Source: Pegea sp. RAD2-039 | Taxonomy: Eukaryota; Chordata; Thaliacea; Salpida; Salpidae | Direction: 5' to 3' | DNA: 64,000 nt | Assembly (NCBI GenBank): GCA_034620365.1 | Contig: JAQGEQ010000071.1 | Location: 5,270,001-5,334,000 of the forward strand | Shown: positions 1 to 64,000 of the stretch, piece after piece | How positions within the stretch are numbered: the first letter of the stretch is position 1 | Layout of the letters: each line of letters opens with the position of its first letter | Position numbers and translations under genes: made by a program | Notes under the pieces: model-generated | What the model saw: the letters and a program-made list of their open reading frames with translations, nothing else | What the model was told of the DNA's origin: nothing | Databases searched by the model: none

Positions 1-29
1 ACAAAATTATAAAATAAATATTCAACTAC

Positions 30-155
30 CTCTCGCTTGTTTCTGAGACCATATTCGCCAATCAATTTTAACTCTTGATCAAGACGTGGCTTCTCGAATG
101 GGCGCCTTGGAGTAACATAAGTCTTGCTATGGACTAAACTTCTTGCGTGAGGCAT
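30..155 (-). CDS. RPS9: 40S ribosomal protein S9 (uS4), first coding exon, partial
   Basis: Structural protein of the small cytosolic ribosomal subunit. The exon reads [20 protein letters not shown], followed by [20 protein letters not shown] and RE, which is the strongly conserved uS4 amino terminus. Translation starts at 155. A phase-0 donor (GAG then GTAGTT) follows base 30, and the rest of the gene lies left of the window. An acceptor (CTTAG then CAACAATG) sits five bases before the ATG, so the leader is spliced. The matching donor is in a leader exon at about 896-947, giving a 5' UTR intron of about 735 bp (161-895) in which I see no other gene. Family assignment is from recalled conservation and is very secure; the leader exon is inferred. 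Confidence 0.95.
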
Positions 156-895
156 TGTTGCTAAGATATGAAAAAGATTTTAATTTATATATAAATCTAG
201 TAGCAAAAATAATAACAATTTGCCATTTAGTCAAATAAGTTTATAATATAATCAAGTTATATTTTATTATTATAAATTTGAATTAGAATCAGATGTATTA
301 GAAAACATATTTTTAGCTAAAAGTGATTTAGATAAAAATAAAGTTATAAGAAATTGGGTTTATGAGAATATAAGTCTATGTTACATTGTAGATTATTTTT
401 AAATTTTGTTTAAAAACATAAATCTCTTCAATATCTTTATAAAATGATATAAATAATCAATGTTATAAATAAAAATATATTTAAGTTCATTTTAAATAAA
501 AATTTAATTATATATTTAAACTATTTACCAACCAAAATTTTTACAACAAAATAGAACTATAGATTATATTAAATATTACTTTTAAATTACAAGTTATCCA
601 AACTTAAAATATAAAATTTATAGGAAATATCAATTTTTTTCAATGAAATAATTTTAAAGAACTCAATTATACATTACTATTAAATTTTAAACAAATATTT
701 TATACAAACTATAATAAATTAATCAGCAGCGTCAAATAGGAAGTAAAATTTCTTTCAAAGTTTTGAAATTTCGGCAAATAAGATAAACATAAAAAAATAA
801 AATACAACACCAATGAAAAACGTTATCTAGCTAGTTAAATTGCCAACTTTTAATCATTTATAAATGAATAAAAATAATAAAAATAAAGAACTAAC

Positions 896-947
896 CTGTC
901 AGCAAGGATTAAAACGGCCAATATTACGTAGCAAACCAAAAAGAGAG
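896..947 (-). promoter_or_regulatory. RPS9: Putative RPS9 non-coding leader exon with 5' TOP tract
   Basis: Read on the minus strand, a pyrimidine run CTCTCTTTTT begins at about 947. It is followed by roughly 40 bases and a consensus donor (GACAG then GTTAGTTC) after base 896. Ribosomal protein mRNAs typically begin with a C followed by a pyrimidine tract (TOP), which subjects them to growth-dependent translational control. The position, one short intron upstream of the RPS9 start codon, makes this the likely transcription start. No transcript evidence is available. Confidence 0.6.
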
Positions 948-2039
948 TAGCACCATAAGTCTTTGTAAACTACCAAAATAGCCAAAGCGGTAAAATAATT
1001 TTCAGCTGAGAAACTTGACTTAATGTTGAAAATTATAATTAATAACTGCTTTTAAATAACTTATTACAAAATTAAAATCGTTATTTTACACTTTTAATTA
1101 ATTATTTACAACTACAGTTTATTTATTTAAATTTTACTTTAAACAAAATTTTCTGTAGTTTATTAAAAGGATTTCATTTTCAGCTTAGACAGGATAAAGT
1201 ATGACAAACTGAACAATGTTTAAAACAAGAAAACTTTATGATAAGTAAAAAGTTTAAAATATCTTTATGATATACAATATCATGATTACAAACAAAATAT
1301 GTAGAAATATTTTGGTTACGACTAGTTACTTATATAAAATTTTTTAATAAAGTTTGTTTTTAAATTTGTAAGACGCGTTGGTTTCTACTAAGTTTTTGGT
1401 TAAGCTATACTGAGTAAAGTCATCCATTCAGCAAAAAATGTGGAGATCCAAGCCCGAGCCGACGCTCTAGAGAAAATAAGAAACTGCAAAGGAGATGAAG
1501 GGTCTGCAGTCACCAATTAATTAACGTAACAAATATGATCGGATGTACTTCTCAAACATTGGCAGAATTAGTCAAAATTCCCAGAAGAACAAAAATCTGT
1601 GATTTTTTATAGCTTTACCATTCTTTCTTAATTTATCGTTTAACACATATGCCTTTTTTTTGTTCGATTTTGTTTATCTTTGAACTTTGAAGAATTGCTA
1701 ATAAAACTATAGAGATTCGCTATTTGCATTAGCTTAAGATGTTAAATATGAAAAAAAAAACTTTCATTTAGCATTAAAACTCCTAGCTGCCACTATCCAG
1801 GGATGTGATATGTAACTATTACATATCAGCCAGTTCATACTTATAATATGGATCTCTAAATACTTCTTATATCAAATTATCTTCTATAAATTATAAGCAA
1901 TGCATTAATATGGACTCCGTTATCTTATAATCAATGATTACAATTGTTAAGGACTTAACCAAATTCTTTTATGATAATTTATCGTGAAAACGTCACATGG
2001 TTAAATTTTAAAAGATAAAAAAATTAAAGTATTGAAAAT

Positions 2040-2431
2040 TTTGATGAAGAGTTCTACTAATAAGCAGATTGACGAAAACACTAATCGATATATTCTTTTT
2101 ATTAGTAGTCAAAAATACATCTGCTTCAGCATTTCTGAATTTCTGAACTGTTCAGAAGTTGCAAGTATTGATCGAGGCAAGATTTGGATCTGTATAGAAG
2201 ATAGCTTCCGTCTTTTTTAGGCTCTTGAAGCTCAGAGTCTTTCAACCTCAAAGAAAAATGGATTTCCTTTAATCGCTGATTTGGTGCGCGGCACTAAGTC
2301 AGTATCATCTTATGAAAGATCTCAAACATCTCAGATTGAAATGAGCCTTCGTCATCAAGATTTATGTTTGCATGATGTAGCCATGGTGAAGAAGGATAAC
2401 AGAGTTGGTGTAAGTGACTAATGCATTAGTG
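2040..2431 (+). pseudogene. Coding-like fragment, unrecognised (possible exons or decayed gene)
   Basis: Two adjacent stretches look more coding-like than the surrounding AT-rich DNA. The first (to about 2219) contains SISEFLNCSEVASIDRGKIW. It ends at a stop that coincides with an acceptor-like TTTTTTAG. The second is open from about 2221 to the stop near 2421 and includes GFPLIADLVRGTKSVSSYER and HQDLCLHDVAMVKKDNRVG, with a GTGTAAGTG donor-like site near its end. I recognise no family. It could be two exons of a small gene, a decayed mobile element or chance. An open fragment at 1412-1520 may belong with it. Confidence 0.25.
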
Positions 2432-3191
2432 GGCGGGACTTATATCAAATTGTTGATGGTTTCTTCATCTTAAATTGAATGATTCTGTATTAGACCATAA
2501 TGTTTCTGATAAAACGGAAAAAAATAAAATAATAAATAAAGTTTATAACTTGATTGTAAAAGTTACAAAAATAAAAAAGAATAATTAAAGATTTAATGAA
2601 AATATGGGAGAAATTTGAATGTTGCAACTTGTTCCAAAAGAAAAGCATAATTACAAACTTAAACTAAAATGTAAAAAGTAAATTGCTTTTCAGTTGTTGC
2701 CGAAAATTTTTAATTTCTTATTTGTTTATTTAGGCTGTGAGTAAAAATACATCTTGAAAAATATTTATTAGAAATTAAATCTAAAAACTTTAATTCATAG
2801 TTAAAATAAAATTCAATTTACAAACTGTATCAATTGTAATTATTGTGTAAAGTAAAAATTTTATTGGTAACAGCAATTTGCACAAATTATAATTTTGAAA
2901 CCATAATAAATTGGTTGCATACTCCAAATTATTTTGTCAATTTTAGTTTGAAGTATTTAAGGTTTACAGATAAAGTCGAGTATTTATTGCTTGCTTGTAA
3001 TAAATGTCGATTTTAAATATTTAAATATGATATTTTAATCCTATTATCTTTTTTTCTAATCTTTGGCTGCTTTATTGTAAAAAGGCAACAACAAAAACAG
3101 AAAAAAAAAACAATAAGAACTGCGATTTGATTGATTTAAAATTGATTCAAATTGATTTGAAAATAAAGATGAAATTTTTAAATCATTTAAA

Positions 3192-3277
3192 TTTTTTAAC
3201 TTGTAAGTTATCGATTTTCTGTTTGTGTGTTTGTTTTTTAACTTGTAAGTTATCGATTTTTTGTTTGTGTGTTTGTT
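3192..3277. repeat. Two-copy direct repeat, period 42 bp
   Basis: A 42-bp unit containing AACTTGTAAGTTATCGATTT followed by GTTTGTGTGTTTG is present twice in tandem with about one mismatch. It lies in the spacer downstream of the golgin gene. No function is implied. Confidence 0.85.
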
Positions 3278-3544
3278 TTTTTAACTTTTGATCGGGTATC
3301 AGACGAATGAATCTGTCGACTTTTGAAGTGAAGTTGTATTTCGAATTATAAAATAAAAAGAATGTTTTACTAAATAATAAAAATAAATAAAATAATTAGA
3401 AAGTACGCAATTTCACCAAGTTCTTTGATTATCTAAAACATCAAGTTACTAAATTTCATTTCTTTAAAGTTGGCAAAAAAAAAAGGAAACAAAAATTTGG
3501 AGTCTTTAAAATGGTCACTAGATGTCTGATGAAGATCATAAAGA

Positions 3545-6500
3545 TCACAATCCGCATCTAAAAGCGAAGAAGTGCAGCGCGATGAGATAGATGACCACTA
3601 GAGTGCGCAGTGAGAAAAGCTTAATTCGATGATTCTTGCGTCCAAGACGCAACATCCGAGAAACACAAGATCGAGATCTTCGAACCTAAAAAGATGAGGA
3701 TCAGCTAGAGATCATCTCATCAGTTTCTTACCATCTTCACTTTTGAATCATTTAAAAGAATTGATTTTTCATCAGCTTCATCTTCTGATGTTATCTGAAC
3801 TTTGAAGTCACGTGTCTCATCCTGAAGATCAGGTGATGTAGCAGAAAGATCAGGGGCCACTTGATCTTCAACTGGGATGCTTTAAAAATCGAAATTTTAG
3901 TTGAAAGATCACTGGATGATATCTGATACTCACAAAGATGATTTTTCTTCTTCTTGATTACTCTGAAATATTTTGATTGTTGTTAAACAACTTTCTTGTC
4001 AACAACAAACTAACAAACCGAATTTTGAAGATTGAATGTTTGTAGCTGATTCAATTGATGTTGATAATGATGAAGATGAATCAAAAGATGTTGATACTGA
4101 ATCTTCATCTCGTCAATCTATAAATTAAATCATTTTACATCAAATCAAATCTTCATCTAACCTACTTCATTTTGCTTCTTAATCAACATCTCATTTGTGT
4201 CTTTTTCCTGCTGGAGTCGATGCTTCAACCGCTCAATAATGACGTCATCAGTAATGACGTCATCAGTAGTGACGTCATCACAAGAAATTAGTTGGGAAAT
4301 TTGATTGAGAAGAAGTCGAAATGCTGCCACCTGGTGTTCAGTTTTCATCTTCTTTTCAGATGAAAGTTTATCACGTGATTTCAGTTTCGATTTCAGCTGA
4401 TCATTGAACATCCGGGACTCTTTGATCTCGTCATTGTGTCTTGAAATGATACGATCTTTCTCACTCAATTCTGATTTCAGATGATTCTCATTTGATTCAT
4501 ATTGAATCTTCAAAGCTGTAAGACTCTTCACTTGTGAGAAGAGGGATTCAATCCTTCTCTTTTGGGACTCTTTTACCAGATCTTTATCTTTTATTTTATT
4601 CTTCATCTTTACGCAATCTGAAACAAGTCCTGAAATCATCACTTCTCGCTTCTTCAACTGATCTTCCAGGCTCTTTTCTTGATCTTCCACAGCTCCGTGA
4701 AGCGACTCCATCTCCACTTTCGAGTCTTGGATGTCAATCAATGACGTCATTTGATGATCAAGTTGAGATCGGAGATCAGTAATCTCCTCATCTTTCTGCA
4801 TCAGTTCTTCACTGAATTTTGCTTCAATCTGATGACGTAATTGCTCTCGAGAGCTGATGACGTCATCAAGTTGGATCTGAAGATCTTTCTTCTCTTCTTC
4901 AACTTCTGATCTTGATCTCTACAAAGATTATTGGATGTTGATCTTTTAGAGTTAGGGTGTGATCTTACCTTTGAATATTCGAAAAGATTCTTCATCTTGA
5001 GTTGATCTTGTTGAGCTCTTTGCTGAGTCTTCAAAAGTTCGGATGTCAATTCGGAGTACTTTTGTTGATGATCTGCATCTTGAGATTTTATCTTCTCATC
5101 AAGATCTTTGATTTTTATCTTTTCTGCCTCCAACTTGTGGCAAGTCTCTTGATGAGTGATCTTTTCAGACTGAAGAGATGAGTTGAGATGATCACAATCT
5201 TTCACAACCTCCAGGATTCGATTCTTCAAATCTTCATTTTCTTTCTTCTGATCTTGAAGCTCCTCTTCAAGCTTTTTAACTTCCGTCATCAACTTCTGAT
5301 GCTCTTCATCTAACAGATCAAATCTAATCCTTAGATCATCATCTGTTTGTGTCCCTGAATCTAACTTCAACTCCACTTCTTTTAACTTCTCAATCTCTTC
5401 TTCCTGATCCTTAATCTTTCTCAGATCTTCTTCTTTGGACTTTTCTAATTTTCGAAGAGACTTTTCGGCATCCCGAAGAGACTCAATCTTATCCAGAAGA
5501 TTCATCTCAAGTTCTGATCTTGTTTCTTCTAATAATGACGTCATCACGTTCAAATCTTTGTTGCAAGACTCAAGAGTCTTCACTTCTTCTTCTAACATCC
5601 TCTTCTTGATCTCCATCTCCTCTAAGTCTTCTTTCATCTTCTCCTCTTTTTCTTCTATTTCTTTGATCAAAAGATCATGTCTTAGATGAAGATCCTTTTG
5701 TTTCTTCTCATTTATTTCAGCATCATTCTTTTGCTGATATAATAAAATCTTCATCTCTTCGGAAGACTCCTTCAACTCACTCATTTCATCTTTGATCCGG
5801 ATCAAATCTTGTCTACATGAGATTAGATCTTCTTCCATCTGATCTTTACTCTTCATCAGATCTTTACGAGACATCAAAGCCGCTTTTAATCTTCGTTGAA
5901 GATTCAACATCTTATCCTGATCAGTACTTGAAGATCTTTGAAGCTCTTCTTCTTTAACGGAGGACTTATTCAACTCATAACTCAACTTCTTCATCTCTTC
6001 CTTCAAAATCTTCTTTTCTTCTTCTACGATCTTCATCTTTTGATCCAGCTGATCAACTTGATGATGAAGATTTGAGTTTTCGGATTCTACATCTTCTAAT
6101 TGATCTTTTGTTGATTTTAGTGTCTTCAAAGATTCAATTAACTCTTTTTCTTTGAGTCTTTTATCATCTTTCAGCTTTTGTAGATCATCTTTTCCAACTT
6201 CTTCAATTTCTGCTTCCAAAGATTCAATTTTCAGATCCGAATCTTTCAACTGAAGATCAAGATTTTTAATCTTCTTTTTTAATCTTTTAATTTGATCTTC
6301 AGACTGCTCTTTAGAAGTTACAAGATCTTTTGTTAGTGAATCAACCTCAAATCTACATCTTTTCATCTCTTCCCGCTCTCTACCTAACTCTTCTTTCAAA
6401 TTGTCACGTGACAACTTTAGAGCTTGAACTTCATCACCAAGGACTTCAAAATCAGATATCTTTTCACTAAGAATTTTAATCTCAAGATGTAGATCTTCAT

Positions 6501-9500
6501 TCATCTTGGAAGATTTCTCTTTTTCTGCCATCAAGGACTTTCTAGAGATCAGAGCAGCTTTCAGCTTCCGTTGAAGATCAGAAATATTCTTTTTCATCTC
6601 AACTCTATCTTCAGATTCTTCATTCAAACAATCTTTCTTCTCATCCAGTTGTGACGTCATCAACGTCATCTGATCTTTCAATGACGTCACTTCCTGATTC
6701 TTTTCATCCAATTGTGACGTCATCAACGTCATCTCATCTTTCAATGACGTCACTTCCTGATTCTCTCCATTCAATTGTGACGTCATCAACATCATCTGAT
6801 CTTTCAGTGACGTCACTTCCTGATTCTTCATCCATCGTCAGTCATGACGTCACTTCCTGATTCGTGACGTCATCAACATCATCTGATCTTTCAGTGACGT
6901 CACTTCCTGATTCTTCTCATCCAGTTGTGACGTCATCAACGTCATCTGATCTTTCAATGACGTCACTTCCTGATTCTTCTCATCCAATTGTGACGTCATC
7001 AACGTCATCTGATCTTTCAATGACGTCACCTCCTGATTCTTCTCATCCAATTGTGACGTCATCAATATCATCTGATCTTTCAGTGACGTCACTTCCTGAT
7101 TCTCTCCATTCAATTGTGACGTCATCAACGTCATCTGATCTTTCAATGACGTCACTTCCTGATTCTTCTCATCCGATTGTGACGTCATCAACGTCATCTG
7201 ATCTTTCAATGACGTCACTTCCTGATTCTTCTCATCCAATTGTGACGTCCTCAATGTCATCTGATCTTTCAGTGACGTCACTTCCTGATTCTTCTCATCC
7301 GATTGTGACGTCATCAACGTCATCTGATCTTTCAATGACGTCACTTCCTGATTCTCTCCATTCAATTGTGACGTCATCAACGTCATCTGATCTTTCAATG
7401 ACGTCACTTCCTGATTCTTCTCATCCAATTGTGACGTCATCAACGTCATCTGATCTTTCAATGACGTCACTTCCTGATTCTTCTCATCCAATTGTGACGT
7501 CATCTGATCTTTCAATGACGTCACTTCCTGATTCTCTCCATTCAATTGTGACGTCATCAACGTCATCTGATCTTTCAATGACGTCACTTCCTGATTCTTC
7601 TCATCCAGTTGTGACGTCATCAACGTCATCTGATCTTTCAATGACGTCACTTCCTGATTCTTCTCATCCAATTGTGACGTCATCAACGTCATCTGATCTT
7701 TCAATGACGTCACTTCCTGATTCTTCTCATCCAATTGTGACGTCATCAATGTCATCTGATCTTTCAGTGACGTCACTTCTTGATTCTTCTCATCCAATTG
7801 TGACGTCATCAACGTCATCTGATCTTTCAATGACGTCACTCCTGATTCTTCTCATCCAATTGTGACGTCATCAACGTCATCTGATCTTTCAATGACGTCA
7901 CTTCCTGATTCTTCTCATCCAATTGTGACGTCATCAACGTCATCTGATCTTTCAATGACGTCACTTCCTGATTCTCTCCATTCAATTGTGACGTCATCAA
8001 CGTCATCTGATCTTTCAATGACGTCACTTCCTGATTCTTCTCATCCAATTGTGACGTCATCAACGTCATCTGATCTTTCAATGACGTCACTTCTTGATTC
8101 TCTCTCAATTGTGACGTCATCATCATCTGTGACGTCATTCAATCCAGTTGTGACGTCATCAACGTCATCTGATCTTTCAATGACGTCACTTCCTGATTCT
8201 TCTCATCCAATTGTGACGTCATCAATGTCATCTGATCTTTCAATGACGTCACTTCCTGATTCTTCTCATCCGATTGTGACGTCATCAACGTCATCTGATC
8301 TTTCAATGACGTCACTTCCTGATTCTCTCCATTCAATTGTGACGTCATCAACGTCATCTGATCTTTCAATGACGTCACTTCCTGATTCTTCTCATCCAAT
8401 TGTGACGTCATCAACGTCATCTGATCTTTCAATGACGTCACTTCCTGATTCTTTTCATCCAATTGTGACGTCATCAACGTCATCTGATCTTTCAGTGACG
8501 TCACTTCCTGATTCTTCTCATCCAGTTGTGACGTCATCAACATCATCTGATCTTTCAGTGGCGTCACTTCCTGATTCTTCTCATCCAGTTGTGACGTCAT
8601 CAACGTCATCTGATCTTTCAATGACGTCACTTCCTGATTCTTCTCATCCAATTGTGACGTCATCAACGTCATCTGATCTTTCAATGACGTCACTTCCTGA
8701 TTCTTCTCATCCAATTGTGACGTCATCAATGTCATCTGATCTTTCAATGACGTCACTTCCTGATTCTTCTCATTCAATTGTGACGTCATCAACGTCATCT
8801 GATCTTTCAGTGACGTCACTTCCTGATTCTTCTCATCCGATTGTGACGTCATCAACGTCATCTGATCTTTCAATGACGTCACTTCCTGATTCTTCTCATC
8901 CAATTGTGACGTCATCAACGTCATCTGATCTGTCAATGACGTCACTTCCTGATTCTTTTCATCCAATTGTGACGTCATCAACGTCACCTGATCTTTCAGT
9001 GACGTCACTTCCTGCTGATGAGCTACAGATTCGTCTTCATCAATTTTTTTTTCTTTTTTGAAGATATTATTTTGGGATTGTTGATCAGATGCTGAAGAAG
9101 ATTGAAGAAGATCAACTTGGGATGAGGATGTGAGAGATGCTAATTGATCTTTAAGAGATTGAATGAGAAGATCAGACTCTTCAAGACGTACTTGTAATGA
9201 TGAAAGTTCCTGAAACACGAAGATTTGATGACGTCACAACAGATGAAGACACAAACCTGATTATGATCGAAATCTTTTAATGGATGTTGATTTTTGTTGT
9301 TTTGAAATTCTTCTTTTTCTTGCTTCAGTTTTTTCAACTGAATCTGCATCACTTTCATCTTCTTTAGGACTCGCTCTTTTTGAGCTTCGTGTTTTTCGGC
9401 CTATTTCAAAAACGACCATTTTATCTCGAAGCTAATTTTAACAAAAAACTAAATTGTTGAAGAAAAAAAAAATTAAATTTGAATCAGCCAATCACAAAGC

Positions 9501-12500
9501 TTGCTGTTTTCACATCGTCCAATCACGTGTTCGCATTTGTTGATTAATTATTGAAGCAAAATATTTAGTGAAAGCAGTTTTGTGAGTCTACTTTTGTGTA
9601 TACCTGAACTTTTAATATCATTTCGTTCTTATCATGCGACTGCTTAAGGTCTTCTATAGCTCTTGATAACTCACCATCCAAATGAAGTAACTTTGATCTT
9701 GTGTCTTCTAGCTCTTCTTCTTTTTTTCGAATCTTTTAAAAATCAATTTTTTGATTCTTGAAACTTTCAAGATGATTCAACTGACCATGATCTGAAGTTG
9801 GGTGATCTCTTCATCAAAAGATGAATTTTTTTGTGAATGTTCTGATGTAAGGACATCAAATTCGTGATGAAGATGATAATTTGCTGCTTTGTAGTGTTCT
9901 AACTCCTTCTGTTTCACTTCAATCACATCTAAGATCAAATTACATCATTAAAGATCAAATGAAGATGAAGATCTAACTTTTCGTCTCCATCTTCACTTCT
10001 TCTAACTCTTCTTTAACTTTTGAAATGATCAAATCTTTGTTAGTGATGATCGAACACAACTCATCGACTCTTCGAGCAGTCGCGGAGATCTGAGCATCTC
10101 GCTCTTTCAACCTCTCATCAACCATCGAATTGATCTCATTCAACTACATCCACATCTTTAATCAACCAATCAGAAACCATCTTTCAATCTTACCTGTCTT
10201 TCACTCTCATCTTGCAACTCTTTCTTCAGGAAACTGATCTTACTATTTGCCTTATTCAAATCTTCCCCAAGACTTCTAGCAAGATTTTCTCGATCTTTTA
10301 ATCTTTCACAAGTATCCTGAAGTTTTGGAGTAATCTCATCGAGTTGATGTTGATACTGACGAGATGATTTTGAAGTTTGTGATAACCTCTCTTCTAGTAG
10401 ACTATCAACAAAAATCATTAGGAGGTTGGATCCTCATTTAGGACCTCATCAACCTGCAAGTGGATTGAAGACTCGAACACAACTTCCTTTTCTCCTTACA
10501 TTCAATCTCCCATTTTTCCAATTCTTCATTCTTAAAAATAAAATAAAAATATTCAATTTGAAGCAAGATGAAAAAAGAAGACTTTGAACAACGATCATAA
10601 GATCAATTACGGACACAACAACAACATCCGGAGGTAGATTCATGACACGTGGTTGCCATGGTAATAGTTCATCTTGAAATTACAACATCAAAAAAACCTT
10701 CTTGACAACAACAGAAAATTTCTTTGTTGCTTCTGTTAGTTCTTCACTCAGATTTTTATTCTTATTTTCAACTTGATAAAGAAGACTTTTCAAAGTCTTC
10801 ACTTGATCTTCAAGACATGATCTCTCTTTACGGTGATGAGCATTTGACTCATATATTTGATCTTCTAGATAACTTGTCAGTTTGCTCACTTCTAACGCCT
10901 ATTGTTGTAGTGGATAGAAAAAAATAAAAACAAACAAAATAACAAACAACAAACCTGACAATCTAACTTCATCCGCAACTCAACAACTTTATTTTGTTTT
11001 TCTTCAACCTCTGATCTCATCTCTTCTTCTTTTGATTTGAAAATCCTCTGATGAAAAGAGAGTTTAGCAAGTTACAAGGATACTACATCATCAAGATCAC
11101 CAGTTGATCCTCTATCTTGCATTCATGATCGAAAATACATCTTTGTAAATCTTTTTCTTTATCTTCAAATGATCTTCTGATGTCGGTTACTTCATGATCA
11201 TTCAATGCTAATTTTTCGCACAAATTTTCGACCTGTTCATCAATTAAAGACCTTTTAAAGATCTTCATCAGTTTAAGATCAAAACAAGATTTTTTTGAGA
11301 TTTTTATGATTGAAACAATTTATCAAATAAGGAGCTAAAAAAGAGTCTGATGAGAAGATCTAAGAGATGCTAGTTTTATCTCGGATTTTTACAAAGAAAA
11401 TAGTAATCTGAAGCAACTGACTTGTTGTTGAAGGAGGTTTTTCTGCGCATGCGCATCACTGACTTTTTCTTCCAACTTATTTACATACTCAGCGAGATCT
11501 TCTGCTCTTATTTGGGTATTTCCCATAGAAGCATCACAATATTGAGAAATAATAACCAATTCACTTTCATATTGTCGTAATTTGTCTTCTAACTCTGATA
11601 CCTGTTCATCAATCAACCAATCAGAAAACTTTAATTTGAAATCAATTAAATTAAAATGAAAATAAATATTTGAAAGTTTTTAAATAAAAATGTCTGCTGA
11701 GGAGCCTGCTCCCTAAAATCCATCTAAGACTTCATCTTCCAGGACTTCAAGATCCATCTGAGACTTCATCTTCCAGGACTTCAAGATCCATCTGAGACTT
11801 CATCTTCCACGACTTCAAGATCCATCTGAGACTTCATCTTCCACGACTTCAACATCCATCTGAGACTTCATCTTCCACGACTTCAACATCCATCTGAGAC
11901 TTCATCTTCCACGACAGCTCATTTCCATATAAGCAAAAGAATTTCTTCTTCCAACATCCTCATCACTAACCAGCATCCAGAAGACTTTGGATCTTGATGC
12001 TTCCAGCTGAGATCTCAAGAAGTTGTCATCTTCTACATCTTTGAATCACTTCCGAGACTTCAGAGAGAGATCTCGGCTCAATCTTCATGATTTCAGTAAA
12101 AACAAGATCATCGAGGAAGACAAGATCCCAAAAATCTTCTTTGTAAGCTAGAGAGGCAACTGATAAAGACACAGATCTTAGATCTAGGAGATGCTCTGAG
12201 TTGCCACCAAAGAGATCTTTGAGTATCTTCCTGATCTTCCCTATTTGTTCCATATCGGATCTTCTTTCCAACAGATGATTGAGACTCAGGAAGATTTAAA
12301 GATTTGTCATTTACGAACCATAAGCTTAATGACGTCTTCTGGAATCATTCAGATGACGTCATCGTGGGAAGAGTTAGTTGGAAGATTACTTCTGTGGCAA
12401 GTTTATAATAAAAAAAATAAAAAAAGGAAAATTGTTGAAAGAAAATCAAAAGTGGAATTATTTTTCACTTGAAAATTGCAAGTTGCTGATTGGTCAATTT

Positions 12501-15500
12501 GGTTGGTTTGTAATCAGCTGATAATTAAATGTCATCACCTTAGTATTTCGTTCATTTAGTTGCTGGAGTTGTTCTTCGTATTGAGAGCTTTTTTCGTTGT
12601 ACATTTGATTGATTGAGAAGATGATTTGATCTTTTTCTTCAGACTTTTCAGTCAACAACTTCATCTCCTAAAGATTCATTATTTGATTGAAATCAAAAAT
12701 TATTTCTTAAAGATTTAAAATAAGATTCTGAGAACTGATTTGAGATTATTCGAGTCAGAATCAATTGATTGAGATTAATTGCATCACAGTTTACCGTATC
12801 AGCTCACAAAGACCTTTTTTATATTAATCTTGAAACTACATCATCTGTATCTACCTCATCCCGATGAACAAGGATTGATTTTAGATGTTCAATCTCATCT
12901 TGATGACGTTTGTGAGTCACTTCTGTACTTTCTGATGCGTTTTCTAACTCTTGTTGAAGTGTTTTTACCATTTCTTGTTGAGATTTCAACTAAAAAAACA
13001 ACAACAATTAAGAAAATATAAAAAAACAATCACAAATTAACAAACTTGTTCGTGACAAGCTGAATTTTCACTTCTTAAATCACTAATCTTCTTTTTCAAC
13101 TCTGGCATTTCTCTTTCATATTTTTCTTTCTCTTCCAAACTCATCATCAATTGCTCCTTGATTCGCTGAAAAGTATCAAGAATCATAAAACAATCTTTGA
13201 ATCGATCTCTAATCTACCTCCAACTGATCTTTGTAATCCGTGATTTGATCTTCAGTTTGTCGGAGACGATCCACAAATTTTTCGGATGAAGCAAAGTTAT
13301 CTTTTTCATAAACTCTTGCTTTCTTCAGTTTCTCTTCTTGGCCCTTAATCACGAGAATCAGTCTTTTGTAATCCGTGTCTTTCTCCTCGTATCTGTAACA
13401 GGTTTGATCTTAAGATCAACAAGAGATCAACATCCGACTGACCTGTCAAGTGTCTCGTTTAGATCTTCAGAGACTTTTTCGAAATCGAGCAACAACTTCT
13501 CATTTTCATCTGTTAATCTGACGGATTAAAAACTAATTAATCATCAAAAAAAAAACTTTCTTAGAAATTGAGACAAAAATCTAATAAGAAATAAGAAGAG
13601 TTGATTTTCATCAAAACTAAACTTTCTGAAATTTACTAGGAAAGAAAAAAAGCTGAAAAAAAAGCGACAAAAAGAAAAAAATGAAAAAGTTCAACGTGTA
13701 AGAAAATTGTAAGAAAGGAGAAAAGCACATATAAGTAGATACAAGCGTTTATCAGTCACGTGATCAGTCACGTGACTCACCTGTTTATAGTTTCGTTTAG
13801 CTTGGAGATAGTTGTAGAATGATCCACAGATTGCATTTCTTGCTCCCTGGCAAGTTCTTCCAGTTGACATTGAAGAAACTCAATAGTTTGCTGTAATTAA
13901 ATCATAGAAAAGATCTCTACATCAAGATCAATCAAGGAGCACAAACTTGTTGATGCGTGTTAGCGCCACCTAGTGAGCGGTCTTGAAACATCTCAAGATC
14001 ATGATCTGTAAATCAGAGAAGTTGAAATTGGGAGTGTTGATGATCAGATAAACAAATCACCATTTAAATTGGCGTTCAGTTTATCCTGAAGTTGCTCTTT
14101 AACTTCATTCAATCTTCTCTCAGTAGAAACCAACTTCTCAGCAATATGCTCTTGATGCTGTGAAGATCAACATCCGGATTTAATTAACTAAAGATCACAA
14201 TTATCAGATCAGGGATTTGGGAGGAAGACATCATGCCGGAAATCACAACAACTAATTGAACAACATCGAGACTTATTTCGTCGAAGTAATTTAACCTCAA
14301 AATAAAAGATAATTTTTCGATGGAAGCAATCAACATCATTATATCTGTCATCTTTTCCCGTCAATAGCGCCAGCTGGTGGCCAAATATTTTCTCGAGCTA
14401 ATTAGCCAATCAGAAGTCAGAAATCGATTTAGAAATGAATCAGCTGATCACGTGACTTTTAACTTACTTCATCAATTGAATCTTGGAGCTCAGTTGCGCG
14501 ATTTACAGCTTCATCTCGCTCTTCTTTCATCTTGAGATCAATTTCCGGATCTTTAGGATCGATCTGTTTAATCAACATCCGATATTCCTCATTTAACTGA
14601 AATCAACATCCAGTAAGACTCTGATGATTAAGATCAGATCTTTACTTGATTCATTGATTTGTTCTTCATCTCAATCTCATCCTGCAACTTCCCGACTTCA
14701 TCTGAGCTTTTACAAAGAAGATCTTTAAGATCTTCTACAAGGATGTCCTGATCTTGCTCTTTTTTTACACATCTTTCAACTTCTTTTTCACTCGCATCCA
14801 AAGATCTGATCACATCTTCCAGTTTCTTCTTCAGATCTTCTGCATCCTTTTTAGATTCTTCCAATCTCATTTCAACTTCCTTTCGCTCTTTCATCAATGA
14901 AGACACACTCTCAGAAGAATCCTTCAACTTCTTCATCACTTCTTCTTGCTTCTCATCCATCTGATCTCGGATTCTTTTACAATCCAAGTCACGTGACTCA
15001 AGCTGCGCGCGTAATGACGTCACTTCTACATCATAGTTTGACGTCAACTCATCAATTTGAAATCGAAACTCTTCATTCTTATTTTGGGAGTCTTCCTCCA
15101 TTCTTTTGATCTCTTCTTCTTTATCTTCCAGGGTTTTTGTCTGGACCTCAAGTACCTGGACACATTGGTCAACTTCATCAACTTTTTCAGTTTTTAAAAC
15201 TAACTTTGGTTTGAGAGTTTAACTGGTCGGTGATGGTCCGAATCCTTATGTTGACAGCTTCCAGACCATCTACTTCCAAACCACCTGAACTATCTCTCTC
15301 ATTTCTTAACGCCGAGAACTTTTCTAGAAAAAGAAGTTGTCAAGTTTTCAGATAAGTTTCAAATCATCAACTTGCAAACCTTCGTAAGCAATTTCTTTTT
15401 GCTGCCAAATTGAGTTTTGTTCATCAAACTGTTGATTAATTTGTCGAAGATGTACTTGTAGACGGGCAATATCTTCCAAATAAATTTGATTTTGTTCCTA

Positions 15501-18500
15501 GAGACAACAACATGAATGTCTTGGAGTGTTGAGGAGCAGGTGATACTTTAAGAGCAGCATTTTCTGCGATCTGAAGATCTTTTTGTACAAGTAGTTCATC
15601 ATATTTATTCTGGAAGTTGATGCCTTCGCTATCATGCCAAGATTTTAAAACATTTTCAGTTTCTATGTTTCCATTTTCCTAAAGATAAATTAAAGAAAAT
15701 AAATCAAGAATTCGAATCATGAATACTACTTCATTCTGAATTTTGATTTATTTCTAATCTTTAGATTCAATAATGAATAAATAATGAAGAATTTAGAGGA
15801 CTCTCTCTAAGTATCAACTGAATTTTTTGTGGTCGAAAGTTGTGCTGGTTTTTATCAGTTCACTACAAACATTGATATTGTTCAGATGTATTTATAAAAA
15901 CTTTCATGAAAATATCTTTCTTGGTTTAATTACATCAACTATTTCAAGAATAATGTGGTGTTATTTGTGATTTAATTCAAAAGTTGAAATTAATTTTAAA
16001 CTTTTTGGTTAGATAAAAAGTGTGTTGCTCCTTCAACCGTCTTCATCTATTATTCAAGTGGAAAAGTTTAAGATAAAACAAACTTTCAAGACCTGATCTT
16101 CTATTTGGTCTTCATTTTTAGTATCGATAGTTTGAAGATGACAAATTGTGTCTTGTAGATCCTGAAGAAAAGAATTGATTGAACCAAAACTACAAACAGT
16201 AAAGTATTTTGCGGCTGACGTAAATGTGTTAATTTCGTAATAGACTAGTTATAAGTATCGTTAATATATTTATGGTTGTTGGTAGTCAACTTATTTATTA
16301 GAATAAATCTCGATATAACGAGTGATTATCATCACAAAAGCTAGAAAATTGCAACAAACTAACTGATATTTGAGTATTTCGTTCAGTCAACTCATATTGT
16401 AGTAAACTAACTACTTTATCTTTTCCACTCATTACTTCTTCTTGCTCGTGAAGTTTTCGTTTCAAAGAACGAATTAACTAAAAAATAAGAAACTTTTGTG
16501 AGCTGTTTATTTAAATAACTTTTTGACTTAAATTGTTTTAAATAAATCATTTTGAAAGCTAATGATGGAAAATATGGCTTTAAAAACTTTGGGGTTGAAA
16601 TCAGTTTTGATTTTATCGAATTTGTTCAAATAAATATTCACTTGATCATTTTCGAACGTCGAATCTTTAATATCTTCAATTTGTGTTTGACTTTCTCTCT
16701 TCAACTGCAGGATCTGTTCTTCTTTTAAAGCTACAGTTTCTTCTTTATCTCGAAGCTTCGATTTCAATTTATCATTCTAAAAATAAAAAACAAATTTATG
16801 TAAAATAATTTGCAGAAATTGAAAAACAAACTTGATTTTGAAGATTAAAAACATTTGTATTTTGATTTTGATTTTCTTCTGAGATAACAGCAATATTTTC
16901 TTCCTGTTCAGCTAGCTTTAGACTCAATTTATTGAGTAACAATTTTTGTTGTTCTACAGTTTTATTTACTTCATCACATTCAATTTGTGATTTCTGAAGA
17001 AGAAATTATTTTAGGTTCAGCATTCAACTTCTTGTTTAATCACCTTTAATAACTGAGAAAGATTTTTGATATAAGACTCTCTCTCGTCTAATTTAGATGT
17101 GATGTCAGATATTTTTTTATCTTTCCCGACTATTGCAGAATACAGTTCTTTAAAATGGGAGTTTTCCTGTAAATAATAAAACATTTTTTTTATACAAATA
17201 TTTTCTTTCACGTTTTTACTGCGTTAGTAGTCAAACCGGTAAAACAGAAAACATTTTATTTTAGAGAGAAGCAATTTTAAGTGAAGCATAAATATTAATT
17301 CTACATTTTTGTCTGAATTTTTATCCAAAAACATTTTGAAGTCTGTCTTGAAGCGGTTTAAAAACTCAATTTAAAATCTACAAAAAAACAAACAAATCAA
17401 CAAGAGATTAGTGATTAACATCCAGCTAGTTAATCAATCACTAATATCGATCCCCGGCTATGAGTAAATAAGAGGAGCGGGATTATAGGAGTAAATCCTG
17501 ATCTGGATAAAAATTTGTAAAAAAAATTTGGGTCTTATAGCCCTGGTAGACAGTTCATTAGGACAGGGACAATCTGAAATCAAATCTATGATCTTTTGAC
17601 CTTGAAGTCACTGTCCCAGTTCACTGGGCCGAGGTCTAAGGCTGGAGGTATTTCAGTGCTTTTTAATCATAATCAAAACGCAGGAAGGAATTTATTTGCA
17701 TCTGCTACTTACGAATCTTAGCCTAAAAAATTGATCATGTAAAGTGAGATTTTGTTTGACTCTAAAGACATCTAAAAAAATCAATTAAGTGATGATCGAT
17801 ACCAAATTGCTAAAGTAGACATCTGTAGGTATTGATTGATGTGATGGAAGGTTTTAGATGAGAAATATTTACTCTGAGGATCTTTTTCATTACCTTTAAT
17901 GAATCAATATTGATTCCTTGATTCGATGAAACCTGTTGGAGTCTTTCACTTAGCTCTTCGTGTCTGGAATGGAAGTCCTTTCTTAACTTCTCAAATTTTC
18001 CCTCCTGAAAGATAGTTTTGAAAAAAATCTTGTAAAAGATATCAGATTGTATACTTGTTCTTTTAAAGTCTTCTGTTGTTTCTCAATAGTTCTTTCTTTT
18101 TCTTCAATTTTTTTCTGTTGTAAAAGCAACTTGCTTCTTGTTTTTGGTGATTCAGTCGACTAGAAAACAAATTTCTTCAATTAAATTATTTTCTTTTATT
18201 GTAGTTAAATTATGTCAAAAAAATTTGAATTTTTATTCATTTTCTGATGCAAATAACAAATTATAAAACTCTTTTAGTGAACACTTTCTCATTTTGTTAT
18301 TAAATTCAAATTAAATATTTAATACATTTACAAAAATCACCAAATTTTCCTGAAGTATTTAAAATGATTAATCAATAAAAACATGATCATTTATCAGCAG
18401 GTTTTTACACAAACCTCAGTTTTTGGGCTTTTTCCACTGTTTTTTGCTAAAGATTTATCACCGCCTTTCTTTGTCATACTTGCAATCTTGGCATCTTTAG

Positions 18501-19398
18501 CTTTCAACTGAAGACGAGATTTTGATAATTTCATTTCACTCTCCTAATGAATCAAAAGATATTTTATTAATTTGATTTATTTAATCTTATAAATTCTTAT
18601 CTTTTGTAGCTTCAATGATAATTGATAACAATTTTTAAAAAAGCTGTTTATATTTAGTCACTCAGTTTAATTTAGAATAAATAAAACAGTTAATGATAGC
18701 TTACAATCAAACAAAATTAAAAATTAAATAAAGTTTACAAAAATATTTAAAGTTAAAATTAGCATTAATGAGCCATATAAACAGTTTTGAGAAATTACTT
18801 AGAGATAAAAATTGAGTTTCATGATTATTAGAATAGAACTTAAAGTAATTTCTCAATTAGGTTAAAAATGTTTTCTCATCAATTTCATTAACAATTTAGA
18901 TTACAAATATTTAACAGAATGTCTTCTTCTCTAAGAACCTTATATAATGATACAATTATTGATTGGAAAGACAAGATAAGTAAAAAAAGATAGTAATTAT
19001 AAAAAATTGTTTAATAATATCTTAAAACCGTGAAACTAAAGTAAATAAAACTTTAAGGAAACAAATAAATAAAACAATTCAAGATATAGGATAAAAATTC
19101 GAAAAGTAAAAGTTTCAGAATAAACTGATTGACAATTAAAATCAAATAATTGAATATTTTTGTGAAAAAAATCAACAATTTTAAAGACATTACTCTACAG
19201 TTGATAATGAACTTGAATACAAAAACAAGTAAAATCTGTTCAAGCAATCTTAATTAAGTAAGCAAGTAAATGCAATTACAAAAAATCTTAACAAGATACC
19301 TTGAGAGATTTGTTTTTTTCTTCAACTTCTGCATCTTTCTGACGGATCAGATCTTTTAGTTGATCAATCAACATTTGTTGAGACACTAGTTCATCCAT
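3545..19398 (-). CDS. GOLGB1: Giant tail-anchored coiled-coil golgin, giantin-like
   Basis: Predicted Golgi membrane tether of about 3,310 aa; human giantin is about 3,260 aa. Evidence: near the N terminus LIDQLKDLIRQKDAEVEEKN resembles giantin's LKDIIRQKD segment; LQRKLKAALISRKSLMAEK and LQRRLKAALMSRKDLMK match giantin's recurring LQRKLQAALISRKE motif; nearly everything else is heptad coiled coil; the last exon ends basic then hydrophobic (RTLVVIYLIALHFFAFRCGL stop), a C-terminal anchor like giantin's. Exons, transcript order: 19398-19300, 18543-18415, 18159-18055, 18004-17894, 17166-17044, 16993-16832, 16776-16642, 16477-16364, 16161-16093, 15678-15547, 15497-15380, 15323-15205, 15155-14646, 14596-14468, 14397-14296, 14157-14061, 14005-13947, 13890-13781, 13517-13443, 13392-13218, 13165-13046, 12989-12855, 12667-12539, 11601-11422, 11232-11101, 11047-10955, 10898-10698, 10530-10454, 10401-10194, 10143-9978, 9928-9786, 9732-9604, 9400-9257, 9209-4969, 4918-4166, 4117-4019, 3962-3934, 3879-3732, 3685-3545. 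Phase is kept at every junction. The large exon has frame breaks inside its repeat array (see findings). Orthology rests on recalled motifs; the coiled-coil tail-anchored nature is directly visible. Confidence 0.8.
6640..9017 (-). repeat. Coding tandem array, about 37 copies of a 63-bp (21-aa) unit
   Basis: The array lies inside the largest exon of the giantin-like gene. The consensus 21-residue unit is NQEVTSLKDQMTLMTSQLDE plus K, and a variant ends LNGE in place of LDEK. Hydrophobic V4, L7, M11, M14 and L18 follow a/d spacing, and 21 residues is exactly three heptads, so the coiled coil stays in register across copies. At DNA level each unit holds two perfect TGACGTCA palindromes, coding V-T-S and M-T-S, plus a TGACGTTG half-site coding M-T-L. 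One unit near 7500 lacks four codons. The array is interrupted at 8139-8141 (in-frame TGA), at about 7839-7841 (one base missing) and at about 6840-6852 (in-frame TGA codons in a scrambled unit). It matches neither CRISPR nor a non-coding satellite. Confidence 0.97.
11720..11914. repeat. Intronic minisatellite, 34-bp unit, about 5.7 copies
   Basis: The unit is CCATCTGAGACTTCATCTTC followed by CACGACTTCAACAT, with some copies reading AGGACTTCAAGAT. The 34-bp period is not a multiple of three, so it is unlikely to be coding. It lies in the unusually long 937-bp intron (11602-12538) of the giantin-like gene. The same intron has an 81-codon open frame on the minus strand at 12026-12271 with no coiled-coil character and no convincing splice sites, which I do not call as an exon. 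Confidence 0.9.
16205..16330 (+). repeat. Dispersed LTR-like repeat, copy 1
   Basis: It lies within the 202-bp intron (16162-16363) of the giantin-like gene. It shares two blocks with a second copy at about 60722-60890: a left block around GCTGACGTAAATGTGTT and a right block AGTCAACTTATTTATTAGAA followed by TAAATCTCGATATAA. The right block contains an AATAAA polyadenylation signal, as an LTR R region would. The middle differs in length. Similarity was judged by eye and no termini or target duplications were established. Confidence 0.45.
17167..17893. other. Long giantin-like intron with inverted repeat
   Basis: A 727-bp intron, much longer than most of its neighbours. At about 17410-17450 it has inverted arms ATTAGTGATTAAC and GTTAATCAATCACTAAT around a short spacer. 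At about 17540-17660 there is a less AT-rich stretch (GGACAGGGACAATCTG, later CACTGTCCCAGTTCACTGGG). I found no in-phase coiled-coil exon here. It may be an old mobile element insertion, but no element family is recognised. Confidence 0.35.
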
Positions 19399-21574
19399 TG
19401 TAAATAAAAAAAAAATATCAGTTCAAAATTCACCAAGCAAAAATTAAAAAAAAATAAATAAGAATCAAACAATTTCTTTGTCTTATTTACACTCAGGTAA
19501 AATAAGCTAAAGGTTCAACCAATTTCTTTGAGTATTGCCACTTGGGTATTACTCAAGCTTTGTTTGGAAACTTGCTGTAGGGGAAGTCCAGCTGTTAGAA
19601 AAGAAAAAAAGTTTTTGATGTTTAATGATATATTTATAAATTATTTATATTAAAAGACCAGAACTGAATTCTTATAAGAATTTAGTTAATAAATATTTAT
19701 TTGTGCTAAAAATCTAATTCTAAAAATATTGGATTATCTTTTTATTTGTTATAATACGTAAAAGTTTAACCTAGAATATTTACAGGTAAATATTTAACGC
19801 AGTATTTTAAAATTGGTAAGATTTTTTTTAATATAAAACTTGTATACAAATATTTTACAAGTGAAATAGTTTATTAGTAACAATAAATATTTCCGCCTAA
19901 GCAATAACAGTTGAATATATTTATGATATTTATTTATCTTAATAAAACAAAATTAGTAATTAGGTTTCTGCAATTAATAGCAGATCTAAAAATCATTTTA
20001 ATGCTGAACTTTCATCTGCAGATTCTTAAATAAGCTTTTAGGTAATAGGAAATACTCTTTTCATTATCTATCTAACTATTTTGCATAACTTTAATGTTGT
20101 ATTTAAAAGTTTCGAGTGCTCTTTAACTTCTATAAGTGAATATAGTACTATATAAACGATTTAATAAGCAAAAACTGCGGTTACGAATAGTTTACAAACC
20201 TGTAAAAATTAAAATTAGTAGCAAAATCAATTTAAAAAAAGTACTGACTTCAAATAAGTATGGTTTTAAGATTTGGTAGCGAAAATCTCAAAATTTGTTT
20301 CAGTCATTTTATGTAAATCTAACAAGAATGATTAAGTTTTACCTGAAATATTTTTATCAAAAATAAGTTTATTCGTTTATAGCTTATACTTTTTATTGAG
20401 ATGTAAAATCAATTTGTAAATTATTATTCAATTGAAAAATATATTCCAAAATAGTATTTACTTTTTTTCGATCTTAATTTTTAGGATTTTTTGAATTTTA
20501 AACCTTATTACATCTTATGATAAAATAGTTCTCATGATAAAATGTCAGCGTTGTATCACTCTGTACCAGTCAAGGCAGTTGCTCAACTTAATCTAGTTTA
20601 TTTTCCGATAAATTTATTCTGTCTTTGATTCATCTAAAAAGTGTTTTAATAAGTTCTACAACCAAGTATGTGCTGGAATAGTATCGTTATTAAAAGCAGA
20701 AAAGTTTAATAGATGAATATTTGTTTTATAAGATATTTAGTTGAAGTAAAACCCTCAACAACTACCAAAAAAACTCAGAGAAAATAGTTTTAAAAGCAAA
20801 TCTCTCACTTAATCTATTAGCAGTACTTTCCAAAAATAGTAACTTAAAATAATTATATGACAATTAGTGAAAATCAAATATTCGAAAAAAGTTTAATCTT
20901 ATTTTTTTCTGATGCCTTACCTGTTTTTTTTTAACTAATTAATTATAACTGATAGTAATAGTCAAAAGGGCTTACTAACTAATGATTAATTTCAATATCA
21001 AATTTATAATTCATAATTTTCAAAAATCCTTTTAGCGCTTGATTAGTTGTTTGTTTATTTATTAAATCAAAATGATTACGTTTTAATCAGACAATTATCG
21101 ATTTTGAACTATTATCTAGTTTTTTATAATTTATAATTCATACTGATCCAATTTTTTTAGAAATAAGTTTTGCTTTAAAGACAAATAATCTAAATTAAAA
21201 AAGTTTAACATTTTTTTTTATCTTTTTTATTGTGGTAATTTTTGTAATGAAAGCTTGTCAATAAATTTAAGCATATAATAAAATTCCATATTTATTAATA
21301 AATTTTACTGAAAATAATACAAAGTTGAAATTTTTTACTATTTCTCTAAAAGTTATTCGGTGTATCAAACGGAGAAAATTATTTTAAAATCTTATTAATG
21401 TCACCAAATCACTTTTATAGTTAACATGTGTAATATAAAGCCTTTAAAGAGTTTTATTCAAAGTTAGTTTCTTTATTCTTTCAATCAACTTAACTCAAGT
21501 CATCAACTAATATATATACTAAGCTAATATTTAATCTTGCTTTTAATCTACAAGTTTTCTAAATCTATATTTAG
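19399..21574. other. Divergent intergenic region, giantin-like / PKD2
   Basis: About 2.2 kb of AT-rich DNA between two genes transcribed away from each other. It must hold the 5' leader of the minus-strand golgin gene and, somewhere, the missing first exon of the plus-strand PKD2 gene. No ATG-containing exon that splices in phase to the acceptor at 21574 could be identified. No clear promoter motif was recognised. Confidence 0.5.
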
Positions 21575-24500
21575 CTATATGGAAAACGCGACATACAAAT
21601 GACAACACTGATACTCGTGAATTATACATCTCAGTGACAATTAGAGAGTTATTCATCTATTTAGTCTTTCTCTTTATTCTATGTACTTGTAAGTGATTTT
21701 TTAAATGTCTGATTGATTTCTTATCTTTCACTTGTTTTAATTAATCTTAATATCTTTCAGTGGCACATGGTATGATAAACAGTCATCATTTTTTCTATAA
21801 TAATGCTATGAGCGACTTATTTCTTGACAATAAAATAAATGGTTACGAAAATTCCTTTCGTCAAATCAGGACAATGTCAGACTTTTGGAATGTAAGTTTA
21901 AAGCAAAAATATTTTATGAATTTTTATTAACTTTCTTCATCAATCATATATTATTAATTGATGATTAGTTTGTAGAAACAACTTTGATTGATGGATTATA
22001 CTCAGAACATTTGTATGATCGTAAACCAGATGAACTTGAACAAGGAAGTATTTTTTATGATAGTCGATTGCTTGGTATTCCTAGAATGCGTCAATTAAGA
22101 GTTAGAGATAGTTGTAATTCTAAACCCAATGATAATTTGGTATTTTTTATATATTTAGAAACCATATTTCTTGTTTTTTTTTAGGTAAAAAATGGTTCTT
22201 GTGCAGTTTCAGAACCATTTAAATCGATTATCAATACATGTTATTCGTTTTATGATGGTTTTAGTGAAGATAAAAAGCCATTTGGACCAGGCAATAGCTC
22301 AGCGTTGGTTTGCTTCTATCATTTTCAACTCAGAAATAATTTGTATTTTCTACTTGTAATAATTTGGACTGCTTTCAATTTTTAATTTAATAAATAAAAT
22401 ATTTTCAGTTTATGTCTTTAACTGAATCTAACAACAAGTTTTTTCTTGTTTTTTATGTTAGTTGGATATTTCATACTCAGAATGAATTAGGAGGTTCTAG
22501 TTATCAAAGTCATCTGTTTTATTCTTACCCTGGTGGAGGATTTTATCAAGTAAACTTTTATCTTTGTGTGAATCTATAATTTAAGTTTATTTTAAAGGAT
22601 TTGACTAAACTCAAAAACACTTCATTGGAGCTTGTGAGATCTTTAAAGGATAATTTATGGGTTGATCGAGCCACAAGAGTTGTTTTTATAGATTTCACTG
22701 TATACAACGCCAACATCAACCTATTTTGTGCAATCAAGTTCGATTTTTTACAATATATCGAATGAAAAACATCTTTTTAGAAACTCTGTGACTTTTTTAG
22801 TGAATCTTTTTGATTTGTTATCTTTAGAAGTAATTAAGATATATATTAAAGATTAGTGGTTGAGTTTATTGGTGTTGGAGGTGCTGTGCCATCATGGAAT
22901 CTACAAACCGTTAAACTAATACGTTATGTCACTAACTTTGATTACTTTCTTTTAGTTTTGGAAGTAAGTTACATTGACAACTTATTTAATTACTAATCTA
23001 TTCTGTATAAGTTCTTTTATCTCAGCAACTTTTTGTAAGATTTTATTTACTTTTTATACATAAGAAATTTCAACAAAAGTTTATCTTCAAGAAATAACTC
23101 TTTCAGATTAAATAGATTATCATGAAGTCTCACATAGATATAACAACCATCAATTTTTTAGGTGGTTTACGTAATTTTTATTGTTTATTATACAATTGAA
23201 GAACTGATGGAAATTATTCACAATCGATATCTCTACTTTCAAAGTGTCTGGAATCTATTAGATCTATTCATCATAATTGTAAGCAATTGAGACAACAGAA
23301 TCTATCAAAAGTAATTTTCCTATTTTTCTTAGGTTTCATCTGTCGCTATTTCATTTCATATTTATCGCGCAATAAAAGTCCGACTTCTTCTTCAAAAACT
23401 TTTACAAAATCCACTGATTTACCCCAATTTTGATTTCCTCAGTTATTGGCAAGTGCAGTTTAACTACATGGTTGCTTTTGTGCTATTTACCGCGTGGATG
23501 AAAATATTTAAATTCTTAAGGTAATAGAATTGCTATTGTAAGCTCTTGATGAATTATTAGGGATATTTCAGCATTAATTCATCTGTCGCTCGTCTTCAAT
23601 TGACACTCTATCGTTGTTCTGGAAATATTGCTGCTTTTATAATGATGTTTTCCATCGTTTTTATTGGGTTTGCGGTGATGGGATTTCTTCTGTTCGGTGT
23701 AAAAGTTAACGAGTATACTTCAGTAGCTGTTAGCTCGTAAATACATCTGATGTAGATCTTTAAATCTAAGAATTGACAGATTTGTTCTTTTAGATTCACA
23801 CTATTCCGTATGCTTCTGGGACATTTTAATTATAAGGCTATTGCAAGTGATAATAGAGTTTTAGGACCTTTATATTTTATCTTTTTCATCTATATTGTTT
23901 TTTTCTTTCTTCTGGTTTGTATTTCTTATATATTTATTAAAATTTATGAAATTTTTTTTTAATAACTCTTGACATACTTTCAGAAAATTTTTAATTAATA
24001 TTTTTAGAGTATGTTTCTTGCTATTGTCGGAGACTCCTACTCAGAAGTTAAATCAGAAAGTACAAATATTGAACATCAATTTGAGCTTCTAAAACACATT
24101 AAAAAAGTTAGTAGATTGTTTATCATTTTGTTGTTACTTAAATTTAGACCATTTATGAATCAGGCCAGTTATGAATCAGACCATTTATGAATCAGGCCAG
24201 TTATGAATCAGACCATTTATGAATCAGACCAGTTGTGAATGACTTTTTTAATTATCTTGGTTGTATATCGTAAAGCTTATGTTTAAACTCTTATTATTTT
24301 AAATAAACTTACCTTATATCTTTTGATATTGTTATTTATGATGTACTCTTGCTATCATCTATAAATTTTTAGAGCATTGGCAAAAAGACTGGAAAATTAT
24401 TTAAGCTCATAAAAAATCTCGCTAAAAATGGTTGTATGAATGAAAAAAGCAATAGAGAAATCAAATCACATTCAGAGTTTAAAAAGAATAAGCAAAAGGT

Positions 24501-25158
24501 AATATAGTTCTTAGAAAACTAAAGTTTGTTTATAAATGATTGCTTATATCAAAGGATCTCAAACTATAAGTAGTCTAAAACCTTTTGACTGTAAGTTTTT
24601 TAATTAAAAATTAGTCATAAGCCACTTATCGTTTGTAGTATACAGATTTTATCTCATTTACAGATCAGTTAATTAATGAATTTGAACAAATTAAACAGGA
24701 AGAATTAAATAAAGCTTTTAAAATCATGAAAGAATTAAATGTTTCTGAAGTAGAACAAGATTTATCTGAAAAGTTAGAGACATCTAATGAACAAAGTGAT
24801 AATCATGTAGATAGGGATCAAACTGAAGAAGATTACTTAAAGTGAATTCGTAAATTAATCATCTTTAAATACATAAGTTGCAAATTATTTTTAGAACTAA
24901 GTTGTCACACCAATTAGATGTAATTGATGAAGTTAAGGGTATGATTATTTCTCAAATTGCATATATCGTGAAAAAGTTAGACACTTTAGATGTAGTAACA
25001 AAAGAACGAAGCAGTTCTATCAAAAAAATATATAAAACTGTTGAAGAGGTAAATACTTGTCATGAATTTGATTTTTATTGAAGTACTTAAATGATGTTTA
25101 ATTTAAAGTATATCCAATAATTAAATTATATTTTTAGATAAAGTTACAATTGAAGTGA
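21575..25158 (+). CDS. PKD2: Polycystin-2 type TRPP cation channel (N terminus missing)
   Basis: Subunit of the tetrameric TRPP channel of cilia and ER membranes. The order of conserved segments matches PKD2: S1 (SVTIRELFIYLVFLFILCTL); extracellular TOP domain (FYDSRLLGIPRMRQLRVRD, DKKPFGPGN, NLWVDRATRVVFIDFTVYNA, NINLFCAIK, GGAVPSW, KLIRYVTNFDYFL); S2-S5; pore (FRMLLGHFNYKAIASDNRVL, GPLYF); S6 (MFLAIVGDSYSEVKSE); C-terminal coiled coil (LDVIDEVKGMIISQIAYIVK). Exons: 21575-21688, 21761-21891, 21969-22139, 22185-22303, 22462-22549, 22598-22737, 22852-22963, 23162-23278, 23333-23520, 23572-23736, 23794-23914, 24008-24106, 24373-24498, 24639-24841, 24895-25048, 25138-25158. They encode about 690 aa and phase holds throughout; human PKD2 is 968 aa. 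The first exon has no ATG and begins at an acceptor (TTTAG at 21571-21574), so an upstream start exon is missing. The human EF-hand segment has no clear counterpart, and the pore has H where human PKD2 has D (LGD). Confidence 0.94.
24147..24240. repeat. Short intronic tandem repeat
   Basis: Within the PKD2 intron 24107-24372, a roughly 15-bp motif alternates between GACCATTTATGAATCA and GGCCAGTTATGAATCA for about six copies (a 30-bp higher-order unit). No function is apparent. Confidence 0.85.
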
Positions 25159-27114
25159 GGAATTTTTCAAAAATCAAATGATTTAGATATTAGCATTCAT
25201 TTGAGATGTGTTGCAAATGAGCCATAAGCTTGTTCTTTTATTGATTAGCTCAAAGATGCCCTAAAAGTTTGAAATATAGCTGTCATAAGTTTCAAAGTTT
25301 TGTATTCAAAAAGTTTTTGAGGTCTTAAGTTTTGATTTTGTGATTAAAGATGTTAAATAAATTGAATATTAATAGGAAGTTAAATTTTATTTTTGGTCTG
25401 CTTCTGTATTTATGTTACCAGAACAGAAGTTTTTACCCTTTAAAAGTAGGATTCCACACCAGTCAGGTTATGCGGCGGAACAGACAGACTGATGCAGCTG
25501 ATATCGCAGGAGCTGCCAGAACGACACTGAGTACAGTGACGAACTGCTTACGAGGCTCCAACTCCGGCTTTAAATTCGGAGTTTTGCATCTGCTAGAAGT
25601 GTTTTCATTAATCAGACTACCAGGGCCCTTCTACCCGAGTTTTTAATGGACTAGTTATATTGCCAGATCTTATTAGCCTAATTTATTAAAGTCTTAATTG
25701 TTTAAAAAGTTTTAATCGAGTCTTTGATATGATTAGAATGAAATTTTGAGTAAGATTTAATCAAACTACTGCTGTAAACATCACTAAGTATGCACTAAAA
25801 CAGGATTTTAAAAAACTGTTACATGTAGTAGTTGAACAAACTTCAATTATGTATAATTATTAAAAACAAACTTAAAAGGGGGTAGCACTTTTTGTGATTC
25901 TAAAACCTTTAAAAGTTGCATTACACAAAGTAATAACAGACGTACCAAGCTCATAAATATTTTAATTCTTGATAAAAGATAATATAAGCTAAATAAATCA
26001 CTTGGATTTGAAATACTTGCTTGTATTAACCACCAAATTATCTTCTTACTTATTTCATCTTCTGTTATATGGGAAAAGACGACAGATTAAGTTACATTGT
26101 TGAATTAACCTTTAAACTGCACAAAATAAATATTATTCTGTATGCAACTGTTAAAAGTTCAACAAATTCCATATAATCTGCTACGATGAAACTAAATAAT
26201 AAGAAGGATTTGGAGTAAGTTAAACATTTAATGATGGAAGGTTTACTTCTGAAATTTTGCTGGTTACTTTCAACATAACTTTCGATTGTAAATGTTTGCT
26301 AGATATTCATTGATAAAAGACAGAGACTCTTTGATTTTTGTTGTAAATTTTTAAGACTTCAATAATTTCTTCTTTATTCGAATATTTTTATTATTGCAAA
26401 GCATAAAAAATAATTTTTACTCTAAAATAGATGATAGAAAATTTGTTATGCAATCAAGTGTAACTTTCAAAAATTCATAAAAATTGGAAAGCTTAAACAA
26501 TTTTTCATCAATTGCAGTGAGTTGAAGATGAAATATTTGACTCTAACTACCAATTAGGCAAAAAACGATTTAATAGTGTTGTCTAAAGGAGCTTATGGCA
26601 ATCTAAGTTCGATTTATTAAAGTAATTTGTTAATTATCAAAATTACAGTTCTAATTTTGATTCTGATTATTACAGATAATATCCAAGTTAAGATAAAAAG
26701 TTTTTCATAAACTTTTTAAAAGTAGATATATACTAAAAAACATTAAACACAAATTTGAGTTCAGTTCTTTAACAGCAATAAAACTTCTTGAAAATAAAGA
26801 TTGAGTGATTTTGATATGAAAAGCAAAAAAAAGAAACAAAATAAAAGAACTGAGATAAGAGCTTCTACACTAGATAGGACTTCATTTGGATATAAGACTG
26901 TGTATTACAGCGTTTCATTTCAAATAAAAATAAAATATTTATTCTATTTGATATCATTTGAATATAATAATTGATTTGAGAAGTTATGTTACAAACTTGC
27001 TTCAATAGATTAAACTATTTTCAATCAAACGGAAACCAATATTAAAATAGAATTTTAAGTTATTTGAAAATACAAAAAAATATTTATTGATAAATATAAA
27101 CAATTTTATGAGTT
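25159..27114. other. Convergent intergenic region, PKD2 / TMEM165
   Basis: Mostly AT-rich spacer. At about 25420-25645 there is a conspicuously less AT-rich patch, open on the plus strand with the peptide TDAADIAGAARTTLSTVTNC, which matches no protein I know. A TTTATT at about 27082 gives AATAAA on the minus strand shortly after the TMEM165 stop, a plausible poly(A) signal. No other gene is supported. Confidence 0.4.
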
Positions 27115-28489
27115 TTAAAAGTCAGGGCCAGTGGCTAGTGAAAAAATGGCATTGCCGATAAAGAAAACACCTCCAATAATTGTAACTGAAAAAGGAAATT
27201 GGTAATTAATCATAGAATTTCGAAAATTAATCATATAAACATCTATTCTATGAGAAATTACAAACATTAATTTGGAAACACTTACCAGTTCTGACCGAAA
27301 TTTTTTGAGCAATAATTCTTCCACCAATCACAGCAAATCCAGTACATAACATGTGACCTATAACAGCTCCTACAAAAACTCCAAAAGCATCCTTAAAATT
27401 TATAATAAGCAAAGATGACGACGAATACTTCAACTACTAATTCCAACCTCACTAGCTGCCAAGACAACTGTAGTAATTTGTGAGCGGTCACCCCATTCAG
27501 CTAGAAAAGTCAATGTAAAAGCTTGAAGGAGTATAGGAGAACATAAATTGAAAATCCTCTGTTTAAATGTGACTACAGCAACACCACTTTCAACATCTTT
27601 CACAAGATTGGCTTTTTCCAGCTACCAACCAAACACAACTTCTGATTAGTCAGCAGTTAATCAACTAAATTGTACCTCTTCATCTTTCTTCAAAAGTTCC
27701 CCTTCAACCTCATTTAATTCTTCTTGAGAGTCATTCGGATTCATAGTCCAACCTTCATGCATCATCTTCAAACCAAAGATCACAAAAAGACCAACAGAAA
27801 CATAAAAAGTTATATTCCTGGGAATGATGGTTGTTGCGAACCCGATAACAACTGATGCAAGCAAATTATAAACATAAAATAAGTACCAAATGAAAAGTGT
27901 TTACCTGACAAGAAAGTCATCAGTCCCAAAGCTGCAATAGCTCCTGTGAATACAATAGACCTTGAATGATTCATCGCAAATATAGCAGCAATAAAAAATG
28001 TTTTATCTCCTAATTCTGAGACAATAATGACAACAATAGCTTTGACGAATGCATGTACAAAACCAAGATCTTGATTGGTGCTAGAAGCTACAAATATAAA
28101 ACTTTGTTAAGAATTTAATTTTAAAATAAATCTATTTTTTATATTATTTAAATGGATTTTATATAATTATTTCAAATAGATGAGTTGATAATTACCTGAT
28201 TTTGCTAATGAAACTGCAGCAACATCCTTAGCATCATTTAGTGAAAGATTATCATCAATCTGTTATTAAAATATAATTTTTTTATTTAAACAATATAAAA
28301 GTTAAATAAAAAACTTATACAAGTTTTAAAAGTTTAAAAAAAGAGTTTAAAACCTTATAAACAAGAAACCCATTTCAAATATAAAATTAAACTTACTGGT
28401 AATGATGTACAAAATGGAATCAGTGCTAAATATATAAAAGCTGGCAAGCTTTTCCAAAAAATCCTTTTTAAATTGTACAAATTATACAT
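27115..28489 (-). CDS. TMEM165: TMEM165 / GDT1-family Golgi cation transporter
   Basis: UPF0016/GDT1 family membrane protein, which in animals supports Golgi Mn2+ and Ca2+/H+ homeostasis needed for glycosylation. Both signature motifs are present: ELGDKT in the first half (VVIIVSELGDKTFFIAAIFA) and EWGDRS in the second (TLTFLAEWGDRSQITTVVLA). Between them lies the acidic loop typical of the family (NPNDSQEELNEVEGELLKKD). The C-terminal half ends GGRIIAQKISVRTVTIIGG and then a last helix. The start exon encodes a signal-like hydrophobic segment after a basic stretch (MYNLYNLKRIFWKSLPAFIY). Exons, transcript order: 28489-28397, 28259-28196, 28087-27905, 27851-27676, 27621-27448, 27391-27286, 27185-27115. 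They give 288 aa with all phases consistent; the human protein is 324 aa. It is divergent to NPHP1, which starts 2.4 kb away. Confidence 0.96.
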
Positions 28490-30892
28490 ACTGTAATTAC
28501 TAAAAAACAATTGATTACAACTAAACAATAATTTATATAAACAATATATATTTTAATCAATTGTATAATCTTGTTGTATTATAAATGTATACCATTGTAA
28601 GTAAAGTTATGTTTATCTCCTAAAATAATCTTACAACTACTATGTAAAGTTTTGTAACAATTTTTATCAAGTATTAAAGATAAAAAGTTATAAAAAAATC
28701 TCACTTTTAAGCTTTATTTACATATTGAAATAAAAAAGTCTTAGATAAAAATATTTATATAGCAAATGAGAGATAAAAGAACTATCCATATCATCAAAAA
28801 TAGATTTTATATTTATGAATGAAAATTAAATAGTAAATGTTACATCTAATACAAAATCTGTTCTACAATCAAGCAGATATTTCATTTTACAAAATTATAA
28901 GCGAAGCGAGAACAATTATGTAAATTTATTTAAAGTTATTTGACACGCTGCAAGCGTTCTAAGTATCTCAGTTTTTGGTATTATTGTTACAAAATGTAGA
29001 TATTCGATTAGTCCCTACATATAACGTATATAAAAGTTATTTATTTAAATTTTGACTCAGTAAAAACATAACGTTTTTAAACCAAATTTCAAAGAAAAAA
29101 TCTAGTTTTTAACGCTGTAAGACTATTTTGTTTGAAATTATCGAATCTTAGTCAATTTTCTCAAAACGATATCTCTGATAAGGTTCAGATTTAAGTTAAA
29201 ATATTATAAATTAGTTGATAATATTTTAGTTATCACTAATACCTTCTATTTTTCTATACATATTGTATAAAAGTTTTACCAATTTAATATATAAACAAAA
29301 AAAAGTTAATTGTTTTCCAAGTAAACAATTTTGAATTCATAATTCGAGACTAAAAAAGCTTTTATATGAGATTTCAAAGGTAATGAAAAACAACTAAATA
29401 ATTTGATAATTTCTAAAAATGAAATAATGATATAATTTAAACATTTAAGTTTTAAAGTTTACTTTTGAGTCATAGCTTGTCCAGAACTTGTAAAATCATG
29501 TATCTTCTTTAAAATGCTTTCAATTCCATTTTCAAGCAGTCCGCAAATAGATTTTCCTTCAAAGTGGCTTTTTTCCTTAAAGTATTTTAAAGTATTTTAT
29601 TCACAGTAAAATCTGGACGGAGATCCTCCATTATAGTCCTTATTAATTATTAAGTCATTATAGTACTTGTATGATCTTCTGGTAGTATTATAAAAACTTT
29701 GATTTAAGAGCCAGCAACTCTGAACTAAACTAGCGTAGCTAAGAAAGAAGTTGTCCTACAGCTATCTCTTGCGCTATTATTGAGGGTACTAAGGACTCGT
29801 TTGCCAACAGCAAACACAGCAAAGCAGCCAATAAAAACTTCTTTTAAGTTCAGAATAGCTTCTGTGTATGTTTCTAAAATGGTATATATTAATATCTGGT
29901 AACCTCATGACAGGCTGTTGAAAGGCTTCATATATGCCTTCCAAGGTAATTTAAAGTTAAAAAAAAAAAATTTTAAATGTCATTCAAGACGAAACTGCTC
30001 GAGCAGTGTCTTAAACTCTAAAAAAGTCAAGCATACCATAACTAAATAATTGGATCGTAAATGACAGGACCTCACATATGATATCATTTACAATAAACGC
30101 CAATTAGTCCCATCTGTAGCGCTTTGGAGATACACCTCTAAATGATCTAGTAGATTATCAAACCTTCACGCTGTTGTTCCTTTTTCTGGTTAATTTCTTC
30201 AAGGTCTTGTTTGGTTGCTTGAGGGTCACTCCAAAGATATTTCTAATTGCTTCTTGTAAACAAAAAATATTGTAATCAACAATATCTGAAAATCAAATTC
30301 GGCTTCAAATACATTTTCCTCAAATTCTGAAACAAACCTCTTCGGTTGAAGGCTTCATTTCGTAGTACAGATACCAAGACAAGAAAACGAGTTATTTCAC
30401 GCAAGTAGAGAATGTTGGAATTATTTAAACAAATGATACAAGTTGAACCTTGTTCAGAATTAATCTCACTTTCATCTTTACTGCAAATTATTGGAACGAA
30501 ATTTATTTGTAGGCTGTTAAAATTTGGATATGAATAGTTACTTATATAATCTGTGTATATTTTACTAAATTTTAAAAATAGTCTATTGCTTTACCGTGTA
30601 TGAACTCTATAATTGTCTTTGAGGATCAGAAACAAATGTTGTACTTCATGAAATCTAAACCTTATTTTTAGTTTCATAATTACTAAAAAAGTTAAACTAC
30701 AACTAACATGTGTAACATATAAAATCAGAAAAATTATATTTACGTTTAAAATAAAATACCCGACGCTGAAACCGACTCAACATAGTAACAACCGATTTAA
30801 ACATTTGAATTTTTGAATTCTTACTTGTAATATTTTATCTGAATCTCAAAGTTTTGATTCTGTTAACAAAATAAAATAAATTATTATTGTTG
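28490..30892. other. Divergent intergenic region, TMEM165 / NPHP1
   Basis: AT-rich in its first kilobase, with nothing recognised there. From about 29460 to 30460 base composition becomes more balanced and decayed coding-like stretches occur on the minus strand (listed separately). The upstream regions of both flanking genes must lie here, but no specific promoter motif was recognised. Confidence 0.4.
29460..30460 (-). pseudogene. Decayed coding remnant, possibly transposon-derived
   Basis: On the minus strand, short open stretches interrupted by stops and frame changes carry protein-like sequence. One at about 29770-29945 contains GIYEAFQQPVMRLPDINIYH followed by a hydrophobic, Trp/Cys-rich stretch. 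Another at about 30150-30290 contains LQEAIRNIFG and, in a shifted frame, TLKQPNKTLKKLTRKRNN. No intact reading frame or splice chain could be built. The pattern fits an old mobile element or pseudogene; the family is not recognised. Confidence 0.25.
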
Positions 30893-33800
30893 ATGGCCTT
30901 ATCTATTAAAAGAAGTTCTGGTCCTTTTGGAAGTTTGCAAAAAGAATCTGACTCATTAAAATTAAAGGTAGGTGATAGATTACAAAGAGTACTAAACAGA
31001 TAAAAAATAAATAGATAAATGATTTTTACCTTATTAACTTACATCTGCTAAAACTAAGTAAATGAATTGTAATTTTGACATTTTTATTTCAAAGTATTTT
31101 GTTGTTTTGGTGATAGATTGATGAGTTATCTTCAATTACATCAAAATTAACTCCGCAAAGATTAACTTTGGAGGATTTAGAAGATTATTTGAAAAATTGC
31201 ATTCAGTATAAAGTTGATTCTTCAAATTTACTTCTAAAAGCAACATCACTTGCAAAAGTAAAAAAGATAAATTCAAATTTGTAGTTTAAAAATTGATTTA
31301 AGTTCTATTTAATCGACTAAAATTGATTTAATACTGAAAATCTAAAAATGAAAATCCAATGAATGATTTAAAGATAAAATTTCGATTTTTATCAACTTAG
31401 CAAGATGAACCAGAACTAATAAGTAATTTTGAAGAAAGAAAAAATGATGAAATTAAAAGACTTCAAATCATGCAGGTTAAAACTATTACCAACAACATTT
31501 AGTTTTTAATTTTTTGGATGATGTTTAAAGATTTTTTTATTTAGGAAAGAGCCAATAAACTTGTACAAAAAATTGAAGATTTGAAATCTAAAAAGTAAAA
31601 ATTCTAAAGTTTATTTATTTATCAATTTAATTAGAAAACAATTATATTAAAATATTGGTTTGGAAAGTTTTTTGTTTATTCAACACATTTTAATTTGATT
31701 ATTTTTATAACAATTACATTAATTGTAATTATTATTGTTTTATTATCAGTTTTTAATAATCTTACAGTGAAATCATAACTTCTATTATTTTGTTGTTGAG
31801 CCACTCACCTAAGACATAATCTTAATTTTGGATCTTTTTAAACATTGTTTACTACTGTTTGAAATTATTAATATTATTTCTTTCATCTTATATCTAATGA
31901 TTTCTTATAAGATTGCAATCTTTCATACGTCTTCAAAACTTTGTTGTTCAAAATTAACTCCCTTACAACCTTTAAAACACCTAGGTGACTATCAGCTCTT
32001 TCAATAGGGTTGGAATCCTTTTTCTTGACTTCATCATTGCATCAGAATCCATCACTTCTTTTAAAACTGTGTGTTTGAAAATGTGATCTAAGTAATTTTG
32101 ACAGCAAGTGATGTATAATGCTTCATTCTTTACACTTATTTTCTTATTTTGAATTTTTTTTTATTCAAAATTTTTATTTATATCTCTGCAGTGTTCTTAT
32201 TTTTCACATTAATTTATATAAAACTTTTTATTATTTTTCTGAACTCTTCTTGCTATAAGAGCTTTATAATTTGTCATCTGCAGCCATGCGTTGAATAAGA
32301 TATATTAACCTAAATTTAGATAACAAAATTACAAGATGATAAAGTTAATTTTTTTAAATAAATATTTGATTGAACAGAAGCAGAACATCTGACAGCAAAG
32401 TTAGTTTCATTCAACAAGACAAAAATAGAAATAAGTTAGTTCCATTAAAAGCCCATAAAAATGTTCTGTTTGTTTATTATTTGATTTATATAGTGACGAA
32501 GATGATGATGACGTCAGTGAAGAATTTGACGATGACAGTGAAATCAGTGAATCAGAAACTTATGAGAATCAAACAACAAAAAAGGACCCTGAAATTACAA
32601 ATAATGACTCAGCAGATTTGTATGTAGCAATTTCATATTTTGAAGCATCAGAAGAAGGTGACTTGACATTAAAAGCCAACGATGTTGTTGATGTACTTGA
32701 TAAAAGGTAAAGAAAGATTGAAGTAAAAAAACCAACTTAACAAGAAATTAAACAGGGAAGATGGTTGGTGGAAAGTCCGTGGTGATAATGGTCTTGTTGG
32801 AATGGTTCCTTCAAACTTTCTACAGGTTTATGAAGAGAGTGAAGACACCATCACCACCATTAACCAATCAACTCTAGAAGCTACTGTCGATGATGACGTC
32901 ATCAGTGAACCAGTTGTGATTGTGAAACAGGAAAGTTTACAGGATAGGTAAATCCCCTTTTTTTCAACTGAAATTTGATGCTTTTAAAACAAAGATTTTA
33001 TAGTGGGAAGAAATACTGGGATGAAATTAAAGATGTGATCCAAGAGGTAATCTTCTTTCCTCTATTTTATCCTGTTTTCTCTCCTAAATGTATTTCAGAT
33101 TAATTTTAGATATATAATTAAACTCTCAGAAAAAAATTTCTTTTTGATGTTTGTTAATTAATTTACTTTTAAAGTTTTTTATCAGATATTTCAAATGAAA
33201 TTTAAATCTTAAAAAAACAACTTTTGCAGTTTGAACATGTATTCGAGGTAAAGTTGTGTTTGTTAAATCCATTTGTGTTTGTTAAATGTATTTGTGTTTG
33301 TTAAATCCATTTGTGTTTGTTAAATCCATTTGTGTTTGTTAAATCCATTTGTGTTTGTTAAATCCATTTGTGTTTGTTAGATTCATTTGTGTTTGTTAAA
33401 TCCATTTGTGTTTGTTATATCTATTTTGTGTTTGTTATATTTATTTTGTGTTTGTTGTATTTATTTTGTGTTTTTGTTGTTATTCTTATCCTTAATCAAA
33501 ACTAACAATCTAACTAATGATGACGTCATTGCTTCGATGTTTGTAGTCGAAGAAGGCGGATGTAACAGACGCGTTGTCAGCTATGGGAGCGATTCCGACC
33601 GGATTTCGAACTTCTGTTCTTCACAAATACATCAACAACTTCGATCTGAAGTCTGCTCTCTCACCAAGACTCTCTTCTTCTCATCTCGGATTCAAAGACC
33701 TTAAATGGGATCCAGTTAATAATCAAGTCAGGTGCATCACTCGATGACGGTTGTCATAGTAACAAGTGATGTTGATAGTTGAAAGAAGATCACAACCGGA

Positions 33801-35425
33801 TGTTGCGGACTTGTACATTGATGGCATGTCATAATATACCTCTTCTACCCCCAAGTGTTGATGTGATCTCTAATCAAGTCCGTCTTGCTCTTTTTGATGG
33901 TGAAAAGATTTTGAGTAATATTTGGACGGTTCGAGCTCAAACAAGCTCATCAAGACCTAAAAACTGGAAGTTTGTAGCAGAAAAAGATCCGGTAAACGAT
34001 CTCTAATCCTCATCTTTAGTTGATTGAAAGGTTTCAGGTTCTGGGAATATCAAAAAGTTCTTCTGATCCTCTTCTTCTGATCCGGACTACAGACATGAAA
34101 CCAGAAGTTGGTGTTATTTTTGAGTTATCAGTTACTTATGTGAGAAAGGTAGGAAAGATGGTCACTAGTGCGTGGTTGGTGACCATTTGATGGTTGTAGG
34201 CAACTGGTGAGATGGCTGATATGTGTTGTGGCTGGTCTTTTATCCATCTTAATAATGAAAATGGGAATTTAATTGAGAACAAGTAAGTTGCTTCTTTTTC
34301 AAATCCATTTTTTTATATTTTTTCTACAGAATCTTCAAGTTACACATCAACGGAGGAACAATCTTTGAAAGAGGAGTTGATCTCGATCTTAACAGCAAAA
34401 GAAGAGGTGATGACGTCATGATTTGATGCAAGTTTTTAATTGGTGGTTTGAATTTTTAGAACCAACCAATCGGCTACAGGCTTTGATGATGGCTGCCCGG
34501 GAACCAGTTCTCTACGTTCGTTTTGGGGTTCCTTCGAAAAAATATCGAAAATTTTTAGAGTAAGTCCAAATAACTTTTATATTTTTTATAAAATTCAAAA
34601 CTAAATTATTTATTTGAAATAAAAACTTTAATAAAATAATTGCGTCGACCGGGAGTCGAACCCGGGTCTAGCGCTTGGGAAGCGCCAATGCTAACCGTTA
34701 CACCACCGACGCTTGATTCCATTTTACTGAATAATTTTTATGAACATTTTTTTACCTTCAGTTTTCTTCCAATGATAATTATTTCCCCTCTTACGTATGG
34801 TGACATCATATCACAATTTCGTCGACTACTTGCTGACGTATTATTACGTCATCGCGCCTCACATGACGATGGACGTCTTATTCACACTCCGGAAGTAAAA
34901 TCTTTTTTAAATTCTGCAAAACATTTTGAAATTATGGATGGATTAAGGGTAAATAAGTAGAAAATTTGTGAAAGTTTTTAAACAAGATTTTGAATTTGAA
35001 GGTAATTTGGAAAATTAATATGGAAGCATTAAGAGGGTCTGATAAAGTAAGTTTGTCGTAAAAGTGTTTCCAACAAACTGATAAAAGATATTTCGTTTTT
35101 GAAAATTGAAATAAAGAAAGATAATAATTTGGTGAGGAATCTCTTCAAGAAGTCTCTGATGCAAGTGTGTCCTCCTCTTCTTCATCTGAATATGTTTAAT
35201 AAACCAATATGGGGACAAGAAGCTCTTCTGGAAGTAAGTTGAGGAGTTTTGTGAGTAAGACACAAATTGAGTGTCTTGTAGAAGCGATGGATTAAGATGA
35301 GTGAGCTAGTGAAGTCTTCTCAGAGTGAAAATGGAAGTTTGAAGTTTCTTCTTTCAAGCAATAATGATTTTGAACCTTTTGAAGTTAAACAGATTTGTTT
35401 TGATGTTACAAATGATTGCAGATAA
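30893..35425 (+). CDS. NPHP1: Nephrocystin-1
   Basis: Scaffold of the ciliary transition zone. Order of parts: N-terminal coiled coil (exons 1-4), acidic linker (DEDDDDVSEEFDDDSEISES), SH3 domain (YVAISYFEASEEGDLTLKAN, then EDGWWKVRGDNGLVGMVPSN), then the long conserved nephrocystin region (LRTCTLMACHNIPL, QVRLALFDGEKILSNIWTVR, GEMADMCCGWSFIHLN, FKLHINGGTIFERGVDLDL, SQFRRLLADVLLRHR). Exons: 30893-30967, 31117-31257, 31401-31475, 31545-31594, 32378-32434, 32494-32706, 32756-32947, 33004-33046, 33230-33247, 33547-33726, 33779-33991, 34038-34148, 34200-34282, 34330-34406, 34460-34559, 34762-34948, 35002-35046, 35117-35233, 35282-35425. They encode about 706 aa; human NPHP1 is about 732 aa. All junctions keep phase. 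The 18-nt exon 33230-33247 (FEHVFE) is optional in phase and is the weakest call. A tRNA gene lies antisense in the intron 34560-34761. Confidence 0.95.
33251..33475 (+). repeat. Intronic minisatellite, 20-bp unit, about 10 copies
   Basis: The unit is TTTGTGTTTGTTAAATCCAT, with copies decaying toward TTTATTTTGTGTTTGTTGTA at the right end. It begins a few bases after the putative 18-nt exon of NPHP1, inside the intron leading to the exon at 33547. No coding role is apparent. Confidence 0.92.
34641..34712 (-). tRNA. tRNA-Gly, anticodon CCC
   Basis: Read on the minus strand, GCGTCGG pairs with TCGACGC (one G-U) to form the 7-bp acceptor stem, followed by discriminator A at 34641. The D arm has GGTGTAACGGTTAGCA. 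The anticodon stem GGCGC/GCGCT encloses the 7-base loop TTCCCAA, so the anticodon is CCC, reading GGG glycine codons. The T arm is the canonical CCGGGTTCGACTCCCGG with internal B-box GGTTCGACTCC. There is no intron. The sequence resembles animal tRNA-Gly. It lies antisense inside an NPHP1 intron, about 80 bp from the upstream exon and 50 bp from the downstream one. No obvious T-run terminator directly follows on the minus strand. Confidence 0.97.
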
Positions 35426-38400
35426 TTCAATTAAACAATTCTCAGTCGAAAATCTTCAAATTTTAAAATCTAATTTCAATTTCTTATCTTTTAATAAAAA
35501 TCTTTTCACACAAATTACCTTTTTTCTATTCTAATCGAACAAATATTTTGATTTTCAAATTATCTGAAATTTGCTGAAAATCATTTTTAGCGTTTACCAC
35601 TTAAATATTTTTAAAAACTTTTTATTAAAATTTATTATATTAATTTTATACAAGTTTTCTGAGTACAACTATAAATTACAAAAGATTTAATAATTATCTC
35701 ATATCTACCTAAAAGAAGTTCTTGTAGAATTTGTGGTGGCGATAAAACCCGGCTTTTCTTCAAAATTAAATGATTTAAGATTTTCAAAAAGTAATTAAAC
35801 TGTAGTCACTATCTTTACAATAACTTGTTGAATAGTGAATACCGGTGAATACACCCACTAACATTTGAAATAAAAAGCTCTATTGAATAGATTAGTTCTG
35901 TTAATCATAAATATATTTAAATTTGAAAACAATTTGAATTTATGAATAGATTTGATAAATAAAATGTAGTTTGAATATATTCTTCATTACAAAGTTAACA
36001 ACAATATGTAATATCTAAATTAATATTATTATAACAAAATATTCAAAGTTTTTTATGAATAAATTACTTATACAGTAGCTAAATTGCTAATAGTCAAATT
36101 CACTTTCTTAACATTTGTTTGAAATTCTATAAATTAATTATTAGAGATATAGCAGATAATATATGAAATGATAATTACAATTTTGAGTATTTTGTTTTAC
36201 AGAACTAATAACTTCTGTAACGTTGAATTAAATAATGTTTATTTGTTTTAAAAATTTAACAAAATTTAATAAAAGATAATTGTCTAAAGTTTGATGATAA
36301 CAAAATACTATAAAGTGAAAATGAGATAGTTTGAATAAAAACATCTAAAATATTTAAACTAAATTTTACTAGTCATGATATAACTTCTAGGTTTTATTTA
36401 AAAGTTCTTTTTTTGTCTTCTCAGTTTTGTGGTAAATCAAATTTTCTTTCTATAAGATTTTCCAGATAAAAAAAGTAAATTTAAATTAAACTTTCTTCAG
36501 TTTGTAGTTTTATTTGTTAAAAATAACTTCAAATTTATTAAAATGGTCTTTAACCTTAAAATCTTTTAACTTTATTGGTAATATGTAGTTGATTATGAAT
36601 ATCATAAAATCCAAATCGTTTAATAACTGGATTTTATTCAAATTATATTTTGTAAAATCAAATCGACACAAAAATATCAATTTACAAATCAAAAATGTTG
36701 ATTGAAAAAATCTGGTTTCATACTAAATACCAAAATATAACAAAAATTTTTTTTAAATAATGTTGAGTTAGTTTGTATAAACAGAAGAGTGCTAAGCTGC
36801 TGGTTGCCAACTGCAAGATTTTCCATAAAATTTTATGTTTAAAAATCTTTTTAATAAATTGATTTGTTTTTTAATTAGTTTTGTTGATTTATTAGTGCTC
36901 AAAACCAAGGTGCTTAACTAAGACAATTAATTCATGAATTGAATAATGATAATAATTAAAATTTAATAATAATAGTAATTACTGAATTGTTTTTTCACAA
37001 AAAAAGTTAAAACTCTCTGAACTACTTTAATCTGAATTTGTCAATTTGCAGCTGTGTTGTTCACCTTATCTATCTACAAATGACAATTCTTTGCTTGCTA
37101 TCTTTAAAACACTCTTGTCATAATCAGATAAACAGATTAATAATTGATAATTTACTTTAATTACAAAACATTTAATTTGAGAAAGCTGAATAATAAACCC
37201 AGACTTGTTATTAAACATAAATGCAATACAGAGTTATCACTCACTTAAAATAAAAGCTTGTAGACATAAACTAAAACATTTATTAACAATATGTTTTTTT
37301 TGTATATATGTCAGACAGCATTTTCATTTGTAGCTATTTCTAAATGAGTTTTGCTTCTGTATAAAAGATCATTTAAATGTCAGCTTCTGATTGATGAGTT
37401 TCTAATGAGAGCTAGAGTTGTAGACTTCAGCCTTTTCATACTTTTTATATAACTTTTGTGTTTTAAGTTCAACACAAAGCAAAGTTAATAAAATTCAAAG
37501 TTAGTTTGTATGCTACAATACTAGAAGGTTTTATTTGAATATTCAAATAAACTTGTTGATGAATTATGATAGAAAATAGTCTTTTACATTTGATTATTAT
37601 CCAAAAGTATATGGAGCTAAGCTTATTTATTTCAATAAATACGAAGGAGGGTGCCTGAAGAGAGCACCTCCCGCTAACACACATTCTCACAAATTATCTA
37701 TCTCACAATAAATCTTATCAAATCTTTTTTGACAAAAAACACTTTAAGCTGTGTACTCAAAAGTAGTTGAAGTAATTTCAGATTGTGAGATAAATCTTTT
37801 AGTAATTGAAAAAATGAGTTTAATATTTTCATCTGAAAATAATTGAAAATAGTTTTAAATCGAGCCAATAATTTACTCTTTAAAATTATCCAATTTACTC
37901 GGCTTTGGTGGCCAAGTAGATTGAATTATTCTAAAAAATACTTTGATGGCTTACAATTGCTAAATAAAGTTATCCTAAAACAGATCTTCTTATATAGATA
38001 TAATTATAAAAAAATTATTTATATATTCAATAGAGTTAAAAAACTTTGTAAAAAAAGTTTATACAATTTATTTGACCTTTTTAATATTCTGTTAATCAGT
38101 GCTACAAAAGTAAAGATATTATTTATAAGATCCATTCTAATGGATATCTTTTTAGCTGATTAGCTTATACACTGATAACTAGTCCTAAAAAAATTTAAAT
38201 AGCTTACGAGAGAAGACACAAAGAAGGTTTTTATCGAGAGAAACATTGCGACGATCAATTCACAAACTTCTATTGACATAAATTTGCTAGTTATTTTTTT
38301 TTATAAATAATTAGCAATTTAATGAAAAACTAATTGATTCGAGTTAATATAAAAAAGTTTAGTTTTTTTGTTGATTTCTTCCAGATACTTTGTTAAGAAG

Positions 38401-41400
38401 TCTTTTTACATTAACAAGAGCAATAGATAAGATGAAACCTTCTCTGACACTTATGTTGTTGTCAATTTAAGAAGTTTGTTTTGAGTTGATAAGGTTAAAC
38501 GAATGTGAATTTTTTTGAAGGAATTATTTCAATTTTAAATTCAACATTTTCTACGTAAACTCCTCGAAAAATATTCTAAGTTTTAAACTTATATTTCATA
38601 AAATTAAATTTTTAATTAAATCAACAATTTTTTAGATTGTTTCTATATTCTATCGATATTTGAACTAAATTTAACCTGATTTATAGTTTAAGAGTTGATT
38701 AAAAAAATTTAAAGTTTTTTAATGTTGTTTTACCTACTAGAGATTTATTTGTATAATTAATTACAACATTTAATTAAATTTATTTTTGTCGTCGACATTT
38801 TAAATGAAATTTGATTCAAATTCGTTTTTTATTCATATTCTACAAATAGAAATTTATTTATAAACATTCTAATAAAATCTTTCAACAACAAGTTCTTTAG
38901 CTTTTTGGTGTTTCCATCAAAATATGCTGACTTAAAATTCATGATTATTTTTTCTAATTGAATAAAATTCTTTTGGAAATTATCTTCAGCTAATTTCAAA
39001 AGAATTAAACCTAATGTTTATTGTAAGTTTATTTCAAGTAAATAATAATTTCTGAATCTAACATAAAGTCTCTATGCTTGAGGCACTACAAGCTGAAAGT
39101 TTACATGTTTGTTTATTTAACTTGTTGTTATTCTTTTAATTAACTAATTTAAGTTGTTGTTTAAAATCTAAGTTTTGTTGCAAGATGTAATCCTTAAATT
39201 TTAAAGAGGAAGTAAAACTATTTGGATATTATTTAAATAATTTGTTTAAGAAATAACTAATTGAAAACTTACAAATATTATTGTAACAATTCTTAGAGAC
39301 ATTTAAGGTTTAAGAACTTTGTGTTGAGTTTTTGTCGACTTTTATCATCAATTGATTGACTTTAGACAACTTTAACTAAAGTCCCGTTACGCATCAGCGA
39401 ATTTCATGTAAAGAGTCCTCAATATGATCAACTTTTGAAATTCGTAGCCTGATTAACTGTCAGTGAATTTGTAAAATTTCTCATAAATTATTATTCTTCT
39501 AATGATAAATTTATATCTATTACCAATTAAGCAAAAATTCAAACAACGAAATTTTTGAATATTTACGATATTTTACTTTTCGTACAAATATCTGAACAAA
39601 GTTGTTTTTGTTGTTAAGTTTTTTTAATGAATTTATAATTACTTCAACGAAACATTAACTAAAATAATTAAGTTCATTATAAACTTGTTTACATCAAGTT
39701 GGTCACTAGATGGCAGTAAACAGACCTTCTTTTATACAAATAACTAAATGTGACTCGCATTTTCCCTTACCAAAAACTTTAAAAAATTAAATAAAACTGA
39801 CCCACAAATTTCTGATAATTTGCCATAAAGTTAAAAGAAATGAAATTTGGTGATAAAGTGAAGAATTGTTCGCTAGAACTAATAAGGTTAAGAAAAAAAC
39901 CTTTTAACATAATTATTATTATGAAACTGAATTTACAGTTTTATGAACTAATCTTTTAATACAATTATAATAATTAACTAATTTAATATAATCTTTAAAT
40001 ATTATATTAAAGCAGTCTTAAGCCTTGATCTTATAAATTAAGTGATAATCAGTTTTACGAAAAGTAATAAATGTTTAATTATTAATTTAACTAATTACTT
40101 TCAATTACGAAAAAAATTTATAAAAATTTAACTTTACAAATATATTTGGATAAAATTAAATTATTTTAAAACGGTATTTTAAAAGTATATTTATTTTCCA
40201 ATTGAAATTTGTCGTTTCATTTAAAGTATAAATCAATTAGTTGAACTTTGAGTAAAAACAACAAGTTAAAAAGCAAAATAAAATCTCAAATAAAAAAAGC
40301 TTGAATATTTTCAAATACTTTTTGAGAAAAATCATTGAAATTTATTCATGATATTTGTGAAGCTGTTTCATGGGCTAATGACTTCAAAATAAATTAGATC
40401 ACGTGACAAAAGTTAGGATTTCAAGTTTACGAATCAATAATATCAGACATCATAATAAAGTCTGAAAATTGAAGACATTCATATTCATCAGCTGACAAGT
40501 GAATAAAAATGAAGCTTTTTTCGAGAAGTTTTATTAAAATTTTTTTTTGTTTAAAAACTTGATGGTTTTTTGTTTGAAGGTTCAATTAATTGATGCAAAT
40601 TTTTGAAAGTTTGAACCAAAGCTCGTTACAAACGTTTGTAGTGAAATAAGCAAGAAAAAGGAAAGCTGTTATATCGAGAAAAAGGACTTTTTAAATTTGT
40701 AAATTACCTTTGAAGACAAACTTTATTTCAAAAATAAATTAAACTATTCATAAAATTTCAAAACTAGTTAATTAATTTCTTTTTCAATTGAAACGACTAA
40801 CAAATAAATTTTAATTGATTTAATAATATTTACAAATATTAACTATTTTTAAATTTAATTCAAATAAATATTTCTAAGTAATCTTTAAATCTAAGTTTTG
40901 TCATTAAAGTTGTCTTTCTTGCAAAACTGCATTTAAAACAAAACTAAGTTTTATTGTTTTTCAGATATTTAAATATAAATATCAAAAATATAAAAATTTC
41001 TGTTCAATATTTAAATATTTGTTTAATTAGTTAACAAATTTATAAATCAACGTACAAATTTCAGATTAAGATTGTTTGTAAATATCTTGTTGATGACGTC
41101 ATACGTCTTGACAGTAGTCTTATCGTTTGCTGTTCAACTGATTATGATGCTCGTGTTAAGTGATGTCCATTTAGTTGATGACGTCATCACCAAATTTGTA
41201 CAAAGTCTTAAAAGTCTTTTAATTCCACAATTATTGAAAAGTTTAAATTTCAGTTTGTCAAACTTGAATTTATTTTATAGATTTATTAATAAATAAACTA
41301 CTTGATAGTTAAGATAATTCGTATTTTGTTATCAAGTCACAAATAATTATTTGAATATTTAAAGTGGAAATATTTGGGACTTTGTATAGCGCCAACTAGC

Positions 41401-44400
41401 GGATGAATTTAAACACTTTTGAGGTAGATTTAGATGCTAATTAATTTAGTGAAATGAAAATATTTGTCAAAAACGATCTTATATTCAATGAGACAATTTT
41501 ATAAAATATTTTATAAAATTTGACATTCAAACTATTTGTAAATATGCAAATGAACAAAAAATGTTTATAAACACGAAAAAATGTGTTTACAGTAAAATGA
41601 TGTTTCATCTAATTAATATTTCAAAATGTTATTATAATAATTTCACTTGTTAAAAAGTCCTTTAAATAAAACTATTATGTTGTTGATATAAACGTTTAAA
41701 CATAAATTAATAAAAACAAACTAAAACCCTATTTATTCTCACATCAATTTCAAAAGCAGAAGATATTATGAAGATCAGTAAACAGGTAATTTTCTTTCCT
41801 TTTTTTACTGAATAATAAAATTTTTTGTGTCTGGTTAAACTTTCAATTATATTTTACTTCGCTTATTATAATTTCAGTCACAAAATTGAGCTTTTTAACA
41901 ATGCTACAATTTTTATGTCACTTTTTTTGCAAATACTTTCTCAGCGAGAAACATATTTTTCTACGACGTCACCGAATTAATTTTTTTTTCTTAAGATTAT
42001 GAAAATCTATTTTTTATAAGAATTTATTTTAATATAAAATAAATTTGAGTCGACTTTTTCAATTCAATTTTTTTTTACTTAATTCACTTAAACCAAAATT
42101 TATTTATTTATTTTTTTACAGCCGACATTCAAAATCCACTATTTTCAATTAACAATAATTTAATGTCATCAAAATTATTGCTTTAAAACCATTTCGCACT
42201 TTTTAAATCAACTTTGAATTGTGCAACTGACAACAATGTGTTACTCGTCACGCTTCAGTGAACACAAACAAGTTAGGAAAATTTCCCTAACAAGCACGAG
42301 GTACACTAAACAAGCAAGTTTTGATTGCGTGTGTATTCAAGCATGACTGATGACACGAAAATATTCACACATTTCCCTTATCAGTCCCCGAAATAAGGTT
42401 TATGGCAGAAACGGGCTTGTATAAACTTGTCATGACTAAAACGGCTATTTTCTATTGTGTCATTGAAACTTTTGTTTTGATTTAATACATCACAGCTTAT
42501 GTAAAGATAGAACATTTGTAAATGACCCTACCTAAACTAATTTGTAGTAAAAACTTTGAAAAATGAGTTTAGAGTACAAACTCAACAAAATAGTTGGAAG
42601 TCAACAATAACTTGATCCGTAAAATGTCTTCTTTATTATTTCTCATATTATATGATCATTCAAAAAGGAAATTTAAAAACGAGAGAATAAAAAGAAAAAG
42701 TTTTCTCTCTCTCGTTTTACTCTCATACAAATCAAAATGAAGATCAGGTCTAGTTAAAAGCATCTTCGGACTTTTAGTGTAACATTTTAATATCTAATCA
42801 GAAATTTTTGTGGTGTTAGTGTGTTTGGTGTAAAGAATTTTATTTGTCGTTTATATTTCCAGATAATTATTCAGACTTTTTCTTGGGTTCAGTTAAAATA
42901 TTTACAAAATTTTTTGAAATTTATAAGATAAAGATTTCAGAAATTATTCTTTAAAAAAAAAATCTGAAAATTAAATAAGACGCTTTTTAAGCAATTAGTT
43001 AAGAAAAATTAAAGAAATTATTTATTAATTTATTAAAATATTTTGAAATGTTTAATTGAACAATCAGCAGAAAGAAACTAGAAATATTCTGATAAATATA
43101 AATTTTTTAATTAATAATATTTATTATAAATTGAATATATATATAATATCATAAATTAAAAATTGAAATTTAATTTTTTGTTAGGAAATGATAGAAGTAA
43201 AAGAATTCATCAATTTCAATTAGTTTGAAAATATTTAAAAAAAGCTGAATATTAATTTCAAAAAAATCTTTCTAAATTTGATTTTGTCATTTTTCATAAG
43301 TTCGTCACCATACGTGACGTCATCATTAAAAAAGACTTTTTCGCGTAATTGCTCTTTAGATAGAGAGAATAAAGTTCGAAAAATCAACCAATCAGAAACA
43401 TCCTGATAAATTTATCATCGAAAATATGATGAGCGATTTCCTACAGTCTTCAAAATTGCTGCAAAAAAAAGGGCGATGTGAAGATAAGAACGAAAGAGCG
43501 AGACGAGATCCTTTCTCGTTCATTGGTGTTTTCATAACGATTTTATCAACAGTCAAATTGCTATAGAATTCCCGCACCTTAATTCATATCAAAAAACGTC
43601 ATAACATCGACAAGCTTTTTAGCGTTTCCATCAACTAAATTAAATCGATGTTTCAATCCGTTACTAATGGACAGTTTGGTCATTTCATTACACACATGAA
43701 CGGACAACACAAGAAATAGGTAGCTAAGGAGTAAGGTTGTAGTTTTTGTGTTCTATTGTTGATATTGTTGTTGTTATTATAGTGAGCAAGTTATATTCGT
43801 GTTGAAGCTTTGTAAAAACAGATTTGCACCTTTTCTAAATCGCGAAAACGCGAATGAAGATGCGTACATATTAACTTCCTGTATGCTGTTATTTTCACAT
43901 TGTTTCATGCACGCAATGAATCTTTTGCAAATTTAATTTTTTATTTGGCAACCCTGAAAACTGAGAAAGTCTTTTCAGAGTCAGATTTGATGAATGAAGT
44001 TTTTAATTTAAATCGATAAAAGTGTTTCCTAATTAAAAAATGGTAAATTATCAGCTTGCTTTAGAGATATTAGTTGTTAACGAATATGCAAATTAGTTTT
44101 CCGCTGTTTAGATATGAGAGGTTATTATTAAAAGTAACCAAATATGGTTTACGTTTCGCGTATAAATGACGTCATCAGCGAGATTTGAAAAACTACTTTT
44201 AGATTTGATGAATTTCAAAAAATTTAATTTAAAAAAAAAGTTTTTTTTTTCTTAAGCTGAATCAACAGTTTTGTAATTTTGGAAATTTTTAAAAAAAACT
44301 TATTTTACATCGCAAGCAGTTATGCAAAAAATGGCTAAGCCGTCGTGACGTCATCTAAAGATCACGTGGGCATAGAAACGACCAATAATCTTGTTTGCTT

Positions 44401-45316
44401 ATCACATAAAAAGTGTGACGTCATAAGATTAGGGTTAGGTCACGTGAGTGAAGAAATTGATTAAAAAATTTTTCAGAAAAAAAAATTTAGTGAAAAAATT
44501 TTGAATTTCTGATAATCTGCGATAAGCAACCAATCACGTGACTGAGGTGTTTATGATGACGTCATAATTTTCAAAAATATAATTTTGGGGTTTGTTCAAA
44601 ATTAATTGATGATAAAAATGCGAAAACTTTCTTTAAAATTCACGGATTTTTTTATTCTTTAATACAAGTGTGATCAGGTACTTGTTGAAAAGGTTCATTT
44701 AATTTGTTTTAATATAAACAGATGCAGAAAGTTAGAATTTAAATTAAAAGTTTATTAAAAAGTAAAACTTAAAAAATGTAGAAATTTTATCAACTGAATA
44801 ATCAGAAATTTTTTTTTAATTTTTATAAAAAGAAAATTTTCATTTTAAAATCAAAGTTATTGAAGCGTGGTATTTGTATTTTATAAAAAAAATTTAATTA
44901 CTTTTACTCAACAATTTAAAAGAACTTGCTGTGACAAGTGTTTCAAATTGTTTTTTTCTAATTTCACCGAAGCAAGATGATAAGTCTTCGTTGACAGAAA
45001 AGTTTTCTTTGCACCTGCGAAATTTAAATTGCAAAAAAAAGAACTTTATCACTAAAAATTTGCATTTGAATAGACAACTTCAATATTCCTTGTCATCGAC
45101 TGAAAATTGAAATAGTTTTATCAACATTTATGTTAATATTAATTCTTCAAATTTAAAATATAAAAATTTATCAGATCAGACAGAAAATAATTGTTCACAA
45201 ATATTTAGGGGAAACACCTTTTATTCGTCAAAAAATTTACGCAAATATTCATTCATTAAAAACAGACTTAGTAAAATACTTAAATTATTAATGTGTACTT
45301 GAATGAAAAAAACAAG
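35426..45316. other. Long AT-rich intergenic region, NPHP1 to RECK
   Basis: Almost 10 kb with no gene I can support. A TTTAATAAAAATC at about 35500 is a plausible NPHP1 poly(A) signal. Open stretches at 37843-38163 and 41072-41296 (plus) and at 43392-43577 (minus) have strongly biased composition, no family resemblance and no convincing splice partners. TGACGTCA occurs at 41094-41101 and 41179-41186 and then clusters at 43315-44564. A short CTTATTTATTTCAATAAATA near 37620 faintly resembles the right block of the LTR-like repeats. Confidence 0.5.
43310..44570. promoter_or_regulatory. Cluster of TGACGTCA and CACGTG palindromes upstream of RECK
   Basis: Perfect TGACGTCA (CRE/ATF-type) sites occur at 43315-43322, 44167-44174, 44346-44353, 44416-44423 and 44557-44564. 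CACGTG E-box palindromes occur near 44364, 44441 and 44534, two of them as TCACGTGA-like sequences. The cluster lies 0.75-2 kb upstream of the RECK start codon. A regulatory role is inference. The same palindromes are frequent elsewhere in this window, so enrichment may be a genomic habit rather than a promoter signal. Confidence 0.3.
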
Positions 45317-48300
45317 ATGAAGAAGACTCATCAGCTACATCATATGATCCTCTATTCGATCTTGATGATAACAACGCATTTACAAATGACAGGTTTAGTA
45401 TTTGGTGTTTGTTGCTAAGCTGATTATAAAGTAAAAGGCGCCAGCTTTGTTTTTTTACGATGTCCACAAGTTTTTGTGATCGAGATTGTAATGTCTCTTA
45501 GATGCATCTTGGATTGGAGATGAATGCTGTAATTTTGCTATTGAAGATAGATGCCGGCAATCATGCAACAAAAAGGTCTTTTTACTTTTTTCCATTTAAT
45601 AAATTTTCAAATACTTTAAATCAATTTTGAAATTTGTTCCTTAAAAAAATTGTCGCCCAGAATAACAGATGTTTGAAAAAACCTTTATTTTTTGCAAGCT
45701 ATTTATTTACACAAAATTACTTGAATCTAAATATTAAGATTATTAACTGAAAGAAAATTTAGCAACTAACTACCTTATTATTGTATTTAATAAAAACTGT
45801 TTGTAATGAGTACACGTGGTACATAAATAAAACTCCTACTGTGATCAAGCTTAAGTCCTAACAAGATGTTATTGTTAATTGGCTGCTGGATTATTTGAAG
45901 CAACATCTTTACAATTCATTTTTTTACAAAATTTTGATTTTAAAAAGTGTTCAGTTGTTGAAAATATTTGAGCTTTTGTTAAAGACTTCATCAGATTTAA
46001 AGATTTGAACATAACTAACAATCACATAAAAGAAAAAATGAAATTGTACAAAAATGTCGTTTTTAGTAAAAAGATAAATAATAAAATAGTAACTACAGTG
46101 ATGACAGAGAAATATTTTTCAACTTTAGATCAGATCAATTGATGGCATCACTGAAAACTGCTCTATACAGCTGGAAGATGAATTTTGGGACTGTATCTTT
46201 CGTCACAAGACCAGAAACAGGTAGATAGATGCATCTGTTACACCTTAGTGCTAACTGACAGTATATATGATGATGAAATAGAAACAGATTTCAATATCAT
46301 CAATTTATTCTTTATAACCTCAGCAGATGTTTTCAATTAATAATATTTCAATTTCAAATAAACAAAGAATAATTCTTCACAGACATTTATCCTATTTGAA
46401 CATCTATTCTATTCATAGACTTAAGATAACCGCAAAAATGAATTTCTTAGAGTAGCTTTCACACATGTAAATTATTAAAAGGCAATATGAGAAACGACCG
46501 TTTTAGTAAACTTATCATCCTTCTTAACATATTTGATGTTACAAAAAGACCTCCTACAAAGCAATTTTTTTGATTAAATAACTTATTTTCAAATCTTAAA
46601 CAACTAACTTTTATTAATACTTGAAGATGTTTTATTAAAATGTATTTTTTTTAATTTAATTTTTATTATAATTAAAAATAAAATTTTAATAAAAGTAAAA
46701 AAAATTTTTGGATTTTAATTATCAAAAAATACTATAATAAAAAACCATTTGTAATAATTTGGTATTAAAATATTTCCAAGTTAAGTTTACAATAAATACT
46801 TAAAGAGAATTTGAAAGTAATCCGATACAATAATTAAATAGAAGTGGAACCTTGTAACAATCTAAAAAAAATTAATTGAGATATGCTAAAAAAAACTCAA
46901 ACCTCATAATTACTTAATTAAAAGTTTTTATCTTTTTGTAATTCTATATTTGATTTTGTCGTCATAGATGTTGCAGAAGAGATAAGAATTTATCTAAGGA
47001 TTGTATGAGAAAATGTGACGAGGCGTTCCAGTCTCCGTCAGGACCAACATTACACGCTATAAACAACCTGGAAAAACTTTGTACCGACAAAATGGCTTCT
47101 TGCATAAAATCATATCGAAAAAAAGTGAAATCCACTCAAAGTAAAAGCCATTTTTACTATTATAGATTATTTTTTGATAAATTAGTTCAACACTGCCTCG
47201 ATGAGGTTATGAAAATAATGCTGGCTGGCTAACAGTCTTGAAAGGTTTTCTGCGATCTTATCGCTTTTACATCGTCGATTTTTAATCAAAATCTAAAGCG
47301 AAATTTAAAGGAAGACTTTGAGAGACTCAAGTTTTGTAGATATAAAGGTCAAATAAAGTTTGTTGATGAAAAGAAGTCAGAACGATAATTCAGAATCATA
47401 ATTTTAGTGGAAAATATATTCATAAAATTAGAAGATTGAGTCCTATCTTTACAGTAAGAGTTTTATAAATATAAATTTAGATAAGTTTTAGTTCAAATTT
47501 TATATCGTCTTCATCGACACTAGGTTATTTTCTTTTCTGGAAATATTTAAATTTATTTTGTTGTATCTTAAAATAATTATTATCAAAGTAACATTGTGTA
47601 TCAAAATCAATGAAAATTTGATTTACATTTACATATTACAACTAAATAGTAATCTTCAAACTGACTGATATAAGATTTAATAAAAATTAAGATTAGCTGA
47701 TAGAATTTAGTTGTTGGTTGATACAATGAAAGCTCATACACATCAGTAGACAGTAACAACATAAGATTAAGGTACAACAATTCAGTTTTATTCTTTTGTT
47801 TGTCGACTATTATAATGGTTTGAGTTTAAAAAAAACAGCAAGACATATGAGAGGAACGCTTATGTAAAAATTAATAGATTCAGGGTTAAAATAGAAATAT
47901 TAAACTCAAATTTATTGTGATCTTAACAAGACTTCGATTTTAAGCATTAACTTTTTTAATCTAAAGACAATTGTGCAGTTGTTGCAGAAAGACACAATTT
48001 GTTGCTATTCAATCGGATGCAGATAAACTTTTTTATTTCCTTTTAGCTTATCGTTTTCAATGAATCTGCTGTATAATAGGATAAGCTAACCATAAAGTGA
48101 AATATTTTACTTCATTATTTATTGACTATTTTATTTTAAGAGCTGCTTAGTGGGTGAAAGAAGCAATATTTCATAGATTAGAATACTTTAGAAAAACATG
48201 CTTAGCGCTTGGGTTAAAATAAAAGTTTTTTTCTCAAGGTAACTTTTGTTGTCAAAAAGCAACGGATGAAAATTGTCGCTTATCTTGTTTGGAAATTTAT

Positions 48301-51300
48301 CAAGATGAAAGTGACGCTAGTGAAATTGCAATTAAACTCACTAAAGCTTGTGGTTCGCCAATTTTATATAAACCATTTTGGGCCTGTTTGATGACTGGGG
48401 AAAATGATAAAGTTGAAACACCGAAATCACCGTTTGTTGCACAGTTACAATGTTGTTCAAAGGCTACGAGTAAAAACTGTCGATTAGAATGTTTAGAGGT
48501 TTGTCAAATTATCCTTCAATTACATAAGTTATTTTCTTCAATATTTTTTACGATGGTTTACAAAAATATGAATTTAATGTTGAATTTAAATTATAAAAAT
48601 ATTCATGAGATAAATAATTCAATTTATAGAAATATTTTTAGATATTTGAATTGATAAAAGAACAAATTATTTTTTTATACAGTTATATCCATCTGTAAAC
48701 CCTGATCATGAGAGGTGGAAAGTTTTCGAGGATGTTTGCCGCAATTCACCAGACGAATATGAGTTGAGACATTGCTTAGCGGAAAGTAAATCTCAAATTA
48801 CTTTAGTTTGTTTATTAAACATTTTAGGATCTTACAATTTGTTACACTTTCTAACTTTCTAGCAACTTTATTTATTTTGTGTTTATATTAAATTTTACGA
48901 AATTGGGCAAAACTGTTTTTAATCAAATTACATTTTGGTTGCAGTTCAAGCTCCATGTAAAGTTGGGTGTTCGGGTCTGAAGTTTTGCTCAAATTTTAAC
49001 AATAGACCATTTTCTTTATTTCGAAGTTGTAATCTAAAGAATGACGAAAAAGCCAAACAACTTTATGAGTTAGTAGATACATAAAAATGTAAGAAAATAA
49101 CTAAAAAAGTCAGTTTTTAAATAGAACATGGAAAACAAAAGGAGATATTCGTATTCCTTCGTTTCTAAATATCCCATTTCTTCCTATTGATACTTGTGAA
49201 AGCGAGAAATGGAAAGCAATTGCTTGTACTATTCATATACAGCCATGTAGCTCATATACCGGAGAATTTAACATTTGCAAGTTTGTCAAATAACTCATTT
49301 TTATGCTTCAATAAATTTGATTCAATCAAATTTTACATACTTCATTTTATAATAGAATGAATAGTTTTGACAAATTTGGCTTTTTCACTTTATGTTCTAA
49401 GCAAATAATCATAAAGTATATATAAGCTTATGCGATATAATATTTTTTTAGCAATTTGAGAAGATTTAAACATTTCAAAAATATTTTATTAAATTTTCAA
49501 CAAATATTGATTTTTAATAAAATAAAAATTTTATTGTTTGCAGCTCAGATTGTCTTCATTTAATGGATAAATGCGTTGATCATAGAAAATTAGGCAAAAA
49601 AATTAATATTCACGATGTGTGTAATCGATTAACATCAAACTATGAGTCGTCAACATGCATACACCTGTCAACATATACAAGTTAGGATTTGATTAATTAC
49701 AAATGATGTTTTTTCTGATCCTAATAAATTGTGTTTATTTAGAACCAGCTGAAATAATAGTCACTGAAGCACCATATTCTGCACCTTGTAATGCAACAAG
49801 CTGTAGAAAAAATGAAGTTTGTTTAATTAATAGAAACCAATGTGCTGAAAATGCAAGCTGTTCGAAGCATCTATGCGTTCCAGGTTCTAATGTTTCAAAA
49901 TCAGTTTCTTTTAATTGTAGATACAACTTGTTTAGTTTCAAATTATTTCTACTTTTGCGTCTCATACTAATGAAAGTATTTACTGATCTAATATTGTTTT
50001 ATATTATTTTTTTTCTAATAACTGAGAAATGTTAAAGATTTACTTTTGAGTTTTTAGAAAACTTATTCTGTAGTCTTTTAATCAAGTTTTTATCGAATTA
50101 ATTTTTTTCAAACTATGTCTTTTTTTGTTATAAATATTGACCATTAAACAAAATTTTAGTCGGATTAAAGATTTATCAAATAATCAATCTTTATAAAGAA
50201 TACATCATAAGATTCTTCTTGTAAATACAAATTTGATTCTGTTGTCGAATCAAAACTATTTTTAAATTAATAAAAATTTCAAAACTTTCATTTTTCTGCT
50301 TTTTAAGCAACACCTAAAATTTAGTTTTATATTTTCTAGGATGTCCTCTAAGTTCTGGATCTTCTATGATTGTACCTCATGGACATCTTATTAGAGTTCC
50401 ACAGAGCACACAAGATAATTGCTATCAATTAGCAGTCTGTGATGCTAATAATTCTGAGTTTCCTAAAACTCATCTTTTCCAATCAACTGTTTGTGAAAAA
50501 TATCACCGAAAATCTTGTAAAGTCAACGGGAGAATTAAACGTTAGTTTCTAAATATCGAATGTAAAAAGATGATAGAAAAAATATAATATTAGCTATTTT
50601 ATAAAGTATAAAGATAATAAAATTAAATTGAACAATCAGATAAGTTGAAATATCTTTCATTAGTTTGATTGAATCATTTTGTAAATTGTTTTTTTCAATT
50701 TAGTTATAATGTTGAAATGGTTAGTAATAGTTTTAAATCAATGATTTATATTAGGTAGTCGAAAAAAAAGAAATTCTGCTGAAAGAAAATTACTTTCTTA
50801 AAACCATATGGTGTATAATGATATTAGTTAAAATAAACAAACTAAGAATTCTACTTGATGTTAAAGATCAATTGAAAAAACAATTTAACCATCAAATTTA
50901 ATAGCTGTAAAGTTCGCTGTAGTGAAAGCCTTTGAAGACTTTCTATATTTTCAAATATATACCCAAAAAAAACAACCTTAAATGTAAAAGAAGCTCTTAT
51001 CTAAGTTTTATAAATTTATTTTATGCTTTTTTATACTTTCTATGAACTCTAGCAAACTAACAAATCATTTTATCGTCAGTTCATTCGGAAATATTTGATG
51101 TTGACTGCAACTTTTGTGTTTGCTTTAATGGAAAAGCAATTTGCACGAAGAAAATTTGTAGATCTTCAAATAGTTAGTATCTACAATCTTTACATCAAAG
51201 ATTTTCACTTCCTCGGTTTACAGTGTGTGACTGTTCAGTACCTCATTGCGAAGAGAAGGAAGAATCATGCGATCTAGAGTGTCTTGCTTGGTGTGAAACT

Positions 51301-52938
51301 AAATTTGGATCGCAAATCACGTGTGACCATGATCCTTGCAAACATTATGAGAAGTAAATCTTTTTGCTACAAAACTGTTCTTTTAGCTCTCAATGTTTTG
51401 TTAGATGTGTAACCACACCTCGTGTTTGCCTTACTTACCCCGGAGGTCGTTGCCAACAGTATGAATGTATACCTCGTCAAAAGAAATGTAAGAAATTACT
51501 AAAAAATGCAATCCTACAACACGAAGGAAATCTTTTTGAAAATCCAATTCATCGATATAAGAAATATGAAGTTAGTGAAAAACTTGAGTTCAAAAAAGTT
51601 GTTTTTGAATCAATGATCTGTAAATTCAAAATATTTGTTGCAACACTTAATGAAATTTCACAGAAAAATTACAGTTTTTTTTTTTTTAATATTTTTTTTT
51701 CGATTTGAGATTTTTTGATCTAAAGAAAATTCGAGAAAACTTCAAACTTAAGAAAATATTTATCAACAGTTTTCCCAAGACTTTCAAATAAAATATTTGT
51801 TTTTTCAACATCCAACTAAAGGAGGACATAAATAAATAAACATTTATCAAAATATTCCAACTTTTTTAAAAATATTATTTTTACGCAAAAATATTTTCCC
51901 AAAAAATTATTACCATCAAACTTGAAAAAAATAAATATTTTTGTTAATACTTCATCAGAATATCATCTCGTCTTCTGTCTTCTTTTCAAATATGAAGATA
52001 CTGAAGACACCACATCAAGTCTGTGACATCAACAATGATAAATATGAAGATATCTGTTCTTGGGTGGATCATTCCAAATTTGCTTATAGCAAAAAGTGCA
52101 ATGTGAATAACGAATCTTAAATTATCATTATTTAATCATCAATTTATCTACAGCAAGATTGTTCATCAGAAGAACAAAAACCGGTTTGTGGTTATGACAA
52201 CGTCACATACGAAAGCGTTTGTTCAGCGCGATTAGCAAAACAACTGATTCAGTACAAGGGACCTTGTGTAAAAAGTAGAATCCGTTGATCCATTTAAAAG
52301 TTTATTTTAAATGATTCAATCTTTAAACAGATTGTACTGATATAAAATGTTACTCAAATGTATCATCTGGTTGTGAAAAAGTCCTACCACCTGGATCATG
52401 TTGCCCTATATGTGCCGGGATGTTTCGTGTCCTCTTCAGCCGAGAGATCATGAAGAACTACACGGAGCAAATTTGGAAAGGTGACGTCATCAACATCGAT
52501 TTAGCTAATCTCAAAATTTCTATTTCGAAATAGGCCCAGTATCGCTCGATGACGTCATCACTCAATTAGAGCGTTTCGTGAATATTTTCGAATGCCGGAT
52601 GTTCGGCTACCTCACGGTGGATGATGACGTCACGATCTTGATAACGTCACTCAACCAGCAGAAGTTCTCTCGCGTCCTTGTCAGTTTCACTTCCGTTTTT
52701 TTTTCGCTTCTTCAATTTCAAATCAATTTTTCAGATCAAATCTTGCGTCAGTGAAGCGGAACGGATCACGATCCTCATCAATAAACGTCATCCGAAACTT
52801 ACATCTGATGTCGTTCTTTCATCGCTTGTCGGATCGCGACTTTATAAAGTTTCTCTTCAGAATTCCACTCCAAAACTCCGTCCGAACTTCTTTGTTTTTG
52901 TTGGGATTCTTTTTATCTTTTATTTCTACTCCAAATAA
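45317..52938 (+). CDS. RECK: RECK, GPI-anchored Kazal-motif protein
   Basis: Cell-surface protein that in vertebrates restrains metalloproteinases and acts as a WNT7 co-receptor. Seen in order: hydrophobic N terminus (MILYSILMITTHL); four cysteine-knot motifs (CCNFAIEDRC, CCRRDKNLSKDC, CCQKATDENC, CCSKATSKNC); the cysteine-rich domain (CSNFNNRPFSLFRSC, EKWKAIACTIHIQPC); EGF-like and VWC-like parts (FDVDCNFCVCFNGKAICTKK); Kazal modules, best KPVCGYDNVTYESVCSARLA; then LPPGSCCPICAGMFRVLF and a hydrophobic C terminus fitting a GPI signal. Exons: 45317-45392, 45502-45575, 46129-46220, 46968-47140, 48239-48498, 48683-48785, 48945-49068, 49125-49280, 49544-49680, 49743-49883, 50340-50540, 51080-51172, 51224-51353, 51387-51570, 51998-52102, 52154-52274, 52331-52480, 52534-52679, 52735-52938; about 889 aa, human 971. 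The human first knot is not seen. The junction 51570/51998 is the least certain. Introns after exons 2-4 are long enough to hide another exon. Confidence 0.94.
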
Positions 52939-53716
52939 TCTAAGGACATTTCAAAAGATCATCATCTTAAAGATCTTTTATGATCTTCATCAAATAATTA
53001 GATCGAGTAAATTGAAATTTAAAAATTGGATTTCGGTTTTTTAGGGTGAAAATCCGAAAAAGTTCTTTTTGGTCAAAATTGATTTTCTTATTTTTCAAAT
53101 GTTACCTCCGTCAACCTATCTAAGGTTGTCAAGCTCTCTACTGCCACCTAACGTACTAAAATAAAAAAGTTTTGAAATTATTTATTTCTATTTAATTGTG
53201 AAGAATCTTGTTAATACAAAACAATAAAATTTTCAAAAATATTTTCTTTGAGTCGTAAATTTTGAGTCTTACTAAGAGTTGGAAAATTACAGAAAACAGC
53301 TTTTATTGTTGTAACGGTCAGATTAATTTTAAAATAAATTCTGATATTTAATAATTTCTAAATTAATTGAAATATTTTCGATAAAAATCGTTGAGCAGAT
53401 TCAGGATTTGATGACAAAAGCTCCTCTTCTTCTGATCCATAATTTCAAAAATCAAACTTGACAAATTATTCATTTAAATCAGCAATTATTACATCCAATT
53501 TTTATAATCTCTAATCTCATTTAAACATTTCACAAAAATGTCTTTCAAATTAATAATTTCTATTTATTTTGAAACAAAAATCTGATCTACAGCAATTAAA
53601 AAAAAATACAAATCTGTTTATAATTTAAATTTTAATATTAGTAGATGACAAACAAAAGACCAATCACAATTGAAAGAAAGAAGTTTTCTGTTTTCTGATT
53701 GGTTGTTTGAAACTAA
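52939..53716. other. Convergent intergenic region, RECK / LARS1
   Basis: A 778-bp AT-rich spacer between two converging genes. AATAAA at about 53222 is a plausible RECK poly(A) signal. TTTATT near 53570 gives AATAAA on the minus strand for LARS1. Nothing else is recognised. Confidence 0.6.
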
Positions 53717-56700
53717 TTAAGAGGCAACTACATAAACAAGAGTTTTTTCGAAGTTAATTACACCTCCATCAGCTTGCTTCAAAATAACTTCATCTTTAAC
53801 GTGATCAACACAAAAATGAGAGTCAGGTTGGACACGAGTAAGACCTTCATGAAGATTCTGATTGATTGAAGGAATTTTACGCGGACCTACAATTGGATCT
53901 GTAAAGTAGAAGAGTTCTACAAGCTCACCACCTGTTTGAAAAGATGAAATTTGTAAGTCGGCTTGTGATTGGTTGAAACAACAAACTTTTAACACTTTGC
54001 TGATCTTTCACAATCCGAGTAATGATCTGTTGGCAGGATTCGCTGTCTTTGATCGAGAGGAAGATAGATTGATGAGCTGCTAGGCACTGTTGGTTGCGAA
54101 CCTGGAACATAACTGATGAAGATCATGATAATTGTGTCTTCATCTTACTTCGATAGTGATCGAAGGAAGAGTAGAGAGCTCAATCAGAGGTTTTCCGGGA
54201 CACGATTCATCTTTAATCTTGGAGTTTCCTTCTGATGAAGATCTCACTTCGATCAGTTTTAGCTGAAAACATTTGAAGATGAAGATGGTTTTTAGAAGAT
54301 TTGTGTCTTACAGTGCTCGTATCCAAAAGATACTTCAAGTTCAAGTTGAGAACTTCTTCTTCATCAAATCGAGATGTTGATTGAAGAGCTTCTTCTGCTC
54401 CGGATTCAGTGATCTTCTCAATAAGAACAGCGACAAATGGCATCACCTTTTTCATCAACTTCTTCGTCTCTTTCAAACAACTCAACTTCTTCACTACATC
54501 TTTCACAACCGGAGGTTTCCCACCAGTGTCCTTACACATTGATCTGTGATCCGCATCAATTGAGACTCGAAGAGATATTAATGGGACACAAACCTCAGAG
54601 TATCGATGGTCACTTGCTGCCACTCCGGGTAGGTCTTCGCGACAAAGACCACTGCTTTGTCTGGAGCTTCAACTTGTTGTCCCTGAAACAACTTCAAGTT
54701 ACTACTGGGAGCAGGAAGCGAGAAAGGGGCGGAGGACTTTGTTCTTCTTGGTTGCCATGGTGATTCGATTCTTGATTCGAATCCGAAGTTCATGAGCAAA
54801 GTTCATGAGATACTCAGATGACAGAAGGATCAACTCATCAATGTCTCCAGCAACTGGCCAACTCGCCTGCATCAGACCCTCCTGGAGTAGAGACACAGAT
54901 GAAGATACAGATCTGATGATCATAAGATCTCACCTTTCCAATCGAAGCCCAGACGTATTCACAGACATGAGGACATATTGGAGTGAGAAGAAGAGTTTGG
55001 ATTTCGATGAATTTCATCACTAGATGGCGTTTCATTTGATGCATGCTTACTTCACGGTAGCGATCTCTAGCTAGCTACAAGAAGAGTTGAAAGAAGTTGA
55101 AGGGAGATTGAGAAATTGGGACCTGAAGTTCGAAGAATCCACTCTTGAGAGCTTCCTTGAAATTCATGGATTCATAATTCCTTTTTGTGATTTTGATCGC
55201 TTTATTCATTTCACTCTCAAATGTTTTATCATAAAAGTTCATCTCTGTGTCTTCCACAAGGAGGATCTGATGAAGAGAGGATTAGGATTGAAATCAACAG
55301 ATCTGATCTCTCTCTACCTCTGATTCACAGATCTGTCGGACCCAATCAATCCAAGTATACAAACGCAAGACCCCTGCATCCGCCATCTTCTCAACAAAAT
55401 TTGCATCTTCGATCCCATCTCCCGCATCCGCAAGAGCCAGACGCATCCCTAGAAGATAGAGATGAAGCAATTGATGAAGATCAGAAAGATCTAACCATCC
55501 GCTGAATATTTTTGGATGGCATCTGAGAGAGTAAGGAAGTTCCCGGTTGATTTCGACATCTAAAGATTGGATGAAGATCAGATGTGATCACGTGATTAGA
55601 AGATTGAATCAATTAAAAGACCTTTTCTGAGTTTAGGAGCATATGGCCGTTTGCACGAATGGCACGAGGCCACGACTGGTCCTGTTCCTTGTCCCAAATA
55701 GCCACATGATTGTACATGAAGTAGGTCAAGTGATTAGGGATTAGATCTTTTCCTAAATGATCATGATCTTTAGAGGAGTAGGAGCTTGGAGGAGTGCTTT
55801 ACCTGACACACGAAGATCAAGAGGATACCAAAACTGAAATTCATTCTTCATCTTCTTCAGTGTGTCTTCCGATATATCTGTAGTTGGGAGCTTGGCATCT
55901 TGGAAGAAGATGTAGTCCCAGACATCAGGAGTCATCTGATCAGGTCTTAAAAGATTCATAACTTTGATAAATGTCTCTAAGACTTCAAATAATCACTTGA
56001 TGTTGAAGGGACTTCCACTAGAGCCATCAAATACTCCGCCTTGTAATATATGAGCGATTGTATAGTAAGCCATATAGATTGTAGAATCAGATAAAGATTC
56101 AATTAACCAATACTCATCCCAAGGTAATCGAGTCCCTGATCAGTAGAGATGTCATCTCAAAGACATCTTTAATTGATTTACAAACCTAATCCGTAGGTCC
56201 GGGAACATGCATGCTCTTTCAACCAATCAAGAGTTGCTTCGAAGTTTTTTCGGATTTCATCAGAAAAAGTTTCGGCATTTTTCAAAGCTAACTTTGTTTT
56301 TTCTTTCCATTCTTCCTCACCATAATCGAGATACCTGAAAATGACTTTAGAGGATTCCAAATATGATCAAGATCATCTTACCATTGATTACATAACGCAA
56401 TAACACATTCATCATTAGATCGTGACATGATCTTACGTTCTGGTTCTTGGTATAATACAGATGAACCATCAGCAACTAGTTTTGATTGAAGAAGTTTTTT
56501 TACATCCTGGACACGTTGATCTTTATATTCTTCAACCTGTTTAGAAGAAGATGAAAGACACTGCTATGGAAACAATTTGAAATACCAGCATGGTGCCCTC
56601 GTAAAATCCTCGCAGATAAACCATGTCTTTTGCTTCAGCAAGTTTATCTTTATCATTCTGACTTTTAATCTTTAGTTTTTCACAAGCTGCAAGAGCTGCT

Positions 56701-59282
56701 AGGTTCCCTAATCCAGGGATTTCAATAATTGGAACCTTAAAAATAATTTAGAAGATCAAGTAACAAGTTAGAAAGAAGATAGTTGAAAATTTCATTCGCA
56801 AAACACCAACCGGTTCGAACGGCATCACCCATTCTTCTTTAATCCCAAACTTTTGCCTGAAAGCTTCTTTATTTTTAAGATCTCTAAGAGCTGCAAAATC
56901 ATCAGGAGAGTCTGAAGGCACACTTGTAACTACACCAGTTCCTTTGTCTTCCTTAATTGTCATCATTGGTAAAGTATGAATAATCTACAACAGAATCAGA
57001 TTTATTTTATGGAAATTTTCATCATTTTTCTTTACTTTGTATTTAGTAAGAGGTGCGTTTAATGAAACTCCCATAAAATCAGATCCTCGCATTTCAGCAA
57101 CTTCAAAAACTTTTCCAAATTCTGAAGTCATGTTTTGGTAAGCCATATTACGAGCTGACCTTCGAGTACTGACATAGATGTCACCGTTTTTCACCTAAAC
57201 TCAATTGTTAGTGTCTTTGAAATATGAGGTGATGAAGTTACTCGGTGAGCGATGTAGTTGATGTCCGGGTGAATCCAGCAATTAGTCTGTCCAAACATGG
57301 TCTCTGGTCTCAATGTAGCAGCCACCAAATAAATATTTTCATCTTGAAATTTTCTGCAACAAAATCGCGCTTTAAGAAGTGGAGTTCTTTTTAATCAACC
57401 AGTGGACGCCGAAAAATACTAACAAAATGGACATAAAAAGCTAGATTCCTTGTATTTCTTAACTTTAAGGTCGCTAAACTAGAAAAATGGATTCTTAACT
57501 GCATCAGAAGATATAAAGATGTCTAATGAAGGCTTACAATAATCCTTGAAGTCAATCTTTTGTGGGTCACAAGTCGACAAGGGGTGATGTGGACCGATGC
57601 CTTGGGAAAGCATCACCAATCACTTTTGGTACCAAAGTAAAACTAACAAAAAGGTCACGAGGTACATGGGTACAATAGAAGCTAGGGACGAAATCTTTGT
57701 GGGCTGGACTTCATTTAAGGATATTAATTACTTCTAGCTATTTGAATGAAATATGAAACTAACTTCAACTTTTCAGGATATTCACCAACCATTTTCATCT
57801 TAATTAAATTATATTCTTGACCACCAACACCTTCACCAGATTGTCGGTCGTGGTCCATACATGGTTGGTTGTCCTATAAACCAAAATTTACATAAAAAGT
57901 CAAAGTGACCAAGCTCAAAACCTTTGGTGAAAAAACTGTGTATCTCTCCCCATATTTCACTTTTCCTTTTGCTTTCAAAATTCCAAACTGCCATCTTACA
58001 AAGGAGTCATAATAAGGATTCTTATGAGTAGTAATGAAGCTACGTCTCCAATCAGCCTACACAATAAGATTTAAATCAAAATTGTTCAAAAATTCTCCTT
58101 TTTTTAACCTTTAATCCCATCTTTTGTAAATCAGCTTTAGCTAGAGGTGGAAAATACTCCAACCAGTAATCAGCATCAGCAAATTTGCATATTTCATCGT
58201 CATTCAAACCCAACATACTCATAATTTGCCATTGATATGAAACATTACCAGCTTTAGCAGTTGCTTTGCTTTTTTTGCCTTTACTTTTATTCATCATAAC
58301 TTTAAAAATAATTTAGAAAAAGTTGATTTTTACAAGTAGTTTTGAAGGTTAAAAAATCTGAAAATGAAAGTTACTTTCAGAAGCAGATTTCTTTTCTTCG
58401 ACCACTTCTACTTTCACTTTATCTGGAAACTTTGGAGGAAAACCAAACTCTTGCATTTCACGTTTAAGTTTATCCGCACATGCCTACAAATAAAAGAAGA
58501 TATTTGTGGAATCATATATAAAAATTATTTCAAACTACAGAATTCATTTGAAATAATTATAAATAATTTTTTTAGTTTACTCAGACTGTAAAAAAAAATC
58601 CTTATTTCTTATTAATAAATTTATAGAATATTTCAGAATTTTCTGGACAAAAAATAACAAAATTATAAAATTTTTCTACTTATTTTGATATATATTCTTA
58701 ACTGTTTCTCTATAACTTTTGTTAAAGTCATATGATGTTATAAGAATTATGTAATTTGATATTTCATTTACAAATCTATTTAACATCATAAACAACTTCC
58801 TAAAACTCTAAATACTTTGATTGGCATTCCAGTACAATGAAATGCAAATGGGAATAAACATTTCTTTCCAAGCATTCTTTGAAATCCAACAGCAAATTCA
58901 CATTTTGAGATTGTATAAGTATGTCCCAGATGTAGACGACCATTCATATAAGGATAAGGAAAAGTCACAAAATACTTCTCTCTATTAAAGATACAGAAAT
59001 AATATTAATAACTTTTTTAAAGTTTTACTAAAAGTGGAATTAGTTAAATTATTAATTAAATTTTTTTTGTAATGTACCTCTATATAAAATCTAACTAATA
59101 AATATATTTACTGATTCGAATCTGCATCAGATGCATCTTCTTCAAAAGTTTTATTCCTCTCCCATTTACTTTGAATATGTTCTTCAATTTTTCTCAAAAA
59201 TTCTAATTTGATTGTTCCTTTTCGAGATTCCTGACAAAATCAATTTTTAAAATTTATATTGAAAGAAGAAAATACCAACCAT
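53717..59282 (-). CDS. LARS1: Cytosolic leucyl-tRNA synthetase
   Basis: Class Ia synthetase charging tRNA-Leu. HIGH motif as HLGH in [20 protein letters not shown]; editing (CP1) domain with [15 protein letters not shown] and [43 protein letters not shown] as [13 protein letters not shown], split by an intron; C-terminal domain with [12 protein letters not shown]. Exons, transcript order: 59282-59280, 59230-59112, 58981-58816, 58483-58375, 58299-58109, 58056-57922, 57873-57764, 57353-57242, 57194-57036, 56984-56811, 56735-56586, 56536-56382, 56334-56186, 56135-55997, 55945-55803, 55752-55622, 55559-55496, 55448-55318, 55266-55123, 55074-54934, 54881-54738, 54682-54594, 54543-54312, 54262-54149, 54101-53996, 53931-53717. 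They give 1,174 aa; the human enzyme is 1,176 aa. Every junction keeps phase. The start codon is alone in its coding exon (ATG then GTTGGT), and the next exon begins [20 protein letters not shown]. The donor at 54738 (GTCCTC) is non-canonical-looking and least certain. Confidence 0.97.
57354..57763. other. LARS1 intron with hairpin-containing, less AT-rich insert
   Basis: At 410 bp this is the longest LARS1 intron. From about 57480 to 57720 it departs from the usual AT-rich composition and contains GGTGATG...CATCACC arms (7 bp, about 21-base loop) near 57570-57610. It has no snoRNA C/D boxes that I can place and no open coding chain. It could be a small mobile element or an intronic RNA; undecided. 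Confidence 0.3.
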
Positions 59283-62200
59283 ATAGATATCAACTTCTGA
59301 TAGTCTCAAATTTAAACCTAAATTTTAATAAAACACTGCAAAAATAAATAAACTTGAATAAATGAATTCTAAAATAGTTTCTTTTTAAAACAAGTTTACA
59401 ATTTAAAATCTATAATTAATAAAATATTATAAATATATATAGTTATTCTTTTGATATTTAATAATATAAGTTCAATGAAAAAATTTGAGAGAAAATACTT
59501 GGAGTTGACACGCTATAAGTATAGAAAGATTTCGTAAAAATGGGGAAAATAATTTATGATATATATTTAAAGTTAAATCAAAATTGTGTTATTCTATTTT
59601 CTTTATTCACTAAATTATTTTTTAATCTAATTGTTTATTTAAAATTAAAGAATGTTTCTAAAAATATATTTGTCAAAATATTTATAAAGCAGAATAGTTA
59701 ATGAACATATTTACTACGTGAAAACAGTTTAATATGATTTTTAATTTGAATTTTTTTAATGAGTTTTATACTTTTTAAAAATATAGTTTTTATCATTTAT
59801 AACAAAAATTTTATAACTCTAAAAATGTAATTCTTAATTGTATTTAAATTCATTTTTTCAAAGGTTATATAGCGAGTCTTAATGTTATAAGTTTATTTTA
59901 ACTTATTTTTTTATGTTTCAAATTTAAAACTGCTACAAAATAAGTTAAAATGAGTTTTTCTTTTGATAGACATTTCAGCAATGAAAAATAATTTTAAGAC
60001 AGCTGCATATATCGAAGAGCAAAAGTAGAAGAACTGTCGGCTAACGATCTTTTAAATCAAGGTACAAAGTTGGAGGTAGAAGACAAAAAGATATTTGTAA
60101 CAGGCAAGCTCTTATAACTTCTAAAAGTTAAGTATTTTAATTACTTAAAAGTTTAAAAAGTTTTATATACATTAAAATCTCTAAGAAACTGATTTTTTTT
60201 AATAAAAGTTATTCTTTATTTAGTGAAAAATTTTACTAGTTTTGTAAGTTTTAAACTGAATTAATTTATTCTGGTCGAAAGTTTTAATCAGTTATGCTAA
60301 AATATCAGTGACAGAAATTGACGGGTAGTAATGATAATGACGGGTAATTTGTTTTTTGGAAATTTCTCTAATAAGTTTTTTAAGATTTTCCTGCTTAGTG
60401 TTGCCCAACAGATTTTTGCTCAAATCGTGAATATGTCGCAGAAGCATCTTCATTATTGTTGTAGGCTATTAATTTAATTTGTGTAGAGAGTTTTCTGAAA
60501 CTAACTTCACGATGATTTATAACTTAAGCACAAGAAAAGAGACTTTTTGCGCTTCAAAGAAGTCAAATCTGATATTTTAGTTTGAAAAGTGTTTGGGTTT
60601 TTGTTCGACAAAGTCACAGTGGAAACATTAAAGCAGACTTTGAATTCAAATATTGATGATTATAAACTTTTAACTTGATTACTCAACAACTGCGGCATAT
60701 TTGAAACGTAAAACAACAAATTATTTTACCGCCGACGTAAATGTGTTGAATGTAGCTATTGTATAAACGATATAAATGTAGCAAGTAAACGACTGTCATT
60801 CGGTTGATTGAAAGTGCTTATCCTAAATACGTTTATCGCTGTGTTAGTCGCCTTATTTATTTGAATAAAGCTCTGTATAAAAGGTCATTTTTATTACACC
60901 TATGTAGCAAGATTCATCTCTCTACGCCAATAACGAAGTAGTTTCATTTGAGTTAATTTTTTTTGAGATTTTGTTTAACATTATTTCGAAATCAATATAA
61001 AGGAAGATACTTTTCAGGGTTTGCAAGAAGCTTTGAACTTCTATTGGGGTAGAACATATTTATAGCTAGCTTTTCAAGCTAAAAACTGAGTTAGAATAGC
61101 CCCCTTAATTAAATCTTTTATTAATACTTTATGGTTAAGTAAAGATATCATTGCCACTTTTTGTCAACGTACTTTTCACTAATTCAATTTTTTAAGCTTT
61201 GCTCTACTAACAAAACTGGAACTATTACTTTTACGTTTTATTAAGCTTTTGGAAACATTTTTTTTCAGTTTAAACTTTTCTCTAGAGATAAAGAACTTTT
61301 AAACTTATAGCTGTTTGATTATAATTTACTTATAAATTTTATCTAAAAAACGAATCTTGTTCAAGGCTGAAATCACATTCATCTGATACTAACATTATCT
61401 TACCTAAATTCATTGAATTTGGAACTTTTTACAACCTTCTATCTTACAAAGCTGTTAACTTTAATTGTCTAATTTCACCTAAACATCACATCCTAACCAA
61501 ACTATCAGGAAATGATTTCCATCTTTTATATTTCCTTATTGATCATAACAGTTAAAGAGACGTTCTTTAATTACTATATTTAAAAAAAACTGTTATCTGA
61601 GTAGTGACTGGTAAAGAGTTTCAGTAACTGCTGAAAAACAAACAAACCGACTGTCAAGAAAATAAATATTATTTCAATAGTTCATATGATAAAATTGGAA
61701 CGATACAAAAAGAATTAGCATGATATGCAGGACCTTTCTCACTTTTCCAGGATGGCTGTTCTCAGCCAAAGCAGGCCATTATTTTTTAACTCTTTTGCAT
61801 TCACTTTCAAAACTAAAAATTCGTTAAACAAATTTAATCATTAATATTTAAAGTTTGAAATATCTGATTGAAGCTTTGATATAATACTTCGACGTAAAAT
61901 CAATTTTAAGTGAATCTGAATTAGTTTAGTTTTTAATTAGAAATCGTATTAAATAATAACAACTAGTACGACATGAGACAAACATTCTGATTTTAATTGC
62001 ATCTCTTTTAAATCTTTTTTAATAAAGATTTTTAAAACCAGCCAAAAGGCTTTTTACTGTTACCATGATTTTTATTTTTTGCTGTAAAAACCCGCAAATT
62101 TCTACTACCTTCAAAACTGAAACCCTCAAGACTCAATGGTTTAAGAACCTCTAATCTCTGGTTATCACCCAGATATAAGTAATGATTAAAAAGATCGGAT

Positions 62201-63482
62201 ATCCTGATAAACCAAAAGTTCGATCTAATGATCTTAATGGAGGCATTAGTCACTCTTACCAGTAATATTCTTGTGAAGGGAACATCATGAAGTAATAAAT
62301 TTTTTAACAAGTGATATTTTGAGAAACTAATAATACTATTAAGCCTTGCTATATACAAAGCAAGGTTTGAAATAAGTTTGTGACTTGCTCAATTGGTTAT
62401 CCAGTAAGATTAAACTTTTTTTTCAACGTTCGATATTCATTGCATCAGAAGTTTTCAAAGATTTATTTTTCATGTAGAAAACACAATGCAGTACAGGTTT
62501 GGTGATCAACTTGAAGAATTTATGAATCTTTTAAAATTTTGGCAATTTCTTCTAACAATAGAAACATATTCAAAATATTTATGAAACTGTAATACTAAAA
62601 TATATTCCTACTATTTAGCTTTATATATTAACAATTTTACTTTCTATCTTAAATATTTCAACAGGAAATTAAAAAGAATCGATCTCAAAATTCTTCATGT
62701 CGACAGTTTTTTGAAAAATTCATTTTTTATCTGAGAAAATTACGGAAGCATAGAGAGTAACTTTTAGTTTTAAAGGTTGCATGTTCGATTTCATATTTAA
62801 TTATATAAGAAACAAAATTGTATTTTTTCATCTATACTTATGTTTTAACTACAAATTTATAAATAGATTAGCAACATAAAATATATCAGATTAAGTCTTT
62901 AAAAGCTGTTAAGTGGAAAATATAAACTTTTGAAGAATTAGGTGTTGATGATTTCAAGTACTATGTGTAAGCTAAGTGCGTTTAAAATATAGAACTTAAA
63001 AATTTATTAGTTAAAAATTTATTGTTATGAAACAGAATCATCTATGGGTTTTGATTAAGATGCCGTTAAAGTAATTTAAGAGAGAAGTGTAAAAAGTTAC
63101 AACACAAAATAATAAAAAGAATCTTTCAGCAAAATACTTCAAAGCTACAAAACAGATAATGAATAAAAAACAACCATAAAATAACAAAAGAACAAAATAA
63201 AAACTTCAATTGATTAACAGCAATTACAAAATCTGCCTTCTAGATGTTTAATTTTGTTGAACAAAAGTTTTCGATTTTTTTTTAAACTAAATGTTTGTAA
63301 ACAAAATTCAAGTGCAAATTTGTATTAGATTATTTAGAACTTTCACACTGTTTGGTTTTTGCTGATTTTTTAAAAATTAAATTTTATCATTTCATATTTC
63401 ATTTCTTCCCACAGTTTAAAATAGATATTTTGTTTAGCAGCTTAGTTTAAAAGAAACTAAACTTTATGTTACTATTTGTTGT
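59283..63482. other. Intergenic region left of the unrecognised 3' gene
   Basis: About 4.2 kb, strongly AT-rich. It contains the second LTR-like repeat (60722-60890), a short coding-like plus-strand stretch at about 60027-60116 (VEELSANDLLNQGTKLEVED, then a stop), and a minus-strand open stretch at 62032-62358 (ending RNLRVFTAKNKNHGNSKKPF). Both look like fragments, neither belongs to a family I know, and no splice chain was found. The LARS1 leader lies at the left edge. Confidence 0.4.
60722..60890 (+). repeat. Dispersed LTR-like repeat, copy 2
   Basis: It matches copy 1 in a left block (CCGCCGACGTAAATGTGTT) and a right block (TTAGTCGCCTTATTTATTTG followed by AATAAAGCTCTGTATAA), in the same order and orientation. 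The AATAAA near the right end suggests an LTR-like polyadenylation region. The coding-like remnant about 650 bp to the left may or may not belong to the same element. Confidence 0.45.
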
Positions 63483-64000
63483 TTAAATTGGCTGACGACC
63501 TTTCTGCTGCAATTTAGATTTCCTTTTAATCATCTGTAATTTTTTAGCACCCTCCTGTGAAAGGTGCATAGGATTACGTGTTCCAAATGATTGAGAAGAA
63601 TTATTAGTTTTAGAGTTGGTGGTCGCTTTTGTGTAGTTGTCGGAAGTGATATTAACTTTGATTCTTTTTCTTACACTGGCTTCATCATCATTATTATTAC
63701 TTGTCAGCCAGCTATCAGATAGTTGAACTTGTTTAGTGTGTTGGACGGTGGGCTTTTGGACTGGTCGCCTTGCTGGGTACACAGGTGGTGTAGGCTTGGT
63801 GTCATTCGACTTTTTTTGTGATATAGCTTCGGCCCAGGCTTCAGATTTTCCATATTTTGTTTTATCGCAAATTCGTTTCGAGGTAGCTTTGTGCCATTTA
63901 TCTCTTGAAAATAATTCAGTTGGTGCACCGTTGGTATCTTTTAAACTTTCAGATCGCTTTCCTAGAAAGGGTTTTATTTGTGTTCGTTCCACGGCTAGAG
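63483..64000 (-). CDS. C-terminal part of an unrecognised protein, partial
   Basis: The frame is open from the right window edge to the stop at 63485-63483, about 172 codons, with no intron needed. The sequence is hydrophilic, basic and low in aromatic residues: TELFSRDKWHKATSKRICDK, a Pro/Lys/Gln stretch (KPTPPVYPARRPVQKP), an acidic patch (SNNNDDEASVRKRIKV), a Ser/Thr/Asn-rich tract and a basic tail (KKLQMIKRKSKLQQKGRQPI). KRKSK and VRKRIKV could act as nuclear localisation signals. I recognise no family. Composition is clearly less AT-biased than the flanking spacer, which supports a real gene end. Confidence 0.65.
   Translation of the reverse strand, partial: LAVERTQIKPFLGKRSESLKDTNGAPTELFSRDKWHKATSKRICDKTKYGKSEAWAEAISQKKSNDTKPTPPVYPARRPVQKPTVQHTKQVQLSDSWLTSNNNDDEASVRKRIKVNITSDNYTKATTNSKTNNSSQSFGTRNPMHLSQEGAKKLQMIKRKSKLQQKGRQPI

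Follow-up and report, generated by a model that had tools for sequence, protein, structure and literature searches.

A putative coding minisatellite carrying an overrepresented palindrome in a giantin-like gene

The tandem array and its host gene

The window analysed here is a stretch of 64,000 bp (G000:C1:5270001-5334000) from an assembly of 105.7 Mb in 387 contigs. Its minus strand carries a gene that resembles vertebrate giantin, and one of the modelled exons of this gene contains a long tandem array of a 63-bp unit. The gene and its main parts are as follows:

3545..19398, minus strand: giantin-like gene of about 35 modelled exons (exon script), with the ATG at 19398 and the stop codon TGA at 3547-3545
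19300..19398, minus strand: first exon; QLKDLIRQKDAEVEEK resembles the N-terminus of giantin
4969..9209, minus strand: modelled array exon of 4.2 kb, with a TTTCAG acceptor before 9209 and a GTAAGA donor after 4969
6631..9014, minus strand: tandem array of 38 units of 63 bp (21 residues), consensus EVTSLKDQMTLMTSQLDEKNQ, delimited with TRF and by splitting at the unit start
3545..3685, minus strand: last exon, encoding a hydrophobic C-terminal tail (LRTLVVIYLIALHFFAFRCGL, then the stop), judged by eye

Elsewhere in the window, the minus strand at 1-155 holds what looks by eye like the start of a ribosomal protein S9-like gene.

Exons were modelled by our own script, which was trained on the long open reading frames (ORFs) of the giantin-like gene, works without transcripts and allows only open chains. 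Within this constraint, open exons bordered by GT-AG could be chained on both sides of the array. The raw model comprised 36 exon pieces and 7,357 nt, a figure in which the array exon is counted twice and ~204 nt of the array are included; the modelled coding length outside the array is ~7,150 nt, in ~35 exons. Two tiny exons, at 11905 and 11778, were dropped as spurious. They lie inside a 34-bp tandem array of 5.8 copies (11718-11915), itself probably intronic. The gene model may lack exons between 4162 and 3871. The longest ORFs beside the array look coil-like, and the protein would have ~3,180 residues if the array were read through.

TRF reported the 63-bp array as three pieces (6635-6828, 6864-8122 and 8142-9014), while splitting the minus strand at each unit start yielded 38 units that run from 9011 to 6631. 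Unit length is exactly 63 bp in 32 of the 37 units that are followed by another start; the five odd units measure 99, 62, 54, 50 and 37 bp. Identity was computed for 33 units, namely the 32 of 63 bp plus the last unit of the array, which was trimmed to 63 bp and whose final two codons differ. Mean identity was 96.9% to the consensus and 94.7% between pairs of units, and six of the 33 units equal the consensus at the DNA level. The original prediction had placed about 37 near-perfect copies at 6640..9017, and the array itself is borne out, with 38 units between 9014 and ~6631; its minus-strand orientation and the palindromes described below were absent from that prediction. The longest repeated run of unit types was three, a value reached in 129 of 2,000 shuffles, and block duplication is not clear from it. 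A DNA search of the assembly found no second copy of the array locus.

Each consensus unit contains the eight-letter palindrome TGACGTCA twice. One of the two copies has been lost through substitution in 2 of the 33 units.

Interruptions of the reading frame

The array had been predicted to lie inside one exon. In the assembly it does not form a single open frame: on the minus strand the frame stays open as far as unit 13, after which three breaks inside the array split it into the ORFs 9233-8139, 8138-7836, 7851-6850 and 6837-4801. The odd units are these:

8094..8192, minus strand: unit 14, 99 bp, equal to two units minus 27 bp; in-frame TGA at 8141-8139, four TGACGTCA intact
7838..7904, minus strand: unit 18 and its border with unit 19; loss of 1 nt near 7840, the only net frameshift of the array
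7474..7527, minus strand: unit 24, 54 bp; 9 bp lost, in frame
6820..6906, minus strand: units 34 and 35, 50 and 37 bp, scrambled; net 39 bp lost, in-frame stop at 6852-6850

The combined length of units 34 and 35 is still a multiple of three, and from unit 36 onward the frame stays open as far as 4969, where the exon ends, and past it. Since the frame is interrupted three times, the printed protein, as computed from the assembled frame, would end after ~1,777 residues and lack its anchor. In having a broken frame as assembled, the array gene is unlike vertebrate giantin.

The breaks are about equally likely to be assembly errors or to belong to a truly broken allele. Assembly error is plausible because a near-identical array of 2.4 kb is hard to assemble and because the gene otherwise looks intact, although the latter is a weak argument, since the exon script can return only open exons. 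If the allele is truly broken, it would have gained the stops and the frameshift, it would encode the truncated protein without the anchor, and it would be either null or sheltered. Three separate breaks agree with this explanation. It is plausible also because the five odd units retain 11 of 12 palindromes with 76 bp missing, which is unlike random sequencing noise, and because, in five other arrays of the assembly (see below), the frame judged by eye to be coding is unbroken. On the other hand, open exons can be chained on both sides of the array, though the script permits nothing else, and the array exceeds the others in length and has very uniform units, which makes it more difficult to assemble. 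We put a truly broken allele at a little short of even odds.

A predicted helical rod in heptad register

The 21-residue unit comprises three heptads, in which V2, L5, M9, M12 and L16 fall on a/d positions. The core consists of V2, M9 and L16 on the one hand and of L5, M12 and K19 on the other, K19 being its sole polar residue. The hydrophobic a/d positions first listed as 4, 7, 11, 14 and 18 correspond to V2, L5, M9, M12 and L16. When the 21-mer was shuffled, five of the six core positions were reached in 226 of 20,000 shuffles. By arithmetic, a unit of 3 x 7 residues preserves the heptad register whenever whole units are gained or lost, as had been stated. The array contributes 794 codons, which at 0.1485 nm each amount to a rod of ~118 nm; this recomputation agrees with the estimate of ~780 residues and ~115 nm made beforehand.

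Just downstream of the array, in the two windows starting at residues 64 and 71 of the tested stretch, the phase of the array scored best, at 0.62. The register continues for ~35 residues into the downstream coil, and the phases tie afterwards. Upstream, a linker with pLDDT below 50 separates the previous coil from the array.

Two AlphaFold runs were made, both with one sequence as a single chain, which modelled stretches of 356 and 373 residues as helical, and dimerisation is outside what such models show. In the best model of the array, the array is helical, with a mean pLDDT of 87.3 and values above 90 over most of its length; the helix is interrupted at residues 211-215, beside the sole unit that bears a proline. 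The other four models of the array had mean pLDDT values of 70-74. The second run, which spanned the downstream junction, gave a single helix over residues 2-205 (pTM 0.22). A coiled coil across the array, as originally proposed, is in agreement with the helix of the best model and with the register kept for ~35 residues downstream; the lower values of the other four models and the use of one sequence as a single chain count against it.

A palindromic octamer in genome-wide excess

There are 75 copies of TGACGTCA in the array, where it is read as VTS and MTS, 10 in the rest of the gene (8 in modelled exons and 2 in introns) and 14 in the rest of the window. Copies outside the array include the following (no strand assigned):

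4240..4277: part of a modelled exon farther downstream, with three TGACGTCA at 15-bp spacing, read in another frame (DDVTTDDVITDDVI)
9229..9236: one TGACGTCA immediately before the array exon, in the modelled intron upstream of it
12354..12361: one TGACGTCA, likewise intronic in the model of the giantin-like gene

In the whole genome, exact TGACGTCA was found 27,792 times, that is, once per 3.8 kb, compared with 969 times for the letter-reversed control. With one mismatch allowed, the totals were 64,917 and 28,668, respectively. The mean one-mismatch neighbour numbered 1,547 for TGACGTCA and 1,154 for the control, and the ratio of exact matches to the mean neighbour was 18x for the former and 0.84x for the latter. 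The excess was also found in 261,570 sampled bases, which included the window and excluded the array: TGACGTCA occurred 60 times versus 1.38 expected, while its 24 neighbours ranged from 0 to 3x their expectation. In 20 stretches of 10 kb, all from contig C1, it was the most enriched palindromic octamer, with 36 copies versus 1.03 expected. These copies were found in 9 of the 20 stretches, and 27 of the 36 lay in two of them. A smaller genome excess was seen for TCACGTGA (4,614 versus 237).

The sites of TGACGTCA cluster with local GC (Spearman 0.26, 260 bins). Three palindromes at short range were found at 1,632 places, some of which are overlapping matches in the window array, versus 0 for the control. 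Even placement at the density of TGACGTCA would give ~1.4 such places, and the clustering with local GC may also contribute to the number observed.

Two candidate explanations for the distribution of TGACGTCA were rejected. A transposon origin was discarded on the basis of the flanks of 60 dispersed sites, which are alike over only about three bases on each side. A preference for exons was discarded as well: 29 of the 60 sites lie in ORFs of at least 80 aa, compared with 45% of GC-matched random places, which leaves no preference beyond GC.

The available part of one survey of the TGACGTCA octamer near Ciona start sites describes no positional bias and mentions no excess (PMC1796609). Among the matches listed in a search of open-licence literature, which covered titles and the openings of abstracts, there was no report of this array or of such an excess in an ascidian.

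Other palindrome arrays and clusters

Searching the genome with the palindrome-bearing array as query revealed further arrays, which are hence no random sample:

L003: 27 bp x 39, palindrome read as DDV
L004: 30 bp x 12 and 24 bp x 9, palindrome read as DDV; the 24-bp unit is of the TCACGTGA type
L006: 30 bp x 23, palindrome read as VTS
L008: 18/39 bp, palindrome read as DDV

The periods of all these arrays are multiples of 3. Each array is open in three or four of the six frames, and the coding frame was picked by eye as the one that runs into the flanks; openness is therefore weak evidence of coding. At L008:1255-1762, the array is of an acidic DDDVT type and lies in an open frame; the gene resembles, by eye, a channel gene (FLLFFLLLYGLLGVQLFG then follows). 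Two other matches, L005 and L007, were put aside for their 19-bp period and their few palindromes (2 and 4). L005:1-1218 and L007:1-1051 are contig ends that have a 19-bp satellite in common and are mutual complements, and they perhaps mark subtelomeric sequence or a limit of the assembly.

Spacing was analysed in 14 clusters of TGACGTCA, hand-picked among the matches listed, minus two overlapping rows and those in the giantin-like gene. Pairs of equal spacings were present in 5 of the 14 clusters (p ~1e-4 if spacings are random and independent), and three of these five clusters lie in one gene. The idea that all clusters have coding periods was rejected, as 21 of the 28 spacings in the 14 clusters are not multiples of 3. 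At L035:1-1201 (G000:C1:3615800-3617000), 18 exact and 2 one-mismatch copies of TGACGTCA lie in 1.2 kb. They recur with a period of 23 or 20 in two short intron-like stretches, and with a period of 20 after the apparent last exon. The gene at L035 looks by eye like an adenylyl cyclase.

Substitutions inside and outside the octamer were compared in four arrays, using 32 of the 38 giantin-like units (the five odd units and the last one were excluded), 39/39 units of L003, 23/23 of L006 and 12/13 of L004, whose 24-bp array was left out, as was L008. Among distinct synonymous changes, 1 was inside the octamer and 15 were outside, on 11.3 and 19.0 synonymous sites, respectively (p 0.006). For all changes, the numbers were 7 inside and 49 outside, on 40 and 110 sites (p 0.009). 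The changes counted are not independent events, and one non-synonymous change, counted where unit 19 begins, is spurious and stems from the 1-nt deletion. In the window array, the synonymous share was mildly raised over the neutral 22%, with 6 of 17 distinct changes and 28 of 60 counted changes (32 units).

Coding repeat or product of the palindrome

The abundance of TGACGTCA raises the alternative that coding is incidental and that the palindrome gave rise to the array at the DNA level, the protein merely tolerating it. The large genome-wide excess fits this explanation, and so do the reading of TGACGTCA in different frames in different exons, the period-20 and period-23 repeats outside apparent exons, and the resistance of the octamer to synonymous change in four arrays. 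Against it stand the exact three-heptad length of the predicted coil, its good core, seldom matched by shuffling, and the fit of its register to the next stretch. We lean, not strongly, against purely incidental coding; a DNA-level product and a coding minisatellite are, moreover, compatible readings. Since the region contains 75 TGACGTCA and other genes also have palindrome arrays, selection for a longer tether is no more likely than a cause at the level of DNA. Our best reading is that the array is one instance of palindrome-associated tandem duplication and, with its 75 palindromes, the largest case in this analysis. The data suggest that the genome has frequent tandem duplications around TGACGTCA and that exons keep mainly multiples of three bases.

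Motifs that initiate breaks are expected to erode, not to accumulate. The ATGACGTCA of the array includes ATGACGT and is in this respect like the M26/CRE hotspot of fission yeast, the likeness being a sequence match only; ATGACGT is reported to be the binding site of Atf1-Pcr1 in that species (PMC2677671). Cyanobacterial HIP1 likewise is one palindromic octamer in great excess, and a repair-driven iterated palindrome has been proposed for it (PMC4390886). The excess described here differs from HIP1 in that it is found in an animal genome, involves another sequence, and is clustered and in tandem arrays. By analogy with these systems, it is possible that TGACGTCA causes duplication, either as an M26-like hotspot or as a HIP1-like repair-driven iterated palindrome; it may equally just persist through duplications that it does not cause.

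Coding minisatellites, or protein VNTRs, likewise consist of highly similar units set head to tail, here in a putatively coding region; the array differs from them in that its unit bears an octamer in genome-wide excess. Chicken BG genes reportedly show size polymorphism by heptad number. As in the present gene, their coding repeats match the heptad in length and belong to a presumed coiled coil (PMC4046983). In BG genes each heptad has its own small exon, whereas here the 63-bp units stand head to tail in one modelled exon.

Likeness of the host gene to giantin

Human giantin has ~3,260 residues, similar to the ~3,180 of the protein modelled here. To our knowledge, vertebrate giantin has no near-perfect amplified 21-residue block. 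The gene is otherwise like vertebrate giantin (GOLGB1) in its predicted very long coiled coil, in what looks by eye like a hydrophobic C-terminal tail with a tyrosine, and in a putatively similar N-terminal motif. A single comparison of the N-terminus with human giantin gave 13 identical residues out of 31 (30 bits, E 4e-6). As described in PMC5840792, giantin arises within chordates, giantin, CASP and golgin-84 have similar anchors, and a tyrosine in the CASP anchor is required for ER export.

Pfam gave no family on the N-terminal piece or on the 94-residue, hand-joined C-terminal piece, NCBIfam gave none on the C-terminal piece, and a PDB search with the N-terminus of the giantin-like protein gave no match. 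On the array, 24 Pfam families matched, 11 of them above the cut-offs. These families contradict one another, and their matches look like generic coil matches. The identity of the gene as golgin-like is supported by its sequence features. The original prediction of a golgin-type gene agrees with the long coiled coil, the hydrophobic C-terminal tail and the giantin-resembling N-terminus; the Golgi part of that prediction we infer.

The gene might instead encode another long or tail-anchored coiled-coil protein, such as CASP, golgin-84, TMF or an SMC-like protein. The likeness to giantin concerns 31 residues compared with the human sequence, the array's Pfam matches include the TMF model, and NCBIfam returned SMC coil matches, though far below the cut-off. 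We nevertheless consider this unlikely, given the length of ~3,180 residues, the position of the hydrophobic tail at the very C-terminus and the lack of a Pfam match on the 94-residue tail piece. Very improbable is a fourth explanation, in which the array is spliced out wholly or partly and the frame breaks are irrelevant: the exon script does find a route round the breaks via unit-internal sites, but these sites (GTGACGTC donors, and acceptors like TTGAAAGATCAG that lack a pyrimidine tract) simply belong to the repeated sequence, the 63-bp length is kept in 32 of 37 units, and the register fits the downstream flank.

A proposed model for the array

We assign a probability of roughly two in three to the reading that a giantin-like golgin gene here contains a coding minisatellite, which lengthened the rod in whole heptads as a spacer for the membrane anchor. 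Under this reading, a 63-bp stretch of a coiled-coil exon with two TGACGTCA would have multiplied in tandem to 38 copies. Each added unit would lengthen the rod by ~3.1 nm and leave the register undisturbed, because 63 bp equal three heptads. The array would then act as a spacer of ~118 nm in all between the N-terminus and the membrane anchor, presumably spacing a Golgi tether. The exon structure would be as modelled; the whole array would be transcribed and translated, its copy number may still be changing, and the palindrome may have taken part in the duplication.

A broader proposal, about which we are rather doubtful, is that TGACGTCA is the animal counterpart of a highly iterated palindrome, which is kept exact and joins in germ-line tandem duplication. 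Duplication would occur with any period outside exons and mainly with multiples of three inside them, giving rise to repetitive proteins. The giantin-like spacer would have been made in this way and then kept as three heptads.

If the array is translated and variable, it would amount to a naturally occurring set of Golgi tethers of graded length, in which tether length could be compared with copy number. The excess of the exact octamer, the near-background numbers of its neighbours and the arrays in several genes call for a mechanism, be it binding, repair bias or recombination. With the palindrome, new repetitive proteins would have a way to arise at the level of DNA.

Additional observations in the assembly

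Judged from a spliced leader and a glycosyl hydrolase 6 match, the host is probably an ascidian. A search of the assembly for mitochondrial COX1 gave no match. A spliced-leader 16-mer of Ciona was found at 149 + 123 = 272 exact places, many of them in one tandem array, versus 0 for the reversed sequence. At G000:C4:1135044-1142217 the 16-mer recurs at ~199-bp spacing, and this stretch is probably an SL gene array. The genome also contains a marginal match to glycosyl hydrolase 6 (27.5 bits versus a cut-off of 27.0).
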